Assembly: GCF_003946265.1 (NCBI RefSeq)
Contig: NZ_RHNO01000006.1
Span: forward strand, 62,001 to 126,000
Length of the DNA stretch: 64,000 bases
Origin: Levilactobacillus yonginensis
Lineage (GTDB): Bacteria > Bacillota > Bacilli > Lactobacillales > Lactobacillaceae
Reading direction: 5' to 3'
Made by a program: the position numbers and the translations under genes. A model generated the notes under the pieces. It ran no database searches. It was not told where the DNA came from and was given only the letters and a program-made list of their open reading frames with translations. Each line of letters begins with the position of its first letter. Within the stretch, counting starts at the first letter, position 1. Shown here piece by piece: positions 1 through 64,000 of the stretch.

Positions 1-1
1 C

Positions 2-688
2 TATGAAAAATTTGGTGCCAGAAAGTACGGCGCTCACGGAACCAGTCACCGTTACGTGGCTCACCGTACGGCCGAATTGCTGGGCAAACCGCTAGAGGAA
101 CTCAAGTTGATCACGCTGCATTTGGGCTCTGGTTCGTCCGTCACGGCCTTTGACCACGGTCACGCTATCGATACCTCGATGGGCTTCACGCCGCTCGCAG
201 GGGTCATGATGGGGACCCGTTCTGGGGACATTGACGCTTCATTGGTCGCCTTCCTGGCTGAAAAGCTCCACAAGACGATGCCAGAGATGATCGATGTTTT
301 AAACAATAAGTCTGGGTTACTTGGTATTTCAGAACTTTCACCCGACCAACGGGACCTGGAACAGACCCAGGATGAACGGCCAAAGTCTAAGTTGGCCCTG
401 CAGATGTTTGTTGACCGCGTTGTTCGCTACGTGGGGAGCTACATTGCTGAACTAGGTGGTTTGGATGCCATCGTCTTCACGGCGGGTTCTGGTGAAAATG
501 GTGTTGAGATGCGCCAAGCGGTTGCCGATAAGCTGAGCTACTTTGGCATTGCCATCGACCCAGCCAAGAACGATTTCCGTGGGGAAGAACACATTGTGAG
601 TCCTGATGGCAGTCACATCAAGACGTTAGTTGTACCAACGAATGAAGAATTAATGATCGTGCGAGACGTTGAACGTCTGACCAAATAG
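2..688 (+). CDS. ackA: Acetate kinase, C-terminal part (gene runs off the left edge)
   Basis: Acetate kinase makes acetate and ATP from acetyl phosphate in the cytoplasm; in phosphoketolase fermentation it is the ATP-yielding step after xpkA. The reading frame is open from the first bases of the window, and the segment reading GAHGTSHRYV is the conserved HGTSH block around the catalytic His. Further on come the FTPLAGVMMGTRSGDID block and FTAGSGENG, both typical of the acetate kinase fold. The codon GTG at 56 is internal and not the start. About half of the usual ~395 residues is present; the N-terminus lies outside. A strong terminator follows 32 bp after the stop, so it is the last gene of its transcript. 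Confidence 0.95.
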   Translation, partial: YEKFGARKYGAHGTSHRYVAHRTAELLGKPLEELKLITLHLGSGSSVTAFDHGHAIDTSMGFTPLAGVMMGTRSGDIDASLVAFLAEKLHKTMPEMIDVLNNKSGLLGISELSPDQRDLEQTQDERPKSKLALQMFVDRVVRYVGSYIAELGGLDAIVFTAGSGENGVEMRQAVADKLSYFGIAIDPAKNDFRGEEHIVSPDGSHIKTLVVPTNEELMIVRDVERLTK

Positions 689-720
689 GACGCAGGTTTA
701 ATTGCGTATGATTATAGGTG

Positions 721-762
721 AAAAGCAGTCTACCAAGTTAGCTTGGTCAGACTGCTTTTTTC
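721..762 (+). terminator. Terminator of ackA
   Basis: AGCAGTCT-ACCAAG pairs perfectly with CTTGGT-C-AGACTGCT around a TTAG loop and is followed by a run of T. Textbook intrinsic terminator just after the ackA stop. The rest of the gap to the next gene (763-998) shows a short palindrome, TGACAA-A-TTGTCA at 887-899, possibly an operator; nothing else is clear. Confidence 0.9.
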
Positions 763-998
763 GTTTAGCGGGCACAGGGTGGCGTCGCATAAATCCCCCA
801 ATAATACCGTATCATAACGGTGTTAAGGGTAGCTTAAGTGGACCATTAACCCTTTCTTGAACACTATGTCATTTTGGTAAAGGCCGTGACAAATTGTCAT
901 GAAATTTACGTTCGCTTAATCAATCGGTAACGTGGCAATCACGGGTTTGAGATATTGTGGCAGTAAGCTATGGGTAATCGAAAGGGAGGAACACATTG

Positions 999-1496
999 AT
1001 GATTAAGAAAGTAATTATCACCACGTTAAGTACCGCCGCCGTTTTAGCCGCAGGTATCGGCGCCTCCAGTGTGACCGCAAATGCCAGCACCCTTCATTCG
1101 CAGGCACCACGGAGCGCACAACGTTATCACTACCAACCACAAACTTCAACCTATGGGGCATACACCTCAGCTACTAAGAGTACGGGCAACATCAAGACGA
1201 CCACTGCCAGTGCCACGACGACCCAGGCAAGTGGCGCCACCATTACGGTTGCCCAATTTGAAAGTCAGGGCGTCGTTTACCTCAACGGAAATAAGTGGAC
1301 GTACTATTCCGGGAGTTTGACCGCTGATGGCACAAAGATCAGTGCCAACGGCCTGGATCCTAATGGTTACCGGGTCGTGGCCGCTCCAGCCAACGTGGCT
1401 TTTGGGACGAAGATTATGACGCCGTTAGGGATGGGTGTCGTGCATGACCGCGGGACGGCCATCACTGGCAACCACTACGATGTTGTGATTCAGTAG
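999..1496 (+). CDS. Secreted 3D-domain protein with shortened C-terminus
   Basis: 165 aa. ATG at 999 is 8 nt behind AAAGGGAGGA; a TTG at 996 is also in frame but too close. Residues 1-28 form a signal peptide ending in ANA. A Thr/Ser/Ala-rich linker follows, then a C-terminal 3D-type domain with FGTKIMTPLGMGVVHDRG and GNHYDV, holding two of the three Asp residues that name the family. Such proteins are often cell-wall lytic or resuscitation-like factors acting outside the cell. Family members usually run about 20 residues past the last Asp; here the protein stops three residues later, and a repeat element begins 2 bp after the stop. It may be truncated by the element; activity is uncertain. 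Confidence 0.75.
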   Translation: MIKKVIITTLSTAAVLAAGIGASSVTANASTLHSQAPRSAQRYHYQPQTSTYGAYTSATKSTGNIKTTTASATTTQASGATITVAQFESQGVVYLNGNKWTYYSGSLTADGTKISANGLDPNGYRVVAAPANVAFGTKIMTPLGMGVVHDRGTAITGNHYDVVIQ

Positions 1497-1498
1497 TT

Positions 1499-1661
1499 GG
1501 CGCCTTACCGGTCACAGCAGATGGGCTGGAACGGTGCCGACACAATTTTAAGCCTCACCAAGCCCGTGAGTCTTAAAACTTGGTCTTATTCTAACTGCCA
1601 GAAAACCACTGGCACTAAGAATAACGAGGCGCCTGAGCCCATCTGCTGCGACCTCTCGGCT
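1499..1661 (-). repeat. Type-2 structured intergenic element, copy 1
   Basis: Reads on the minus strand as a closing stem (CAGCAGATGGGCT with AGCCCATCTGCTG) around two hairpins. It shares the junction words CTCAGGCGCCTCGTT, AAGACCAAG and GTGTCGGCACCGTTCCAGCC with copies at 46828 and 51144, while the hairpin arms differ and stay complementary. It abuts the 3' end of the 3D-domain gene. Confidence 0.85.
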
Positions 1662-1742
1662 TTGATTGCTGACCACAAATTAAAGTGAGTAGATTTTGTA
1701 TGGTATGATAGCCCCTTGCTCGAACAGCAAATCATAAATTAA

Positions 1743-1784
1743 CCGCGTCATCTCCTGGTTCTAGCCGGGGATGACGCGGTTTTT
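1743..1784 (+). terminator. Terminator downstream of the 3D-domain gene and repeat
   Basis: CCGCGTCATC pairs with GATGACGCGG and is followed by five T. It closes the transcript of the 3D-domain gene, leaving the repeat element inside the 3' untranslated part. From 1785 to 2148 no gene is visible; there is a direct repeat of TTGCACAC at 2111-2118 and 2126-2133. Confidence 0.85.
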
Positions 1785-2148
1785 AGGTGCTTTTTAGAAG
1801 GCTGGGGGAGCCAACATAAAATAGCATACTGGAAGCTTGAGAAAATTGCGAGGATTATTACGCCGTACTAATTGGACCGTCACTGGTCTGAGGTGGTAAT
1901 CGGGTGGTTATTGAAATGGTTAAAATATGTGACTAGTTCAGTAATCTTGATGGTAGATTAATGGACTAATTTTTATTAGCCAAGTAATAATGAAATGAGG
2001 CATGAAATCAAAAAATAGCGCAGAAGTCCGGAAATAGTGATGCTTGTGCAACCGCCCCCGTCCATGTCGTACTTTTCACACATGTCTTTTATCTCCCAAG
2101 GGTAAATGTATTGCACACGTATTAGTTGCACACAATTTTTGATTTGGC

Positions 2149-2889
2149 TTAGTGTTGTGGCGCTAAGTAGATGGCTGCGTCACCAAAGTTGACGCCCTCG
2201 CCAAATTCTTGGTCAGTCTGGGTGGCGACGCCAATGTGCCACCCCTTAAAGGTAGCCAATTTGGCAGCGGGGTAGCCAGCAGTGATTAGGGCCTCACGGT
2301 AACTCTGGGCGGTTGGTTGTGTCACTTGGTTGTAGAGGCGAATGTAGACCTGTCCTGCCGGTACTTTGGGAGAACGTTCCCCGTCAGAGGGGTTGATGGC
2401 GGCACTAGCCTGGTTGCTCAGGGTAGTGTCGCTGACAGTTCCAGGAAAGAGACTACGAATAGTATTGTCAAATCGTTGTCCCTGTTCCTGGTTGAGGTCG
2501 ACGGACGGCTTGTCGGTGGGGCTCGGTTTAACGGTGGCACCACCAGGGGTTAAATACCCGCGCCAGATCCAACCACCGTGGCGACCATCAAAACTATTTA
2601 CGTGGTAGTAAATAGCGGCTTTGTGGGTGCGTTTGTCGTAAAGTTTTTCGTGAGCGTTTGTGATCCACGTGATGTCCTCCGTGTTGCGACCATAACGGAC
2701 GCCCAGATGCTTAGAGTAACGGGAGCCGCGGTGAGTATGGTAGAGGTGTTGATGCATAGAATGACGCCAGACCAAACGGACCGAATTGGCGCGAGCGGCA
2801 GAGTATTCAGATGCCTGAACGTTGGCAGGGACCAGGAGCATGGTGGCTAGGGTGGTACCGATGAGCAGTAAGCTGGCTGATGGTTTCAT
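2149..2889 (-). CDS. Secreted protein with SH3-like GW domain, paralogue of 32340
   Basis: 246 aa with ATG at 2889 and AAAGGAGG 7 nt upstream. Residues 1-26 are a signal peptide ending VQA. The next ~80 residues contain SVRLVWRHSM, YSKHLGVRYG, AHEKLYDKRTHK, AIYYHV and GWIWRGYL, a pattern of Lactobacillus surface proteins resembling SH3-like/GW cell-wall-binding modules. After a Pro/Thr linker the C-terminal ~110 residues are of unknown function. The gene at 32340 encodes a paralogue with the same order of parts. Probably exported and wall-associated; the exact role is unknown. Nothing downstream on its strand looks co-transcribed. Confidence 0.7.
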   Translation of the reverse strand: MKPSASLLLIGTTLATMLLVPANVQASEYSAARANSVRLVWRHSMHQHLYHTHRGSRYSKHLGVRYGRNTEDITWITNAHEKLYDKRTHKAAIYYHVNSFDGRHGGWIWRGYLTPGGATVKPSPTDKPSVDLNQEQGQRFDNTIRSLFPGTVSDTTLSNQASAAINPSDGERSPKVPAGQVYIRLYNQVTQPTAQSYREALITAGYPAAKLATFKGWHIGVATQTDQEFGEGVNFGDAAIYLAPQH

Positions 2890-3138
2890 GAAGGAACCTC
2901 CTTTTGCTCTTGATATTACGACTAATTCGGCAGATTACTAGGCTAAATTCGGTCGGACAGTCTATATATAAACGTTGATATAACAGTATTTGTAAGGCCT
3001 TGCGATTCAATAATTGAACGAGCTGAAGAAGTCTAGAACGTCATATTAAATCGGTAACTGTTCTAAGTACAAAGGTATATCCGGGGCAATAAATATTTAT
3101 ATTATCTAATTCATCAACGACTACGTGGATTTATAATC

Positions 3139-3182
3139 AAAAAAGTGGTGATATCGCCAGTATTCCGGCAACATCACCACTT
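3139..3182 (-). terminator. Terminator of the ABC exporter operon
   Basis: On the minus strand AAGTGGTGAT pairs with ATCACCACTT and is followed by six T. It lies about 280 bp after the stop of the exporter permease, with a type-1 element between stop and terminator. Confidence 0.8.
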
Positions 3183-3238
3183 CACGTTCACTATTTTAAA
3201 TGATTTAATTCTGATTGAATGTTTGCATAGATTACAGT

Positions 3239-3426
3239 GTAGCCGCAGGTAGTCAGGGAACGGGACCCGCAGTGTCGGCGGTGTTGGTCGGGGTATTTTC
3301 CCGGCCTACAGCGCGGGTCGAGCTTGGAGATACGGGGCTTTCGTAGCTTCAAGTCGAGGTGGAAACCCGGGTTGGGGGTTGGAACCGACCCCACAGCGGG
3401 TCCCGTCCCCTGGCTGCCGTAGGCGG
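3239..3426 (+). repeat. Type-1 structured intergenic element, copy 1
   Basis: Starts GTAGCCGCAGGTAGTCAGGG and ends CCCTGGCTGCCGTAGGCGG. The second stem is GGGACCCGC with GCGGGTCCC. Inner hairpins include GCGGTGTTGGTCGGG with CCCGGCCTACAGCGC and GAGCTTGGAGA with a matching TTCAAGT arm. These arms differ from other copies but remain paired. Lies in the 3' UTR of the exporter operon, on the opposite strand. Confidence 0.85.
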
Positions 3427-3460
3427 ACAATTAGAGCTGTTTCTCTCCATAGGCGGGCAA

Positions 3461-5083
3461 TTAACTCATGTGTAAATCACGCCGCCGGTAGCCGAACCAA
3501 CCGATTAGAACCAGTGCTAGCGCCAACCCAATCATCCAACTAAATGTGGTCCAGTTAACGTCGTGAATTGGGACTCGTGGCATCCAACCGGCCGGTGTCA
3601 GGTTTTTGACCCAGCCAGGAAGCTTCAGAAGACTGCCCATGTAGACGCTCACGAAGCCCAGTGCAAGGTACGCCCAACTCAGTGATTTCAGACGCGGCCA
3701 GCAGCCAACGAGTAACACACTCAACGCGAGAAATACCCAGATTTCAGGGAGTTGGGCAGCTACGGCTTGCCAAAATTCTGACGCACTAATGCCGTCTTTA
3801 ATGTGCGTCAGGCTGGCGTCACCCATGACAACAATACCTGCTAGGCCGCCCATGTAGGCCAGCGTGCTGGTGACAAAGGCCGTACCTACGTAACTGAATA
3901 GTAGGCGGGTACGACTCAATGGTCGTGCGTAGAGGGCTTCTAGCCAACCGCGGGTCTCATCGGTGTGCAATTTTAAAATCAATTGCATGCCAGGAATAAC
4001 GGAAACGGCGGCCATCACCACGGCCAACAGGGCAGTAAAGCTCACTAGGATGCTGTGGTTGGCCTCGTGGACCATGGTGGCACCAAAGACCTGTTGCATG
4101 GTCGGATTGGTCTTCAGGATGTCGCCAATGGTGTTGAAGACCGTCCCGTAGGCTGCACCAAAGATGATGATGCCAACCAGCCAACCAATCAGTACGTTAC
4201 GTTGCCGCCGCCAAATCAGAGAAATGGGACCGCGTAAGAAAACGGAGGCTTGTTTGCGGCCGGGACGGGTCGTGATGGCACCAGCCCCCAGGTCCCGGTG
4301 ACTATTGGCCCAGAAGGCAATGGCTAAAAGGATGAACGCCAGTCCTAAACTCAACCAGACAGGCTGCCAGGTAGGGTCATTGTAGGGGGCTAATTTTTCC
4401 ACCCACCCCAGTGGTGACCACCACGTCAGCTTGGGGTGCTGGACGTCGGTGACCATCCGGGCTAGGTAGCTCAGGCCAAACAACGTGTAAGCGAGGCCAG
4501 TGGCACTCGAGGAGTGGTCAGCGACCTGGGCGGTTATGAGGCCTAGCATGCCAAATAGCAGACCGGTGGCCGCTAATCCGATACCGATCAACCAATTACC
4601 TTGGGTGGTGGCGCCGGGCATGTTTGCGGCGGTCAATCCGGCACCGTAAAGAAGTCCCAACAGACCGTTGACTAAGACGAGCTCAATGGCCGCGGCTGAC
4701 AGTGGGGCTAACGTTCCCACCGCGTGTGCTCGTACGAGCTCCGTAATGCCTAAATCTTCTTCAGCCCGCGTTGCGTGGACACTCAGTGCGAGGTTCATTA
4801 CGACCTGAATCAGTCCCATGAACAGGAGCATCTCATTGGCAAAAATCTCGGCCGTGGTGACTTTGCCACTAAAGGAAAAGGCGCCAAACATGGCAACGAT
4901 ACCGGGGCTAGCCAACGTCCCTTTGATAGCGTTGATTTCAGTAGGAGTGCCGTAGATGCCTTCAAATTTCCAGGCAACGCTGGCCATTAGCGCGGCCAGA
5001 ATAAGAATCCACATGAGAATGCGAAACCGGTCCCGGCGTAAGTTTAACCGAACCAGTTGGCCAGTACGTCCATAACGAGACAT
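3461..5083 (-). CDS. ABC exporter permease (large ABC-2 type)
   Basis: 540 aa integral membrane protein. The start is ATG at 5083, 10 nt behind AAAGGAG and overlapping no other start. The sequence alternates long hydrophobic segments with short loops and looks like two tandem halves of six spans each, as in the permeases once annotated as exporters of polyketide antibiotics (COG3559-like). It should form the channel for the ATPase encoded just upstream, whose stop is only 5 bp away. The substrate is unknown; TetR control suggests a drug or toxic metabolite. The transcript ends at the terminator at 3139. Confidence 0.8.
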   Translation of the reverse strand: MSRYGRTGQLVRLNLRRDRFRILMWILILAALMASVAWKFEGIYGTPTEINAIKGTLASPGIVAMFGAFSFSGKVTTAEIFANEMLLFMGLIQVVMNLALSVHATRAEEDLGITELVRAHAVGTLAPLSAAAIELVLVNGLLGLLYGAGLTAANMPGATTQGNWLIGIGLAATGLLFGMLGLITAQVADHSSSATGLAYTLFGLSYLARMVTDVQHPKLTWWSPLGWVEKLAPYNDPTWQPVWLSLGLAFILLAIAFWANSHRDLGAGAITTRPGRKQASVFLRGPISLIWRRQRNVLIGWLVGIIIFGAAYGTVFNTIGDILKTNPTMQQVFGATMVHEANHSILVSFTALLAVVMAAVSVIPGMQLILKLHTDETRGWLEALYARPLSRTRLLFSYVGTAFVTSTLAYMGGLAGIVVMGDASLTHIKDGISASEFWQAVAAQLPEIWVFLALSVLLVGCWPRLKSLSWAYLALGFVSVYMGSLLKLPGWVKNLTPAGWMPRVPIHDVNWTTFSWMIGLALALVLIGWFGYRRRDLHMS

Positions 5084-5088
5084 CGTGG

Positions 5089-5985
5089 TCACTCCTTTCC
5101 CGTGTAGTAGTGCATAAAGAGGTCTTCCAGCGTGGGTGGCGTGCTTTGTAAAGCCACGATTTCGTGTTGCGCTAGCGTAGCCATAACGGCTTTTAGTTGG
5201 GCATCTTCTACCGCAAATTGCCATTCTTGAGGTTGGTGACCAGCAGTTACACCATGGACGCCTGCTAACGTGGTGACGTCAAAGTCATCGCCCAACGTCA
5301 CGGTGATCATGGTTCGCGTCAGGTGGCGCATCTCGGCTAAGCTGCCGGTCTCGATAATCTGGCCTTCACGGATGATGCCGATGCGGTCACACATGCGTTC
5401 AACCTCTGATAGGATGTGGCTGGATAAAAGGACGGCTTTGCCACGCGCCTTTAAGTCCAGAACCGCTTCCTGGAAGATGCGTTCGTTCAGGGGATCGAGT
5501 CCGGACGTCGGTTCGTCAAAGATATAGAAATCTGCGTCCTGGGAAAAGGCTGCAATGAGTGCCACTTTTTGGCGATTTCCCTTTGAATAAGTGCGGGCCT
5601 TCTTGGTGGGATCGAGGCCGAAACGTTTAATAAGTTCGTCGGTTTTTTCGGAGTGGGCCGTTCCGTTCATCTTGAGTAGGAGGTCGATGATTTCGCCACC
5701 AGTTAAATTCGGCCACAGGTAAACGTCGCCGGGAACGTAGGCCAGGCGTTGATGAATCTTGACGCTGTCGTGCCAAACGTTTTGACCGAAGATACTGGCA
5801 CTTCCGCCGCTGGCCCGGATGATGCCCAGGAGGACGCGAATCGTCGTGGATTTCCCCGCGCCATTGGGGCCAATAAAGCCGAAGACTTCGCCGGGATGGA
5901 CGTCAAACGTAATATCTTTTAGGGCCTGAAAATGGCCGAATTTTTTTTGTAGATGGGTGATTTGAAGTACAGGATTAGTTGTCAT
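5089..5985 (-). CDS. ABC exporter ATP-binding protein
   Basis: 298 aa. ATG at 5985 follows AGGAGGGG. Walker A is GPNGAGKST at about residues 39-47, the signature loop is YSKGNRQKVAL (a common variant of LSGGQ in this exporter class), and Walker B is FYIFDEPTSGLD, followed by the switch His in SSHILSEVERM. The C-terminal ~80 residues are the accessory tail often seen in CcmA/DrrA-type ATPases. First gene of the two-gene exporter operon, driving the permease encoded at 3461. The TetR gene is divergent and shares the intergenic region that carries a perfect palindrome. Confidence 0.9.
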   Translation of the reverse strand: MTTNPVLQITHLQKKFGHFQALKDITFDVHPGEVFGFIGPNGAGKSTTIRVLLGIIRASGGSASIFGQNVWHDSVKIHQRLAYVPGDVYLWPNLTGGEIIDLLLKMNGTAHSEKTDELIKRFGLDPTKKARTYSKGNRQKVALIAAFSQDADFYIFDEPTSGLDPLNERIFQEAVLDLKARGKAVLLSSHILSEVERMCDRIGIIREGQIIETGSLAEMRHLTRTMITVTLGDDFDVTTLAGVHGVTAGHQPQEWQFAVEDAQLKAVMATLAQHEIVALQSTPPTLEDLFMHYYTGKE

Positions 5986-6056
5986 AAAAAATCCCCTCCT
6001 CGCAGTTTTTAAATCGCTATCATCGTAAGCCCGGGGATACCCAAAGTCAATGAAAA

Positions 6057-6085
6057 AGTGAACTATTTTAACAAAATAGTTCACT
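6057..6085. promoter_or_regulatory. Operator palindrome between exporter and tetR
   Basis: Perfect inverted repeat AGTGAACTATTTT, spacer AAC, then AAAATAGTTCACT. Lying between divergent tetR and exporter genes, it is the obvious binding site for the TetR protein, which would repress both directions (inference from position and symmetry). Confidence 0.85.
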
Positions 6086-6158
6086 AAAATTAAAAACGCT
6101 GGTGGAATGCGTTATGATAAAATAAACGAAGAGAGTTTAGCGAAGGTGGCGACGGAAT

Positions 6159-6794
6159 ATGGCGACAAATCAGGAACGAAAGCAACGTCAACGTCAGAGT
6201 ATTTTGGCCGCGGGAATGAAACTATTTATGCGTGATGGCTATAAACCGACCCACATCAAGGCGGTAGCAGCCGAGGCGGGTGTTTCCCAAGTCACGTTGT
6301 ACAAGTACTTTGATAGTAAACTAGAACTCGGACATCAGGTCGTCATCGACTTGATCAATCAGGGATATGCGAGCTTTCGGGAAACTGTTGACAATCAGCA
6401 GATGTCCTTTACCGAAGTCGTTAAGTGGATGATGACGACCAAGGTCGCGATGAGTGACGGTCTGAATCCGGATTTTTACAGTTTTGTGATTGATGAAATG
6501 CAGGGTAATTTAGGTAGTCACGCGGTCAAGGACGCCTATGAGGCCGGAAAAAAAGAATTCTGGGACGCCATGGTCGCCCGTGGGCGCGCCGCTGGGAGTA
6601 TTAACCCAGAGATTTCCAATGAAGCCTTGATGTTATTTCTAGATATGTACGTCGATTTCTTTAGTCGCGCTAAGGTGGGGCCAGACGAGTATCAACACTT
6701 GGTTGATCAGTTGATGCATCTCTTTTTCTACGGGCTCGTTGGGGGCCCCGTACCACCTAAACCAGAACAGCCATCCAAGGAGGATCAAGCATGA
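6159..6794 (+). CDS. TetR-family transcriptional regulator
   Basis: 211 aa. ATG at 6159 with a weak GAAGGTGG ribosome site. The N-terminal ~60 residues form the TetR helix-turn-helix, with LAAGMKLFMRDGYKPTHIKAV and GVSQVTLYKYFDSKLEL. The rest is a helical ligand-binding/dimer domain ending in a Pro-rich tail. It is divergent from the ABC exporter and separated from it by the palindrome at 6057, so it most likely represses the exporter and itself until a ligand binds. The stop overlaps the start of the HD hydrolase (ATGA), so the two are co-transcribed. Confidence 0.88.
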   Translation: MATNQERKQRQRQSILAAGMKLFMRDGYKPTHIKAVAAEAGVSQVTLYKYFDSKLELGHQVVIDLINQGYASFRETVDNQQMSFTEVVKWMMTTKVAMSDGLNPDFYSFVIDEMQGNLGSHAVKDAYEAGKKEFWDAMVARGRAAGSINPEISNEALMLFLDMYVDFFSRAKVGPDEYQHLVDQLMHLFFYGLVGGPVPPKPEQPSKEDQA

Positions 6795-7450
6795 CAGCAG
6801 CAACAGTATTAGCAGCAGTTCGTGAATTTTCAAAATCTAAAATGGGGGACGACGAGACGGGCCACGGGTTTGATCACATTCAACGGGTCGTAGGGTTAGC
6901 CGATCGGTTAATTCAGTCGTATCCTGAGGCTGACCGCGTGGAAACGGTGACCGCCGCCTACCTCCACGACGTCATTGACGAAAAATTGGTGACTGATACT
7001 GAAGCGGCGAGCGCTGAAGTCACGCAATTTTTAACGGCTCAAGGATTTTCCACCGCGCAAATCACCACGATTTTTCTGATCATGGATAACATGTCCTACC
7101 ACAAAACCCTGGATGGGACCGCTAAGCCGTTACCTTTGGAAGGCCAAATCGTCCAAGATGCTGACCGACTAGACGCCATTGGGGCCATCGGTATTTCGCG
7201 GGCTATCTATTTTGGCGGTCACTTTGGGGAAAAGATTTATGATCCAGCGGTGAAGCCCAGAACGGCCATGACGCACGCCGAATATCGCAATTTAGATAAT
7301 GAAACTATCATCAATCATTTTTACGAAAAACTCCTCACACTGAAGGATTTGATGAACACGGCGGCAGCGAAGCAGTTGGCTGAACACCGCCAGCAAGTTA
7401 TGTTGGATTTTCTAGCCGAATACAAGGCAGAATGGAATGCGGAAGCTTAG
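6791..7450 (+). CDS. HD-domain phosphohydrolase (YpgQ/YedJ-like)
   Basis: 219 aa; ATG at 6791 overlaps the tetR stop and has AAGGAGG 7 nt upstream. Metal ligands are visible: H29 in HGFDHIQRV, H59-D60 in AAYLHDVIDE, and a late Asp in QDADRLDAIGAIGISRA. This is the signature of the HD hydrolases related to E. coli YedJ and B. subtilis YpgQ, cytoplasmic enzymes reported to act on nucleotides or diphosphates. The exact substrate here is not evident. Translational coupling to tetR may be only positional. Confidence 0.85.
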   Translation: MTAATVLAAVREFSKSKMGDDETGHGFDHIQRVVGLADRLIQSYPEADRVETVTAAYLHDVIDEKLVTDTEAASAEVTQFLTAQGFSTAQITTIFLIMDNMSYHKTLDGTAKPLPLEGQIVQDADRLDAIGAIGISRAIYFGGHFGEKIYDPAVKPRTAMTHAEYRNLDNETIINHFYEKLLTLKDLMNTAAAKQLAEHRQQVMLDFLAEYKAEWNAEA

Positions 7451-7558
7451 GCGACCGTGTTTTTTATTTGAAACCGGTTTAAGTGAAATTAACCCATGCA
7501 TTTTGGTAAAAATGTGCGTATGATTGGGAGTAATGCTAATTTGAGAGAAGAGATTAAA

Positions 7559-8962
7559 ATGCAAACAACGACTCAACCAGAGAAGGTGCCACGGGAGAAC
7601 CTGATTGCCATCTTTGCGATTGCGCTGATGGCCTTCCTGGGCATCCTGGTCGAAACGTCAATGAACGTGGCGTTTCCAGCCCTGATGAAACAGATGCACG
7701 TGTCCCTGAACACCGTGCAGTGGATCACCACCGGTTATCTACTAATGGTAGCGTTACTGATGATTACCTCAGCGTTTTTAAAGCAACGTTTTACGAATAA
7801 ACAATTATTTGTGACCGCCGCGCTGGCGTTTATTTTAGGTGATTTAATTTGTGCGCTCGCAACTAATTTTCCTATTTTATTGCTTGGTCGCTTGATTCAA
7901 GCAGGGTGTGCTGGTTTGGCGATTCCCCTGATGTTTAACATCGTGGTTGAAAGTGTCCCACGGTCCCGACTGGGATTTTACATGGGCATGGCTGGTTTGA
8001 TTTTGATGATTGCACCAGCAAGTGGGCCGACGTTTGGTGGGGTGATGGTTTATTTAGCCAACTGGCGGCTGATCTTTTGGTCAACGATGCCGGTAGAAAT
8101 CATTCTCTTGTTGCTGGGGATGGGAGCCATCAAACAGTACGCACCAACGCAGAAAATTTGCTTCAACTGGGGCCAATTTATCTTATTAGCCGTGGCGTTC
8201 GTGAGTTTTACGCTGGGCGTTAACAGTCTGTCATCAGCCGGATTGGTGAGTTGGCAGTTTTTAGGTGGGGTCTTATTGGCCGTAGCGGCACTCCTGGGGT
8301 ATATCTGGATTTCTAAACGCAGTGAGCGTAAGCTCTTGAAGCTAGAAATCTTCAAGAATCCGGTCTTCACATACAGTTTCTTTGCCTACGTGATTCTGCA
8401 GTTCTGTAATATCGGAATCAACTTTGCGTTGCCTAACTATGCCCAAATCGTGGTAGGCGCGACATCACTGATTGGGGGCATGATGCTCCTACCCGGGAGT
8501 CTGATTACGGCGATCCTGCAACCCTGGTTTGGCCATTTACTTGATGAGCACGGTGCCCGGTTACCAATTTTACTGGGGAGTTGCCTATTCTTGATTGCCG
8601 CGCTGATGTTTACCTTGTTTGGTCAGGGACTTAGTGTGATTATGATTGCCGTTCTCTACATTATCTTCAGTATTGGCCGGTCGATGGCCTTCAGTAACAC
8701 GTTGACGAATGGTTTAAAGGAAGTCGACGTGAGTCAACGGGCGGATGCCAACGCCATTTACAACACTGGTCAACAGTTTGCCGGATCACTTGGGACCACG
8801 ATTCTGGCAGCATTGATGTCATCGGTTAAGGTATCGGGCATGTCCTACGCGCATGAAACGGCAATTGGGAGTCAGCTGGCATTTGGCCTGATCTTTATCC
8901 TCAGTGTGGTTAACTTTGGGTTTTACTTTATTGTGTTCCGGTATCAACGGACTGATAAGTAA
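7559..8962 (+). CDS. MFS drug efflux transporter, DHA2 (EmrB/QacA) type
   Basis: 467 aa from ATG 7559 (in-frame ATGs at 7496 and 7520 lack a better ribosome site). The protein starts with a short hydrophilic N-terminus, followed by about 14 hydrophobic spans. The segment VQWITTGYLLMVALLMITSA after the first span is the characteristic DHA2 motif, and LGRLIQAGCAGLAIPL is motif C-like. Similar lactobacillar proteins are annotated as LmrB/lincomycin-type multidrug pumps driven by proton motive force. It is a separate unit with its own terminator at 9122. Substrate unknown. Confidence 0.87.
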   Translation: MQTTTQPEKVPRENLIAIFAIALMAFLGILVETSMNVAFPALMKQMHVSLNTVQWITTGYLLMVALLMITSAFLKQRFTNKQLFVTAALAFILGDLICALATNFPILLLGRLIQAGCAGLAIPLMFNIVVESVPRSRLGFYMGMAGLILMIAPASGPTFGGVMVYLANWRLIFWSTMPVEIILLLLGMGAIKQYAPTQKICFNWGQFILLAVAFVSFTLGVNSLSSAGLVSWQFLGGVLLAVAALLGYIWISKRSERKLLKLEIFKNPVFTYSFFAYVILQFCNIGINFALPNYAQIVVGATSLIGGMMLLPGSLITAILQPWFGHLLDEHGARLPILLGSCLFLIAALMFTLFGQGLSVIMIAVLYIIFSIGRSMAFSNTLTNGLKEVDVSQRADANAIYNTGQQFAGSLGTTILAALMSSVKVSGMSYAHETAIGSQLAFGLIFILSVVNFGFYFIVFRYQRTDK

Positions 8963-9121
8963 TCGGGAGAGTGGCATTGCTAAATTAGTACTCTGGTGGC
9001 CAGGTATTCTGCCTGCTGTGGGGCGCTTCAAGTATGCCAGTTTTCTCACTCGCTTAACCTGTATCTTCAAAGTCGCTGGTGCTGTGAACTTTTAACTTCC
9101 AGATGAATAATTTCAAAAGTA

Positions 9122-9151
9122 GGGTGTGGGACAAACGTCTCACACCCTTTT
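9122..9151 (+). terminator. Terminator of the MFS gene
   Basis: GGGTGTGGGAC pairs with GTCTCACACCC and is followed by TTTT. The same layout (GGGTTTGGGAC/GTCTCAGACCC) recurs at 53787 after the RNase Y-like gene. Confidence 0.85.
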
Positions 9152-9184
9152 GTGCTCTGAACGTATATGGTTGAAACGTGCGTC

Positions 9185-9224
9185 AGAAGGCGGTTAGTCA
9201 ATGTTCATTGCCTAACTGCCTTCT
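9185..9224. terminator. Long hairpin after the 9237 gene
   Basis: AGAAGGCGGTTAG..CAATG pairs with CATTG.CTAACTGCCTTCT, nearly 19 bp with a two-base loop. It has no T-run on either side but sits 12 bp after the minus-strand stop at 9237, so it may be a weak terminator or RNA-stabilising stem. Confidence 0.5.
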
Positions 9225-9236
9225 GGGCCACTCTGT

Positions 9237-9764
9237 TTAATGAATCTTGCGAATCCGCCATAAATCAACGATTCCCATCATCGAGCCAAAGAAAATCGTC
9301 CGCCAGAATAGGCCAGTGAGGCTGGTCCATTTGATCAACTCCCGTAGCGCACTCACCTTATCAGTCGTGGCATCGGTGATGGCAAACAAAAAATAGGTGG
9401 CCACGCCATACATTATTCCGCTCACGATGGCTGCCCGTAAAACGAGTTTTAGAGCACTAACCTTATCTGGGGCATCAGCCGGATCTGACGATCGAATTTC
9501 TATGCTCCGACCGGCGAAGCGCAGGTAGAACAGAAGGTAGAAAATAAATATAATGTCGGCGTAAATGAAAACGAGCAGTGCCGTGGTCGGTTGGGCAATC
9601 CAAATGCTCACGACCACGGGGATTACCAATAAAAAACCAATACACATTAATAGTGCATTGAAGATAATTTGATGAAGGGCCCGACGCTGCTCAGCACTCA
9701 GGTCCCAGTTGATGCCGTAGAATCGCTTGATGAGTTGCTCACGAAAATCCCGTTGCTTGTGCAT
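9237..9764 (-). CDS. Integral membrane protein, possibly DUF3278-like
   Basis: 175 aa from ATG 9764, with GGAGG 9 nt upstream. The N-terminus is charged and contains LIKRFYGINWDLS, a start I associate loosely with the DUF3278 family of lactobacilli. Four hydrophobic segments follow, at about residues 38-58, 64-82, 108-130 and 145-165. No catalytic motif is seen. It is a single gene with a hairpin downstream. The ~850 bp upstream are non-coding and hold a parS-like site and two repeat elements. Function unknown. Confidence 0.65.
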   Translation of the reverse strand: MHKQRDFREQLIKRFYGINWDLSAEQRRALHQIIFNALLMCIGFLLVIPVVVSIWIAQPTTALLVFIYADIIFIFYLLFYLRFAGRSIEIRSSDPADAPDKVSALKLVLRAAIVSGIMYGVATYFLFAITDATTDKVSALRELIKWTSLTGLFWRTIFFGSMMGIVDLWRIRKIH

Positions 9765-9893
9765 GGCATGATTCCTCCCTTGAAACGACCCGTGAACTGG
9801 GCGAATGAGGTCGCTGATTAGCCCTAGTCTGCGAGGGGACGGATTGTCAGTCAAGGCGGACCCCTTAGCTGGTTCGTTGACTGTTCGAGAAGA

Positions 9894-9909
9894 TGTTTCA
9901 TGTGAAACA
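9894..9909. promoter_or_regulatory. parS-like site
   Basis: TGTTTCATGTGAAACA differs from the Firmicutes ParB/Spo0J site TGTTTCACGTGAAACA only at one central base; both 7-bp arms are exact. Located in non-coding DNA. Whether ParB binds, and how close oriC is, cannot be told here. Confidence 0.55.
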
Positions 9910-10022
9910 GATGGTTGGACTATCAGGTTAGTAATCCAAAAGGTTGAAAGTACTGAAATACCCACTGTGCCTGATTCAACAAGGATTGGGTGTTGGAGCT
10001 TAGTCAGACATAGTGGAAAATT

Positions 10023-10198
10023 GCCGCCTGACCGTTCGCCAAATTTGGACCGGAACGCGGTGGGAAGGACGGGACAAGCCAAAGGGCGGTCTTGCCCCTC
10101 GCTTGAAGCCGCAAAGGCACGTCTTCAAGTCGCCATTTTTAAGAAAATCACTTAAAAATCCCACGGCTGAGTCCAAATTTGGCTCACTCTACGGCTAC
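10023..10198 (-). repeat. Type-1 structured element, divergent copy
   Basis: Reads as the minus-strand form of the family: GACAAGCCAAAGGGCGGTCTTG followed by CTCG, a CTTGAAG hairpin with CTTCAAG, and a terminal stem CCAAATTTGG repeated at both ends. Base identity to the others is low except in the junction words, but the order of hairpins is the same. Confidence 0.6.
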
Positions 10199-10274
10199 GT
10201 AGTGGCACACCAATAATATTGAGTAAGTGCTGTCATGCAAGTTCTTAAGCTAGCTCGGTTCCTAGAACCCGTTT

Positions 10275-10455
10275 AACCGGAGGGGGTCAGAGGTGGAGCC
10301 AGCTGTGTCGACGGTGTTAGCCGATTCTCGGCTTACAGCGTGGGAAGTGGTTGGAGACTGGTGGTTTTTCCAGACTTCAAACCGAGCCGCAGGACCGCTT
10401 TTCAGGCCGCAGGCGTTCCCCACAGCAGGCGGAATCTCTGACCGCCTCTGGTGGC
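10275..10455 (+). repeat. Type-1 structured element, copy 2
   Basis: Begins ACCGGAGGGGGTCAGAG and ends CTCTGACCGCCTCTGG. Contains CAGCTGTGTCGACGGTGTT, hairpin GCCGATTCTCGGC and CCCCACAGCAGG. Head-to-head with the divergent copy 76 bp to its left. Confidence 0.8.
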
Positions 10456-10546
10456 TGGGTGAGACTAATTTTAAGTCTATACCGCCTTACTATTCTTGGT
10501 TTGATAACGTTTTTTTTTTGAACTTTTAACCTTTAATTAGTAACTC

Positions 10547-10578
10547 AAAAAAGCGGTATGACTGCCGTCATACCGCTT
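10547..10578 (-). terminator. Terminator of the ybaK / HExxH gene pair
   Basis: On the minus strand AAGCGGTATGAC pairs with GTCATACCGCTT, followed by six T; 35 bp after the stop at 10613. Confidence 0.88.
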
Positions 10579-10612
10579 CCTATGAAGCATAGTTTAAATT
10601 TATCCGGTACGA

Positions 10613-11416
10613 CTAGTGATCCTTAATCTGCAAACCCAAGCGGACTAGTAGATTAGTCAGGAAGGAGACAAACAGAGAGTAGCCGAGAACCAGCGCTAAT
10701 AAGGTAATTGCTGCCGCAACGACCTTTAAAAAACCGTCCGCCAGATTCAGCATGGTGAGGATCACGGTTACGGCCGTGATGATGCCAATGAAGCCAATTA
10801 GCCCGATACGGGAGTTGGCAAAGTCCGCGGCACTTAGATCGAAGCCACCAATACTAATATTGAGCGATAGCAAAATCATAATCGTCCAACGAATGAACGG
10901 GTGGGTATCGCCACCCAGCGCCTGTGAGAAGCCCTGCCAATTCAGGTTGAAAGGGTCGGCTACTAGGGCCAACATGCCGTTGAAAATACTGGGAATCAAT
11001 AAGGCCGTCAAGCCTAACAACACTGCGGCACAGCCGAAAATTGGGGCAATACCGATAAACAAATTGCCAATGGTTTGGTACCAGTTGCGTTGATTCCAGG
11101 TGTGATTGACGTAGCCTAGTGCCAGGTCAGGCTGGCCATCGGCACCAACTCGATCTGGATGGGGTCGCTTTAATAATCGGACGCGATCGATGCGATGACC
11201 AAATAAGACGGCCGTTAGCAGGTGACTGAGTTCATGGAAGAAGATACCAATGAATCCTAGGTAGAGCTCGCTGTTCACGCCGAAACCATTGGCTAAGAAT
11301 TTTTTCGTATCGCGGTTGAGGTAGGTGAGCAACGTGACGAAGATGAAGGGAATCACTAGGAGGTTTAGTCCCACGATGCCGAGATTTTTAAAAATCACGG
11401 TCAGATCCGTATTCAT
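10613..11416 (-). CDS. Membrane protein with HExxH zinc-protease motif (M50-like)
   Basis: 267 aa from ATG 11416, 4 bp after the stop of ybaK. Hydrophobic segments lie near residues 8-30, 45-70, 105-140 and 180-260. The second contains FIGIFFHELSHLLTAVLFGH, an HExxH zinc-binding motif inside a membrane span as in site-2/M50 proteases. A second ligand motif typical of M50 (NxxPxxxLDG) is not obvious, so proteolytic activity is inference. Co-transcribed with ybaK; the transcript ends at 10547. Confidence 0.6.
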   Translation of the reverse strand: MNTDLTVIFKNLGIVGLNLLVIPFIFVTLLTYLNRDTKKFLANGFGVNSELYLGFIGIFFHELSHLLTAVLFGHRIDRVRLLKRPHPDRVGADGQPDLALGYVNHTWNQRNWYQTIGNLFIGIAPIFGCAAVLLGLTALLIPSIFNGMLALVADPFNLNWQGFSQALGGDTHPFIRWTIMILLSLNISIGGFDLSAADFANSRIGLIGFIGIITAVTVILTMLNLADGFLKVVAAAITLLALVLGYSLFVSFLTNLLVRLGLQIKDH

Positions 11417-11420
11417 TTCC

Positions 11421-11924
11421 TTACTCCAGCAAGTCGGTGAACGTGCCATGAACCAGCGTTGCTAATTCTGTGGCATCGAGTTCCACCGACCGGCCAATCT
11501 GACCAGAGGAAACCAGTATCTGTCCCTGAGCTTGCGCCGTGTTGTCGAAGTAGATGGGGAAATGGTTCTTTTCCCAAATTCCGACGGGCGTGTTGGCACC
11601 GTGCTCGTAGCCGGTAGTTTTAACTAAGTCTTTTAAAGGCACCATGTCGACTTTTTTATTACCAGAAGCCTTGGCCAGCTTCTTCTCATCGAGGTGTTCA
11701 TCAATAGGTAAAACGCCGACAACGGGACCAGTGGTAGGGCCACTCAGAACCAAAGTTTTGTAAATGTGGTGCTCATCGACGTTATCGTGTTCAACGTCTA
11801 ACTGGGCCACGTCCCCCTTGGTATGGGTGGCGAATTCAAACTGCTTGTAGGTAATTTTATTCTTATCTAATATCTGTTCGACGAGCGTCTTGTGGAGACG
11901 TTTGCCCTTTTTCTTTTTAGCCAT
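11421..11924 (-). CDS. ybaK: Cys-tRNA(Pro)/Cys-tRNA deacylase, YbaK/EbsC family
   Basis: 167 aa from ATG 11924 (GAAAGGTGAG upstream). A Lys-rich start precedes the YbaK fold: FEFATHTKGDVAQLDVEHD, IYKTLVLSG and VGVLPIDEHLDEKKLAKASG, then KKVDMVPLKDLVKTTGYEHG with the conserved region near the GANTPVGI loop. The enzyme hydrolyses mischarged Cys-tRNA(Pro) in the cytoplasm and works beside prolyl-tRNA synthetase. First gene of a two-gene unit with the HExxH membrane protein. Confidence 0.88.
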   Translation of the reverse strand: MAKKKKGKRLHKTLVEQILDKNKITYKQFEFATHTKGDVAQLDVEHDNVDEHHIYKTLVLSGPTTGPVVGVLPIDEHLDEKKLAKASGNKKVDMVPLKDLVKTTGYEHGANTPVGIWEKNHFPIYFDNTAQAQGQILVSSGQIGRSVELDATELATLVHGTFTDLLE

Positions 11925-12077
11925 GGGACTCACCTTTCGAAAGTAATCTTTATAATTGGACCGCACTTTAAAAATAAATGGAACGGTTGTTTTTGAAGAA
12001 AAGAAGACACCGCCACTAAAACCTGTTATACTCTAACACAGAGAATTGTCTAGTTGAAGAGTTTATGAGGAGATATC

Positions 12078-12803
12078 ATGGCAGATTTAGTCTATCGACA
12101 AGTAATGCGCGACTTGAAGCAACGCATTCATCAAAATGAATTTCCCAACAAACGGCTCCCGGATGAACGGAGTCTGAGCGAGGCCTATGGGGTCAGCCGC
12201 AGCTCCGTGAAGCGGGCCCTAAGTGTTTTGGCCAACCAGGGGATCATCTTTAAGAAGCGGGGATCAGGAACCTTCATTAACCCATTATATATGAAAAACC
12301 AATCGATTTTTCAATATGAAGGATCTAATTTAGGAATTACCGACAGTATGAAGTCAGCGGGGAATACACCAGGGATTCGGTTGTTAAAGTTTGACGTGGT
12401 GCCTGCTAGTAAGGAAATCCAACAAGATTTATTTTTGGACGCCGGGGACTTTGTCTACGAAATCAAACGACTGCGGTTATTTGATGACAAACCCTTTATG
12501 ATTGAAACGGGCTACATTCCCATCAAGATTGCGCCTAATCTATCCCAGAAAACGGTGGGGGACTCCATCTTTAACTACCTTGAAAGTCAGGGTAAGGTGG
12601 TTACTAAGTCCTTCATGTCGATTCAAGCCCAGCCCTCAACGGCGGAAGATCAAGAACTCCTAAACCTGAAGCCGGTGGAACCCGTCGGCATCATGGAGGG
12701 TGTGTTCTTCCTGGATGACGGCACACCGTTTGAATTTTCTAACATGCGGTTGCATTACCAGTATTTGAACTATAACACCTTTGTTTCATTAGAAGAAGAA
12801 TAA
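12078..12803 (+). CDS. GntR/HutC-type regulator with UTRA ligand domain
   Basis: 241 aa from ATG 12078 with GAGGAG at the right distance. Residues 1-70 form a winged HTH: LKQRIHQNEFPNKRLPDERSL, AYGVSRSSVKRALSVLANQG, FKKRGSGTFI. Residues 95-235 match a UTRA effector domain, with DFVYEIKRLRLFDDKPFMIE and the PFEFSNMRLHYQY end. UTRA domains bind small sugars or phosphates. It is a single gene upstream of xpkA; a local role in phosphoketolase control is possible but not shown. Terminator at 12890. Confidence 0.85.
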   Translation: MADLVYRQVMRDLKQRIHQNEFPNKRLPDERSLSEAYGVSRSSVKRALSVLANQGIIFKKRGSGTFINPLYMKNQSIFQYEGSNLGITDSMKSAGNTPGIRLLKFDVVPASKEIQQDLFLDAGDFVYEIKRLRLFDDKPFMIETGYIPIKIAPNLSQKTVGDSIFNYLESQGKVVTKSFMSIQAQPSTAEDQELLNLKPVEPVGIMEGVFFLDDGTPFEFSNMRLHYQYLNYNTFVSLEEE

Positions 12804-12889
12804 AGCGACCGTGGATTGTGAAAGTGGTTTGTCCGCAAAGAAATTTACCGGTTGTCGTACGGTTTAACTATATACGTTCGGAACGCTAA

Positions 12890-12923
12890 AGGGTTTGAGA
12901 CTTTTATCTCAAATCCTTTTTTT
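12890..12923 (+). terminator. Terminator of the GntR gene
   Basis: GGGTTTGAGA pairs with TCTCAAATCC and runs into seven T. Confidence 0.85.
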
Positions 12924-12985
12924 ATGGATGCAATTGCTTGTGGTCCGTGTTTTTATAAATTGATACGACCCAATTTTCTAAAAGG

Positions 12986-13013
12986 TTGACTTTTCAAAAA
13001 AAGAAGCTATGAT
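12986..13013 (+). promoter_or_regulatory. xpkA promoter
   Basis: TTGACT and TATGAT separated by 16 bp, about 100 bp upstream of the xpkA start. The leader has no obvious regulatory hairpin. Confidence 0.7.
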
Positions 13014-13116
13014 AGAGGCTGTAAAAACATCCCGGTATTCAATACGAGATAAATTTTACACATTTTCTATCAACTAGATTATGCAGTTACGAATTCAAAG
13101 AAGGAGTGTTAATTAC

Positions 13117-15501
13117 ATGGCAAATACAGACTTCGACTCCAAGGCATACTTGGAAGGCGTAGACAAGTACTGGCGTGCAGCGAACTACCTGTCAGTCGGT
13201 CAATTATTTTTGCGTGACAACCCATTATTGAAGCGTGACTTAACCTCTGATGATGTAAAGATTAAGCCAATTGGTCACTGGGGAACAATCGTTTCTCAAA
13301 ACTTTATTTATGCTCACTTAAACCGGGCAATCTTAAAGTACAACTTGAACATGTTCTATATTGAAGGTTCAGGTCATGGTGGCCAAGTTATGGTTTCTAA
13401 CTCATATCTTGATGGAAGCTACAGTGAAATTTATCCAAACATTTCCCAAGACGAAGAAGGTTTGAAGCGTTTATTCAAGCAATTCTCCTTCCCAGGTGGT
13501 GTTGCATCTCATGCCGCCCCTGAAACACCAGGTTCTATCCATGAAGGTGGGGAACTCGGTTACAGCCTTTCCCATGGGACTGGTGCTATCTTAGATAACC
13601 CAGACGTCATTGCCGCAGTTGAAATTGGTGATGGGGAATCCGAAACTGGCCCATTGGCCGCTTCATGGTTCTCAGACAAGTTCATCAACCCAATCAAAGA
13701 CGGTGCCGTTTTACCTATCATCAACATGAACGGGTTCAAGATTTCTAACCCAACCATCCTGTCACGGATGTCCGACGAAGACTTGACCAAGTACTTCGAA
13801 GGAATGGGCTGGGATCCTCACTTCGTTGAAATTGATGAAAACGAAAAGGACTTCACGCGGGTTCACGAAGACATGGCTAAGACGATGGACGAAGTTATTC
13901 CTGAAATCAAGTCCATTCAAAAGCATGCTCGTGAAAACAACGATGACTCATTGCCTAACTGGCCAATGATTATCTTCCGTTCACCTAAGGGCTGGACTGG
14001 TCCCAAGGCTGATTTGGATGGTAACCCAATCGAAGGCTCCTTCCGTGCGCATCAAGTGCCAATTCCCGTTGCCGCTGGCGACATGGAACACGCTGACACG
14101 TTGGTCAACTGGATGAAGTCTTACAAACCAGAAGAATTATTCAACGAAGACGGTTCCGTTAAGGAAGAAGTCCGTGACATGGCCCCTAAGGGCGATCAAC
14201 GGATGGCAATGAACCCTATCACTAATGGTGGGATCAAGCCAGAACCATTGAAGTTGCCAGACTACAAGAAGTACGCTTTGGACATCCCAGAACACGGGAA
14301 GACCATCGCACAAGACATGTTAGTTTGGTCTGATTATCTGGCTGATGTCATGAAGTTGAACCCAGAAAACTTCCGGGCTTTTGGTCCTGACGAATCCAAG
14401 TCTAATCGCCTTTACAGCATGTTGGATTACGGTAAGCGTCAATGGATGGAAAACATCAAGGAACCAAATGATGAAAACATGGCTCACGAAGGCCGGGTCA
14501 TTGACTCACAACTTTCCGAACACCAAGCTGAAGGTTGGTTGGAAGGTTACGTTCTGACTGGTCGTCATGGTTTCTTCGCCACCTACGAATCATTTGGGCG
14601 GGTTGTTGATTCCATGTTGACGCAACACATGAAGTGGTTGCGTAAGGCTACGGAACAAGACTGGCGTCATGACTATCCATCATTGAACTTCGTGGATACC
14701 TCAACTGTCTTCCAGCAAGACCACAACGGGTACACCCACCAAGATCCTGGTATGTTGACCCACTTGGCTGAAAAGAAGCCAGAATTCATTCGTGAATACT
14801 TGCCAGCCGATGCCAACACCTTGTTAGCTGTTGGTGACGTGGCCTTCTCTAGCCGTCAAAAGATCAACTTGATCGTGACGTCTAAGCACCCACGTCCACA
14901 ATGGTTCTCCATTGATGAAGCCACTAACCTGGTTCACAATGGGTTGGGCTACGTTGACTGGGCTTCTACTGACCAAGGTCAAGAACCTGATATCGTCTTT
15001 GCTGCAGCTGGTACTGAACCAACTTGGGAATCATTAGCCGCAATTTCATTATTGCATGACGAATTCCCTGAAATGAAGATTCGCTTCATCAACGTGGTTG
15101 ATCTCTTGAAGCTTCGTTCACCTAAGTTGGACCCTCGTGGGATTTCCGATGATGAATTCGACCGTCTGTTTACGACAGACAAGCCTGTCATCTTCGCCTT
15201 CCACGGCTACGAAGACCTGGTTAAGGATCTCTTCTTTGACCGGACGAACCACAACCTTTACGTTCACGGTTACCGTGAAAACGGTGATATCACCACGCCA
15301 TTTGATATGCGTGTCCTGAACCACTTGGACCGTTACCACTTGGCTAAGGAAGCCGTTAACGCCATCGATTCATACGCTATCAAGGGTGCTTACTTCACTC
15401 AGCGGATGGACGACATGGTTGCTAAGCACAATGCTTACATCCGTGAGGTTGGGACCGATTTACCAGAAGTTAACGACTGGCAATGGAAGCCACTTAAGTA
15501 A
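13117..15501 (+). CDS. xpkA: Xylulose-5-phosphate/fructose-6-phosphate phosphoketolase
   Basis: 794 aa. ATG at 13117 follows AAAGAAGGAG; the in-frame ATG at 13081 lies before the ribosome site. A thiamine-diphosphate enzyme that splits xylulose-5-P into glyceraldehyde-3-P and acetyl phosphate, the key step of heterolactic fermentation, in the cytoplasm. Visible family blocks: [45 protein letters not shown] (the GDG ThDP-Mg motif), [14 protein letters not shown] and [12 protein letters not shown]. Length is normal. Codon use is strongly biased (GAA, AAC, CCA), as for a highly expressed gene. Monocistronic, with promoter at 12986 and terminator at 15541. Its acetyl phosphate feeds acetate kinase (start of the window). 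Confidence 0.97.
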
Positions 15502-15540
15502 TCTACGGATTACAGTGGTTTAAAAAGCAAACTTAAATAA

Positions 15541-15586
15541 GACGCGCAAGAATTGCTCGAAAGGGCCGTTCTTGCGCGTCTTTTTT
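15541..15586 (+). terminator. xpkA terminator
   Basis: GACGCGCAAGAA pairs with TTCTTGCGCGTC, followed by six T. Confidence 0.93.
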
Positions 15587-15613
15587 GTTGTGTCACTGCT
15601 TGTGGTCATGGGT

Positions 15614-15798
15614 CACCGGTGGTCAGGGACTACGCCTGCTGTGGGGACCGCCTGCGGCCAAAGGGCGGTCCTCCGGCTCGACTTGAATCCCTGTTCAAGG
15701 TGCGAACAGAGCTTCAAGTTCGTCCCACGCTGTAGGTTGGCTTAAAATCGCCAGCCAACACCGTCGACACAGCTGACTCCGTCCCTGACCACCGGTGA
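15614..15798 (-). repeat. Type-1 structured element, copy 3
   Basis: Minus-strand reading: GTCAGGGACGGAGTCAGCTGTGTCG closes with CCCCACAGCAGGCGTAGTCCCTGAC. Inside are hairpins of the shared pattern GTTGGCTGGC..GCCAACCTAC, ACTTGAA..TTCAAGT and GGACCGCC..GGGCGGTCC. Follows the xpkA terminator. Confidence 0.85.
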
Positions 15799-15968
15799 CG
15801 GGGTTGGTTTCAGACAGAGACACCAATGAAGTTTGTTTTTTAAGCACAGGTTACTTCTTTAGCGTTATCTATTTTTAGTGATACCGTATAAAATAGCGAC
15901 GATTACCAAGACTATGTAAATGATGATAGACTCAGCCGTCGCGGCAATATCAAGGATGATTCGTAGCG

Positions 15969-16013
15969 AAAAAAGCTACCAACAACTCGTTAAGAACTTA
16001 TTGGTAGCTTTTT
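15969..16013 (-). terminator. Terminator of the liv operon
   Basis: Minus strand: AAGCTACCAA with TTGGTAGCTT then six T. It lies ~285 bp past the last liv-operon gene with repeat copy 4 between. Between this and copy 3 (15799-15968) only a remnant-like open frame without a start is seen. Confidence 0.85.
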
Positions 16014-16086
16014 GCGTTATCAGCTTGCTGAAGATAGTGGATGTTGTGGTTAGGTGGTTAGAGGGAGTTTGTCTAGAAAGGTCAAT

Positions 16087-16275
16087 GTAGCCGGAAATCG
16101 TCAGGGGGGTTACCGGCTGTGTCGGTGGCGTTAACTCGGTGGTTTTCCGAGTCTACGCCACGGGACGAGCTTTCAGACTTGATGAAGGACCAAGGCTGAA
16201 AGTCGAGGGCCAAGACCGACCTGTGGCTTGGCCCGGTCCCCATAGCAGGTGGCACCCCTGACGATTGGAGGCGGT
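16087..16275 (+). repeat. Type-1 structured element, copy 4
   Basis: Starts GTAGCCGGAAATCGTCAGGG and ends CCCTGACGATTGGAGGCGG. Hairpin GTGGCGTTAACTCGG pairs with CCGAGTCTACGCCAC. The second hairpin is GAGCTTTCAGACTTG..GGCTGAAAGTCGAG; the third is GGGCCAAG..CTTGGCCC, here strongly changed but still paired. Inside the liv 3' UTR. Confidence 0.88.
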
Positions 16276-16297
16276 CAACATACATCAATACTAGCGG

Positions 16298-16921
16298 TTA
16301 AACCACGTCAAACCCAGCCTCCGCTAAGATCTGATTAACGGTAGCGGCCTGGTCGTTAGCGATGTGAAGTTCGATGACCCGTTCCTGATTTTCACGGACC
16401 ACCATTAACGTTTGAATGCTGAGGTCGTGGTCGGCTAAGACCTGGCCAACCTTGAAGATGACCCCCGTATGGTCGTGGGCTACGCGGATACGACTGATGA
16501 CACCAGGTTCACCGTAACCGGAAATATTGAGGAAGGCGTCCAAAATATCGTTATTGGTAATGATGCCAACGACGCGATCATTGGCCATCACTGGCAGGAC
16601 GCTAATTTTATGTTCTCGCATTTGGTAGATGGCATCCTCTAGTTGAGCGCCGGCCGGAATAGTTTGGACGTTCTTTTCCATAATACTGGCAACGGTGGTC
16701 TTGGTCAGGAGGTAGTTGGTCTCGTAAACGGAAAGACTGGTTGCTTGTGAGGGCAGTGCCCGAGAAATGATGCCCTGAGTAATCAGGCCGACCATGGTTT
16801 CTCCGTCCATAACGGGGAGTCGGTGAATCTGATTTTGTTTCATTAATTCAACTGCGCCGCTGACGGTCATTTGGGGACTGACGACGACTAATTGTTGGGT
16901 CATGTAATCTGCTACACTCAT
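16298..16921 (-). CDS. CBS-pair plus ACT domain protein (AcuB-like) of the liv operon
   Basis: 207 aa; ATG at 16921 follows TTAGGAGG and lies 2 bp after the livF stop. Two CBS motifs occupy residues 1-135 (VADYMTQQLVVVSP, IHRLPVMDG and VASIMEKNVQTIPAG, ISVLPVM..VVGIITNNDIL). Residues 140-207 form an ACT domain starting ISRIRVAHDHTGVIFKVGQVL. CBS pairs bind adenosyl compounds and ACT domains bind amino acids, so this is probably a cytoplasmic sensor that tunes the importer. That role is inference from the fusion and its place as last gene of the importer operon. Confidence 0.85.
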   Translation of the reverse strand: MSVADYMTQQLVVVSPQMTVSGAVELMKQNQIHRLPVMDGETMVGLITQGIISRALPSQATSLSVYETNYLLTKTTVASIMEKNVQTIPAGAQLEDAIYQMREHKISVLPVMANDRVVGIITNNDILDAFLNISGYGEPGVISRIRVAHDHTGVIFKVGQVLADHDLSIQTLMVVRENQERVIELHIANDQAATVNQILAEAGFDVV

Positions 16922-16923
16922 GG

Positions 16924-17628
16924 TTAACCTCCTAAGTAAGCCTTTTGGACGGCGGAATTGGTGAGAAGTTCCTGACCAGTTCCGTGAAGTTTCACCTCAC
17001 CTGCGGCTAAAACGTAGCCACGGTCGGCGATGGACAGGGCTTTTTTGGCGTTTTGTTCAATCAGTAATACCGTCGTACCAGCCTGATTGATGGCCTGAAT
17101 AATTTCGAAAATTTCATTAATAAATAGTGGGGCTAGGCCCATAGAGGGCTCATCCAGCAACATTAATTTGGGCCGGGCCATCAACGCCCGTCCCATGGCG
17201 AGCATCTGTTGTTCCCCACCAGAAAGGGTGGCGGCGTCTTGGTTAAGCCGCTGCTTAAGCACTGGGAAGTATTGATAGACGTCTTCATAGGCTTGGCTGA
17301 GGTGGGCGCGGTCTTTTCTAAGAAAGGCGCCCATTTGGAGGTTTTCTTGAACGGAGAGACCTGGAAAAATGTGGCGCCCCTCGGGAACCTGAGAGATACC
17401 AGCCTGTACAATCTTGGGAGCAGCGGTCTTTTGAATCGGGTGATCGAGGTAGGTGACCTCGCCGCTGACGGGCCGCATGATGCCCGAAATGGTGTGAAGA
17501 ATCGTTGATTTGCCAGCACCGTTAGCGCCAATCAGGGTAACGATTTCCCCCTGTTGGATGTTGAAGCTGACTTTTTTAACGGCCTGAATGGCCCCGTAGT
17601 TGACGACCAGATCTTTGACGTTGAGCAT
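16924..17628 (-). CDS. livF: Branched-chain amino-acid ABC importer ATPase LivF
   Basis: 234 aa. ATG at 17628 overlaps the livG stop by one base and has GGGAGG upstream. Walker A GANGAGKST at about 34-42, signature LSGGEQQMLAMGRAL, Walker B LMLLDEPSMGLAP, and the switch His replaced by the usual LLIEQNAKKAL of LivF proteins. With LivG it energises import of Leu/Ile/Val through LivH-LivM. Fifth gene of the liv unit. Confidence 0.93.
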   Translation of the reverse strand: MLNVKDLVVNYGAIQAVKKVSFNIQQGEIVTLIGANGAGKSTILHTISGIMRPVSGEVTYLDHPIQKTAAPKIVQAGISQVPEGRHIFPGLSVQENLQMGAFLRKDRAHLSQAYEDVYQYFPVLKQRLNQDAATLSGGEQQMLAMGRALMARPKLMLLDEPSMGLAPLFINEIFEIIQAINQAGTTVLLIEQNAKKALSIADRGYVLAAGEVKLHGTGQELLTNSAVQKAYLGG

Positions 17629-18410
17629 TAGGCTTCACCTCCCAGGTAAGCTTTGATGACGGCGGGATTCTGTTGGATCTTGCTAGGTGTTCCTTCGGCT
17701 AGTAAGGCCCCATGTTCCAGGACGTAGAGGCGTTCCACAACGTTCATGACCAATGACATGTCGTGTTCAATCAGGACGATAGTAATGTGGAAATCGTGTT
17801 GAATTTGACGGATCAACCGGGTCAAATCGGCCGTTTCCTCTGGATTCATGCCAGCGGCCGGTTCGTCCAAGAAGAGAAGCTTGGGCTTGGTAGCAAGAGC
17901 CCGGACGATTTCCAACCGCCGCTGGATCCCGTAGGGCAGGTTCTTAGCGGGCTGGTCGGCGACCCCCGTGAGGTCAAAGATTGCCAGCAACTTCTGGGCG
18001 GCAGTGGTCATGTCGGCCTCCGTGCGGTAGAACTTGGGTGTACGGAAGATACTGGTGAAGAAGCCTTCACGGTAGTGGTTCGTCATGGCGATTCGGACGT
18101 TGTCGAGGACGGTAAGTTCTTTAAAGAGACGGATGTTTTGAAAGGTCCGCGAGATACCAGCTTGGGCAATTTCTGCCGGCTTTTTACCGTTGAGGGACTG
18201 GACGCCTTGATCCGTGTAAAGGCTAATTGCGCCCGAAGTGACGGGGGTAACACCGGTTAAGAGGTTAAATAACGTGGTTTTGCCAGCGCCATTGGGACCA
18301 ATCAGGCCAATCAGTTCGTTCTGATCAAAGTGGACGGACACGTTGGCCACGGCGGTCAGTCCGCCGAAACTTTTGACGATTTGCTGTGCGGTTAATAGGG
18401 GACTACTCAT
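17628..18410 (-). CDS. livG: Branched-chain amino-acid ABC importer ATPase LivG
   Basis: 260 aa from ATG 18410 with AAAGGAG 10 nt upstream; overlaps the livM end by 8 nt. Walker A GPNGAGKTT, then the LivG-type signature LPYGIQRRLEIVRAL and Walker B LLFLDEPAAGMNPEE, followed by LIEHDMSLVM with the switch His. The C-terminal KAYLGGEA ending is typical. Cytoplasmic partner of LivF in the Leu/Ile/Val importer. Confidence 0.93.
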   Translation of the reverse strand: MSSPLLTAQQIVKSFGGLTAVANVSVHFDQNELIGLIGPNGAGKTTLFNLLTGVTPVTSGAISLYTDQGVQSLNGKKPAEIAQAGISRTFQNIRLFKELTVLDNVRIAMTNHYREGFFTSIFRTPKFYRTEADMTTAAQKLLAIFDLTGVADQPAKNLPYGIQRRLEIVRALATKPKLLFLDEPAAGMNPEETADLTRLIRQIQHDFHITIVLIEHDMSLVMNVVERLYVLEHGALLAEGTPSKIQQNPAVIKAYLGGEA

Positions 18411-19362
18411 GGACGGACTGCTCCTTTCGTTGGCGTGACCCAAGGGGTTTGAACGAAAATTCCCACGTCCCGAGGAGGCCGGATGGTTTGAAAATCATAA
18501 TGAGAATCAGGGCTAGCGAGTAAATGATCATGCGCAGGGTCCCAAAGTTTTGGAGGACGGTATCCAACGTCCCCAGGACAATGGCGGCGATGAAGGTCCC
18601 GGTGATACTCCCAACGCCGCCTAGGACAACGATAATCAGGATGGCAATCGAGGCCATGATGTTGAAGTCTCCCGGGGCAATCGTTTGAATGTAAGCGGCG
18701 TGGAGGGAGCCCCCAATCGCCGCCGTGCTAGCGCCGAAAACAAAGGCCGCTAATTTCCACCGGGTCGTGTTGATGCCCATGGACTCGGCCGCAATTTCAT
18801 CTTCACGAACGGACATGACGGCTCGTCCGCTACGACTATGAATGAAGTTGACGGTCACGATGGTGGTTATGCACATGAAAACGTAGACCGTGGCCCAGGT
18901 CACCAGTGGTGGAATGTTGAAGAGCCCTGCGGCCCCGTTGGTAATCTTGAGGTTATTGATCAGAATCCGAATGATTTCGGCAGCTCCCATCGTCGCAATG
19001 GCCAGGTAGTCCCCACGTAGACGCAGGGTAGGGATACCAACGATCAGGGCAGCGATGATGGCAATGCCGATGCCGACCACCACCGACAGGTAAAAGCCAA
19101 TGGGAGTGACGAGTGTCTGCGTGATGATCCCAGTGGCGTAGGCCCCAATCGCCATGAATCCGGCATGGCCCAGTGAAAATTGACCAGAGAAACCAATGAT
19201 CAGGTTCAGCCCAGTGGCCAGGATGATGTTAATGCCAATAGTAACGAGCATGTTTTCAATGAAGGAGTTGATGATACCGAGAAATTCACAGGCGTCGATC
19301 ACAACGAAGCCGAGCACCATCACGCCTAGCCAGGCGGCATTGTATTTCAAATTGGCTTTCAT
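18403..19362 (-). CDS. livM: Branched-chain amino-acid ABC importer permease LivM
   Basis: 319 aa, ATG at 19362 behind AGGTGAG. Multiple membrane spans; the block GLNLIIGFSGQFSLGHAGFM is the LivM/LivH family motif and RLRGDYLAIATMG is typical of LivM. Pairs with LivH to form the membrane channel. 11 bp after livH and overlapping livG, so translation is coupled. Confidence 0.93.
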   Translation of the reverse strand: MKANLKYNAAWLGVMVLGFVVIDACEFLGIINSFIENMLVTIGINIILATGLNLIIGFSGQFSLGHAGFMAIGAYATGIITQTLVTPIGFYLSVVVGIGIAIIAALIVGIPTLRLRGDYLAIATMGAAEIIRILINNLKITNGAAGLFNIPPLVTWATVYVFMCITTIVTVNFIHSRSGRAVMSVREDEIAAESMGINTTRWKLAAFVFGASTAAIGGSLHAAYIQTIAPGDFNIMASIAILIIVVLGGVGSITGTFIAAIVLGTLDTVLQNFGTLRMIIYSLALILIMIFKPSGLLGTWEFSFKPLGSRQRKEQSVHE

Positions 19363-19373
19363 TTATGACTCAC

Positions 19374-20252
19374 CTACACTTTCTCTTTGGTCTTCTTGCC
19401 GAAAATACCAGCAGGTAGGACCAGTAGAATCACGATTAGGACGAAATAGACGACGGCATCCTTGTACGCTGAAAGACCCACGGCTTGGACGGCCGTTTCC
19501 AACAGGCCAATCAGGAAGCCGCCAAGGGAAGCGCCGGGGACGGAACCGATTCCGCCAATGACGGCGGCAACGAAGGCCTTGATCCCGGGGGTCATGCCCA
19601 TCAACGGGTCGATCGAGTTGTAGTATAGGCCAATCAGCACACCCGCTGCCCCGGCCATGGCGGACCCTAAGGCAAAGGTGAAGGAGATAGTGTGGTTGAT
19701 ATTGATGCCTACTAGTTGAGCGGCTTCGGGATCCACGGAAACGGCCCGCATGGCCTTGCCCATCTTGGTGCGTTTGATGATCAACTCTAGCAGGAGCATC
19801 AGGAGACAGGCAGTTCCCAGAATAAGCAGTTGAATATTGGAAATTTGAATCCCACCTAGGTGGTAGGTTACGGTCTGAATCGCCTGCGGGAAGTTGCGGG
19901 TATTTGCGGTAAAGAAGTAGGTCATGCCATTTTCAAGGAGGAATGACACGCCAATCGCCGTGATCAATGCCGTGATACGGGGTGATTTCCGGAGGGGCCG
20001 GTAGGCAAAATATTCAATGATGACGCCAACTAGTGCACAGAAGAGCATGGCCGACAGCATGGCGAAGAGAAAGTTGAAATGGAGCTTGTTGATGACGAAG
20101 TAGCCCCAGAAGGCCCCGAGCATATAGATGTCACCATGGGCGAAGTTGATCAGCTTGATGATGCCGTACACCATGGTGTAGCCCAATGCGAGTAGCGCGT
20201 AAATACTACCTAGCGAGAGCCCATTAATTAATTGTTGTCCAATTGTTTGCAT
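19374..20252 (-). CDS. livH: Branched-chain amino-acid ABC importer permease LivH
   Basis: 292 aa, ATG at 20252 behind TTGGAG. The motif GLSLGSIYALLALGYTMVYG followed by LINFAHGDIYMLGAF is diagnostic of LivH. About eight hydrophobic spans. Follows the binding-protein gene by 15 bp in the operon. Confidence 0.94.
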   Translation of the reverse strand: MQTIGQQLINGLSLGSIYALLALGYTMVYGIIKLINFAHGDIYMLGAFWGYFVINKLHFNFLFAMLSAMLFCALVGVIIEYFAYRPLRKSPRITALITAIGVSFLLENGMTYFFTANTRNFPQAIQTVTYHLGGIQISNIQLLILGTACLLMLLLELIIKRTKMGKAMRAVSVDPEAAQLVGININHTISFTFALGSAMAGAAGVLIGLYYNSIDPLMGMTPGIKAFVAAVIGGIGSVPGASLGGFLIGLLETAVQAVGLSAYKDAVVYFVLIVILLVLPAGIFGKKTKEKV

Positions 20253-20267
20253 GTAATCACTCCAAGT

Positions 20268-21461
20268 CTATTTCACGTTGTACGTGCGCTGAACCTCACC
20301 CTTAGTCAATTGTTCAACGATCATGGACTTCTCAGGGTTATGGTGTTGATTCATCGTGATGGTCCCAGTGACACCCTTGAAGTTCTTCAGCTTGGCCAAC
20401 CCATCCGTGATTTTAACGGAGTTGGCGGAGCCTTCATTTTCAATCGCGGCCTTGACCATGTAGACGGAATCGTAGGCCAAAGCGGAGAAGGTTGGTGCCG
20501 TGGTGTGGTACTTCGCCTTGAAATCCTTCAGGAAGCTAGCGGCAATGGCGTTCGTGTCACCGGACTTCGTGGAGAACGGCGTGGTGTAGTAGACGTTGTT
20601 GGCGCTAGCTTTACCAGCAATCTTAGTCAACTTTGCGTCGGCCATACCGTCACTGCCGACGATGGGAACGTTGATGCCAGCCTGCCGCGCTTGTTTGATG
20701 ATCAAGCCCAGTTCTGAGTAGTAGCCGGGAGCGTAGATGGCGTCGATCTTTTTGTGCTTGAGGGCGGTCAAGATGGCGTTGAAATCTTTGTCACCTTCTT
20801 GGAACGTTTGGCTACTAGCAACGGTGCCCGTGTAGGTCTTCTTAAAGGCCTTGGTCAACCCGGTGCCGTAGTCGCTGGAGTTATCGGTGAGGACGGCGAC
20901 CCGTTTGGCTTTCAGTGTGTTCGTCATAAATTTGGCTGCTGAGGACCCTTGGAAGTTGTTTTGGAAGCAGGCCCGGAAAATGTACTTTTGTACGTCGCCA
21001 TTCTTTTGCAGCGTGTAATCAGGGTCGGTAGCGGAAGGACTGACGGATGGGACGGCGGCCTTGGTCATGTTGGGGATGGAAGCTGTCCCAGCGTTGGTGG
21101 CCGCTGGTCCAACCACAGCAACTACCTTGTCATTGTTGACCAACTGAGCGGCGACGGAAGCAGCGGTGGTGTTGGAAGTCTTGTTATCACGAATGACCAG
21201 CTGAATCTTCTTCTTGGACTTGCCAACCTTAATCCCACCGGATCGATTGATTTTGTTAACGGCTAATTGGATACCTTGTTTCTGTTGTTGACCATAACCG
21301 GCAGCGGAACCTGAGAGCTCCATGTTGACCCCGATTTTAACGGTCTTACCGGGATTGTTGCCCTGACTGCCATTGTTCTTAGCAGTGCTACAGCCGGCCA
21401 TAGCGACGGCGGCGATAGAAAGTGCTGCGATTCTAATTGTCATTTTTTGCCATGTTTTCAT
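20268..21461 (-). CDS. livK: Branched-chain amino-acid binding lipoprotein
   Basis: 397 aa, ATG at 21461. N-terminal lipoprotein signal with the lipobox AMAGC placing the lipid on Cys24. The mature domain is a periplasmic-binding-protein type 1 fold: KIGVNMELSGSAAGYGQQQ at the start, VVAVVGPAATNAG, SPSATDPDYT and AVLTDNSSDYGTGLTKAFKK are all LivJ/LivK landmarks. Anchored outside the membrane, it captures Leu/Ile/Val for LivHMGF. First structural gene of the operon, preceded by a leader peptide with three Leu codons and a terminator hairpin. Confidence 0.93.
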   Translation of the reverse strand: MKTWQKMTIRIAALSIAAVAMAGCSTAKNNGSQGNNPGKTVKIGVNMELSGSAAGYGQQQKQGIQLAVNKINRSGGIKVGKSKKKIQLVIRDNKTSNTTAASVAAQLVNNDKVVAVVGPAATNAGTASIPNMTKAAVPSVSPSATDPDYTLQKNGDVQKYIFRACFQNNFQGSSAAKFMTNTLKAKRVAVLTDNSSDYGTGLTKAFKKTYTGTVASSQTFQEGDKDFNAILTALKHKKIDAIYAPGYYSELGLIIKQARQAGINVPIVGSDGMADAKLTKIAGKASANNVYYTTPFSTKSGDTNAIAASFLKDFKAKYHTTAPTFSALAYDSVYMVKAAIENEGSANSVKITDGLAKLKNFKGVTGTITMNQHHNPEKSMIVEQLTKGEVQRTYNVK

Positions 21462-21530
21462 ATGTAATTCCTACTTTCTGAATTTGATTTGGTGACCAAC
21501 TAAACTGTTTGATTCCCTCCCTTGGCTAAC

Positions 21531-21563
21531 AAAAAGGCCTCATCCACGGAATGGATGAGGCCT
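21531..21563 (-). terminator. Attenuator hairpin in the liv leader
   Basis: Minus strand: AGGCCTCATCCA pairs with TGGATGAGGCCT then five T, about 70 nt before livK. An upstream GTGGATG in the leader (around 21587) can pair with CATCCA of the first arm and would block terminator formation. The terminator lies between a leader peptide and the operon it precedes. Confidence 0.85.
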
Positions 21564-21640
21564 AAGTACGTGTACTCAGCCCGCCATCCACGCAATGGGA
21601 AAGAAGGGCTCAGTACTTGAATTTGAGTGTTACCTCAAGG

Positions 21641-21733
21641 TCAAGTGACCGGGTCCTTCTTCGTTAATAATAAGGCTGCGTTTTGAACGGCAGGGGCGGC
21701 TGCCATGTTGGTTGTCTTTGGAGTTGTCATCAT
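21641..21733 (-). CDS. Leucine leader peptide of the liv operon
   Basis: 30 aa, ATG at 21733, stop TGA at 21641, with AGGG 8 nt upstream. It starts MMTTPKTTNM, has an Ala-rich middle and then three consecutive TTA Leu codons at 21665-21673, followed by TKKDPVT. The stop is followed by stems that can compete with the terminator at 21531. By analogy with ilv/leu leaders, ribosome stalling on Leu codons when Leu-tRNA is low would favour read-through into livKHMGF. The start and Leu run are seen; the mechanism is inferred. Confidence 0.78.
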   Translation of the reverse strand: MMTTPKTTNMAAAPAVQNAALLLTKKDPVT

Positions 21734-21791
21734 GATAGAATCCCTGCCTTTCAAAAGTTTTTTGATGTTTCTGCATTAGTTGATGTGTCCT

Positions 21792-21820
21792 ACAATAATT
21801 AAAATTAGATGAGATGTCAA
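21792..21820 (-). promoter_or_regulatory. liv operon promoter
   Basis: TTGACA and TATTGT separated by 17 bp on the minus strand, ~55 bp before the leader peptide start. Confidence 0.72.
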
Positions 21821-21970
21821 GGGTAAATCTCATTTTAATTTTAATGGCAATACAAATCCCTTGATATAAAAGGGTTTTGCAATATTGAAAAATAAGAGAA
21901 TTGTTTGAGACAATCAGTATCTGAACGGAATTTTGACGATTATTGTGGGTGTAGTCAAGCTAATCAATCC

Positions 21971-22092
21971 AAGCGGAGGCGGCCAGGGGCGCCCTTGAAG
22001 ACACGTGGGGTTCGTAGCTTCAAAGCGAGCTAGAAGACCATACTTTGGTTGAAGCGTCCCCACGGCAGGTCCTGCCCCTGACCGCCGGAGTG
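21971..22092 (+). repeat. Type-1 structured element, short copy lacking hairpin 1
   Basis: 122 bp. Keeps the end stem GGCCAGGGGC..GCCCCTGACC, the TTGAAGACACG hairpin with CGTAGCTTCAA and the GTCCCCACGGCAGG junction, but the GTGTCGGTGGCGTT hairpin is missing. Lies past the greA terminator. Confidence 0.75.
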
Positions 22093-22127
22093 ACATTATT
22101 AGATTGCATTTAAAGAATCAACTAAAC

Positions 22128-22171
22128 AAAAAGCCGACTTAGAATTCGTCATCTTTCTAAGTCGGCTTTTT
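22128..22171. terminator. Terminator of greA (bidirectional)
   Basis: AAGCCGACTTAGAA pairs with TTCTAAGTCGGCTT, with T-runs on both strands; 17 bp after the greA stop. Confidence 0.9.
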
Positions 22172-22187
22172 GACTCGTATACTGTGT

Positions 22188-22676
22188 TTATGCTGTGGGG
22201 GCGGTGAGGCTGACCGTGAGAACTCGCACGTCGTAGCTGGCGTTGGGCGCCTGAATGGTGACCGTGTCGCCCGGTTGGTGGCCCAATAAGGCCTTCCCTA
22301 GCGGCGACACGCGAGTAATTTTGCCGGCTTCTAAATCGGCTTCTTGGGTACCGACTAGCTGGTAGGTGGCCTGGTCCTCATCGTCTAAGAAGGCGACGGT
22401 GACCCATTTACCGAGTTCAACCACGTTGTTAGCAGTGGGGTCCACGACCTTGGCATACTGAAGTTGCTTATTGAAGAAACGTAGCTGACTTTCTAGGTGG
22501 CGGAGGTCCCGCTTCGCCGCTGAGTATTCGGCGTTTTCTGAAAGGTCCCCGTGCGCTCGCGCTTCTGCTAAAATTGCAATTTTTTCTGGTCGGTCGGCTT
22601 CAAGCGCGGCAATTTTGGCCTGTAACTCCTGGTAACCGGCGGCCGTGATGGGGTTGAAGTCCCGTGAATCTGCCAT
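22188..22676 (-). CDS. greA: Transcription elongation factor GreA
   Basis: 162 aa from ATG 22676. The N-terminal coiled coil carries EARAHGDLSENAEYSAAKRDL, with the acidic tip (D and E) that enters the RNA polymerase secondary channel to trigger transcript cleavage. The C-terminal globular part has VELGKWVTV and SPLGKALLGHQPGDTV, as in GreA/GreB. Length is normal. It may be a second Gre paralogue, since lactobacilli often have more than one. Monocistronic with a clear terminator. Confidence 0.9.
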   Translation of the reverse strand: MADSRDFNPITAAGYQELQAKIAALEADRPEKIAILAEARAHGDLSENAEYSAAKRDLRHLESQLRFFNKQLQYAKVVDPTANNVVELGKWVTVAFLDDEDQATYQLVGTQEADLEAGKITRVSPLGKALLGHQPGDTVTIQAPNASYDVRVLTVSLTAPTA

Positions 22677-22753
22677 CGAATCACTCCATCCATTTCAAGA
22701 TTTAGGTCTAGTTTACAGCAATTTGGTTACGAAAGGAAAAGGGGGCGATTAAT

Positions 22754-23152
22754 ATGGCGTTTTCTGGTCGATATTGGGTGTGCCAAGCGAGCTGTGGTCT
22801 CATTGTGATTGGTTTCCTGCTTTTGTTAGGTCACTGGGATTATGTTACGGGCCAGTTCCTCACGCATTTTTCGGTGTGGGATGGCTATCTAATGGTGAGT
22901 TGGGTGTGCTTTCCGTGGGCTAAATGGGTCGTTTTGATGGATACCCGGCGCGTGCAAGCGCCTACCATTCACCGACATCAACGGGAGCAGCCGGCCTCAG
23001 TCTATGAAGAAATGTGTCAACCACGGGGCCCCGTTGCTGCTCCCAAACAGACGTTACGCTGGTACTGGCGAGGGTTGCTGGATTTTCTACTTGCCATCCT
23101 AGCACCTATCATTTTAGGAGGGTTTGTCATTTATTCTCTTTGGCACAATTAA
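22754..23152 (+). CDS. Small membrane protein of unknown function
   Basis: 132 aa from ATG 22754, divergent from greA; the upstream purine-rich AAAGGAAAAGGGGG can serve as ribosome site. Three hydrophobic stretches (about 10-28, 42-60 and 108-130) with a hydrophilic loop carrying HRHQREQPASVYEEM between the second and third. I recognise no family. No terminator directly follows. Confidence 0.6.
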   Translation: MAFSGRYWVCQASCGLIVIGFLLLLGHWDYVTGQFLTHFSVWDGYLMVSWVCFPWAKWVVLMDTRRVQAPTIHRHQREQPASVYEEMCQPRGPVAAPKQTLRWYWRGLLDFLLAILAPIILGGFVIYSLWHN

Positions 23153-23528
23153 ATTGTACTGTTTTCCCCTACCTTAACGTTAAATAATTGACGTTTTCGC
23201 TACTTAGCAACTGATTAGCGGGGAACATGTTAAAGTAGTGACAGTTGGAAGGAATCAGTTTTACGGCAACTGATTTTGCAGGTCAATCGGTTAAAGTATA
23301 TGTGTTTGACAGTGGCTAACCGTTGACGCTAGTAATTCCATGAATCTAATCCAAAGGTTGAACTGGTAGTCTATCTAGTGGGCAATTAACGAAGTTAGTA
23401 AAGTAACGCGTTACCAATTGGCTGAAGAGTAAGTGGTGGTTATTGGAGAACCCGAGGGGATTAGACGTGTTAGGTTAGAGCTTGGGGGAGTGCTAATTTG
23501 ACAGAATAGAAGTATATAATCCACTTAG

Positions 23529-23560
23529 GAAGAGGCTGCCCGGGGTAGCTTCTTTTTTTG
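23529..23560 (+). terminator. Hairpin with T-run before the kinase operon
   Basis: GAAGAGGCTGCC with GGTAGCTTC and seven T. No gene ends nearby (370 bp from 23152). The rest of 23153-23605 shows no gene. Confidence 0.5.
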
Positions 23561-23605
23561 GTCGTAGAAATCCCACTGATTCCCAAAATTTCGTGATAAT
23601 AACGA

Positions 23606-23634
23606 TTGCAAACAACTAGCTTTCAGGTTACATT
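23606..23634 (+). promoter_or_regulatory. Likely promoter of the LytTR/kinase operon
   Basis: TTGCAA and TACATT with 17 bp spacing; the TACATTAAT word resembles LytTR-type boxes. A weak cre-like sequence (11 of 14 positions) overlaps the -35. Confidence 0.45.
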
Positions 23635-23681
23635 AATGGGTGATAGGTATTACTACGGTTTAGTTAAGAGGGTGGTACAAA

Positions 23682-24437
23682 ATGCTAGCGGTTTATCTTT
23701 GCGAGGATAATCCAGAACAATTGAAGCATTACACCGACGTTGTTCAGCGGTATATCATGATTAATGACTACGATATGCAGGTTCGGTTGGCAACACCGAG
23801 TCCTAAAGAGTTGTTGGCTAATTTGACGGCTAACCCACCGGAGTACGCGCTGTTTTTCCTGGATATTGAATTTCCGGCGGAAGATACCACGGGATTGGAA
23901 ACGGCGATTACGATTCGGCAGCGCTTAGGCTTTGCGGAAATCGTGTTTGTGACGACGCACTCGGAGATGGCACTGCTCACATTTGAACGGAAGGTCGAGC
24001 CCATGGACTTCATCGTGAAGGACTTAGGCCGTGCTCAAATCGACCAAAAATTACGAGAAAATATCGATTACGGCTATGAACGCTACACAAATTACTTAGG
24101 AAATACGGAAAATTTATTTAGTTATACGATTGGTGGTCGCCAATTCAGTATGCCGATGGGCGACGTGTACTTCGTTGCCACCTCTGAGATGGCCCATAAG
24201 GTTACGGTGCACGCTGCCAATCAGTTGGTTGAGTTCCCTGGTTTTTTGAAGGATATTGCCGATGACTACCCAGAACTCTACCGCACGGATAAGAGTTTTT
24301 TAGTCAACCTGGACAACGTTAGCGGACTGGACACCACCAATCGGCGGCTGATTTTTCCCAATGGGGACGAGACGGATGTGGCGACACGGCGCTTTCATGA
24401 GGTTAAAACGTTGGTTCAGAAGCACTTAAAGGCCTGA
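23682..24437 (+). CDS. LytTR-family response regulator (AgrA/PlnC-like)
   Basis: 251 aa from ATG 23682. Residues 1-130 are a receiver domain with CEDN acidic pocket near residues 7-10 and phospho-acceptor D61 in FFLDIEF, plus the Thr of TTHSE and the Lys of FIVKD. Residues 145-250 are a LytTR DNA-binding domain with VYFVATSEMAHKVTVHA, FPGFLKDIADDYPELYRTDKSFLVNLDNV and RRLIFPNGDE. Such regulators control bacteriocin or quorum-sensing genes. First gene of an operon with two unusual AgrC-like kinases. No autoinducer precursor is seen nearby. Confidence 0.9.
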   Translation: MLAVYLCEDNPEQLKHYTDVVQRYIMINDYDMQVRLATPSPKELLANLTANPPEYALFFLDIEFPAEDTTGLETAITIRQRLGFAEIVFVTTHSEMALLTFERKVEPMDFIVKDLGRAQIDQKLRENIDYGYERYTNYLGNTENLFSYTIGGRQFSMPMGDVYFVATSEMAHKVTVHAANQLVEFPGFLKDIADDYPELYRTDKSFLVNLDNVSGLDTTNRRLIFPNGDETDVATRRFHEVKTLVQKHLKA

Positions 24438-24449
24438 GAGGGTGACACG

Positions 24450-25766
24450 ATGCACATCTTTGATACACATTTTTGGATAAACTTTGTGTTGGCCATGACG
24501 ATGCAGTGGTTTTGGACGCTGTGGATTGGGGTTATTCGCCCACGTAACTGGAAATTACCGCTGAAATGGATTGGGTGGGCGTTGATTCCGGCCGTCATTG
24601 GGACTTCCTGGTCGTTGGCGATTCCCCCCGTCTCCGCCTTACTTTACTTAATTCATCATCGACCGAAGATGTCGCTGATATTTGTTAACGCAACGATTGT
24701 GATTTTTCTGGTGGTCGTGTTAGTTAACGATGTGGTCCGCGCGGTAACCATTGAATTATTTGGCTTTGTTAGCAGTCAGACCGCTCCGGTCATTACGGGC
24801 CGGCTAGTTTTCCAAGTTCTGGTCTATACGCTCTGTTCATTGGCGGTTTCTGGAATGAGGATTCAACCCGGGAACTTGGAAGAGTTGGCGTTTAGTCGCA
24901 AGGAACAGTGGACGGTCATGGCATTGCTAGCAAGTATGAGTGTCTTGGCGCAGTTGTCGACGGTTATCATTCACCGGCTGGCAATTACCCACGCGATGAT
25001 GACCTTTGCGCTGAGCATTGAACTCGTCATGATCCTGTTGATCAGTACGAGTCTGTTCTTCTTTTTACAGAGCTTTTTTCACCGGCAACGCGTTAAGGCA
25101 GGCTATCAGGAATTACTCTTGCGGTCACGGTATGACCGGCGAATCTCTGATCAGGTCCGGGCCATTCGGCAGTTTAAGCAGCAGTATCAAAAGCAGATGT
25201 TGCGGTTGGGCGATTACTTGGATACAGCGGATTATGATGGGTTGACAGCCTACTTTCAAACGTTGGATTCACGCTGGCATGCGACCAGTCACGTGACCGA
25301 TCTGGAGGAGGATGGGTTACAACGACTGAGTGACCCACCGTTGAAGAGTTTATTGTTTCAAAAGATTTTGGCGGCTCAGGCTAAGGGTCGGGATCTGCGC
25401 CTGGAGATTCCCGATGAGGTTCGAACTTTTCCAATTGATAGTCTCCTCTTGATTCGCATTGTGGGGATCTTGCTGGACAATGCCTTGGAATCAGCGCCTG
25501 TTGCGGGTCAACAGGATATTCACTTTGCCATTCTGACGTATCCTGGGTCTGTTGAAATTTCTGTAGCCAATCCGGTTTCACAGGAGGACCCACCGCAGAT
25601 CAACCGGTTCTTGACGACTGGGTACACGACGAAGGGGACTGGCCATGGTCAAGGACTGAAGACCGTGCAGGAAATCGTCATGCAGACCGACAATGCGTCC
25701 CTGCAGATTGCGTTGAAGCGAGGGATGCTGTACTTTACGCTGATTCTAACCAAGGAAGGCGGGTGA
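24450..25766 (+). CDS. AgrC-like kinase with intact ATPase but no phospho-acceptor His
   Basis: 438 aa, 12 bp after the response regulator, ATG at 24450 behind GAGAGG. About the first 210 residues are membrane spans, as in AgrC/PlnB sensors. The dimerisation helix reads RQFKQQYQKQMLRLGDYL where the family has FRHDYQN: Lys243 stands in the position of the His. The GHKL domain looks complete, with the N box GILLDNALESA (Asn344) and the G box TKGTGHGQGLKTVQE (396-407). So it can bind ATP but cannot autophosphorylate on a conserved His. The next gene has the reverse defect, suggesting phosphorylation across a heterodimer (inference). Confidence 0.88.
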   Translation: MHIFDTHFWINFVLAMTMQWFWTLWIGVIRPRNWKLPLKWIGWALIPAVIGTSWSLAIPPVSALLYLIHHRPKMSLIFVNATIVIFLVVVLVNDVVRAVTIELFGFVSSQTAPVITGRLVFQVLVYTLCSLAVSGMRIQPGNLEELAFSRKEQWTVMALLASMSVLAQLSTVIIHRLAITHAMMTFALSIELVMILLISTSLFFFLQSFFHRQRVKAGYQELLLRSRYDRRISDQVRAIRQFKQQYQKQMLRLGDYLDTADYDGLTAYFQTLDSRWHATSHVTDLEEDGLQRLSDPPLKSLLFQKILAAQAKGRDLRLEIPDEVRTFPIDSLLLIRIVGILLDNALESAPVAGQQDIHFAILTYPGSVEISVANPVSQEDPPQINRFLTTGYTTKGTGHGQGLKTVQEIVMQTDNASLQIALKRGMLYFTLILTKEGG

Positions 25767-25770
25767 GAAC

Positions 25771-27105
25771 GTGATTCAGGTCAGTGCGTTGAGTTTTTCA
25801 CTATCAGAGTTTTCACTGGTCTTTTGGTTTGTTTACTTTCAATATTATTGGTTCCCCCAACTGCGGTTTAAAAAGAACTTTTCGTTGTACTGCGCGTTGG
25901 TGGCCGCGGGTTATACGTTGATTGATTTTATTAATCCATTTACTTTTAACAGCTCGCTGTTGGGTGCCCTTTCCGTGGTCATTATGTTGGGTGTCGAGCT
26001 GGGCCTGATTGGCTATCAACGGAAATGGGCGTACCTACCCGCGTTTATTGAAGTTTCCATTTTGGCGTATTTATTAATTGAATTCATTGATATGGTGGTC
26101 ATTGTGACCACGATTTATCTGACAAACATGGAATTTGCCACCAGCCTGTGGGGGACATTGTCTGAAATTGTGATTGATAATATTATCTTTGCATTGATCA
26201 TTATGGGGCTGTGGATGACCCGTGCCCCAATGGAAAATCTGATTGAATCCATGCTTGGTCGTTCGCTTGAGTACATGTTTTTGACGTTTATGGCGACTTT
26301 GGCGGTTGTGTACATTCTATTCGAATACTCCTTACAAATGCTGCAGCGGTCGGATCAATACCTGGTTTTTTTGGCGGGAATTGCTGGGACGTTGCTAGTG
26401 GGGTTGTCTCTGAGCACGTACATGTTGATGCAGACTCACTTGCAAGAGGAACACACGCAGCTTCAACGGCAACAACAGGCGTTTAGGGAGCAGTATACGA
26501 CCGAGTTGAATCGGCAAATGAGTGTGGTTAAGAAGTTTAGTCATGACTACCAGAATATGTTGCTGGGACTGGGGGGTTACCTGGAAGATCAAGACTATGA
26601 GGGGTTTCGCCAGCTATACATCGATATTCGCTCTGGTTGGGCGACCAGTAATGCGGCTGAGTTGACCATTGATGACTTGGAAAACGTGCCGGGGACCAGT
26701 CTACGTTTTCGGTTATATCACAACTACCTATTAGCAAGACGGGCGGGCGTTCAACTCTTCGTGAAGGTTTCAGACCCATTGACGGCAACCGTTGCCGCGC
26801 TTAAGCAAATGGGGACAGTGATTGATGAACTGACGCCGGAAATACTGCCGATCATTAAACAGGTGCCGCCAGCCATGATTACGCTGGAGCTGAGTGAGAC
26901 GTCGCGACTGTTACGGTTGCAGTTGACATTTCCGAGTCCGCCTAATGCACGAGTCGACGGTCACAACCGAATTATCTCTGACTTAGACACATTAGATTTT
27001 TCTAATGCATTGGGAATGATTCCCCAACAAGGAGCTAGCACATTACAACTGAAATTCCACTGGGGTCAGCTGATTGTGACATTGCCGAAGGGTTCTGGGC
27101 AATAG
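25771..27105 (+). CDS. AgrC-like protein with phospho-acceptor His but degenerate ATPase
   Basis: 444 aa, GTG start at 25771, 4 bp after the first kinase. The N-terminal ~215 residues are membrane spans. The dimerisation helix VVKKFSHDYQNMLLGLGGYL carries the canonical His258. The following domain aligns with the first kinase through GTSLRFRLYHNYLLARRAG, but the N box is replaced by VIDELTPEILP and no Gly-rich G box is present. ATP binding is therefore unlikely. It looks like the phospho-acceptor partner of the preceding kinase, relaying to the LytTR regulator. Paralogy of the two is clear from the matching helix. Ligand unknown. Confidence 0.85.
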   Translation: MIQVSALSFSLSEFSLVFWFVYFQYYWFPQLRFKKNFSLYCALVAAGYTLIDFINPFTFNSSLLGALSVVIMLGVELGLIGYQRKWAYLPAFIEVSILAYLLIEFIDMVVIVTTIYLTNMEFATSLWGTLSEIVIDNIIFALIIMGLWMTRAPMENLIESMLGRSLEYMFLTFMATLAVVYILFEYSLQMLQRSDQYLVFLAGIAGTLLVGLSLSTYMLMQTHLQEEHTQLQRQQQAFREQYTTELNRQMSVVKKFSHDYQNMLLGLGGYLEDQDYEGFRQLYIDIRSGWATSNAAELTIDDLENVPGTSLRFRLYHNYLLARRAGVQLFVKVSDPLTATVAALKQMGTVIDELTPEILPIIKQVPPAMITLELSETSRLLRLQLTFPSPPNARVDGHNRIISDLDTLDFSNALGMIPQQGASTLQLKFHWGQLIVTLPKGSGQ

Positions 27106-27182
27106 ACCGGGGCTTGGAGTATTCACAAAGTCCCACTGATGAATAGTTTATAGTTCGCCCCTAACAGTTGAAAATTATTTAC

Positions 27183-27196
27183 TGAAAACGCTTGCA
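27183..27196 (+). promoter_or_regulatory. cre box (CcpA site), perfect consensus
   Basis: TGAAAACGCTTGCA matches TGWAARCGYTWNCW at all 14 positions and overlaps the -35 of the promoter at 27192, a position expected for carbon-catabolite repression. Confidence 0.8.
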
Positions 27197-27219
27197 ATCT
27201 TATACCCATCTGATATACT
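27192..27219 (+). promoter_or_regulatory. Promoter of candidate small RNA
   Basis: TTGCAA, 16 bp, TATACT preceded by TG. The downstream 250 bp contain no convincing gene. Confidence 0.7.
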
Positions 27220-27225
27220 AAGACT

Positions 27226-27500
27226 TGTAATACCAATCAATCTTTCAGGGAAGTTGTAAAATAAAGTGATTTTATAAGTTCCCGACTTTGTGAAATAGCT
27301 CTCATTTAAAAGATAAGAGTTATCTTTACAGCACGATTAGTTTTCGTTAACTGAACGTGTTTGAATTGCTCAATAACTACATATTGAGATTAATAACTGA
27401 ATTCGAGTGAACAGCGTTTTCCTGACTACAAACTGTGATGATGTTGAATGCTCTAATGATGTTAGTGGGAGTCGGAGAGTGGTTACTCCGACTTTTTTTG
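27226..27500 (+). ncRNA. Candidate CcpA-regulated small RNA
   Basis: About 270 nt between the promoter at 27192 and the terminator at 27470. Near the 5' end GGGAAGTTGTAAAAT folds back on ATTTTATAAGTTCCC (27249-27284). No open frame has a ribosome site. With a perfect cre box on the promoter, transcription should fall when preferred sugar is present. Not matched to a known family; the ends are estimates. Confidence 0.6.
27470..27500 (+). terminator. Terminator of the candidate small RNA
   Basis: AGTCGGAG pairs with CTCCGACT and is followed by seven T. Confidence 0.88.
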
Positions 27501-27540
27501 TGTCTAAAATTAGTTTTCAAGCAGGGATGATGTTGTGCTC

Positions 27541-27727
27541 CGCCTCCGGCCGGCAGGGCGGGCGCCTGCTGTGGGGACCGCCTGCAGCCAAAGTACGGGC
27601 TTCCGGCGCGACTTGAAACCTCGGAAGTTCGCCGAGTTTCCAAGCTCGTCCCGTGGCGTAGACTCGGAAAGTCACCGAGTTAACGCCACCGACACAGCCG
27701 CCGCCCGCCCTGCCAACCTGCGGCTAC
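27541..27727 (-). repeat. Type-1 structured element, copy 5
   Basis: Minus-strand reading: GGCAGGGCGGGCGG..GGCTGTGTCGG closes with CCCCACAGCAGGCGCCCGCCC. Hairpin GTGGCGTTAACTCGG with CCGAGTCTACGCCAC, then GAGCTTGGAAACTCGG with CCGAGGTTTCAAGT. The closing stem differs from copy 9 but pairs fully. Confidence 0.88.
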
Positions 27728-27906
27728 AATTGTGGATAATTGATATGTAGGTTTTGAAAAAGCTGGGGGAACCACAGGGTGCTGGGTTAGGGATTTACCG
27801 GAAACAGTTGCAACGTACTATATAGTTTTGAATTGCCATTTGTAGGATAGTGGCCCATTGCTTGTATAATTTCGGACTGCCAGTAACTGAAAGTGAATCA
27901 AATATC

Positions 27907-27965
27907 AGCATCTAAAAAGGCGCGTGCCGCTAGGGGATTGAGACCCAGCGGCACGCGCCTTTTTT
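27907..27965. terminator. Bidirectional terminator of the 31-aa peptide gene
   Basis: AAAAAGGCGCGTGCCGCT pairs with AGCGGCACGCGCCTTTTTT, 18 bp. The minus-strand small gene ends inside its upstream T-run. Confidence 0.93.
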
Positions 27966-28059
27966 ACACAATATTCAGTAAATTCAAAATTCCCCAGACC
28001 AATAAGCTGGCTAGTAAAACCAATAGGATAAGGATTGCCCATTTCTGTGGCCAACGCAT
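27964..28059 (-). CDS. 31-aa single-span membrane peptide
   Basis: ATG at 28059 (a second in-frame ATG lies at 28062) 5 nt behind AGGGGGG. The protein begins MRWPQKWAILILLVLLAS, continues LLVWGILNLLNIV and ends at TAA 27964, directly on the terminator. A positively charged start followed by one hydrophobic helix suggests an inner-membrane micropeptide. Strong ribosome site and terminator support expression. Too short for automatic gene callers. Function unknown; a toxin-like or accessory role is possible. Confidence 0.7.
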   Translation of the reverse strand: MRWPQKWAILILLVLLASLLVWGILNLLNIV

Positions 28060-28156
28060 CATATCCCCCCCTAAGCCATTCAACTGATTTTAGTATACGG
28101 GATAAAAATGATTAACGGTTACAATCGTCTAAATCGTGGAAAAATTGACGATTACG

Positions 28157-29047
28157 CTAATTTGTGTGAAATGTGGCGAAATCAGCGGGTACGGGCGCCG
28201 TCACGGTGGTTAAGGAACCATCCAGTGTCCACGGCTGGGGGAAGTCTAAACGCCAACAGTGTAGCCGTAAACGGTCCTGACTGGGGTCTGCATAGAGGGG
28301 GTCGCCAACCAGTGGATGCCCGGCATTAGCTAAGTGGACTCGGAGTTGATGGGTCCGGCCAGTCTCTAGCCACAACTTGACTAGCGTGGCGCCAGGCTGG
28401 TGGTTGACGGCTTCGTAGTGGGTCACGGCGGGTTGCGCGTGGACACCATTGACTAGGCGCTTGCGTTTGTCATTGGGATCACGACCGATGGGACCGGTAA
28501 ACGTGCCCTGACCCTGTAAAGTCCCCCGAACCCAGGCCAAGTAGGTCCGCTGGACGCGCTTTTCAGCGATATTGCGCACCATCACGGGGACCACTGCGGG
28601 GGTCTTGGTCATTAGGAGGGCGCCGGTCGTTTCCTGATCGAGGCGGCTTAGAATGTAAGGACCTGGTTCGTCGGGACCCAAGTAGGCCGCCACGTGATTC
28701 AGCGTGGTACCACGTTCTGCTGGTTGATTGGGGTGGGTTTTACTGCCCCGGGTTTTGTTGATAACGAGCAGGTCGGCGGTTTCGTAGAGCACGCTGACGG
28801 TGGCCGCACTGTCAGGGAGCACATCGGGGAATGGTTCCTTGAAATCAGAGGGAACAAAGGTGAGCTGGACGGTTTCGCCAGCGTAAACGGGTTGATTCAT
28901 GGTCCGGTAGCTGCCATTAACCAACACACGCTGGTGAATACGTAGGTCGTGGACGAGATGACTAGGGAGTAACCAGGCCGTCAATAATGCTCTGAGCGGC
29001 ATGGGTGCTTGGGTTGCGGGGATAGTTTGAGTATAGGTCCATTGCAT
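28157..29047 (-). CDS. RluA/RluD-family pseudouridine synthase
   Basis: 296 aa from ATG 29047 with AAAGGAG upstream; upstream in-frame codons lack a ribosome site. An S4-like N-terminus is weak. The catalytic block PYILSRLDQETTGALLMTK holds the nucleophile Asp of the RLD motif; VNKTRGSKTHPNQP precedes it, and LVKLWLETGRTHQLRVHLANAGHPLVGDPLY is the family's last block. Modifies uridines in rRNA or tRNA; the site is not predictable by eye. Confidence 0.9.
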   Translation of the reverse strand: MQWTYTQTIPATQAPMPLRALLTAWLLPSHLVHDLRIHQRVLVNGSYRTMNQPVYAGETVQLTFVPSDFKEPFPDVLPDSAATVSVLYETADLLVINKTRGSKTHPNQPAERGTTLNHVAAYLGPDEPGPYILSRLDQETTGALLMTKTPAVVPVMVRNIAEKRVQRTYLAWVRGTLQGQGTFTGPIGRDPNDKRKRLVNGVHAQPAVTHYEAVNHQPGATLVKLWLETGRTHQLRVHLANAGHPLVGDPLYADPSQDRLRLHCWRLDFPQPWTLDGSLTTVTAPVPADFATFHTN

Positions 29048-29285
29048 GGTGGCGCTCCTTTCCGTGACAGGGGAATTCCGAATCACAAGCTGGTGGACAA
29101 TTGAACGATGAAAGCTTTTAAAGGTTGGTAACACAGTGTAACCGGCCGCCTTATTGGCTGCTAGATATGGTCTCAGGCGACCTCTCGGTTTACACAGAAA
29201 TTTTCTGCAGACTAAAATTGCAGTCAGCCCATCATGAGGAATATGAATAAATCCGTCGTCGGTTATTATGTTAAACGGCAATCAG

Positions 29286-29463
29286 AGCCGGAGGAGGTCA
29301 GGGATGTAGCCGGCCGTGACGGTGGTGTTAACTGGTGTTTTGTGCCAGTTTACAGCACGGGCGACTTTGGAGACACGGGGTCTTCGTGGCTTCAAATCGA
29401 GCGAGAAGCCCGCTCTTTGGCTGAAGCGTCCCCACGGCAGGCGGAATCCCTGGCCGCCGGAGT
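29286..29463 (+). repeat. Type-1 structured element, copy 6
   Basis: Starts AGCCGGAGGAGGTCAGGGATG and ends ATCCCTGGCCGCCGGAG. Hairpin GTGGTGTTAACTGG with CCAGTTTACAGCAC; second GACTTTGGAGACACG with CGTGGCTTCAAATCGAG. Confidence 0.85.
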
Positions 29464-29498
29464 GCAGCCAATGTATCATTCAACCTTTAGTGGGCAAC

Positions 29499-29529
29499 AA
29501 AAAGAGTTTGGAACAATTGTCCCAAACCC
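29499..29529 (-). terminator. Terminator of the usp gene
   Basis: Minus strand: GTTTGGGAC pairs with GTTCCAAAC across AATT, then five T. Confidence 0.8.
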
Positions 29530-29554
29530 TCACATTAACATTATCTAGAATCGT

Positions 29555-30001
29555 TTATTCTGGCTTAACGATCAGCACGTCGCAGATAGCGGAACGGCTG
29601 ACGTAGTTGGTAACTGAACCAACCATCAAGCGTTCAACGGCCGTTAAACCAGTTGAACCGATGATAATCAGTTCCGTCTTGTGGTCAGCTGGGAATTCAC
29701 GCGCAATGACGGGTTTTGGATTCCCAAAACGAACGTGAATGCTGACGTCAGGGACACCGGCGTCGATAGCTTGTTGCTTCAAGGCATCGAGACGATCTTG
29801 GACGTCTTGAGAAAGCTTGTAAATGACGTCACCACTGACGGCACCACCATAGGTATCACTGAACTGGTTAACTTCCAGTACGTTTAAAATATCAAGATGA
29901 GTGTTGTTACGCTTAGCAACTTCAATCGCTTTGTCTAAGACTGGTTGGGTTGCTTTAGAACCATCAACTGGAACCAGAATGTTCTTGTATTGTTGTAACA
30001 T
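29555..30001 (-). CDS. Universal stress protein (UspA family)
   Basis: 148 aa from ATG 30001 behind AAGGGGTGG. Single Usp domain: KNILVPVDGSKATQPVLDKAI at the start with the nucleotide-contacting Asp, and the ATP-binding motif GSTGLTAVERLMVGSVTNYV near residue 115, so likely the ATP-binding subclass. Cytoplasmic, induced by stress or growth arrest in many bacteria. Monocistronic with its own terminator. Confidence 0.93.
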   Translation of the reverse strand: MLQQYKNILVPVDGSKATQPVLDKAIEVAKRNNTHLDILNVLEVNQFSDTYGGAVSGDVIYKLSQDVQDRLDALKQQAIDAGVPDVSIHVRFGNPKPVIAREFPADHKTELIIIGSTGLTAVERLMVGSVTNYVSRSAICDVLIVKPE

Positions 30002-30256
30002 ATGCAATGCCACCCCTTCACGATGCATCTTATACTTTACCTATACTATATCATTTATTCCCCAGCATGTAAGCACTTAATTCAACGGTGAACATTGAAA
30101 AAACGTGAAAAGGCCGCCATTTAGGGCGTTCTCTGATTTCAAAAATTCGGTTGAAATATTCATAGGTTGGATGAATAAATAAATATTCCGGTTTTGATCC
30201 GCCGGGTTTGGCAAGTTTGGATAGAGAATGGGTGGCCTACATGGCCAGCAATCGGG

Positions 30257-31231
30257 CTACCCAGTGGTCGATTCAGTTCCTGGCATGACCATGAGGGCGG
30301 TCTCGGCGATCCCGTACTTTTGGGTCATCAAGGTATTTATGGTCTGGGTCAGCTGGTAAATGGTGGCAGCAGTCATTTGAGGGTCGACGGCAATAGTCAC
30401 GCTGACCATCACTAAATTCCCGTCGTAGTAGGCCTTGAGAAAAACAATGCGTTGGACCTGGGGAAGCTGGGCAATCGTCTGACAATACTGTTGTTCTAAC
30501 TGAGGGTCAAAGTAATCGACCAGTTTAAGGCTACAATTTCGAAATATCTGAATCCCCGTGTAGAGGATGTAGATGCCTAGCAGCAAGCTGGCCAGGCCGT
30601 CGATCCAGGCCCAATGTAGCCAGCTAACGCCCAGGATAGTCAGCACGGTCACGAGGCTAGTGAGGGCATCCGTGTAGGTGTCCTGAGCGGCCGCAGTCAA
30701 CGCGGTATTTTGGAGGCGCTGGGCCCAGCGATGATTGGCCCGCCATAGCAGCAGAAGCACGCCACTAGAGATGAGGGCGGCAATGCCAGCTGTATTGGGT
30801 TGCAAGTGATAACTAGGGTGCAAAATCAGCGTTCTGCTAGCCTTATAGATAATGTCGGCAGCAATGATAACCATGACTAGGCCGGCCGTTAACGTGTAGA
30901 GGGTTTCGAAACGAAAGCGAGATTGTTGGGTACGGGGGCCTACGTGCTCCTGTTCTGTGACGGCAATGGGCGCGCCCCAAAGGTCGTCATCTCTGGTTTT
31001 ACTGGCAATGTAAAGACCAGTCATGAGCAGGCTAGTCGAAAAAATACCGGATAAGTTGTTGAACGCATCTGCCCGGAGAACCTGTGAATGACTCCAAGTG
31101 GCGGCGAGGTCCTCTACCAAAAACAAGCCTAAGTAGGTGGCGACATTTTCCCACAAGTGTCCGTAGGCTAGTCGGAGGTCGTGGACCACGGCGTGTTGCA
31201 CCCGATTCCAATCATTAGCGGATTGATTCAT
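30257..31231 (-). CDS. Cation diffusion facilitator (CDF) transporter
   Basis: 324 aa, ATG at 31231 behind TGGAGG. About six spans; metal-site motifs LRADAFNNLSG in the second span and DTYTDALTSLV in the fifth correspond to the paired Asp sites of CDF exporters, though one Asp of the first is Asn. The C-terminal ~90 residues form the cytoplasmic dimer domain, with LVDYFDPQLEQQYCQTI and VMVSVTIAVDPQ. Probably exports Mn, Zn or another divalent metal. Lies 21 bp after the CPBP pseudogene region. Confidence 0.87.
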   Translation of the reverse strand: MNQSANDWNRVQHAVVHDLRLAYGHLWENVATYLGLFLVEDLAATWSHSQVLRADAFNNLSGIFSTSLLMTGLYIASKTRDDDLWGAPIAVTEQEHVGPRTQQSRFRFETLYTLTAGLVMVIIAADIIYKASRTLILHPSYHLQPNTAGIAALISSGVLLLLWRANHRWAQRLQNTALTAAAQDTYTDALTSLVTVLTILGVSWLHWAWIDGLASLLLGIYILYTGIQIFRNCSLKLVDYFDPQLEQQYCQTIAQLPQVQRIVFLKAYYDGNLVMVSVTIAVDPQMTAATIYQLTQTINTLMTQKYGIAETALMVMPGTESTTG

Positions 31232-31252
31232 CTCATCGCCTCCAGCTGGTTA

Positions 31253-32001
31253 TTAAGCCAAGTGAAATTTTTGCTGAATATCAAAGCGTTCCTCTGGGCG
31301 CAGCAACCAAGCGGTCGTGACGATTGCAATCACAAGTTCACCGCCACTGACAGCTATCTGGATACCGTAGTGGATGGGACCTGAGCTTGAGAGGGAGCCA
31401 GACGCCGCCAAAATCAAAAAGTCGTTTAGAAAGTGTCCCGCGATTGGCCACCAGAGACTGTCGGTTCGTAGGTAAACTGCAGCGAATAGCAGGCCAATTG
31501 CTAAGGCACTAGTGGCCTGGAATCCAGTTGATAGCAGTGATTGGTGGGTGAGGTTTAGAAGGTGACTCAGACTGAAAAGTAGGCTGCTAACAAAGGTGAT
31601 GGTCAGTAAATGGCGGGTTCCCCAGATGCGTAAGAGGCCACCCAACACGATGCCACGGAAGAAAATTTCTTCGTACGCGGCAATGCTGAGGCCGGTGCAA
31701 TTGCTTGTAACGCTTGCCTGGCGGGGAGTGGCCCCACGGTCGAAACGCCCATCAGAATTAAGAGCACGTAGATAACTGGTACGATGCTCACCCAGAGCTG
31801 ATGCGAAAAAGTAAAGGGTGATTTGAACTTGAGTGGGGCGTGGATAATGGTGTGGTTGATAACCAGTATGACGAGCAACAAGGTTAGGTCGGTGACTAGA
31901 ATGCGGTTAGCAGCGGTTAGCGGTAAATGGCTAATCGGCAGCATGAGTACCAGCATGAACACCCAGAAGAGACCAATGATCCCAGTTTTACGAAGCTTCA
32001 T
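31253..32001 (-). pseudogene. CPBP (CAAX/bacteriocin-immunity type) membrane protease, frameshifted
   Basis: The N-terminal part starts at ATG 32001 (AAGGGGGG upstream) and reads MKLRKTGIIGLFWVFML, ending in frame near 31603. The C-terminal part in another frame reads IAAYEEIFFRGIVLGGLLRI and later FSLSHLLNL and IAGHFLNDFL, the EExxxR, HxxxN-type motifs of CPBP proteases. The two frames switch near 31690-31710. Joined, they make a normal ~248-residue protein. So this is a recent single-base frameshift or a sequence error. CPBP proteins act in the membrane, often in peptide self-immunity. Confidence 0.8.
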
Positions 32002-32244
32002 ACGATTCCCCCCTTTGGTGACCATCATTCTAGTCGCAAAGTGCTTAAACCGTTGCGTGAATGGTCACAAAGCGAGGAGTAATGGTGGTCACGTGACAAA
32101 CGGTTATGTGGATATTAGGAAATAAATTTATGATCGATGGGTGATTCTTTGGGAGGACTCGGCTAGGCTAGTGTGCATGCCGATGGGGCAGGATTATTTG
32201 ATATAAGTGCCTTTATTTCAGAGGGCTGGCGGCTGTCAAAACGT

Positions 32245-32273
32245 TTGGCACGGGTGTTATTAGCGGGTATAGT
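32245..32273 (+). promoter_or_regulatory. Promoter of the 32340 secreted protein
   Basis: TTGGCA, 17 bp, TATAGT, ~67 bp before the ATG. The rest of 32002-32339 shows nothing further. Confidence 0.6.
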
Positions 32274-32339
32274 ACGACGTAACTACGGGACGCTCTGGGG
32301 AGAACTGCCTGCAGAATTAGGCAAAAGTGGGGCGGCAAT

Positions 32340-33158
32340 ATGAAACCAATTATTCAGGGGTTTTTGATTTTGGTAGTGGCTATTGGTGCTTGGGTTGGGG
32401 GCAATCATCAGGCCTTGGCAAATAGTCAGTATTCTGCGACACGGTCGCGGTCAGTGCGGTTAGTTTGGCGTCGAAGTATGGGGCGGCACGCCCTAGTGGC
32501 CACCCAGGGTGCCCGTTATTCGCGGCACTTAGGCGTTCGGTACAGCAACAATGACGTGACGCTCAACGTCGTTTGGTACACGGATGCTCATGAAAAATTG
32601 TATGAAAAGGACAAGCATAAAAATGCTATTTACTATCACGTTAAAAGTGCAGATGGGACGCTGAGTGGCTGGATCTGGCGGGGATATTTAAAATCAGCCA
32701 CCAAACATTCAGCAAGCACGATCACTGGACCAGTGACGGTGGATAATCTGGATTGGACTAAGACGCGGGCCTCTAAACGGGAAGCCCAGATGATGCAATT
32801 ATTCCCGGGAGCCACGTATGATGCGAGTGTTTTTCAAGCGGCAGATACGATACTGACGATCGATGATGCGCCAGACGTCGCCGATGCAATGACCGAGATG
32901 GGCACTCAAAAATTCTTGGATTTTTACAAGGTGAGCTATCGGCAGTTTAAACGAATTAATTTTGTGGCGAAGGATCCGGACAGTGTTGCCAGTATTGCGC
33001 AGGGCTTGTCAGCAGCGGGATATAGCCAAACTGCACGTAAGCAATTTGCCGGTTGGCATATCGGTGGGAGTTTAATTGGACCGGATGATGGCAATGACGA
33101 TAATATTTTAGAGGGCACCGTGCCGGGAGAGGGTTACCTCATACTGGTGAAGAAATAG
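32340..33158 (+). CDS. Secreted protein with SH3-like GW domain, paralogue of 2149
   Basis: 272 aa from ATG 32340. Signal peptide of ~27 residues ending ALA. The following region has RSVRLVWRRSMGRHAL, ARYSRHLGVRYSNND, TDAHEKLYEKDKHK, AIYYHVKSADG and GWIWRGYLKS, matching the paralogue at 2149 almost word for word. The C-terminal half differs more but both end with a GWHIG-containing region (FAGWHIGGSL here, FKGWHIGVAT there), so both halves are related. Likely exported to the wall; role unknown. Confidence 0.7.
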   Translation: MKPIIQGFLILVVAIGAWVGGNHQALANSQYSATRSRSVRLVWRRSMGRHALVATQGARYSRHLGVRYSNNDVTLNVVWYTDAHEKLYEKDKHKNAIYYHVKSADGTLSGWIWRGYLKSATKHSASTITGPVTVDNLDWTKTRASKREAQMMQLFPGATYDASVFQAADTILTIDDAPDVADAMTEMGTQKFLDFYKVSYRQFKRINFVAKDPDSVASIAQGLSAAGYSQTARKQFAGWHIGGSLIGPDDGNDDNILEGTVPGEGYLILVKK

Positions 33159-33260
33159 CGGCGTTAGATATTGCAAAATAAATATTGAGATGTTGGAACG
33201 TTGACCATTTTTAGGGTAATTAATGAATGGCTTACCGGGAAATGGGGAGTCGAACAGGTA

Positions 33261-33295
33261 GTTGAAAAATAAGCCTGTTAATTTCAACACTTTTT
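33261..33295 (+). terminator. Possible terminator of the 32340 gene
   Basis: GTTGAAA with TTTCAAC then ACTTTTT. Short stem. Confidence 0.4.
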
Positions 33296-33379
33296 CCGCG
33301 AGGTGACGGGGTTGGCAAGGCCTGGACCTTCCGGTATAGTACGGGTTACCCACCTAAAGAGATTCACTTCCTTCCAAAC

Positions 33380-33415
33380 AAAAAGCCGACGAATCAGAAA
33401 CGATTCGTCGGCTTT
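33380..33415. terminator. Terminator of the opp operon (bidirectional)
   Basis: AAGCCGACGAATC pairs with GATTCGTCGGCTT; T-run on the minus strand. Lies 310 bp after the oppA stop with a repeat element between. Confidence 0.88.
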
Positions 33416-33444
33416 AGTGGGTTTTTACTGAAAATATATGATGG

Positions 33445-33638
33445 GTTGTCTCCGGTTGCCGGGGCGAGACTCTGCTGTGGGGACCACCTGCGGCCTGAGA
33501 ACCGGTCCTCCGGTTCGACTTGGAACCACACCTAGACCGCGTGTTTCCAAGCTCGTCCCATGGTGTAGATCCGGGGCAGAGCACCCGAACCAACGCCATC
33601 GACACAGCTGATCCTCGCCCCGACAACCTCCAACGTTA
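33445..33638 (-). repeat. Type-1 structured element, copy 7
   Basis: Minus strand: GTCGGGGCGAGGATCAGCTGTG closes with CCCCACAGCAGAGTCTCGCCCCGGC. Inner hairpins ATGGCGTTGGTTCGGG with CCCCGGATCTACACCAT and GAGCTTGGAAACACGCGG with a CCGCGTGTTTCC-type partner. Inside the oppA 3' UTR. Confidence 0.87.
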
Positions 33639-33728
33639 GATATTTTCAGTGAAGTTGGTTGTGTTGAAGCTTGAGATGTTTATCTCAGATAAGCAGAATC
33701 CCTGATTACCATACAAATTAATGTTCAG

Positions 33729-35549
33729 CTATTCCAAACTGTTGGACGTTAATGACAAGTTGCTCCAGAATTCAGAGTTACCGTTGCCAATGTCGTAGCC
33801 CTTGACCCGGTGGTTAACGGGGGCCCAAGTGTAGTTGAACGCGTTTGGCACGACGTAAGCCTCTTCGTTCATGTATTCTTGCCATTCCTTGAAGATCTTA
33901 GTCCGGTAAGTGTTGTTCCAAGACTTCGAGTTGTTCATTTCACTGATCAGCTTATCGTTCTTGGCTTCAACAAAGTGACTGAAGTTAAAGGTTGCAGATT
34001 GACCGTACAACGTGGTTGGCGTTGGTTCGGAGGACAGGCTGAAGTTCGCATCAAAGATATCCATCTTGTCTTGCTTTGGTTGTTGCAGGATGTTGTAGAA
34101 ACTGTTCATTTCCATCGTCTTGCCGGTGGCTAACTTGACGTTCAAACCAACCTTGTGCCATTGCTGCATGTAGTCTTGGTATTCAGCTGCTTGGACGGAG
34201 GTTTCAGTCATGGCACCGAAGTAGATGGTCAGTGGCTTGCCGTTTGGTTGGACCCGCCACTTGCCCTTCTTCTTGTAGCCAGCTTCGTCCAGTAACTTGT
34301 TGGCCTTGCTCAGGTTGTAAGGGTAGCCCTTAGCTGTGGAATCCCAGTACTTTGCGAAGATTGGTGGAATCAGTGAGTTGGCCCGCCAAGTAATGCCATT
34401 ACCGAACTTCTTGTTGACGGCATCGAGGTTCAGGGCGTACATCATGGCTTGCCGAAGATTCTTGTTGGACATTTTACTCTTCGGGTTCATGACGTTCTTA
34501 CCAGCCTTGGTATCAAATTGCCCAACGTTGAAACCGAAGTAGCCGTATCCCAGTTCTGGTTGACCAACTGGTGTGTAATTCTTTAGGTTCTTCAGTTCCT
34601 TGTAGTCGGTCCCACGCATGACCCCAGCGGGTGAGGTGAAGTCGTATTTACCAGATTGAATTGCCTTGTCGATGTTGTTCGGGGAGACCACAGTGATGGT
34701 AATGTGTTGAATTTGTGGCTTCTTGCCGTAGTAGTACTTGTTAGGTGACCAGGAAGTTGATTCGCCTTCAACGACCTTATCTAGCTTGTAAGGACCAGTG
34801 AAGAGGGGATCCTTTCGAATCTGAGCGGAAGCAGCCAGTTTAGCGATTGGCACACTCTTGATGTATTCGTAAGGTTCCACGGCGCCCCAGATGAAGGTGT
34901 TGCCAATATATTTCATACTTGGTGACATCTTGTCGAAATGAATGACGGCTACTTTGCCGGTCGGGCCATCTGGGAGGGTAATTCCAGGAATGGTCTTGGC
35001 GGTTCCAGCGTGGTATGCGGCCATGCCTTTAATGGCGTTGAAGTCGGACGAATACTGCTGTGAAGTCGTGTCCTTATTCCCGATGACTTCGTAGGCGTAT
35101 TCGATGTCCTTGGCGGTAACGGGCATACCGTTGGACCACTTACCATCTTTACGAATGGTGATGGTGGCGGTCTTAGCCTTCAGATTCAGTCGTTGGTTAG
35201 CCAGCCCACCGTCAACAATCTTAAAGTCTTTGTCGTAGTTGAAGAGACCATCGATGTTACCGGGTTGGTTCCCCCCAGGAGCGAAGACGTCGGTATCCTC
35301 AGCGTTAGTGATCAGGGATGGATCGGTCAGGCCTTGGAATGGAGCGCTATTGGGTTCAGCAATCTTTAAAGTGCTGTTCTTCGTGGCCGATTGATCGGTG
35401 GCCTTAGAATTGTGATAGATTTCAGCCAGGTTGATAGATGAACCGACCTCGCCCGAACTATTGGAACTTGAACTCTTTTTGGAACAAGCGGCCAGTCCAA
35501 TTACGGCTAGCAACGCCATGGTAGACAGGACGATTTTGTTTTTTTTCAT
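33729..35549 (-). CDS. oppA: Oligopeptide-binding lipoprotein OppA
   Basis: 606 aa from ATG 35549 with GAGGGGG 9 nt upstream. Lipoprotein signal with lipobox LAAC, so lipid-anchored outside the membrane. Family 5 solute-binding fold: WSNGMPVTAKDIEYAYEVIG, FTGPYKLDKV, LRQAMMYALNLDAVNKKFG and the GYPYNLSKANKLLDEAGYKK block are OppA landmarks. It delivers peptides to OppBC-DF. Last gene of the operon, an unusual but known order in lactobacilli. Codon use is biased as for an abundant protein. Confidence 0.95.
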   Translation of the reverse strand: MKKNKIVLSTMALLAVIGLAACSKKSSSSNSSGEVGSSINLAEIYHNSKATDQSATKNSTLKIAEPNSAPFQGLTDPSLITNAEDTDVFAPGGNQPGNIDGLFNYDKDFKIVDGGLANQRLNLKAKTATITIRKDGKWSNGMPVTAKDIEYAYEVIGNKDTTSQQYSSDFNAIKGMAAYHAGTAKTIPGITLPDGPTGKVAVIHFDKMSPSMKYIGNTFIWGAVEPYEYIKSVPIAKLAASAQIRKDPLFTGPYKLDKVVEGESTSWSPNKYYYGKKPQIQHITITVVSPNNIDKAIQSGKYDFTSPAGVMRGTDYKELKNLKNYTPVGQPELGYGYFGFNVGQFDTKAGKNVMNPKSKMSNKNLRQAMMYALNLDAVNKKFGNGITWRANSLIPPIFAKYWDSTAKGYPYNLSKANKLLDEAGYKKKGKWRVQPNGKPLTIYFGAMTETSVQAAEYQDYMQQWHKVGLNVKLATGKTMEMNSFYNILQQPKQDKMDIFDANFSLSSEPTPTTLYGQSATFNFSHFVEAKNDKLISEMNNSKSWNNTYRTKIFKEWQEYMNEEAYVVPNAFNYTWAPVNHRVKGYDIGNGNSEFWSNLSLTSNSLE

Positions 35550-35635
35550 GTCAAAGTTTCCCCCTCGAAGTAAACTCCTCACATTGGTGACACAGGTTAA
35601 GTGAAGTAGGCACCATCTCCTCAAATGATGATGAA

Positions 35636-36586
35636 TTAGTCCGTGGTTCCTTGTCGTTGAGAAGCGTCGGCGGCCCGACGAAGGACTTGGCCGATATAGC
35701 TGATAGCTAAACACAGGATGATAATCTCAAGCGCGGCGGGCAACCAGGTCCACCAGTACTGTGTAATATTGTTGGGATCGTTGGCGTTAGCAATCATGGT
35801 CCCCAGCGAGGGCGTTTGGCTTGGTAGGCCGAACCCCAGGTAAGATAGCCCCGTTTCGACGCCAATATTTTCAGCGAACGACAACGTCGTGTCCACGATT
35901 ATCAGTGATGAAATATTGGGCATGATGTCACGGAAAATAATTTTCCAGCGGTTAGTTCCAGAGGTCAGGGATGCAGCGGCGTAGTCCTTGCCAGACTCCG
36001 CCAAGGTACGTGAGCGAATCAAACGTGACGTGCCTTCCCAGTAGAAGATGGAGAAAATTAAGGTTAGGGTGACGGCATTGTAGTGTGGGATGATGGTGAC
36101 CAAGACGATGATCATCATGGTCATTGGTAGCATCATCATGAAGTCGTAGACCCGTTGCATTCCCCAGTCAACGTACCCACTGAAGTATCCGGAAATCAGC
36201 CCCCAACAGATACCAAACGTCGATGAAATGATGGTTAATCCTAAGGCAATACCAATTGAATTTCGTGAGCCAACAATTAGTTGCAGGAGAATGGAACGGC
36301 CACCTGCATCTGCTCCCAGCGGAAAGCCAGCAGTTAATGGCCGATTAAAGTAGTCTACGATGTTAGTCTCCATCATTTTGGGGGTGTTGATGAACAGGGC
36401 GCCCACCATGACGAAGAGAATAAAGCCAACGACGACAAATAGTGAAATTAAGGCTGGTCGGTCCGCTTTGAACTCATTCCAGATAATGCGGGCGGTGGAG
36501 GGCGTCGCTTCGGCCTGGGCTTCACGGGTCAACCGATCCAGGTCAGCGGCCGAGATACTTGAGTGTTGTGCAAAATTTTCAGCCAT
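35636..36586 (-). CDS. oppC: Oligopeptide ABC importer permease OppC
   Basis: 316 aa, ATG at 36586 behind AAGGGGG. Hydrophilic N-terminus then six spans. The permease EAA loop reads YAAASLTSGTNRWKIIFRDIMPNI, and the end GLSYLGFGLPSQTPSLGTMI is diagnostic of the OppC/DppC group. Pairs with OppB in the membrane. Confidence 0.95.
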   Translation of the reverse strand: MAENFAQHSSISAADLDRLTREAQAEATPSTARIIWNEFKADRPALISLFVVVGFILFVMVGALFINTPKMMETNIVDYFNRPLTAGFPLGADAGGRSILLQLIVGSRNSIGIALGLTIISSTFGICWGLISGYFSGYVDWGMQRVYDFMMMLPMTMMIIVLVTIIPHYNAVTLTLIFSIFYWEGTSRLIRSRTLAESGKDYAAASLTSGTNRWKIIFRDIMPNISSLIIVDTTLSFAENIGVETGLSYLGFGLPSQTPSLGTMIANANDPNNITQYWWTWLPAALEIIILCLAISYIGQVLRRAADASQRQGTTD

Positions 36587-36598
36587 AGAACCGCCCCC

Positions 36599-37558
36599 TT
36601 AGTCGATACGAATCCGTGGATCAACCAGGCTGAGAATGATATCCGAAAGTAGTGTTCCCAGTAAGTTCAGAATGCCGTAAATCAGGACCAGTGCTGTAAT
36701 TACCGTGTAGTCCCGGTAGATGATGGAGTTCACGAAGAGCAATCCCATGCCCGGGTAAGAGAAGACCGTTTCCGTAAAGATGGAGCCATTGAGTAATCCG
36801 GTGATAGAGTAGCCAGCAAATGCGGCAATCGGTAGCAGGGAGTTACGGAAAATGTGGTGCCGATAGATATCCTTGCTGGGAACGCCCTTCGACTGAGCGG
36901 TCCGCACGTAGTCGGAATGTTTGGCATCGATGACTTCAGAACGGAGGTATTGCACGATATTGACGGTCCCGAACAATGCACCGAGGAGGCCGGGCAACAG
37001 GATGTGGGTTAGATGCGACCCAATGGTTTGCGCCCAGCCGTTGGCATTTGGTGAAATGGATCCAGTCGTTGGGAACCAGCCCAAAATGTAGCCGAAAACC
37101 CAGATACCAATGACTAAGATAACGAAGAAGGGAATGCAGTAGGTCACGTAGGTGTAGACTCGAATGACTGTGTCGGGGAGCTGCCCTTCATGTCGTCCAG
37201 CGAAGACCCCCATGGGTAATGCCATGGCGTAAGTCAAAATCATCGTGAAGAGCGATAACCAGAGGGTATTGCCTGCCCGTCCGGCAATTAAGCGGGAGAC
37301 GGGTTCTTGGTACTGATAGCTGTCACCTAAGTTACCGTGAAATAAGTGGACGACCCAGTGCCAATATTGCTGGTACCAGGGATCGTACAACCCGTTGAGT
37401 TTCATCAAGTGATGGATTTGTTCGGGGTCCGCCTTGGGATTGATGGATCCCGTAAAAGGGTCACCAGGCATCGCCTTAGCTAGTAAGAAAACCAAAATGC
37501 TAAGGATGATGACTTCGGGAATCATAATTAAGAGGCGACGAAGAATTGTTTTCCACAT
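36599..37558 (-). CDS. oppB: Oligopeptide ABC importer permease OppB
   Basis: 319 aa, ATG at 37558 touching the oppF stop. Starts MWKTILRRLLIMIPEVIILS, with the GDLGDSYQYQEPVS-like loop (HGNLGDSYQYQEPVSRL) and EAA loop YVRTAQSKGVPSKDIYRHHIFRNSL of OppB/DppB permeases. Forms the peptide channel with OppC. Confidence 0.95.
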   Translation of the reverse strand: MWKTILRRLLIMIPEVIILSILVFLLAKAMPGDPFTGSINPKADPEQIHHLMKLNGLYDPWYQQYWHWVVHLFHGNLGDSYQYQEPVSRLIAGRAGNTLWLSLFTMILTYAMALPMGVFAGRHEGQLPDTVIRVYTYVTYCIPFFVILVIGIWVFGYILGWFPTTGSISPNANGWAQTIGSHLTHILLPGLLGALFGTVNIVQYLRSEVIDAKHSDYVRTAQSKGVPSKDIYRHHIFRNSLLPIAAFAGYSITGLLNGSIFTETVFSYPGMGLLFVNSIIYRDYTVITALVLIYGILNLLGTLLSDIILSLVDPRIRID

Positions 37559-38532
37559 TAGTCCTGCGCCTCACTTTCTTGAACCAGCAGTTGTTGGGCG
37601 AGTTTCGGGGGCAGGGCGACCGAATGGGTCGGACTGACCTGAACGAGTGGGTAAGCCTCCCCAGACTCGTCGTAGTAATCGTGCTGTTGGGATTGGTAGA
37701 TTTGTTCGACCCTCTGTCGCATGGCCCGGTGAGCGGCACGTTCACTGACGTTGACGTCTGGAATAGCTGCTAGTAGGCGTTTGGTGTAAATGTGCAGGGG
37801 ATGGTTGTAGATATCATCGCGAGTGCCCACTTCGACCAGCCGACCGCGGTTCATAATGGCAATGTTGGTACACATATGACGAACGACGCCGAGATCGTGT
37901 GAGATAAACAGGTAGGAGATGCCAAAGCCCCTTTGAATCTTCTTCATGAAGTTCAACACCTGCGCCTGGACAGAAAGGTCTAAGGCGGAAACGGGTTCAT
38001 CAGCGATGATGAGTTTGGGGTTGGTTGCTACGGCGCGAGCAACTCCAATCCGTTGTCGTTGTCCCCCTGAGAACTGATGGGGATATTTGTACAGTGCGTC
38101 GGCGTCTAACCCGACAATGTCTAAGAGTTGCAAAACCCGCAGCTTTTCTTGATCCTTAGTGAGGTGTTCGAAGTTACGTAAGGGTTCCGCAATGATGTCT
38201 TCGATACGTTTGCGGGGATTCAAACTGGATAGTGAGTCCTGAAAAATCATCTGAACGTCGCGGTTGTAGTCCAAGAGTTGGCGGTTACGACGCTGCGTAA
38301 TGTCCTTACCCTGATACAGGATGGATCCGCTGGTGACCTTCTCGAGGCCAACCACGGACTTCCCGGTGGTCGATTTTCCAGAACCAGATTCACCGACGAG
38401 ACCGTAAGTTTCGCCAGCCTCAATGTTGAAAGTGATGCCATCCACGGCTTTGACGGAATCCGTCACCCGGTTCCAAAATCCCGACCGGATGGGATAGTGG
38501 ACTTTTAAGTCCTTGATTTCAATTAAGCTCAT
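37558..38532 (-). CDS. oppF: Oligopeptide ABC importer ATPase OppF
   Basis: 324 aa from ATG 38532 behind GGGAGG, overlapping oppD by 4 nt. Walker A GESGSGKST, signature FSGGQRQRIGVARA, Walker B LIIADEPVSALDLSVQAQ, switch FISHDLGVVRHM. The C-terminal extension typical of OppF/DppF is present (HPLHIYTKRLLAAIPD). Energises peptide import with OppD. Confidence 0.95.
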   Translation of the reverse strand: MSLIEIKDLKVHYPIRSGFWNRVTDSVKAVDGITFNIEAGETYGLVGESGSGKSTTGKSVVGLEKVTSGSILYQGKDITQRRNRQLLDYNRDVQMIFQDSLSSLNPRKRIEDIIAEPLRNFEHLTKDQEKLRVLQLLDIVGLDADALYKYPHQFSGGQRQRIGVARAVATNPKLIIADEPVSALDLSVQAQVLNFMKKIQRGFGISYLFISHDLGVVRHMCTNIAIMNRGRLVEVGTRDDIYNHPLHIYTKRLLAAIPDVNVSERAAHRAMRQRVEQIYQSQQHDYYDESGEAYPLVQVSPTHSVALPPKLAQQLLVQESEAQD

Positions 38533-39539
38533 ACCGTGACGCCTCCCTCGTCCGGAAACTGAAAGGTTTGATAACACGTGCAACGTACCCAGTGGCCGGG
38601 CACCACCTCGTGCATCTGTGGATCGGCCTCGTGGGCACTGGCAGGAACCCAAGGAATTCGTGGTGCAAAGCGGTCACCCGTGGTGGGCATTTTTTGCAGA
38701 GATGGCACGTTGCCTTTGATGACGTAGAGGTCATCTTGTTGATTGTCTAGCTGTGGCATGGAGCGCAGGAGCGACCGCGTATACGGGTGCTCCGGGGTAT
38801 CAAAGATTTGTTCGGCTGACCCCTTTTCCACAATTTGGCCGGCATACATGACGGCCACCTGATCAGCCGTTTCGGCGACGACGCCTAGGTCGTGCGTGAT
38901 GAGGATAATGCCGGCGTGATTTTCACGTTGAATGTCCCGCAGAACGTCTAAAATTTGGGCTTGAATCGTGACATCTAGTGCGGTCGTGGGTTCATCGGCA
39001 ATGATCAAATCGGGCTTGCAGGCAATCGCGATGGCAATGATGACGCGTTGGCGCATGCCACCTGATAATTCGTGGGGGTACTGGCGGGCCGTACGTTGGG
39101 GATTAGTGATACCAACTTGGTTGAGCAGCTCCAGGACACGGTCGTGCTTAGCCGCCTTAGAGAGGCTCGTATGGTAGGTCATGACTTCACTGATTTGGTC
39201 TTCGATTCGTTTCAACGGGTTTAGCGCGGAGAGGGGATCTTGAAAGATCATCCCAATCTTAGCGCCTCGAAATTGGTTGTAGCCGGCTTCGTCAAGCTGG
39301 AGGAGGTCAGTGTCTTCAAAGTCGATCTCGCCGGTAATATGCGTCTCGCTCGGATCATGGAGGCCCATGATGGTCGTGGCCAGCGTACTCTTGCCACAGC
39401 CTGATTTTCCCACGATGGCTAAAATTTCATCATGGTGGACTTCAAGATTAATGTGAGAGATGGCGTCGTAGTACTGACCGTTGATTTTAAACGCCGTGCT
39501 GACATCTTTGATTCTTAGAAAATTGTTGGCAGTCTCCAC
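38529..39539 (-). CDS. oppD: Oligopeptide ABC importer ATPase OppD
   Basis: 336 aa. GTG start at 39539 is 7 nt after GGGGAGGG; longer in-frame starts lack a ribosome site. Walker A GKSGCGKST, signature LSGGMRQRVIIAIA, Walker B LIIADEPTTALDVTIQAQ, and the Cys-containing C-terminal tail (VRCTCYQ) seen in OppD proteins. First gene of oppDFBCA; divergent from an Rrf2 regulator. Confidence 0.95.
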   Translation of the reverse strand: METANNFLRIKDVSTAFKINGQYYDAISHINLEVHHDEILAIVGKSGCGKSTLATTIMGLHDPSETHITGEIDFEDTDLLQLDEAGYNQFRGAKIGMIFQDPLSALNPLKRIEDQISEVMTYHTSLSKAAKHDRVLELLNQVGITNPQRTARQYPHELSGGMRQRVIIAIAIACKPDLIIADEPTTALDVTIQAQILDVLRDIQRENHAGIILITHDLGVVAETADQVAVMYAGQIVEKGSAEQIFDTPEHPYTRSLLRSMPQLDNQQDDLYVIKGNVPSLQKMPTTGDRFAPRIPWVPASAHEADPQMHEVVPGHWVRCTCYQTFQFPDEGGVTV

Positions 39540-39876
39540 GAAAATCCCTCCCCAGAATTGGTGGTCGGTCATCCTGAGCCGATCGACTACGAAAATGTAT
39601 AAATTTACGACAACATGCACCCATAGCTTGGGCGATTGAAAGTTCGCAATGATTGGTCGTTGAGAGAAAATAAAAGCACGGAAATTAGGACCAAAATCCT
39701 TGATAAGCTTCAATGGCGCAATCATCGCAGATAACGCCGTTGATGGTAAAATTTTCGGCTTAAAAGTGGTTGGTTGGATAACGGGATTGCCAAACTAATG
39801 GTTGAGGGACAACCTTTATACAAGGCTTTGAAATAATATACATAACTAGTAACTAATGAGAATCAGGTGAGGAAAT

Positions 39877-39893
39877 TTAGTTACGGCTACTAA
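39877..39893. promoter_or_regulatory. Possible operator between opp and rrf2
   Basis: TTAGT-TACGGCT-ACTAA inverted repeat; the related word TAACTAGTAACTAA lies ~30 bp to the left. Position between divergent genes suggests an Rrf2 site (inference). Confidence 0.35.
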
Positions 39894-39959
39894 CGAACCA
39901 ACTGAATGTGTTATGATAACAGTAATAAGAACAGATTTTTCGAAAGCGATGGCTGAACG

Positions 39960-40439
39960 ATGAGACTAGACTTTTCCGTTGCCGTTCACAGCTTGCTGTA
40001 TCTGGATGAGAACCGTCCCCGGAAGATAGCGAGCCGTGAGTTGGCAACCTCCTTACAATTGAATGCGGTCATGATTCGTAACATCCTCTCGGTTCTGCAT
40101 AAGCAGGGCTATATTGAGGGCTCCGTTGGTAAAAATGGGGGTTATCAATTAATCCGTGATCTTGCCGATATCAACGTGGGTGAGCTATATGATTTGACGA
40201 TTCCGCCGACCATTAGCTACGCCCGTTTTATTACGGGTGACTCTAAGGGCACCAAGACGGGTGATCAAACGGATATTTCTGCCAACATTTCTCAAACGTT
40301 GACGGACCTTTTTACACTGGCTGACGAGGATTATCGTAAGTTTTACCACCAGTTCACGATGACTGACTTGAAGAAAGACCTGCATGCGCATGGTTTTTTC
40401 CGACAGTTAATTAAGCAACCGGAGACGCCAACTGACTGA
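39960..40439 (+). CDS. Rrf2-family transcriptional regulator
   Basis: 159 aa, ATG at 39960. Winged HTH of the Rrf2 type: MRLDFSVAVHSLLYLDE, IASRELATSLQLNAVMIRNILSVLHKQGYI and GKNGGYQLIRDLADINVGELYDL. The Cys triad that binds Fe-S clusters in IscR/NsrR is absent, so redox sensing by a cluster is unlikely. The C-terminal half is of unknown function. Divergent from opp, which it may regulate. Confidence 0.85.
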   Translation: MRLDFSVAVHSLLYLDENRPRKIASRELATSLQLNAVMIRNILSVLHKQGYIEGSVGKNGGYQLIRDLADINVGELYDLTIPPTISYARFITGDSKGTKTGDQTDISANISQTLTDLFTLADEDYRKFYHQFTMTDLKKDLHAHGFFRQLIKQPETPTD

Positions 40440-40519
40440 GCTAAATGCTGCCTTTTTGTTAGTGAAGCGTCTATAATTGAACTTGTAGATAAGGGATGGC
40501 GGTTACGGCCACCATTAAT

Positions 40520-40557
40520 GATGTTGGAAGCTGCCCGGGGTGAACTTGGACGGCTTT
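40520..40557 (+). terminator. Possible rrf2 terminator
   Basis: AAGCTGCCCGGGG folds on CGGCTTTTT; short imperfect stem 80-120 bp after the stop. Confidence 0.4.
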
Positions 40558-40670
40558 TTAGTTTGCCAAAAACCGCCGGTATGGGTACAGTTACGGCAGC
40601 TAAGTGACTAATTCTGTCCTATCAGTAACTGGTCCGTTTTTTCATGACAAATCAATGATTAACCCCTAAA

Positions 40671-40699
40671 TTGTAATCGTTTGCAAACCGTGCTATGAT
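40671..40699 (+). promoter_or_regulatory. lplA promoter with overlapping cre box
   Basis: TTGTAA, 17 bp, TATGAT. The word TGTAATCGTTTGCA at 40672-40685 fits the cre consensus TGWAARCGYTWNCW at 13 of 14 positions and covers the -35, predicting CcpA repression. Confidence 0.75.
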
Positions 40700-40770
40700 T
40701 TAAAGTAACCGGGATTACGACAGTTTAAGTCCGCCCCCGGGTTGGTTAATTTGAAAGGGGTTTTGGGTTT

Positions 40771-41784
40771 ATGTATTGGTATGCCATGGAATCACATGAT
40801 ATTCGTCACAACTTAGCGACTGAACAATATTTGATGAACAACAAAAAGTTTGATGAACCACTGGTCTTGTTCTACTACGAAGGCCCTTGCATCATCGTTG
40901 GTCGTAACCAAAACACATTGGAAGAGATCAACCAAAAGTACGTGGAAGAAAACAACATCACGGTCACCCGTCGGTTATCGGGTGGCGGTGCTGTGTATCA
41001 AGATCTCGGCAACCTTTGCTTTAGCTTCGTGGTTGATAGTGATAGTGAAGAATTTGGCGATTTCAAATCCTTTGTGCAACCCGTTGTGGATGCCTTACAC
41101 GCCATGGGTGCGACAACTGCCGAAGTTTCTGGCCGGAATGACATTTTAGTCGATGGTAAGAAGTTCTCCGGTAACGCCATGTACTCACACAGCGGTAAGA
41201 CTTTCTCCCATGGGACTTTGATGCTGGACGTGGACCAAGATGTGATTGCTCACGCCTTGAACGTGCCAGAAGATAAGATGAAGTCTAAGGGAATCAAGTC
41301 TGTTCGTTCACGGGTGACGAACCTGAAGCCTTACTTAGCGCCTGAATATCAAAACTTAACGGTTCCAGAATTCCGGGACACGTTACTGAAGGAATTGTTC
41401 CACGTGGACAATCTGGATGCCATCGCTGCCAAGAAGGTTGAAATCAAGGACGACGAAAAAGCCGCTATTGATAAGATCTACAACGACTACTACAGCAATT
41501 GGGACTGGGTTTACGGAAACTCTCCTGAATTTACGGTCAAGAAGCGGAAGCACTTTACGGCCGGCACGATTGATGCTCGCCTATTAGTTGACGGTGGGAA
41601 GATCAAGAACATTAAGTTCTACGGCGATTTCTTTGGCCCATCCGATGTTACGGAACTGGCCGACAAGCTTGAAGGCGTTCGGTATGATCGTGAACACGTT
41701 GGCGAAGTGCTGAACAGTGTTAACAGCCAATTGTATTTCAATGGGATTGATGTGCAGGATGTTGTTGACCTGCTCGTAGATTAG
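40771..41784 (+). CDS. lplA: Lipoate-protein ligase A
   Basis: 337 aa, ATG at 40771 behind GAAAGGGG. Attaches lipoate to E2 subunits of 2-oxoacid dehydrogenases or to GcvH in the cytoplasm. The lipoate pocket block VTRRLSGGGAVYQDLGNLCFSF is intact, followed by GRNDILVDGKKFSGNAMYSH with the catalytic Lys, and a C-terminal accessory domain (FTVKKRKHFTAGTIDARLLVDGGK). Normal length for the LplA group with both domains. Monocistronic with terminator at 41857; cre box on its promoter. Confidence 0.94.
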   Translation: MYWYAMESHDIRHNLATEQYLMNNKKFDEPLVLFYYEGPCIIVGRNQNTLEEINQKYVEENNITVTRRLSGGGAVYQDLGNLCFSFVVDSDSEEFGDFKSFVQPVVDALHAMGATTAEVSGRNDILVDGKKFSGNAMYSHSGKTFSHGTLMLDVDQDVIAHALNVPEDKMKSKGIKSVRSRVTNLKPYLAPEYQNLTVPEFRDTLLKELFHVDNLDAIAAKKVEIKDDEKAAIDKIYNDYYSNWDWVYGNSPEFTVKKRKHFTAGTIDARLLVDGGKIKNIKFYGDFFGPSDVTELADKLEGVRYDREHVGEVLNSVNSQLYFNGIDVQDVVDLLVD

Positions 41785-41856
41785 GAATCCAGTAGTTTTC
41801 GTGGATTAGCTGATTTTCCGCGGGGAATACGTTAGAATAGAAGAGGAAATTGACTA

Positions 41857-41884
41857 AAACGTGGTCGGTTTGACCACGTTTTTT
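41857..41884 (+). terminator. lplA terminator
   Basis: AAACGTGGTC pairs with GACCACGTTT and continues into T. Confidence 0.9.
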
Positions 41885-41918
41885 ATTTTAGCGAAATTAT
41901 TGAGGAGTTTATTTTAAA

Positions 41919-42335
41919 ATGAAAGATCGTAACGTTATTGCCTGGGCAATTGTGTCCCTGATTGGCTTTATCGCCATTAATTTTCTGATGTCCCGTCCCT
42001 TCGTTGAAGTTGCTGGCGCACAGATGAACATGAGTGAGTTCTGGCGGTCAACGATTTTGGCGGTCGTTCTGTACGCAGTGCCCATTGTGCTGGCCGCACT
42101 AAACTGGCGACCATCGTTTTACCTCATGGGGCTCGTGATTGCGATGTACACGTTGTCCCTGGTAGGGGTGCTCTTGAACATGTGGAGCAACAGTAGCGCC
42201 GAAATGCTGATTCGGGTGCTGATGTCGGCCTTTGCCGTGGCACTGATGGTGGCCAACGCCTACTGGTTGGTCTTAGCGTTACGTTTGCGGAAACGCGACC
42301 GGGATTCTAGGGATCGTCGACGCTTCAGTAATTAA
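41919..42335 (+). CDS. Four-span membrane protein of unknown function
   Basis: 138 aa, ATG 41919 behind GAGGAG. Four hydrophobic segments (about 9-26, 42-60, 68-88, 98-120) and a basic tail LRLRKRDRDSRDRRRFSN. No family recognised. Next gene starts 14 bp later, so they are likely co-transcribed. Confidence 0.65.
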   Translation: MKDRNVIAWAIVSLIGFIAINFLMSRPFVEVAGAQMNMSEFWRSTILAVVLYAVPIVLAALNWRPSFYLMGLVIAMYTLSLVGVLLNMWSNSSAEMLIRVLMSAFAVALMVANAYWLVLALRLRKRDRDSRDRRRFSN

Positions 42336-42349
42336 AACGAGGTGGAAGA

Positions 42350-42832
42350 ATGAAACGAGAAATTCAAACGTTTATTGATGCTGCAGAAGCTGACGAGGTG
42401 GAACACTTCACGGCTGAAACGACGCAAGCTAAGTTCTTTGCAGACGCAGACAAGTTAATGGCACCACTGGCTGACTTTATTCGCCAACAAATTGGCGCAG
42501 ATAAACTGGCACAGGCGGAACTGAAGCTGACTGATACGGACGTTTCAGTTCGACTGGAAATGAGTGTCATCAACTTGCCGCTGCAAGATAGTAAGACGAT
42601 TGGAAAAATCATGGAGACGTCGGATGAAGCGGATATCAACGTTTATGCTGTGATTGAGACGCCAGACATCAACGTTTCCGGTTTACGAATCGATGCCTTA
42701 GCCCCCGCTACGACTTACGTGGATCAAGCGAAGGTTGCGGATCAAAGCCTGCACGATTGGTTGGGCTTGCAGATTGAGAAGCTCCAAGCTGCGGCTAGCA
42801 ACAAGGAAGAAACTGACGTTAAAAAGAAGTAG
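42350..42832 (+). CDS. Hypothetical soluble protein
   Basis: 160 aa, ATG 42350 behind GAGGTGG. Acidic, Ala/Asp/Glu-rich, no membrane span, ending with a Lys-rich tail ETDVKKK. Predicted helix-rich N-terminus (IDAAEADEVEHFTAETTQAK) and a more beta-like centre (DTDVSVRLEMSVINLP). No motif recognised. Shares a transcript with the preceding membrane protein. Confidence 0.65.
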   Translation: MKREIQTFIDAAEADEVEHFTAETTQAKFFADADKLMAPLADFIRQQIGADKLAQAELKLTDTDVSVRLEMSVINLPLQDSKTIGKIMETSDEADINVYAVIETPDINVSGLRIDALAPATTYVDQAKVADQSLHDWLGLQIEKLQAAASNKEETDVKKK

Positions 42833-42834
42833 CC

Positions 42835-42863
42835 TTGTGTTTCGAGGACTTGTGTGCTATTAT
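42835..42863 (+). promoter_or_regulatory. Promoter of structured RNA
   Basis: TTGTGT, 17 bp, TATTAT, beginning 2 bp after the preceding stop codon. Confidence 0.65.
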
Positions 42864-42869
42864 AGTTTC

Positions 42870-43081
42870 TATGCGATGAGTCGAGAAATCACGCGTTCCT
42901 TGCTTGCAAGGGATGTCCGCGCAAGCGGCTAGGTGAATTTGTCAGCAGGGCACATATGTCACCGGATTTGTGACGTGTCTGGTTTTGAGGGAATGTGGAT
43001 TCCGAGATAAACCCATTCGTTTCGGCGAATGCTGTGTTAAGAACGTCCAATCAGTCTTTTGACTGGTTGGACGTTTTTTTA
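42870..43081 (+). ncRNA. Candidate structured noncoding RNA (~210 nt)
   Basis: Runs from the promoter at 42835 to a strong terminator. Visible hairpins: TTCCTTGC/GCAAGGGA, CCGC-GCAA-GCGG, TATGTCAC/GTGACGTG and CATTCG/CGAATG, then the terminator stem. No open frame with a ribosome site. Length and dense pairing resemble a housekeeping RNA such as 6S, but I cannot match it to one. It could instead be a leader for the channel gene at 43169, whose start is 88 bp past the terminator. Confidence 0.6.
43042..43081 (+). terminator. Terminator of the structured RNA
   Basis: AACGTCCAATCAGTC pairs with GACTGGTTGGACGTT, followed by T. Confidence 0.92.
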
Positions 43082-43168
43082 TATCTTAAAATTTTCTAGC
43101 CATCACCAATCACTCCCTACAGTAACTGTGCTATTCTAAAATTAACTTGAAATTGAGGGGACCTGAAG

Positions 43169-43759
43169 ATGAACAAAGGACGTGTGGAGGCCTTCACTGA
43201 TGCAGTGGTGGCTATCGTTTTAACGATTATGGTTTTGGAGTTCAAGACGCCAGAGGAGCCGACCTTTGCGGCTTTGGCCACAGAGTGGAGTTATTTAGTA
43301 GCTTACTTGATTAGTTTCTTATTTATTGGGGTGGCTTGGTACAATCACCACTATATGTTTTCACTGACGAAACGAGTGACCAAGGGTATCTATTGGATGA
43401 ATAACCTCTGGATCCTAATCATGGCGATGTTGCCGGTATCGACGGCCTGGGCTGGCCGCTTTATTAGTGATGTTCAGCCGGAGCTTTTTTACTTTATTAT
43501 CTTCACTCTCTGGCAGTGGGCCTACGCGGGCCTTTCTTACGTGGTCATGCGGACCAATCGGGAGCACCATCCAGAAGTGGCCCAGAAGATTCGCCAAATG
43601 TCCGTCTATCGGATGAACGTTAACGTTGGCTATTGGCTTGTCTGGGTTATCGTGACGGTGTTAATTTTTCAGTGGCCACCAATTGTCCTCGTCTTTACGG
43701 TAGTAGAATTGATTGTGATGGCAATTTCTACACCAAAAGATAGTGACAAATTGTTTTAG
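43169..43759 (+). CDS. TMEM175/DUF1211-type potassium channel family protein
   Basis: 196 aa, ATG 43169 behind GAGGGGA. Starts KGRVEAFTDAVVAIVLTIMV, the RxxxFTD/FSD pore-helix motif of the TMEM175 family, which forms K+ channels by oligomerising. Six hydrophobic spans. Typical bacterial length. Followed 13 bp later by a DUF218 membrane protein, probably co-transcribed. Confidence 0.85.
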   Translation: MNKGRVEAFTDAVVAIVLTIMVLEFKTPEEPTFAALATEWSYLVAYLISFLFIGVAWYNHHYMFSLTKRVTKGIYWMNNLWILIMAMLPVSTAWAGRFISDVQPELFYFIIFTLWQWAYAGLSYVVMRTNREHHPEVAQKIRQMSVYRMNVNVGYWLVWVIVTVLIFQWPPIVLVFTVVELIVMAISTPKDSDKLF

Positions 43760-43772
43760 GGGAGTTTAAAAA

Positions 43773-44840
43773 ATGCAAGATAATTTATTCAATATTCCAG
43801 CCGTCGCCTACCTGGGCTGGCTGATTCCGTTGTTCTTCGGGGCTGGTTTTGTCATTAGCTACAGCATTGAAAAGCGGCGACTGGGCAACGGATTGTGGTT
43901 TTCGCTATTTTTCTATTCATTTTTAACGCTATTAGCGATGACGATTTTAGGCACCAGTAATCGGTGGTTGATCGTCATCAGTCTGGTTTTATTCGTCCTG
44001 CTACTGTTATTGATTGGGGTGGTGTTTACCCTCCAAGCCTTCCTGCTACTCTGGAATGCGTGGATCGTTTGGAAACGAGAAAGTCATACACTAGCCAATA
44101 TGTTGACGTTGTTTTTAGGAATCGCCATTTTGGTGGCGCCGTTCGTGGTCCGGGCCACAACCCTGTACCTGCCCGTTCCGGTGGCCACAGCACTGAACCT
44201 ATTTCCGTCATTAGTGATTTTTTACGTGCTATTTTGGTTTTATAACTACCTCACGATGCTCTTCATTTATCAGTTCAACCGGCCACGGTATAAGCAGGAC
44301 TATCTGATTGTCCTGGGAGCTGGTCTGTTAAATGGTGACCAGGTGTCACCGTTATTGGGCCAGCGGATCGACCGGGCCTTGACCTTTTACCACAAGCAAC
44401 TAATCAAGACTGGCCGCGCGCCCGTCATCATCTTTTCCGGTGGCCAGGGCGGTGATGAAACGGTGCCAGAGGGCGTTGCCATGCGGCAATATGCCCTGGA
44501 CCGGGGATTACCCGTTGACCATGCGCTAGCGGAGGATCGGTCGAAAACGACCTACGAGAATATGATTTACTCGAAAAAAATCATTGATGAACGGGGACCA
44601 CAGCAGCCGCGCGTGACCTTCGTGACGAATGGGTATCACACATTTCGTGCAGGGATGATTGCCAAACGGGCGGGCCTCAAGGCCAATGGTATTGGGGCGC
44701 ACACGGCCAAATTCTTTTTGCCTAACGCTATTTTGCGGGAGTACATTGCCGTTTTCGTGGGCAATAAACGATGGCACGCCGTGGCTATTGGGCTGATGCT
44801 CCTGCTGACGATTGGCCTCACGGTTGCTGAATATTATTAG
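43773..44840 (+). CDS. Membrane protein with C-terminal DUF218 (YdcF/SanA-like) domain
   Basis: 355 aa. Residues 1-170 contain about five spans. Residues 175-330 are a DUF218 domain: DYLIVLGAGLLNGDQVSPLL, RIDRALTFY, VIIFSGGQGGDE, EGVAMRQYALDRGLP, TYENMIYSKKII and VTNGYHTFRAGMIAKRAGL. A last span follows. The family is linked to envelope metabolism; catalytic chemistry is not established. Start ATG 43773 behind GGGGAG. Confidence 0.87.
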   Translation: MQDNLFNIPAVAYLGWLIPLFFGAGFVISYSIEKRRLGNGLWFSLFFYSFLTLLAMTILGTSNRWLIVISLVLFVLLLLLIGVVFTLQAFLLLWNAWIVWKRESHTLANMLTLFLGIAILVAPFVVRATTLYLPVPVATALNLFPSLVIFYVLFWFYNYLTMLFIYQFNRPRYKQDYLIVLGAGLLNGDQVSPLLGQRIDRALTFYHKQLIKTGRAPVIIFSGGQGGDETVPEGVAMRQYALDRGLPVDHALAEDRSKTTYENMIYSKKIIDERGPQQPRVTFVTNGYHTFRAGMIAKRAGLKANGIGAHTAKFFLPNAILREYIAVFVGNKRWHAVAIGLMLLLTIGLTVAEYY

Positions 44841-44914
44841 GTGATTTATGATGCAAACTAATCGCTTATTTGCAGCAAAGTAGGTATAGTGAGGCGTGAA
44901 GGGAGTGAATTTCA

Positions 44915-45184
44915 ATGATGGAAAAAGACCCCGAAAACTTTGAACAGAACATTAAACCCATTTCAGAACTTCGTTCGTACAATAAGTTGCTGGAAGAGGT
45001 TAGCCCACAGAACCCGGTTATTTTGACGAAGAACGGGTATGGTAAGTACGCTTTGATGGATATCTCGGACTTTAAAAAATTTCAAGAGTCTATTTTTGCT
45101 GCAAAAATGATGAAAGTTGCTGATGAGGCCCGAAGGGGTAAAAAGTATTCTTGGGACGACGTCAAAAAAGAGTTGGAGAGCTAA
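44915..45184 (+). CDS. Antitoxin, Phd/YefM type
   Basis: 89 aa, ATG 44915 behind GAAGGGAG (in-frame ATG also at 44918). ISELRSYNKLLEEV followed by NPVILTKNGYGKYALMDISDF is the Phd/YefM DNA-binding core; the acidic/basic C-terminus would wrap the toxin. Its stop overlaps the toxin start by one base (TAATG), the usual coupling of such modules. Likely autorepressor. Confidence 0.87.
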   Translation: MMEKDPENFEQNIKPISELRSYNKLLEEVSPQNPVILTKNGYGKYALMDISDFKKFQESIFAAKMMKVADEARRGKKYSWDDVKKELES

Positions 45185-45531
45185 TGAAGTACCAACTGGC
45201 GTTATATGCAGAAGCTAGGAATGATTTGTTACGTTTAAAGGAATACTTAATCACTGCTTTCGACAAGACTGTGCAAGAAAAAACCTTAACCAGTATTGCG
45301 GGGACGTTAGACCAATTGGCCCATTTTCCTAACTTAGGGTTGCCGGTTAGTTCATTGGTTGATGAGGATATTTATTTGGTAGGATTCTTTGTATTCCAAA
45401 CGGCCAGAAATACAATTTTGTATGAAATTGATGAGCTAGCTAATCAGGTCATTATCTTAAGAATTTTTGGTAATCGGCAGGATGTTGCGCATAAGGTCCA
45501 GTATTACTTAATGAATCAAAAGAGAGCGTAG
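45184..45531 (+). CDS. Toxin, RelE/ParE type
   Basis: 115 aa from ATG 45184. Begins KYQLALYAEARNDLLRLKEYL, as ParE/RelE proteins do, and ends VIILRIFGNRQDVAHKVQYYL with the conserved Arg-containing strand. The group includes gyrase inhibitors and mRNA interferases; which applies is unclear. Coupled to the antitoxin; terminator at 45533. Confidence 0.87.
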   Translation: MKYQLALYAEARNDLLRLKEYLITAFDKTVQEKTLTSIAGTLDQLAHFPNLGLPVSSLVDEDIYLVGFFVFQTARNTILYEIDELANQVIILRIFGNRQDVAHKVQYYLMNQKRA

Positions 45532-45532
45532 A

Positions 45533-45573
45533 AAAAACACCGATCAGTCCAAATGGACGGGTCGGTGTTTTTG
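45533..45573. terminator. Bidirectional terminator after the TA module
   Basis: AAACACCGA..GTCC pairs with GGAC..TCGGTGTTT, with A/T runs serving both strands. Confidence 0.87.
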
Positions 45574-45574
45574 A

Positions 45575-45679
45575 TTATTCATCGCGATGTGCTTGGTAAC
45601 TGGCAAACGCTGCGTAGCCAAGTGCGGCTATCAGTAAGGTCCCCAAGCCGTAAAATAAAATATTCCCCAACGCTAACAT
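45575..45679 (-). CDS. 34-aa single-span membrane peptide
   Basis: ATG at 45679 is 8 nt after GGGAGGA. Begins MLALGNILFYGLGTLLIAAL, then GYAAFASYQAHRDE, so one hydrophobic helix and a charged tail. The stop lies on the bidirectional terminator. Convergent to the toxin gene; an antisense link is not evident. Function unknown. Confidence 0.65.
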   Translation of the reverse strand: MLALGNILFYGLGTLLIAALGYAAFASYQAHRDE

Positions 45680-45794
45680 ACTGTGAATCCTCCCTGTATT
45701 AATTAACCAGTAATATCATATCAGACGGTTAATACGGGGTAAATAGGTCACTGTCAGTTTGGTAAAATGTAATATTTACTGCTGAACTTTTCAG

Positions 45795-46646
45795 TTACTT
45801 GACCAAGTAAACGTGGTCTTGAACCAGATCAATTTGCGTGTAGTGGCGGTTTAAATCACGGGTGTCCTTGTTTTCCAACAGGTCAGCGTGGTTCCAGAAG
45901 TCCTCTGATCCCGTGGCACCATGGGGCTCCCCAATGACAACGAAGTCCACGTCTTTGCTAGACTGGCGAATAGCTTGGAGCAGTTCCCAATCCAATGGCA
46001 GGCCATCTGGTGACCAGGACATGACGACAACGCCAACCTGGTCTTGGTACTTGTTCCAGGCATCCACAGCGCTCAGGGGTTCAATCGGTGTTAGCGGGTG
46101 GCGGCCAGTTTCATTTTCTGTCGTCCATGCCTGACTATCCGTCGCGTAGACCGTCTTGTGAGCGTCACGCAATCCCTTGGAAATATAGCCGTTTCCCGCC
46201 ATCACTTCAAGTACGGAGCGGTCACCAACGAACTTGGCGAGGTCGCCGACAAATGGCGCTGGCGTGTAGGCCCACATGCCATAGTGATTTTCCAGATAGT
46301 CTCTGAAGGACCGCAAGTCGTGGTCGAGGTTTGGCAGCGCATCACTCAGCTCGTTCCAAAGTTTATCGCCTGTAGGGTCACCGGCAGGATAGCTTTCATT
46401 GAGTTTTTTAAAGATCTGATCCTGGCTATCGTCTGGGAGCTGCAGTAGTGGTACCTGCTGTGGCAAGTCGCCAGCTGCCAGCATTCGGTCGGCCAAGAGG
46501 ACGTTACTAATTAAAATCTTGATGGCCGGGTAATCATTAAATTGATGATAATAGGCCGTCATCCGCTCAATGTAGCTAGTTTTACGCTCGCTGAGGGGGG
46601 CGTGCCGGACTTTTTTCTTTAATTTTTGTAGTTTCTTAGGATTCAA
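45795..46646 (-). CDS. SAM-dependent methyltransferase-like protein
   Basis: 283 aa. Basic N-terminus (KKLQKLKKKVRHAP). The motif I-like segment RSVLEVMAGNGYISKGL near residue 145 and the later VVVMSWSPDGLP and DFVVIGEPHGATG fit a class I methyltransferase fold. No substrate-defining domain. Start 46646 without a strong ribosome site (AAGGACCC). Confidence 0.65.
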   Translation of the reverse strand: MNPKKLQKLKKKVRHAPLSERKTSYIERMTAYYHQFNDYPAIKILISNVLLADRMLAAGDLPQQVPLLQLPDDSQDQIFKKLNESYPAGDPTGDKLWNELSDALPNLDHDLRSFRDYLENHYGMWAYTPAPFVGDLAKFVGDRSVLEVMAGNGYISKGLRDAHKTVYATDSQAWTTENETGRHPLTPIEPLSAVDAWNKYQDQVGVVVMSWSPDGLPLDWELLQAIRQSSKDVDFVVIGEPHGATGSEDFWNHADLLENKDTRDLNRHYTQIDLVQDHVYLVK

Positions 46647-46827
46647 AGTAAGGGTCCTTTCTGGGTAAAAATTGGTAAGGAATGCTTAAATTCAGTTTTT
46701 GAGGGTGACAACTCACGTCTGGATTTCGTTAGTGTCTATAGACGGCCAATTATAAGTAACGTAGAACGCCAATTCAGAGTTCACTATAAAAAGACATTTG
46801 TCAGTGAGAATCTAGTGTATCAAGTTT

Positions 46828-46979
46828 AGCCGTGAGGTCACAGGAGCTGGGCTCAGGCGCCTCGTTCTGCTTAGTCGTTTACGGCTTAGCAGAAGACCAA
46901 GCTTCAAGACTTGTGATTTTCAAGGCTTGAAGTTGTGTCGGCACCGTTCCAGCCCAGCTCTTGTGACCGGCAAGGCGGC
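46828..46979 (+). repeat. Type-2 structured element, copy 2
   Basis: Nearly identical to the copy at 51144. The closing stem here is CACAGGAGCTGGGCT with AGCCCAGCTCTTGTG; in the other copy GGAGC is GGAAC and the partner changes to GTTCC, a paired change. Hairpins CTGCTTAG..CTTAGCAG and CTTCAAGACTTG..CAAGGCTTGAAG. Confidence 0.88.
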
Positions 46980-47004
46980 CATACCATACTCACGCATTGT
47001 CACG

Positions 47005-47046
47005 AAAAAAGTCGGCCGATTAGCATTGATTGCCGACCTGCCGACT
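47005..47046 (-). terminator. Terminator of the XRE gene at 47052
   Basis: Minus strand: GTCGGC pairs with GCCGAC, then six T. Confidence 0.75.
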
Positions 47047-47051
47047 CCTAA

Positions 47052-47471
47052 TTAATGATCGTCTAAATGAAGATCCAGTTCTTCTTGCTGGTTTGGTTCT
47101 TGGTTGGTGGCGCGGTTTTCCCGACCATGCAGATAACCATCGATCAACTGGTAAATTTCGTAACGGTCCTGTCCGCTCAGCAACTCACGGTTGAAGCTGA
47201 GTTGCTTGCCGGAGAGGAAGAGGCGACCCAAGTCGTACTCATCACGCTCTGCTTTACCAGTTAGGTAATCCATGGTCACATCAAAGTATTCGGCGAGCTT
47301 TCGGACTTCGATAAATGACGGCGTCCGAATGCCCCGTTCCCAGTTACCAATCTGTGAGGCCGTGTTGGCGTGATCGTCCGGCCCGGCCGTTTGCGCGTTT
47401 AAGGCCGTTGCCAGTTGTTCCAATGTAATGTGTTGGCCGCGTCGCAAGGCCCGAAGTCGTTCTGAAAACAT
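47052..47471 (-). CDS. XRE-family transcriptional regulator
   Basis: 139 aa from ATG 47471 (a GTG at 47480 is also possible). Residues 1-75 form a Cro/CI HTH: MFSERLRALRRGQHITLEQLA, ASQIGNWERGIRTPSFIEVRKLAEYFDVTMDYLTG. The C-terminal half is acidic, without a recognised domain. Its leader region holds a type-3 element. Target genes unknown. Confidence 0.87.
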   Translation of the reverse strand: MFSERLRALRRGQHITLEQLATALNAQTAGPDDHANTASQIGNWERGIRTPSFIEVRKLAEYFDVTMDYLTGKAERDEYDLGRLFLSGKQLSFNRELLSGQDRYEIYQLIDGYLHGRENRATNQEPNQQEELDLHLDDH

Positions 47472-47508
47472 CCAACTCACCCGTTTCTTTCATTTGTTTT
47501 TGTTGTGT

Positions 47509-47689
47509 TCGTCCTGGCGGGCAGACACGCCGCCCATGGGACCGCCTGGAGCCATAGTGCGGTCTCCAGGCTCGTCTTTAAGCCTCGAAGGTCATGAGTC
47601 TTAAAGGCCGTCCAGGTACCGTAAGTCCTAGTAAAGCGCTGGGACTTACGGGTACCTTCATGGGCTCTGTGTCTACCCACCAGGACTAC
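47509..47689 (-). repeat. Type-3 structured element (single copy)
   Basis: Ends pair as GTCCTGG.GGG.AGACAC with GTGTCT.CCC.CCAGGAC. Inside: GGGACCGCCTGGAG..GCGGTCTCCAGGCTCG, CTTTAAG..CTTAAAG and GTACCGTAAGTCC..GGACTTACGGGTAC. The order and the GCCATAG/CTCG junction words match type 1, but most stem bases differ. Lies before the XRE start, so is likely in its 5' leader. Confidence 0.7.
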
Positions 47690-47830
47690 ATTACGTGTTA
47701 ATGTCATAATCGAGACTATCACGTCTGTAGGCTTCAATACTACTGTTCTCGCCGTATTAGAGCGATAGTGAAGTGGTCATGTTACTAAAATCATTATACC
47801 ACTCTGTGTGGTTTTTAACGGAAAGTTGGA

Positions 47831-49639
47831 CTATTTCACGAGTGAATCAGTTAGGCGCATGAATTCAGCTACGTCGTGCTTGATCAGTCTGACGCCGGCC
47901 AGCCAGAAGTCTGGTTGGGTCAGGTCAACCCCCAGGTGTTTTTGGGCGAGTTGTTCCGTCGACATGTTGGCCGTATCGCGGAGCAAGGCAATGTAGTCAT
48001 TTTCAAAATTCCCAGCTTGTTGCGCCTTGGCGTAAATACCGAGGCTGAAGAGGTAACCAAAGACGTATGGGAAGTTATAGAAGGCCGGTTCGTCGATATA
48101 GAAATGCAACTTGCTGGCCCATAAATGTGGTGAGTAGGTCGATAAGTCGTGACCAAACGCTTCTTTCTGTGCGTTAAGCATCAATTCGTTCAGTTCGGCT
48201 GGGGTAACCAATTTTTGTTGCCGTAACTGATAGAAGCGGGTCTCAAAGAGGTACCGGGCCCGAATGTTGAGGAACATGGCCAATGGATTATCCATCTTGG
48301 CGTTGAGCAACGTAATTTTTTCTGCATCGGTCTTGGCTGCGCGAACGTTGGCGTCCGCCACGATGAGCTCCCCAAAGGTCGAAGCCGTTTCCGCCACGTT
48401 CATGGCGTACTCTTGCCGCAACAGGGGCAGGTCGGCCATGACGCTGGAATGGAAGGCGTGACCGAGTTCGTGTGCCAGCGTTGAGACGTCGTTGGGTGAA
48501 CCCGTGAACGTCATAAAAATACGGGATTCGTGCGTTTCGGGAGCACTTTCCATCCAACCACCAGGCGCTTTCCCAGCCCGGTCCTCGGCTTCAATCCACC
48601 GATTTTCAAATGCATGTTGGGCGAGGGCGGCCATCTTAGGCGAAAATTCACCGTAGTGTTTGATAATGAATTCGGCGGCTTCATCATAAGTGAAGTGGTG
48701 TAGTTGACCACCCGGCAACTTCAACGGCGCTTCAACGTCTTGCCAACCGGCGTGCTTCTTGCCCAGCAACGCGGCTTTACGATCCAGGTAGTCGAGCAGG
48801 AACTGTTTGTTTTCATCGACGACCCGCCAAATCGTGTTAAGGGTCTTGGCACTTAGCCGATTTTGCTTAAGGGGTTCCTGGAGAAAATCGGTCACGCCGT
48901 GGGCCCCATATTCGGTTAGGCGGAAACCGGCCAGATGGTTCAGCGTATCGGCGAAGAGTTGTTCCTTGTCCGTCCAGGCTTGTTCCCAGGCAGGTAACAG
49001 TGCAGCGCGATACTGGGGGTCGGCGTTCCCTAGTAGGTTATTATCGGCTTGTCCGGCTGAGAGCGTTACGGGCTGGCCGTCGGCATCGTGAAAGGGGACG
49101 CTGATCGTGGCCACCAAGGAGTCGTAGTGACTACTCCAGGCGGATTTGCCGTCGAGATTTAACCGGTTGATCAAGGCTTCAGTCTTGTCGTCCAGCAGTT
49201 CCTTACCTTCATTGCGCATTTCCTGCAGGTTAAAGGCGATTGGCTTAAGGTCAAAGTCGACCAGCATGGCGTTGAAGTTGGCGTCGGGGACTTGGACCAG
49301 TACTTTCTTTAATTTGCCACTGACGTTTTGAAGCTGGGTATCTAAATCTTGTAGTTCAGCTTCAACGGGAGCCACGTCGGGATTGTGGATGTCCGCAGAA
49401 CCGACGGCGGTCACAAAGATACCCGCTTGGTCGAGGCCAGCGTCGATAGCTTGAAGTTGCGTGATTAATTTTTTGAATTGGGGATAGTCGGGGGCATCAC
49501 TGGCGGCGTCCCACCGATCGAGGAGGTCACCCAGAGCCGCGGTGGCGGTCTTGATTTGTGTTAATTTTGCTTTGAGCTGGTCGGAATTGATTCCACCGGC
49601 AAACAGGGAGTCGAGATCCCATTTCATAGAATACTTCAT
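47831..49639 (-). CDS. pepF: Oligoendopeptidase F (M3 family)
   Basis: 602 aa. ATG at 49639 is 8 nt after TAGGAGG; the TTG at 49645 is too close. Cytoplasmic zinc peptidase that cleaves short peptides brought in by Opp. The active site reads VSTLAHELGHAFHS, with HExxH-type HELGH, and a downstream Glu (FGELIVAD). Length matches PepF. Helical throughout, no signal peptide. Confidence 0.93.
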   Translation of the reverse strand: MKYSMKWDLDSLFAGGINSDQLKAKLTQIKTATAALGDLLDRWDAASDAPDYPQFKKLITQLQAIDAGLDQAGIFVTAVGSADIHNPDVAPVEAELQDLDTQLQNVSGKLKKVLVQVPDANFNAMLVDFDLKPIAFNLQEMRNEGKELLDDKTEALINRLNLDGKSAWSSHYDSLVATISVPFHDADGQPVTLSAGQADNNLLGNADPQYRAALLPAWEQAWTDKEQLFADTLNHLAGFRLTEYGAHGVTDFLQEPLKQNRLSAKTLNTIWRVVDENKQFLLDYLDRKAALLGKKHAGWQDVEAPLKLPGGQLHHFTYDEAAEFIIKHYGEFSPKMAALAQHAFENRWIEAEDRAGKAPGGWMESAPETHESRIFMTFTGSPNDVSTLAHELGHAFHSSVMADLPLLRQEYAMNVAETASTFGELIVADANVRAAKTDAEKITLLNAKMDNPLAMFLNIRARYLFETRFYQLRQQKLVTPAELNELMLNAQKEAFGHDLSTYSPHLWASKLHFYIDEPAFYNFPYVFGYLFSLGIYAKAQQAGNFENDYIALLRDTANMSTEQLAQKHLGVDLTQPDFWLAGVRLIKHDVAEFMRLTDSLVK

Positions 49640-49763
49640 CGACAATACCTCCTAGGGTTAATTGTTGTGACTATTATAGCAAACATCGTCAGGATTGCGC
49701 TGATAAGAAGAACTCCGTATACTTACGACAGAGAGAATTTAGAGAAACCGAGGGGAAGAAAAA

Positions 49764-50708
49764 ATGAGTAAACGTTTAAAGCACTGGCTAATTGGTTTGG
49801 GTATCATTTTGGTACTAGTTGTGGGCGGTCTGGTGGGGGCCAGTCTGTATTTCTACAACATGACCGTTGCCAGTGGTAAAAAGAGTTTTGTAGCGACAAA
49901 TACCCAATTGAAAAAGACTGATCCGTTGTACGCCGAAAAGAATTGGTATCGCAACGTTAAGAAGCAACGCTGGACGGAGCAAGCCGCTGGGGCTAATTTA
50001 AAATTGGTTGCCGACTATATTCCAGCCGAACAGGCCACTAAGAAGACCGTCGTCCTGGTACATGGTTTTGGGTCCAACAAGGAAGCTATGGGTGGCTACG
50101 TGGCCATGTTCCACAAGCTGGGCTATAACACGCTGATTCCGGATACGCGTGGTCAGGGCCAGAGTCAAGGCAAGGTTATTAGCTACGGGTATTACGAAAG
50201 TAAGGATTATTTGAAGTGGGTCAATCAGGTAATCGCCAAGCAGGGGCAACAGTCCCAAGTGGTGTTGTTCGGGGTGTCCATGGGGGGTGCTACGACCATG
50301 ATGACCAGTGGACTCAAGACGCCGAGTCAGTTAAAGGCGTACGTTGAGGATTGTGGGTACACCGATGCTGAGGAAGAAATCACGTACCAGGCCAAGCAAA
50401 TGTACAATATTCCATACTGGCCGTTGGTACCAATGACCAGTACCGTTGCACGGATCAAGGCTGGTTTCCACTTCAAGGATGCAAACGCGGTGGCGGCGGT
50501 TAAGAAGAACCATAAGCCAATGTTGTTCATCCACGGGGGTGCGGATAAATTCGTCCCAACGCGGATGGTGCACCAAGTTTACCGGGCGGATGCCGGTCCT
50601 AAGCAATTGTTAATCGTTCCTGGCGCGAAGCATGCGGCTGCTCTTTCGCACAGTCCCGTTATTTACGAACGTACGGTTAAAGCCTTTTTGGCGAAGTATA
50701 TTCAGTAA
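49764..50708 (+). CDS. Alpha/beta hydrolase with N-terminal membrane anchor
   Basis: 314 aa, ATG 49764. Residues 8-32 are a membrane anchor. The hydrolase core shows VVLVHGFGSNKEAMGGYV (oxyanion loop), PDTRGQGQS, VVLFGVSMGGATTM with the nucleophile Ser, IHGGADKFVPTRMV (acid) and VPGAKHAAALSHS (His). Resembles lactobacillar surface-exposed esterase/acyl hydrolases; substrate unknown. Repeat copy 8 follows 17 bp later. Confidence 0.88.
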   Translation: MSKRLKHWLIGLGIILVLVVGGLVGASLYFYNMTVASGKKSFVATNTQLKKTDPLYAEKNWYRNVKKQRWTEQAAGANLKLVADYIPAEQATKKTVVLVHGFGSNKEAMGGYVAMFHKLGYNTLIPDTRGQGQSQGKVISYGYYESKDYLKWVNQVIAKQGQQSQVVLFGVSMGGATTMMTSGLKTPSQLKAYVEDCGYTDAEEEITYQAKQMYNIPYWPLVPMTSTVARIKAGFHFKDANAVAAVKKNHKPMLFIHGGADKFVPTRMVHQVYRADAGPKQLLIVPGAKHAAALSHSPVIYERTVKAFLAKYIQ

Positions 50709-50725
50709 GTCTAATTGTTAAATTC

Positions 50726-50915
50726 GCCACCTCCGGTTGTCAGGGCAGGCGGTAGCCGTGGGGACCACTTCCGGCCTGAGGGGCGGTCCTCCAGCTCGAC
50801 TTGAAACCTCGGAAATTCGCCGAGTTTTCAAGCTCGTCCCGTGGCGTAACCTCGGGAAACCACCGAGCTAACGCCACTTTCACCGCTACCACCTGCCCTG
50901 ACAACCTCCGGTTAC
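50726..50915 (-). repeat. Type-1 structured element, copy 8
   Basis: Minus strand: GTCAGGGCAGGTGGTAGCGGTG closes with CACGGCTACCGCCTGCCCTGAC, almost perfect. Hairpin GTGGCGTTAGCTCGG with CCGAGGTTACGCCAC. Confidence 0.88.
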
Positions 50916-51143
50916 ATCGGCGGTGAAGTTATAATTCGTTGTGAATTGCTAGTAATCAGGTAAACTGAACTGGGATTAAATACTGTGTAAGTAGGTAGTC
51001 GGAAGTATAATCGGCGACCAGCATTGATTCGGTTAGGACTTGGCAATCGCAGTTGTAACGATACCTCAGCTTAACTGAGCGTTATTAGTCAGCATCAACA
51101 TAGTAGTTTTACGACTATCACTGGATGGGTGATAGCCAACCTT

Positions 51144-51295
51144 AGCCGTGAGGTCACAGGAACTGGGCTCAGGCGCCTCGTTGTGCTTAGCCGTTTACGG
51201 CTTAGCGGAAGACCAAGCTTCAAGACTTGTGATTTTCAAGGCTTGAAGTTGTGTCGGCACCGTTCCAGCCCAGTTCCTGTGACCGGTAAGGCGGC
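51144..51295 (+). repeat. Type-2 structured element, copy 3
   Basis: Closing stem CACAGGAACTGGGCT with AGCCCAGTTCCTGTG, the compensated version of copy 2. Lies 37 bp before the DUF1275 gene, so may be in its leader. Between this and copy 8 (50916-51143) a short CTCAGCTTAACTGAG hairpin is seen, no gene. Confidence 0.88.
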
Positions 51296-51332
51296 AATTA
51301 CGCAACCACATTAAACCAGAAGGAGTGAGTTG

Positions 51333-52025
51333 ATGGCTGACGAACCATCGCATCAATTTAGACCGATGACCGAAACCATCCTGACGTTAGGGGCCACCCT
51401 AGTGATGGGGATGGTTGATGCCGATACGTTTCTGAACCACGGGTCCGTCTTTGTGAGCGCACAAACGGGTAACCTCATTGTCTTCATGGTGAAGCTGGTG
51501 ACGCACGGGTGGTCCGTGGCTTGGGTCAACGTGCCTGTCTGGATCGGTTATTTTCTGGGCTGTTTCGGTGCCCAGGCGTTAAGTGAGCACTTCAACCGCG
51601 GGAATAAGCGCCGGCAAATGCGGTGGTTGATGCTGTTGAACGTGGTGGCGTACCTGGTCCTGTCCAGCCTTCAAACTGTGATTCCAGGAATGTGGCTGAT
51701 TTTTCTGTTGGGTATTCTGGCTGGTTACGAGCTCACCATCTTCCGTCAGGTGGGGGGCATTGCCCTAAACAACGGTGTTATGACGGGAAATACCAAAAGT
51801 CTCGCCATCAGTAGTTATCAGGCGTGGATCGGTGGCGATAAAGCCGCCCGTCATCGCCAAATACAGGTCGTACTCGTCCTCGGAATTTTCTTGCTGGGAT
51901 GTGGGGTCGGTGCCTGGTTGGCCAGTCAGTTTACCCTGGGCGTGTTGTGGGTAGCGACGCTGATTAAGGCCTTTCTGCTGCTTTGGCTATTCTTACCAGT
52001 TGCTCAGCAACGCCCGACCATTTGA
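51333..52025 (+). CDS. DUF1275 (YoaK-like) membrane protein
   Basis: 230 aa, ATG 51333, 7 nt after AAGGAG. Begins with a hydrophilic stretch, then about six spans. GMVDADTFLNHGSVFVSAQTG and the VGGIALNNGVMTGNTKSLA block are DUF1275 signatures (gene family YoaK). Inner-membrane protein of unknown transport role. A separate gene; the RNase Y-like gene starts ~100 bp later. Confidence 0.85.
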   Translation: MADEPSHQFRPMTETILTLGATLVMGMVDADTFLNHGSVFVSAQTGNLIVFMVKLVTHGWSVAWVNVPVWIGYFLGCFGAQALSEHFNRGNKRRQMRWLMLLNVVAYLVLSSLQTVIPGMWLIFLLGILAGYELTIFRQVGGIALNNGVMTGNTKSLAISSYQAWIGGDKAARHRQIQVVLVLGIFLLGCGVGAWLASQFTLGVLWVATLIKAFLLLWLFLPVAQQRPTI

Positions 52026-52123
52026 ATAGTTGGGTTGCGGGGCCAAATAGCGTATAATTAACGAGAATAGGATGAAACTAGCCCGAGAAACAGTCGGGAT
52101 TGAAAACTAAGGAGCACAGCATA

Positions 52124-53731
52124 TTGTTAATCACAGGAGTAATTATCGGTCTCTTGCTGATTGGGCTGGTGCTCGGCTACTTGGTGCGTCAGCATAAGCA
52201 CCGGCAGGAACTTCTGGCGGTACAGGCGCAAGCGCGGACAATTATTGCCCAAGCAACCAAAGAGGCCCAGCAGCGTGTGGAGAAGATTCGCACGGATAGT
52301 CGCCGGGAAACCTTGGCCTATCAGCAATCAGTTAAAGATGAATTGACCGAACAACAGAGTGACATTGCGGTGCGTGAACAACGCCGCAAGCAACGGGAAC
52401 AATTGATGAGCCAGGTCACGGTCCGTTTAGACGATCAGACAGCTATGTTGGATGAACGGTCACAAGCGAATCGTGAACAGCGTCAAGGGATTCATGTCTT
52501 ACGTGATCAAGCGGAAGAACTGAGTACGAAGCGGGATGAAACGTTAGCCGAACGGGCTGGCATGGATGCCCAGCAAGCCCAAGATACGGTGGTTCAGAGC
52601 ACTGAGTTTGCCTTGAAACGGGACCGCGATGTTGAGGTGAAAGCCTTAAACGATAACGCCGTGGCTAACGCTGAAAAGTGGGCTAAGGACGTCGTTTTGT
52701 CGGCGACCGAGAGCGGGCCACAAGACCTGCCTAAGGAACACTTGGAACACACGGTCACCGTACCTAATGGTGAGATTCGCAGTAAAATCATTGGTCGTGA
52801 GGGACAACATATTCGGTTACTTGAGACCTTGACCGGGACGGATTTAATTTTCGTGCCGGATGATAACTCGACGCTGTTTATCAGTACCCATGACCCCATT
52901 CGGCGAGAAGTGGCGCGCGTTGCTTTGACGAACTTGGTTGCCAGTCGGCGAATTTCAGCCAATCAGATTGAAACGCAGGTGGAAAACGCCCAGCGTGACG
53001 TGAACCACAGTTTGTGGGAAACGGGTGAGCAAACGGTGAGCCTGTTACACGTTGGTTGGATGCACCCCGATTTGATGAAACTGATTGGTCGGCTTAAGTA
53101 CCGGACCAGTTACGGGCAAAACGTGCTGTTGCATTCGATTGAAGTGGCCCAGTTAACGGGGGCCATGGCCGCTCGCTTAGGGTACAACACCCGACTCGCG
53201 CGGCGGGCCGGCTTACTCCATGACTTGGGGAAGGCCATCGACCATGAAGTTGAAGGCACCCACGTGGAAATTGGGACGGAATTTGCCCAGAAATATGGTG
53301 AAGATGCCGTGGTGATCAATGCCATTGCAGCGCACCATGGGGACATTGAAAAGACGTCGCCAATTTCTGATTTGGTGGCCGCAGCGGATGCAATTTCGGG
53401 TGCTCGTCCGGGTGCGCGGAGTGAATCCGTTGAAGACTACATCAACCGGTTACGGGCGCTTGAACAGATTGCCAATGAGCAAACGGGTGTCTCGGAAAGT
53501 TACGCCATTCAAGCGGGACGTGAACTGCGGATCATTGTTAAACCGCAAGAGTTGGATGATACAGCGGCGGCTAACTTAACCAAAGAAGTGGCCCAACAGG
53601 TCGAAGAAAAGTTGACGTATCCTGGTAAAATCAAGGTCACCACGATTCGGACGGCGACGGCGGTTGAGTACGTTGGCGATGAAAAGAAGAAAAAGAAGAA
53701 GAAAAAGAAAAAGGCGGCTAACGCGAGTTAA
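52124..53731 (+). CDS. RNase Y-like endoribonuclease, divergent, with poly-Lys tail
   Basis: 535 aa from TTG 52124, 9 nt after AAGGAG. Membrane span at residues 1-20, then ~170 residues of charged coiled coil. KH domain: GEIRSKIIGREGQHIRLLETLTG, where typical RNase Y has GREGRNIRAFE and an acidic IDDTP that here is LIFVPDD. HD domain: LLHSIEVAQLTG and RRAGLLHDLGKAID, HVEIG, so metal site intact. The C-terminus has ten consecutive Lys residues followed by AANAS. Probably a paralogue of the housekeeping enzyme that starts mRNA decay at the membrane (inference). Confidence 0.85.
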   Translation: MLITGVIIGLLLIGLVLGYLVRQHKHRQELLAVQAQARTIIAQATKEAQQRVEKIRTDSRRETLAYQQSVKDELTEQQSDIAVREQRRKQREQLMSQVTVRLDDQTAMLDERSQANREQRQGIHVLRDQAEELSTKRDETLAERAGMDAQQAQDTVVQSTEFALKRDRDVEVKALNDNAVANAEKWAKDVVLSATESGPQDLPKEHLEHTVTVPNGEIRSKIIGREGQHIRLLETLTGTDLIFVPDDNSTLFISTHDPIRREVARVALTNLVASRRISANQIETQVENAQRDVNHSLWETGEQTVSLLHVGWMHPDLMKLIGRLKYRTSYGQNVLLHSIEVAQLTGAMAARLGYNTRLARRAGLLHDLGKAIDHEVEGTHVEIGTEFAQKYGEDAVVINAIAAHHGDIEKTSPISDLVAAADAISGARPGARSESVEDYINRLRALEQIANEQTGVSESYAIQAGRELRIIVKPQELDDTAAANLTKEVAQQVEEKLTYPGKIKVTTIRTATAVEYVGDEKKKKKKKKKKAANAS

Positions 53732-53786
53732 ATCGTGCTAATTGGCGCGTAACCGCCGTTTTAGCTAGTTAAATTTAGCGATAGTC

Positions 53787-53818
53787 AGGGTTTGGGACAG
53801 AAGTCTCAGACCCTTTTT
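53787..53818 (+). terminator. Terminator of the RNase Y-like gene
   Basis: GGGTTTGGGAC pairs with GTCTCAGACCC, then five T. Confidence 0.87.
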
Positions 53819-53851
53819 GTCTTCTGAACGTAGATAGTCGACACGTGAGAC

Positions 53852-53889
53852 AAAAAAATGATGAACAGCCAGAAACGGTTGTTCATCAC
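53852..53889 (-). terminator. Terminator of the 53937 phosphatase
   Basis: Minus strand: TGATGAACA pairs with TGTTCATCA, followed by seven T. Confidence 0.87.
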
Positions 53890-53936
53890 AGATGAAATAT
53901 GTAGCCACAGAGTGTCCGTAGCAGGCATTATTACTT

Positions 53937-55514
53937 TTATGCGTGAGGGTCGTTGACCACACTGAAGTTATGGTTGGCGGTGGCATCAATGGTGGGATGT
54001 TCTTGCAGGTAGTCAGCGATAATTTCGCTCATGGCTCCCTGACTCTCAGCGATAATTTTATCGGCACTAAACATGGCGTAGTGGCCGCCACCAACTGCTC
54101 GGTATTGGTTTAAGGCAATGTGGAGTGGTTGGTCAGGGGTCACGGGTTTCCCGTGATAGGTCAGATGCTCGACTCGCTCGCCAAATGGTTTGGCAACGTT
54201 CAGCCGGTAATCGATACCTTCATACATATCGTAGTTGTATTGGCGTTTTTTAGGGTGAACGAAGGCGGGATTGACAGCAATCTGGCCATTCTTAACGGTG
54301 AAGTAGCGGGCACTGACTTCCAAGGCAGCCTTCAGGTCGGCTCCCGTAATTTTCAAAAGGGAGAGTCCGTTGGGATAAACGTAGTTAGTCATGATGTTCC
54401 GCATGGTGATGGGGTTTTCAAAACCACGGGCTTCATTGCTGAACAGCGCGGTCGCGGAAATGTCAGCTCCCATCGTGGCCATTTGAACTTTTTGAATAAA
54501 TTCGATGTATGGCGTCTCGTTGATTCGGGCATCGAAGGGATCGGTGAAGGTCATATCGCCCTGAATGTGGCCCAGTGGTTGATCGAGCCAATGAGTGACC
54601 TGGTTGTTGAGGTCGTGGGCTGCGGTCAAGACGTGCTCGTCTAAGGGGGCGTCCTTCGTGAGGACGAGGTCCGTTTGGTGTCCGGTCACTGAGAACCGGC
54701 CATCTTCGTTGCGGTTGAGGTCCAACGTGATTTTACCAATGGCTTGCCCCCGGAAACCGGGTTGCGTTGTTGGAATATCAAAGACGTCGGTAGCTAGCTG
54801 CCGATGTTGGTGTCCGGTGACTAACGCATCGATGCCGGGAATGGCCTCTAAGATGTGGTAGGCTTCGTTTTCGCCCACGTGAATGTCATTGGGCTCACCA
54901 GTCGTTAAATCGCGCTCAAAGCCGCCGTGGTAGCATACAATGACGACGTCGGCTTGTTCCCGGATAATGGGGACGTATTTCTTAGCAGCGATGAAGGCTG
55001 ACTCAAATTGAAGACCATCAATGTTGGTGGCCTTTTCCCATTTATAGACAGCTTGCGTTGTGAGGCCGAGTACCCCAATCTTAACGCCATCTTTTTCGAT
55101 GATCTTGTAGGGCTGCCCGTATTCAGGTTCCCCATTAGCATCTAAAATGTTGGCACAAAGAATCGTGCGTTTAGCATCTCGAATGGCGGCCTGTAAGTAC
55201 TTTTGGCCGTAGTTAAACTCATGATTGCCTAGAATGCCGCAGTCATAATCGACTTGATTGTAAATGTTCATTAGGGGTTGTGGGTCCCGTTCGGGTTTTA
55301 CCCGGGCAACGTAGTAAGCCAGGGGAGATCCCTCTAGAAAATCGCCGTTCTCAATGGTCACCACCGGGCCTTCTGACTTGGCGGCGACTTGCTCGCGGGC
55401 GATGACCGTGGCCGCACGGGCCAGGCCGAATCCCTGATTGCTTCCCTTTTTTACGTAGTTCGTGGGGAAGACGTACCCGTGGGTATCACTTGTCGATAAA
55501 ATTGTCAGCTTCAT
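53937..55514 (-). CDS. 5'-nucleotidase / 2',3'-cyclic phosphodiesterase-type metallophosphatase
   Basis: 525 aa from ATG 55514, 9 nt behind GGAGG. Metallophosphatase metal ligands: STSDTHGYVFP, ENGDFLEGSP, ILGNHEFNYG, VVIVCYHGGFERD and VTGHQHRQLA. The C-terminal nucleotidase domain has the GGHYAMFSA block. No signal peptide, so cytoplasmic, like B. subtilis YunD rather than secreted UshA. Own promoter with an operator palindrome and own terminator. Confidence 0.9.
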   Translation of the reverse strand: MKLTILSTSDTHGYVFPTNYVKKGSNQGFGLARAATVIAREQVAAKSEGPVVTIENGDFLEGSPLAYYVARVKPERDPQPLMNIYNQVDYDCGILGNHEFNYGQKYLQAAIRDAKRTILCANILDANGEPEYGQPYKIIEKDGVKIGVLGLTTQAVYKWEKATNIDGLQFESAFIAAKKYVPIIREQADVVIVCYHGGFERDLTTGEPNDIHVGENEAYHILEAIPGIDALVTGHQHRQLATDVFDIPTTQPGFRGQAIGKITLDLNRNEDGRFSVTGHQTDLVLTKDAPLDEHVLTAAHDLNNQVTHWLDQPLGHIQGDMTFTDPFDARINETPYIEFIQKVQMATMGADISATALFSNEARGFENPITMRNIMTNYVYPNGLSLLKITGADLKAALEVSARYFTVKNGQIAVNPAFVHPKKRQYNYDMYEGIDYRLNVAKPFGERVEHLTYHGKPVTPDQPLHIALNQYRAVGGGHYAMFSADKIIAESQGAMSEIIADYLQEHPTIDATANHNFSVVNDPHA

Positions 55515-55597
55515 TGATGTCACCCTCCAATTCGGTCGCTAGCTGGCCATGAAACCATAGCCGGCTGCTGGCGGACCGTTCGCGAAAAGACGCCAAA

Positions 55598-55615
55598 TCT
55601 TTAACGTGTTAAAGA
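55598..55615. promoter_or_regulatory. Operator palindrome at the phosphatase promoter
   Basis: TCTTTAAC-GT-GTTAAAGA, 8-bp perfect arms, lying directly downstream of the -10 of the minus-strand promoter, a repressor position. Confidence 0.65.
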
Positions 55616-55616
55616 A

Positions 55617-55645
55617 ATTATAAGCTAGTTTGGCATGAGTGTAAA
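55617..55645 (-). promoter_or_regulatory. Promoter of the 53937 phosphatase
   Basis: Minus strand TTTACA, 17 bp, TATAAT. Confidence 0.72.
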
Positions 55646-55755
55646 TTTACGATGGCAAAAAACGTTAAATTATGAGATTTTTTCTAACAAAACGGTGTAG
55701 GGGCGGGATGATTAACGCCCCGTTATGCTTATAATTTTTGGGGCGGTTAGAGTTC

Positions 55756-55942
55756 GCCTCCGGTTGCCAGGGGGGGCCTGCTGTGGGGACCGGAGAAAGC
55801 CATAGGGCGGTCTTTCTCCTCGACTTGAAGCCTTGACAAATACCGTCAAGGCTTCAAGCTCGCCCCACGACGTAGGCTGGCTTAGAAACGCCAACCAACG
55901 TCGTTGTCACAGCCGGCCCACCCCTGGCAACCTCCGGCTACA
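55756..55942 (-). repeat. Type-1 structured element, copy 9
   Basis: Minus strand: GCCAGGGGTGGGCCGGCTGTGAC closes with CCCCACAGCAGGCCCCCCCTGGC. Hairpin ACGACGTTGGTTGGCG with GCCAGCCTACGTCGT, then CTTGAAGCCTTGACGG with its complement, then GGAGAAAG/CTTTCTCC. Confidence 0.88.
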
Positions 55943-56243
55943 CTAGTTAAAAAAGATAAGCCGCGTGTTATCTCCCGTGGTTAGTGAAGTTGTGAGAATA
56001 AATGTAAGTTACTGAGTAGTGTTGTGTGTCTTTTTTGTTATTGGTCTAACTATGTATTGTAATCAAGGTTTAGCAGAAAGTAAGCAGAGTGGTGGGTTAC
56101 TGCGTTTAGTTTCTAAGTATGGATGCATGATGTTTTTAAGCATTGAGGCAGTTGTTTCGAACTATAAGCTAAGGAGATTGTGTTTAGGTGCATACGTTCC
56201 CATCAGCACATACCAGGTCGACCGTCGTTTTCTTTAAACCAAC

Positions 56244-56435
56244 GTAGCCGGAGGTTGTCAGGGTGGGTAGCGGCTGTGTCGGTGGCGTTAACTCGGTGGG
56301 TTGACCGAGTCTAGGCCACGGGACGAGCTTGAAGATTCGCGGGCTGTGCGAAGCTTCAAGTTGAGACGGAGGACCGTTTCACAGGCCGGAGTCGGTCCCC
56401 ACAGCAGCTGCCCACCCTGACGACCGGAGGCGGCC
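56244..56435 (+). repeat. Type-1 structured element, copy 10
   Basis: Best-folded copy: GTCAGGGTGGGTAGC..GCTGTG pairs with CACAGC..GCTGCCCACCCTGAC (about 20 bp). Hairpins GTGGCGTTAACTCGG/CCGAGTCTAGGCCAC, GAGCTTGAAG/CTTCAAGTTGAG and GGACCG/CGGTCC. Head-to-head with copy 9; between them only a 72-codon open frame without support. Confidence 0.9.
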
Positions 56436-56455
56436 AGCTGGAACAATTTTTAAGC

Positions 56456-56498
56456 AAAAAAAACGACGGCCAGACCTTGATTGTCTGCGTCGTCGTTA
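56456..56498 (-). terminator. Terminator of the antiporter gene
   Basis: Minus strand: AACGACG pairs with CGTCGTT, followed by eight T; 170 bp after the stop. Confidence 0.8.
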
Positions 56499-56668
56499 AA
56501 TGATAAAAACGTAAATCACGTTTGGAGTGGGTCGGTTGCCGTAACAGAGCCGCCCATTATTTTTTACTTTGGAGGAGTAAAATTGTAACTTATTCGTTTG
56601 ATTATTCGTAAGTTATGAGAACAGTTTAGCAAGAAATTGTGAAGAAAATGTGACGCATATCTTGCGTT

Positions 56669-58744
56669 TTAGTTAGCGTCCGCAATTTCTTGCATATACA
56701 GCATCTGATCGGTTGAGACTTGTTGATACAATTCATCTGCTAGCTCGGAGGACAGGACGTTTGCGCTCCGTTGTTGGCGAATATAGGTGTATTCGTATTG
56801 GAAGGCCTGGATGAACAGTTCGTTTTGCTGATCGCCGTTTTCCTGAGACTTGAAGCGCCGGTGACGGGCGTTGTAGTAGTTACGCACCACGTTGACCTCG
56901 GTTTGGTTGTCGATGTTGGCCTCGGCCGTCAAGAATTGAATGACGGTGTTGTAGATGTCAGCTTCAATTTTGAGGAAGTTTTCGCGGCGTTCCCGGTCGA
57001 TACGGTTATTACGGGATTGGCGGCCACGGGGCATCTTTTGTTCCTGGGCAATGCGTTGTTCAGCTAGCCGTTGTTGTTCCTCTGAGTGAGGCTGAGCAGC
57101 GAGACGTTCCCGCTGTTTGGCGATACGCTGATTACGGCGCCATCTGCGTGAGAAGCCGTGTTCCACCCGGTGCCAAACGAAGCGAATCCAGAGCGTCACG
57201 TTGACGAAAGGATTGTTACTGCTCATTTGGGACTTGAAGACTAAGATTCGGACGTAGCGGTTCGCAAAGCTAGCTGGAATCGTCCCATCGTCAGAGAGCC
57301 GTTGGACCGTTTCAACCTCAATTTGGGTGGCTTGATTCAGAATAACCTGCAATTTCTTACGGTCAGGACGCTGAGAAGTTACCTGGCTGTTTAGAATTTC
57401 GACGACTTCTTGGGTTTCTGCAGGATAGTCGGGATTTTCTTGTACTAGGCGTTCTGTGGCGTAGGCCACTAGCGAGCGGCGTTCCTTGAAGGCAGTGTCG
57501 GGGTCAACCGGCAAGGTCTTCTTGGGGAGGATGAATGGCAGAATTATCGTCGGTACTAGGAGACTCAAGATGATGACGATGGCGGCGACAAAAATCATCG
57601 TATTGCGGTACGGGAAGGCGTGACCGTTCAACGTTAGTGGGAGTGAAAAGGCCATAGCCAAAGTAATGGTTCCATGAACCCCGGAAAGGGCCCCAATTAC
57701 GGCATTTTGGCGGCGTTCTTTGGGCTCAGACTGAATCAATGCCCAATCCAAACGAATCCAGACGTAGCGCAGAGCTAACATCACGAGGTAAAGGATGATG
57801 GCCAGCAAAACGAATGCTGATAATGATTTCGTATGGTCCTGTTGAATATTTACCCAGACCGTTGGTAACGAGACACCTAAGAGCACAAACACGAACCCAT
57901 TTAGGATGCTCGTCAGAATACGCCAGGTCGACCGTGAAACCAGCTGTAACTCGGTACTAGACAGCCGTAGTTGGTTATTAGAAATACTGTAGATCAGCCC
58001 AGCGGCGACAACGGCCAAAATCCCCGAAAGTTCGAGATGTTCTGCTGCCAAATAGATGAGGAAGGGCACCATCACGTCGTAGGGAACGATGACGCTGGAA
58101 GAATCCTTCCCACTCTGGACCAGATAGACCCGGGCCCAGACGGCCACGATTCCCAGAATGAGGCCAATGAGGAGCCCGCCTAAGAAGACGACCAGGAAGT
58201 GTTTGATGCCCGCCCCAACGGAGAATTCTCCCGTGGTGAAGGCGGTTAGGGCCAGACTGAAGGCCACCAAACCGGAAGCATCGTTGAAGAGCGACTCACG
58301 CTCCAGCATACCCATGACGCGTTCGGGAACCGCCATGTTGCTGGTGATCGATGAGACGGCAACCGCGTCGGTGGGCGTTACAATGGCGGCCAGGGCAAAG
58401 GCTAAAGCCAGCGGAATGCCAACCAGCATCGCGTGGCTGACGTAGCCCATTAAGATGACGGTCAGGATGGCCAGGACCACGGCCATCGATAAGATGGATC
58501 CTAGGTTGCGCCGGAGTTCCTTAGCGTTGGCATTTTGGCCGTCATAGAACATAAGCGGCGCAATAATGATGAGCATGAATACTTCGGGCTCAAGAATAAA
58601 ATGATGGTACAGGGGGACCAGTGACAAGATGGCACCGGCAAAAATTTGGTAAAAGGCTTTTGGTATCAGTGGAAAATATGGATAAATCGTATTGGCCACA
58701 ATCGTTGCGAGAACCAGCAACACGATGGCATAAAAGATTTCCAA
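56669..58744 (-). CDS. Na+/H+ antiporter, CPA1 (NhaP) type
   Basis: 691 aa; TTG start at 58744 is 6 nt behind GGGAGGG. About twelve spans in residues 1-410, with the ion-site region FALAAIVTPTDAVAVSSI and ERESLFNDASGLVAFSLAL (ND pair) typical of CPA1 exchangers. The C-terminal ~280 residues are cytoplasmic, basic and coiled, as in longer NhaP-like proteins. Exports Na+ against H+ for pH and salt balance. A hairpin with U-tract precedes it at 58833. Confidence 0.92.
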   Translation of the reverse strand: MEIFYAIVLLVLATIVANTIYPYFPLIPKAFYQIFAGAILSLVPLYHHFILEPEVFMLIIIAPLMFYDGQNANAKELRRNLGSILSMAVVLAILTVILMGYVSHAMLVGIPLALAFALAAIVTPTDAVAVSSITSNMAVPERVMGMLERESLFNDASGLVAFSLALTAFTTGEFSVGAGIKHFLVVFLGGLLIGLILGIVAVWARVYLVQSGKDSSSVIVPYDVMVPFLIYLAAEHLELSGILAVVAAGLIYSISNNQLRLSSTELQLVSRSTWRILTSILNGFVFVLLGVSLPTVWVNIQQDHTKSLSAFVLLAIILYLVMLALRYVWIRLDWALIQSEPKERRQNAVIGALSGVHGTITLAMAFSLPLTLNGHAFPYRNTMIFVAAIVIILSLLVPTIILPFILPKKTLPVDPDTAFKERRSLVAYATERLVQENPDYPAETQEVVEILNSQVTSQRPDRKKLQVILNQATQIEVETVQRLSDDGTIPASFANRYVRILVFKSQMSSNNPFVNVTLWIRFVWHRVEHGFSRRWRRNQRIAKQRERLAAQPHSEEQQRLAEQRIAQEQKMPRGRQSRNNRIDRERRENFLKIEADIYNTVIQFLTAEANIDNQTEVNVVRNYYNARHRRFKSQENGDQQNELFIQAFQYEYTYIRQQRSANVLSSELADELYQQVSTDQMLYMQEIADAN

Positions 58745-58832
58745 GTGAATCCCTCCCAAGTGTGAGAATAATTGCTGTCCCCAATTTTACGCTAATGGCT
58801 GTCAAATTGGGGGAGAATCACTCGAAACTCTG

Positions 58833-58863
58833 AAAAAAAACAACCGGTTAAATATCCGGGTTG
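58833..58863 (-). terminator. Possible attenuator in the antiporter leader
   Basis: Minus strand: CAACCCGG pairs (one bulge) with CCGGTTG then eight T, about 90 nt upstream of the antiporter start and on its strand. A -10 like TATAAT lies at 58919-58924. The remaining 58925-59296 shows no gene. Confidence 0.5.
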
Positions 58864-59296
58864 GTTGGGAAGGTAGGTTAATCAAGATAGTGAGTTTTAG
58901 TCAATGAATATTAAAGCATTATATATGGATATTTATTCATTTTGGTAAAAAGGGAACGCCTGGAAGGGTCTGTGACAAACGTAAGAAAGTTATCAGCAGA
59001 TAATTGGTTCAGTTTAAAAACTTTGTGATAACGCAAAAGATTGCTACGTGAGACGTTTGCGTGACCAATCACAAACGAATTTATATTCGGATAACTGGTT
59101 GGTGATAACAACCAACTCACTAAAAAATGTTGCCTGTTATTTAGAAAGTTTCCAAAAAGGGTTGATTATTCATTCAGTTGTGATAACATATAAGTTGGTT
59201 CTACTAGATGGTTCAGCGAATTATTTGGGGGGAACCGAGCTAAGTCGTTTGTTTTTTTCTATCGTTACTCAATCCAACGATAAGGAAGTGCTGAAT

Positions 59297-59695
59297 ATGA
59301 TTAATTTGTACATTGCACCAAGTAGCGCATCCAGCCGGAAGGCACGAGCATGGCTTAAGGAACACGACATTGCGTTCAGAGAACGGAATATCAAGTCCAA
59401 GCCGTTGAATGCTTCCGAAGTCAAGCAGATTCTTCGCTTAACCGAAAACGGGAGTGAAGACATCATCTCTACCCGGTCAAATGTATTTAAGCAACTACAC
59501 GTTGACCTGGATAACTTATCAGTTAGTCAGTTGGTCGATCTAGTTGTGAAGTACCCTGACTTAATCAAGCGGCCAATCATCTTTGATGACAAGCGCTTGG
59601 AAGTCGGTTACAACGAAGAAGAAATTCGGCGGTTCTTGCCACGTGACGTGCGGACTGCAGAATTACACCACTTGGAATCACAACTGAGTTCATAA
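59297..59695 (+). CDS. Spx/ArsC-family regulator lacking the CXXC switch
   Basis: 132 aa; ATG at 59297 behind AAGGAAG. Aligns with Spx through RKARAWLKEHDIAF, ILRLTENGSEDIISTRS and DLVVKYPDLIKRPIIFDDKRLEVGYNEEEIRRFLPR, where Arg and the LGYN-like loop meet RNA polymerase alpha. The redox CXXC near residues 10-13 is replaced: PSSASSRKAR where Spx has PSCxxCRKAR. So it can bind polymerase but cannot form the disulfide; thiol sensing is presumably lost. Confidence 0.9.
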   Translation: MINLYIAPSSASSRKARAWLKEHDIAFRERNIKSKPLNASEVKQILRLTENGSEDIISTRSNVFKQLHVDLDNLSVSQLVDLVVKYPDLIKRPIIFDDKRLEVGYNEEEIRRFLPRDVRTAELHHLESQLSS

Positions 59696-59702
59696 CACGA
59701 AT

Positions 59703-59737
59703 CGATCAGTTCTCGGGGGAGTGCTGGTCGGTTTTTT
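59703..59737 (+). terminator. Terminator of the spx-like gene
   Basis: CGATCAG..CTGGTCG followed by six T. Confidence 0.7.
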
Positions 59738-59785
59738 ATTGAAATGATTATCAATGGTGTACAATCAATTTAAAAGGTAAAAGAA

Positions 59786-59817
59786 AGCGGTCGAGAATTC
59801 TCTCGACCGCTTTTTTA
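59786..59817. terminator. Second terminator between spx and the ATP-cone gene
   Basis: AGCGGTCGAGA pairs with TCTCGACCGCT, then six T on the plus strand; usable from both sides. Confidence 0.85.
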
Positions 59818-59846
59818 CGTATTAGCGTTAAGAACACATTCTGTGG

Positions 59847-60134
59847 TTAGACGCGTTGTTGCTTGCGATAATTTTGCGCCATATTGGCGTATCCTAATTG
59901 CTCTAAGGTCTCCGCAACCGTTGCATCGATCGTTCCCGTTGCGACCACATCAAAGCCCGCCAATTGGGCGACAATCAAGCTCTCAACTCGATGAACGACT
60001 GTTGGGTCGTTCGTGAGATCTGTTAGTGATTCGTGAATCTTCCGAGGGTCAAACGGACTGTGTTCTCCCGCAACGTTCTCCACGGTCAGACCGCCTGGGT
60101 GCATCGTGGTCTGTGATCTTCTTAAAACGTCCAT
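59847..60134 (-). CDS. Stand-alone ATP-cone domain protein
   Basis: 95 aa from ATG 60134, 9 nt behind AGGAGGG. TVENVAGEHSPFDPRKIHESL near residue 16 and the ending IDATVAETLEQLGYANMAQNYRK match the ATP-cone fold (PF03477-like), which binds ATP/dATP at the N-terminus of ribonucleotide reductases and NrdR. Here nothing else is attached and no reductase gene is near. It may be a regulator or decoy; the function is inference. Confidence 0.65.
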   Translation of the reverse strand: MDVLRRSQTTMHPGGLTVENVAGEHSPFDPRKIHESLTDLTNDPTVVHRVESLIVAQLAGFDVVATGTIDATVAETLEQLGYANMAQNYRKQQRV

Positions 60135-60316
60135 CGTCTCTAGCCCTCCTAGGTTTGCCGGACCTATCTCAATCATGATTTTAGTGGTCGGTAAAAATTC
60201 GTCTATCACTATGTTACGATGAATGACGCGAAATTACAACTAGATATGGTGTGGAAATTTGATGTTTTTCTACATATAGTAGCAAAACCACAGAGCGTGG
60301 TACACTGAATTTTACG

Positions 60317-61246
60317 TTAGATACCGCGTAAGGCCTCTTGACTGTGAATGAGTTGGGCTAACAGGGCATTGTTAGGGGCCGCTACGCCTAATTTAGTGCC
60401 CAATTTAGCCACGTAACCGTTTAAGAAATCAATTTCGGTTGGCCGGTGTTTGGCCATGTCTTGATGCATAGATGGGTAGTGACCACCGTTGGTTTCTGGT
60501 GAGAATTGGGCGGCAATGAGGTCGGTGACGTCGGCTACACTGAATTGAATTTTGGCGGCGTTAGCGACGGCTTGGAATTCATTGAGCACCCGGTCGTTGA
60601 GTTCCCGCCAGTTAGGCAGGGCACCAAATTCCCCAATATTGCAGTCAAAGAGGGTACAGTAGGTGTTCAACACGCTGTTGAGGCCCGCCTTTTTCCAAAT
60701 GGCAGCCATCACGTTGGCAGCTTCACTAGCGTGTAGTCCTGCGGCATTGAGGGTGTCGATCAATCCAGGTAGGTTCGGGAACTTATCGGGAACGACAGCC
60801 TGGAGCGAGATACTTCCAGTACCAGTGACCGTAATGTGGCCGGGGCCAGCTAAGCCGGAAGACCAAACGGTGGTTCCGACGACAATCTGTTCCTTAGGGA
60901 CGTGGCGTTCGATGGTTTCTACGTTGCCGATTCCGTTGGCCAGGGTCAAGACGGCCGGCTGGTTGTCCAAGATACCATTGAGCTGTTGTAGCATGGCATC
61001 CATCTGCATGGCTTTGGTGAAGAGGATGACGAGGTCGAACTGTTCAGTGACGTCGGCTGGGCGTTTGGCCGTCATGGGGATGATCTGGTCGCCCTGACCG
61101 TCCGTGGTGATGGTCAGACCGTCCCGGTTGATGACGTCCACGTGTTCCTGCCAGTTATCGATCAAGGTGACTTGGTTGCCTGCCTGCTGTAGCTTAACGC
61201 CGAAGCGGCTACCCATGGCACCCGCGCCAGCAATCGCAATTTTCAT
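60317..61246 (-). CDS. panE: 2-dehydropantoate 2-reductase (ketopantoate reductase family)
   Basis: 309 aa, ATG 61246 behind AGGAGTG. N-terminal Rossmann motif IAIAGAGAMGSRFG, the NADPH-side region LFTKAMQMDAMLQ, LANGIGNVETI and the catalytic Lys block IWKKAGLNSVLNTYC. The family also includes 2-hydroxyacid dehydrogenases of lactobacilli, so panE is likely but not certain. Cytoplasmic; a step to pantothenate/CoA or hydroxyacid formation. Confidence 0.85.
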   Translation of the reverse strand: MKIAIAGAGAMGSRFGVKLQQAGNQVTLIDNWQEHVDVINRDGLTITTDGQGDQIIPMTAKRPADVTEQFDLVILFTKAMQMDAMLQQLNGILDNQPAVLTLANGIGNVETIERHVPKEQIVVGTTVWSSGLAGPGHITVTGTGSISLQAVVPDKFPNLPGLIDTLNAAGLHASEAANVMAAIWKKAGLNSVLNTYCTLFDCNIGEFGALPNWRELNDRVLNEFQAVANAAKIQFSVADVTDLIAAQFSPETNGGHYPSMHQDMAKHRPTEIDFLNGYVAKLGTKLGVAAPNNALLAQLIHSQEALRGI

Positions 61247-61409
61247 GAAGAATCACTCCTATTATGATTGACTTAGCCTCAGTGTAGCAGTTTTTTGGGT
61301 GAAATGGTGTGGGAACGGTAAGGATTGGTAATTGACATCATCCAAGCGCTGGGCTAACATGAAACTTACTATTAGATGAGAAAATAATGAGAAAATAGGA
61401 GCGATGTGT

Positions 61410-63380
61410 ATGTCCAAGAGTGTTAGCGCGCAAGACTTGTTCAAGTTAGTAGCGCTGTCGCAACCATTAGCCAGCGACGGTCAGGTGTTTTTCGTGGAAA
61501 ATGGTGTCGATCAAGCTAGTAATGGGTACGTTTCTCAAATTAAACGACTCAGTGTTACTGGTGGTACGCAGGATGTGGCGGTTAATGGTCGGTTGAACCT
61601 ACAGCCCACCGTTGCCGGTGAGAGCCTGTACTACACCGCCACCGTGGACCAGGCCAAGGCACAGCTCTTTCGGGTACCGCTGACCGGTGGCGAACCAACG
61701 GCCGTTACGACGAGTACGCCCAATGAGGCCGTTAACACGGTGCTAGCCGCTGCGGATGGTACCAGCATTTTCTTCAAGACCACCCAGACGGCGGAACGGC
61801 CTAAGTTACCAAATACCGAAGCGTTTCCGCAGCCCCGGCACGTTGAGAATTTAATCAACAAGGCTGACGGCTATGGGTGGTTCCCTTTGGACGTGGTGTA
61901 CCGACTACGCCGCTATCAACCGAGCACCGGCGTCGTTGAAGAAATCTTTCAACAGGGTCACGATTTCGACCTGACCTCGGTGAGTGCTGACGGTCGTTAC
62001 GTTTCCTATTTAGTTGATGATCGACCAGCGGATGATACGGACTTTTCCCGGGGCGTCAGCGTGTTAGACGTTCAAACGGGAGAGACGGTCGATTTGACCA
62101 CCACACTGCCTAAGGCCCGTTTCTCAGACGCCACGTTATCGCCAGATGGCCGCCGGGTGGCCCTAGTGGGTGACGACGGCTCCTTTGGCCGCCATACCGT
62201 GGCGAACCTTTACCTAGTCAACCGGGAGAGCGGGGAATTAGTCAACCGCACCGCTGAATTAGACGCTGACTTGGTGCCAGACTTTGCTGGTGACTTTGTG
62301 CAACATCCTAGTGGCAAATTAGTTCGGTGGCTAACTGACGAGGACGTGGTATTTGCCGCTGCCTTTCACGGACGTTCCCAACTTTACGTGGCGAATGCGA
62401 CCGACCTGCATTTGATTGACGATACTGCGCGTCAAATCGTGGACTTCGACGTGGTCGATGCCCAACACATCGTTGCCGCTGTGTCATATCAGGATAAGCC
62501 GAGCGAACTCTTACGATTGTCCGTCAAGACGGGTGAGGAACGCGTGTTATACGATCCGAACGCGGCCTATGAGGACACCCATGAGTTTGCCCACGCCCAA
62601 CGGTTTGATTTTGAATCGGACGATGGCCAGGCCTTGGAAGGTTGGTACTTACCAGCCCAAACGCAGGCGGCTAAGGAACCGGTATTGCTGTACGTTCACG
62701 GGGGGCCACACGCCAACTATGGCGAAACGTTCTTCTATGAATTTCAGGTACACGCAAGTCGGGGGTTCGGGGTCGTCTTCTTCAATCCCCGAGGGTCAAC
62801 CAGTTATGGGCAAGCGTTTGAAGACGACGTGAACGGCCATTATGGTGAAAATGATTACGATGATGTCATGAAGGGATTAGATGTGGCTTTGCAACGCTTC
62901 CCACAGTTAGATGCCAGTCGGCAGTACATTGCTGGTGGCTCCTATGGTGGGTTCATGACGACCTGGGCGGTGGGGCATACCAAGCGGTTTGCCGCAGCGG
63001 TTGCCCAACGGGCCGTAACGAATTGGATCAGCTTGTTTGGTATTAGTGATATTGGCTTTTACTTCAATCCGGAAGAACTGGGTATCGATCTCTTTGCCAA
63101 AGGTGGCCTAGAGTCTTACTGGAAGCAGTCACCATTAGCTTACGCGCAGAACGTGACGACGCCGATTCGGTTGCTCCACGGTGAATGGGACATGCGTTGC
63201 CCTATCAGCCAGTCAGAGGAATTCTTTACGGCCATTAAACGCAATGGTGTGGATGCAGACTTTTTGCGGTACCCGCAGAGTTTCCACGGGATTTCACGGA
63301 GCGGATTTCCTAGCTTGCGGATTCAACGGATCGACGATATGACCGAATGGTTTGTTGCCCATCCTTCTGTTCAAAAATAA
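61410..63380 (+). CDS. S9 family prolyl oligopeptidase / acylaminoacyl peptidase
   Basis: 656 aa from ATG 61410, 8 nt behind AGGAG. Residues 1-390 are a beta-propeller of repeated strands; residues 400-656 an alpha/beta hydrolase: YVHGGPHANYGETF (oxyanion), QYIAGGSYGGFMTTW (nucleophile Ser), HGEWDMRCPISQ (Asp) and YPQSFHGISRSG (His). Cytoplasmic; trims short or acylated peptides, joining PepF and Opp in peptide use. Repeat copy 11 follows 9 bp after the stop. Confidence 0.92.
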   Translation: MSKSVSAQDLFKLVALSQPLASDGQVFFVENGVDQASNGYVSQIKRLSVTGGTQDVAVNGRLNLQPTVAGESLYYTATVDQAKAQLFRVPLTGGEPTAVTTSTPNEAVNTVLAAADGTSIFFKTTQTAERPKLPNTEAFPQPRHVENLINKADGYGWFPLDVVYRLRRYQPSTGVVEEIFQQGHDFDLTSVSADGRYVSYLVDDRPADDTDFSRGVSVLDVQTGETVDLTTTLPKARFSDATLSPDGRRVALVGDDGSFGRHTVANLYLVNRESGELVNRTAELDADLVPDFAGDFVQHPSGKLVRWLTDEDVVFAAAFHGRSQLYVANATDLHLIDDTARQIVDFDVVDAQHIVAAVSYQDKPSELLRLSVKTGEERVLYDPNAAYEDTHEFAHAQRFDFESDDGQALEGWYLPAQTQAAKEPVLLYVHGGPHANYGETFFYEFQVHASRGFGVVFFNPRGSTSYGQAFEDDVNGHYGENDYDDVMKGLDVALQRFPQLDASRQYIAGGSYGGFMTTWAVGHTKRFAAAVAQRAVTNWISLFGISDIGFYFNPEELGIDLFAKGGLESYWKQSPLAYAQNVTTPIRLLHGEWDMRCPISQSEEFFTAIKRNGVDADFLRYPQSFHGISRSGFPSLRIQRIDDMTEWFVAHPSVQK

Positions 63381-63389
63381 CCTTGAGTG

Positions 63390-63578
63390 GCCGCCTCCGG
63401 CCGCCAGGGCTGGTGCTGGCTGTGGGGACCGCCTACAGCCAAAGGTCGGGCTTCCGGCTCGACTTGAAACCTCGGAAGTTCGCCGAGTTTCCAAGCTCGT
63501 CCCGTGGCGTAACCTTGGAAATTCACCAAGCTAACGCCACTTTCACTGCCAACGCCAGCCCTGGCGACCTGCGGCTAC
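63390..63578 (-). repeat. Type-1 structured element, copy 11
   Basis: Minus strand: GCCAGGGCTGGCGTTGGCAGTG closes with CACAGCCAGCACCAGCCCTGGC. Hairpin GTGGCGTTAGCTTGG with CCAAGGTTACGCCAC, where copy 8 has CTCGG/CCGAG: a paired change. Confidence 0.9.
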
Positions 63579-63718
63579 ACTTGCGGGTTAGGCGAACATA
63601 ACTGAACTGTTTACTGATGTATTACGAGATTGTCGTTGCTGTGGGTAACTGGTCATATCCTTTGGTCTTGGTCAGCAAGCCAACTAATTTAGGTAAAAAT
63701 GATTGTTTATAAATCATC

Positions 63719-63760
63719 AAAAAGGCCGTTAGTACCGTGAGTTTCGGTATTAACGGCCTT
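63719..63760. terminator. Hairpin between the S9 gene and the last gene
   Basis: AAGGCCGTTA.TACCG pairs with CGGTA.TAACGGCCTT. A/T-run only on one side. The remainder to 63934 holds a weak cre-like word at 63799-63812, nothing else. Confidence 0.6.
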
Positions 63761-63934
63761 GCTGGTGTTGTTTGGATGATTCAGGGGAAACAGCGTTGTA
63801 TCAGCGTTTGCAACCACCTTGGCAACCGTGACGGGCGCAACTAGCCCGGGCAAAGTGCGGGGTGGCAGTTTTGATTGCTAGACGGGATTAGGGGTGAGTC
63901 ATTATACTCGAGTTAAATTATAGGGGGTGAGCAG

Positions 63935-64000
63935 ATGGAGAATGTATTTAGACAGCAGCTGGTTAAAATTCGGCGCCAGCAAAATCTTTCACAGGAACAA
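63935..64000 (+). CDS. XRE-type regulator, first 22 codons (runs off the right edge)
   Basis: ATG 63935 behind AGGGGG. The visible part, MENVFRQQLVKIRRQQNLSQ, is the first helix of a Cro/CI HTH domain. The rest lies outside the window; family assignment rests on this start only. Confidence 0.7.
   Translation, partial: MENVFRQQLVKIRRQQNLSQEQ

Follow-up and report, generated by a model that had tools for sequence, protein, structure and literature searches.

An AgrC-type sensor kinase that appears to be divided between two membrane proteins in Levilactobacillus

The window analysed here, a stretch of 64,000 nucleotides from Levilactobacillus yonginensis, carries three genes in the order R-A-B at positions 23682-27105, with all three frames open and co-directional (Table 1). 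The intergenic gaps are 12 nt between R and A and 4 nt between A and B. Across 34 loci, with gene starts chosen mechanically, the A-B junction is a 4 nt gap in 21 and a 4 nt overlap in 7, which suggests that translation of the two genes may be coupled. The locus shares with agr loci the presence of a LytTR response regulator, and R is the only receiver-LytTR protein in the whole genome. Residues E8, D9, D61, and T91 are invariant in all 31 R proteins that are 240 aa or longer, Asp61 being the predicted phospho-acceptor.

Table 1. Genes, sites, and flanking elements of the R-A-B locus (positions in the window).
Feature	Positions	Strand	Description
Conserved element ACGT-N9-GACGTTTTCGC	23177..23200	+	Upstream of sRNA1; visible in most species shown
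sRNA1	23240..23560	+	Putative non-coding RNA preceding R; has a terminator and a hairpin whose loop is G-rich; conserved blocks; ends approximate
R	23682..24437	+	AgrA-like response regulator (receiver and LytTR), 251 aa; Pfam Response_reg and LytTR over cut-off
A	24450..25766	+	AgrC-like membrane protein, 438 aa; ATP-binding CA domain intact, phospho-acceptor His absent; putative catalytic half
A Gln244 codon	25179..25181	+	Equivalent of the AgrC phospho-acceptor His, from alignment with B and AgrC
A N box	25476..25490	+	D343-N344-A345-L346-E347; DNAxE in 34/34 A
A G box	25632..25658	+	K395 to L403 (K395-G396 ... H399-G400-x-G402-L403); KGx(1-3)HGxGL in 34/34 A
B	25771..27105	+	AgrC-like membrane protein, 444 aa; HDYQN intact, CA domain degenerate; putative acceptor half
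B His258 codon	26542..26544	+	Predicted phospho-acceptor (FSHDYQN); invariant; aligns with AgrC FRHDYVN
B pseudo-CA domain	26689..27102	+	Predicted fold retained, N and G boxes gone; 4bxi match, median dN/dS 0.058
sRNA2 promoter-like region	27183..27219	+	cre-like TGAAAACGCTTGCA overlapping -35-like TTGCAA, then -10-like TATACT; conserved across species
sRNA2	27225..27499	+	Putative non-coding RNA following B; ~275 nt with terminator; in 34/34 loci

Protein A is a multi-helix membrane sensor with DHp helices and an AgrC-like CA domain, as expected of the AgrC type (HPK10). It matches the Pfam families HATPase_c_5 (1.4e-9) and HATPase_c, and HATPase families are matched by all 31 A proteins scanned, of 34. 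In agreement with these data, the CA domain in the AlphaFold model of A resembles that of AgrC (4bxi) with a TM score of 0.85, and the full N and G boxes with which an initial annotation had credited A are conserved in every copy. The stretch from N to G box has a mean identity of 61%, against 65-72% for the remainder of A, and thus shows no extra conservation. The phospho-acceptor, on the other hand, is lost. The A consensus f-k-q-t-y-q-k aligns with FRHDYVN of the solved Staphylococcus aureus AgrC, and the residue at the acceptor position is Q in 24, R in 5, and H in 5 of the 34 proteins. Lys243, named at first as the replacement for the His, was the wrong residue: it lies one position upstream of Gln244 and aligns with Ser257 of B. 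Neither HDxxN nor F-x-HD[YF]-x-N occurs in any of the 34 A proteins, so A lacks the F-x-HDYxN motif of AgrC-type kinases. The five copies with a bare His carry it as HN or HT, never HD, and belong to one clade in four cases and lie elsewhere in the fifth; these copies might phosphorylate themselves.

Protein B has the reciprocal defect. HDYQN, and likewise F-x-HD[YF]-x-N, is present in all 41 B copies, which include a second B in 7 genomes where one A lies beside B1 and B2. B thus carries the F-x-HDYxN motif of the AgrC type, and its HDYQN also reads as the HE/DxxN/T phosphatase motif in all 41. The N and G boxes expected of this type are missing: DNAxE was found in none of the 41 copies, and a deliberately loose GxG[LIM] pattern matched one of the 41 C-termini. 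At E 0.01, no Pfam family was found in the 37 B proteins scanned, of 41, and no ATPase family in the window copy; the NCBIfam AgrC model covers B only along model positions 51-254 of 414, ending short of the ATP-binding part. In the AlphaFold model, the pseudo-CA domain nonetheless matches the CA domain of AgrC (4bxi) with a TM score of 0.72, an rmsd of 2.8, and 8% identity. Both models are single chains with a mean pLDDT of 71.0 for B and 63.5 for A, the DHp of A lying mostly at 39-50. The DHp of B is its most conserved part, with a mean identity to the window copy of 84% (62% for the TM part and 54% for the pseudo-CA) and a median dN/dS of 0.017, and this fits a division of labour. Altogether, the opposite defects that the initial annotation had described in tandem AgrC-like paralogues beside one LytTR regulator, including His258 in FSHDYQN and the absence of both boxes from B, are borne out by the motif counts and by 34 loci of the genus.

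B was found in 34 of the 35 genus genomes searched. The sole miss, G008, is 72% complete and has no match to B or R; it was treated as missing data. A tandem A-B pair is present in all 34 near-complete genomes, and R adjoins it in 33, the contig ending first in the remaining one. The co-occurrence that had been proposed as a check on the pair is therefore genus-wide, and in none of the 34 loci was the pair separated with both functions on each protein. In the tree, A-type and B-type proteins form one clade each, with a support of 100 for both. Judging from these sequences, the reciprocal loss of motifs in A and B is a fixed design across the genus and not chance. The host bacteria are food species.

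Textbook sensor kinases are self-contained homodimers. At this locus, by contrast, evolution appears to have divided one receptor kinase between two membrane proteins, both of full length and defective in opposite ways. By sequence, the ATP-binding and His acceptor functions reside on two separate proteins, as in a split kinase. Reciprocal motif loss, co-conservation, and purifying selection are all evident at the sequence level. We consider it likely that the R-A-B locus encodes a natural split sensor kinase of the histidine type, with A and B as halves that probably signal only together. The obligate character of the pairing, put forward from the start, is only partly supported, being weaker in the 5 of 34 genomes in which A has the bare His.

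Other explanations have to be weighed against this reading. The idea that A and B are decaying duplicates in an operon being lost could draw on apparent breaks in R at two loci (two pieces ~1.3 kb apart in L058, two overlapping ORFs in L086) and in B1 at one (two ORFs at L082); in addition, ~2 kb lies between R and A at L061. These broken-looking loci may indicate that the system is dispensable in some strains, or may be assembly errors. Decay is nevertheless highly improbable, because the pair is kept in all 34 near-complete genomes, the complementary motifs are invariant, and the median dN/dS of 0.017-0.058 in each of the six A and B domains denotes strong purifying selection; it was rejected on genus-wide retention and these values. 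It is also hard to credit that A and B work as separate homodimers with unconventional chemistry, A labelling another of its own residues or B binding ATP in an altered pocket. The His at the acceptor position of five A copies would suit such an arrangement, as would the CA-like predicted fold of the B C-terminus and the purifying selection acting on it. However, the only His beyond residue 205 common to all 34 A proteins is H399, within the G box itself, and B is uniformly devoid of the N box and of any Pfam family in the copies scanned.

In the remaining alternative, B serves R as a receptor-linked phosphatase or a phospho-sink, while R receives phosphate from small-molecule donors or another kinase and A acts as an ATP-dependent allosteric regulator of B. 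The absence of an acceptor in A agrees with this proposal, and so does the fit of HDYQN to the HE/DxxN/T motif as given in PMC3591291. We regard it as unlikely, since it leaves unexplained why all checked ATP-site motifs persist in 34/34 A beside an invariant acceptor in B, and since no other receiver-LytTR protein and no other AgrC-type ATPase or kinase was found in the genome by searching with A and the PF14501 profile. The search with A returned only A, B, and a weak match (2.4e-4) to a DcuS-like kinase; matches to PF14501 over cut-off, sorted by eye, were A, the DcuS-like kinase, which has an adjoining regulator gene, and a HisKA-type kinase.

As a split kinase, A and B would associate in the membrane as a heterodimer, joined by their helical dimerisation domains. 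With no acceptor in A and no ATP site in B, the CA domain of A would bind ATP and phosphorylate His258 of B in trans. Phospho-B would then hand its phosphate on to R at Asp61, and the LytTR domain of R would switch target promoters. The HDxxN of B may also allow B alone, or B-B dimers, to dephosphorylate R, so that output would be set by the A:B ratio and by both sensors. In the 7 genomes with a second B, one catalytic A would serve two acceptor proteins. As for its origin, a single complete AgrC-type kinase may have been duplicated, followed by reciprocal loss of function, before Levilactobacillus diversified. In a sample of kinases from other genera with a length of 300 aa or more, HD[YF]xN and the N box are present in 20/20, and a recognisable G-box segment in 18/20. 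The relatives sampled there are complete kinases and mostly stand singly at their loci, consistent with the split having come later. At two of the outside loci, more than a single kinase is present; among these kinases, one (L100, 364 aa) has no G box and adjoins an intact copy, and thus partial kinases are not limited to this genus.

Split kinases are already known from CheA3/CheA4 of Rhodobacter sphaeroides (PMC3591291; PMC6829392). ATP-using and His-bearing functions lie there on two proteins, neither sufficient alone, as would also hold for A and B by sequence, and the His-bearing partner also has a phosphatase role, for which B carries the matching motif. CheA3/CheA4 is a divided CheA that lacks whole domains and belongs to a cytoplasmic chemotaxis cluster. 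A and B, unlike that pair, are full-length multi-helix membrane proteins in which both domain folds are predicted to be kept and the losses are at the motif level. A further parallel is the ChrS pseudokinase of Corynebacterium, which forms a kinase-pseudokinase heterodimer with HrrS in vivo (PMC9491836). Like B, ChrS lost CA function; its pairing with the active paralogue changes the output, whereas the A/B heterodimer is a proposal. ChrS, however, arose by frameshift in laboratory evolution, and HrrS is active, so there is no reciprocal complementation. Closer to home, other Lactobacillaceae have AgrC-type loci with a related regulator and kinase. One example (L093) shares the order of regulator before kinase and groups with A and B on a long branch, but its kinase is single and intact (HDFQN, N box, and G box), with no second kinase match in the stretch fetched.

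The pair offers a natural complementation experiment for trans-phosphorylation, and a case in which to study the evolution of signal integration once a kinase has been duplicated. It is also a case for the split-kinase ultrasensitivity and bistability derived in PMC3591291. The survey described in that article counted HisKA-domain proteins without HATPase; since B has no Pfam match, such pairs may have been overlooked. No paper on the A-B pair was among the matches listed from the open-licence literature, which does not prove the pair unpublished.

By sequence and fold, R-A-B contains the same kinase and regulator families as AgrC/AgrA of S. aureus (AgrC 6e52, 4bxi). There, one complete kinase lies beside AgrB and AgrD, whereas here there are two proteins, in the order R-A-B, and, unlike in S. 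aureus, no AgrB over cut-off genome-wide; the single sub-threshold match, at 17.3 bits, falls short of the cut-off of 23. Frames of at least 20 codons were sought in the ~650 nt that precede R and the ~350 nt that follow the last B; some short frames recur, and none is a credible AgrD-like precursor, although a distant one is possible. Upstream, the frames that recur most belong to the end of gene U. A 24-residue TTG frame with similar frames in 13 other species sits in an RNA hairpin block. Two minus-strand TTG frames downstream, for which similar frames occur in 21 and 22 other species, are on the strand opposite to the conserved promoter and RNA; we judge these two to be by-products of DNA conservation. 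Thus, the statement that no peptide precursor gene is nearby holds within these limits, and the label 'quorum-sensing-like' is not supported. The same applies to an AND gate between two signals, since a need for both proteins does not imply a need for both signals. The review PMC3673130 reports that AgrC subunits cross-phosphorylate their tails, a precedent for the split-kinase reading, and that one AIP per AgrC dimer suffices for activation, a precedent against such a gate. PADLOC gave no match to a defence system.

The operon is flanked by two conserved RNA candidates, which might be an output under R comparable to RNAIII of agr loci. More tentatively, and less likely than not, R-A-B could be a genus-defining modular split receptor kinase, in which A serves B1 or B1/B2, the heterodimer formed determines the signal read, and R drives the adjoining structured RNAs instead of a pheromone loop. 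The ACGT-N9-GACGTTTTCGC element might, speculatively, be a binding site for R. A genome scan allowing at most one mismatch returned 15 matches, against 2 for a reversed control pattern; the perfect matches were 2, one at the R-A-B locus and the other inside an ORF, and the scan did not establish an R regulon. With an E limit of 5 for the window and of 1 for six other loci, no match to a known RNA family overlapped the flanking RNAs. For sRNA1, hairpins are predicted and 7 of 40 pairs have two-sided changes, a weaker case than that of sRNA2, which is possibly an output of the R-A-B system or a neighbour of it. The region upstream of sRNA2 holds sequences that resemble a cre site and a promoter. 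In sRNA2 itself, 18 of 38 pairs have two-sided changes in 30 of the 34 loci, a count equalled in 0 of 500 shuffles.

In this locus, an AgrA-like LytTR response regulator (R) is followed by two tandem AgrC-like membrane proteins (A and B). Sequence profiles rank the solved AgrC of S. aureus first among the PDB relatives of both. Our results indicate that A and B are a real, genus-wide receptor-kinase pair with reciprocal degeneration. In the full set of A and B proteins, the F-x-HD[YF]-x-N motif occurs in 41/41 B versus 0/34 A, and the DNAxE N box in 34/34 A versus 0/41 B. An AgrC-type G box is found in every A, and a loose GxG[LIM] pattern matches one of the 41 B C-termini. These counts bear out the complementary defects described in the initial annotation; the replaced residue in A, given there as Lys243, is Gln244 in our alignments. 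Across the A proteins, the acceptor position holds Gln (24), Arg (5) or His (5). In the five His-bearing proteins (L056, L058, L060, L062 and L081; four in one clade, one apart) the His is followed by Asn or Thr in place of Asp, and none of them has the downstream Asn. The sole His common to all 34 A beyond residue 205 is H399, within the G box. Pfam HATPase matched all 31 A scanned (of 34), and no Pfam family was found in the 37 B scanned (of 41).

Features of the locus and its flanks (window positions)
Feature	Size	Position	Description
U	132 aa	22754-23152	small membrane-like protein upstream of the locus
sRNA1 and preceding element		23177-23560	candidate RNA between U and R, with terminator
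R	251 aa	within 23682-27105	receiver + LytTR; co-directional with A and B
A	438 aa	within 23682-27105	NCBIfam AgrC model match; co-directional with R and B
B	444 aa	within 23682-27105	NCBIfam AgrC match, positions 51-254 of 414 only; co-directional with R and A
Inverted repeat		27122-27131 and 27285-27294	TTCACAAAGT ... ACTTTGTGAA
sRNA2	275 nt	27183-27499 (including promoter-like sequence)	conserved structured RNA candidate downstream of B
Dispersed repeats	~56-109 nt	15601-15690, 21984-22092, 27531-27620, 29356-29464, 33450-33505	

AlphaFold models of modest confidence (mean pLDDT 71.0 for B and 63.5 for A) place the CA domain of A close to AgrC 4bxi (TM 0.85, identity 28%). The C-terminus of B matches the same structure with TM 0.72, rmsd 2.8 and 8% identity. 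In the models, an 11-residue helix follows the G box of A, and just 5 residues are helical near the same place in B. We read the modelled B C-terminus as a preserved scaffold lacking an ATP site.

B is present in 34 of the 35 genus genomes searched; the sole genome without a match is 72% complete and also lacks a match to R. In the 34 loci compared (33 fetched from other genus genomes plus the window), A is always full length and the first B gene (B1) in all but L082, where it is split into two ORFs. R was found in 33 loci, the contig of L059 starting downstream of it, and 31 of these have an intact copy (240 aa or more); in L086 it consists of two overlapping ORFs. In L058, R lies in two pieces with ~1.3 kb of extra DNA between them, and in L061 ~2 kb separates R from A; both look like insertions. 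A second B gene (B2) follows B1 in seven loci (L080 to L086). A remains single copy there, every B2 has HDYQN and no N box, and in the kinase tree these second copies occupy two separate positions. A search of named genomes with A identifies the present genome as a Levilactobacillus: of the 20 loci found, 18 belong to Levilactobacillus records, with L. tongjiangensis closest (95%), and the other two to a 'Lactobacillus sp.' and an 'uncultured Lactobacillus' MAG.

We consider it likely that A and B work as a natural split kinase made of two full-length AgrC-type membrane proteins. Searching the genome with A retrieved A, B and a weak match to a DcuS-like kinase (2.4e-4), which has a regulator gene adjacent to it. 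PF14501 matches over the cut-off were A and two kinases classed by eye, the DcuS-like one and one of HisKA type, and neither search found a further AgrC-type ATPase. R is the only receiver-LytTR protein of the genome, the other two LytTR matches falling in ORFs 153 and 156 codons long. Hence, the family offers no protein other than A to charge B and none other than B to serve R, and phosphate would pass from A to B and on to R. A review reports that AgrC subunits phosphorylate one another (PMC3673130), and CheA3/CheA4 provide a biochemical precedent for a two-protein kinase (PMC3591291). In the latter, an estimated 1.7% of HisKA proteins could be split bifunctional kinases; the paper also derives ultrasensitivity and bistability for such systems and gives a phosphatase motif that the HDYQN of B matches. 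The initial annotation went further and proposed a two-signal AND gate, which at A/B is speculation: a need for both proteins is not a need for both signals, and for AgrC one bound peptide reportedly suffices (PMC3673130). Nor is the quorum-sensing-like character suggested there indicated, since no AgrB scored over the cut-off in the genome and no credible peptide precursor was found among the recurring short frames of the locus flanks.

Median dN/dS values (from 19 close species pairs of our choice, 12-18 of them usable) were 0.041, 0.027 and 0.038 for the sensor, DHp and CA domains of A, and 0.041, 0.017 and 0.058 for the sensor, DHp and degenerate CA (pseudo-CA) of B. Thus, even the pseudo-CA of B is constrained, and the DHp of B is the most constrained domain. 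Identity to the window averages 87% for R; 71%, 72% and 65% for the A sensor, DHp and CA (61% for the N-to-G-box stretch); and 62%, 84% and 54% for the corresponding parts of B1. A quick tree built from 95 kinases puts all A in one clade and all B in another (support 100 each). Closest to them from outside is L093, a lone intact kinase in R-to-kinase order. It groups with A and B (support 98) on a long branch, the order among the three being unresolved, and was also the top match outside the genus (9.5e-18) when B was searched against 301 family genomes, 15 of the genus, with at most five candidates scored per genome. The outside sample comprised 18 loci; the only ORF of one of them, L091, has 236 residues and was excluded. 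Kinases of at least 300 residues number one in 15 loci, two in L100 and three in L101; HD[YF]xN and the N box occur together in 20/20, and a recognisable G-box segment in 18/20. In L104 the 401-residue kinase ORF lacks the G box, which sits in an overlapping short ORF. Most simply, we infer, a complete kinase was duplicated and the two copies then underwent reciprocal loss, on the genus stem. In L100 (3703-5049 and 7715-8809, minus strand), a 364-residue AgrC-type kinase lacking the G box lies near a closely similar intact copy; it may be a truncated duplicate or a further partial kinase.

Two candidate RNAs flank the genes, neither overlapping an Rfam match. The downstream one, sRNA2, lies behind the last B in 34/34 loci, with a promoter-like sequence and a terminator. 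Its fold (30 of the 34 sequences) shows two-sided changes in 18 of 38 predicted pairs with 94.7% of cells pairing, values reached by 0/500 shuffles. DNA searches found it in 6/6 sampled Levilactobacillus and 0/145 other family genomes. What we take to be a cre-like sequence overlaps its -35-like box. Support is weaker for the fold of sRNA1 (21 sequences; two-sided changes in 7/40 pairs), which DNA searches recovered from 5/6 sampled Levilactobacillus; the 145 other genomes gave one 31-base match. Its CTTGGGGGAGTGC block occurs in 32/33 upstream stretches, and farther upstream in the 33rd (L077), and its hairpin displays an almost invariant CTTGGGGGAGTG stretch. The ACGT-N9-GACGTTT element preceding sRNA1 is a candidate R site only. 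U, which had no family match in scans of the window proteins, was found in 29/34 stretches, some ending early. The inverted repeat, conserved in many species, has one arm directly past B and the other within sRNA2. None of the three dispersed repeats from 21984 to 29464 falls within a main gene of the window.
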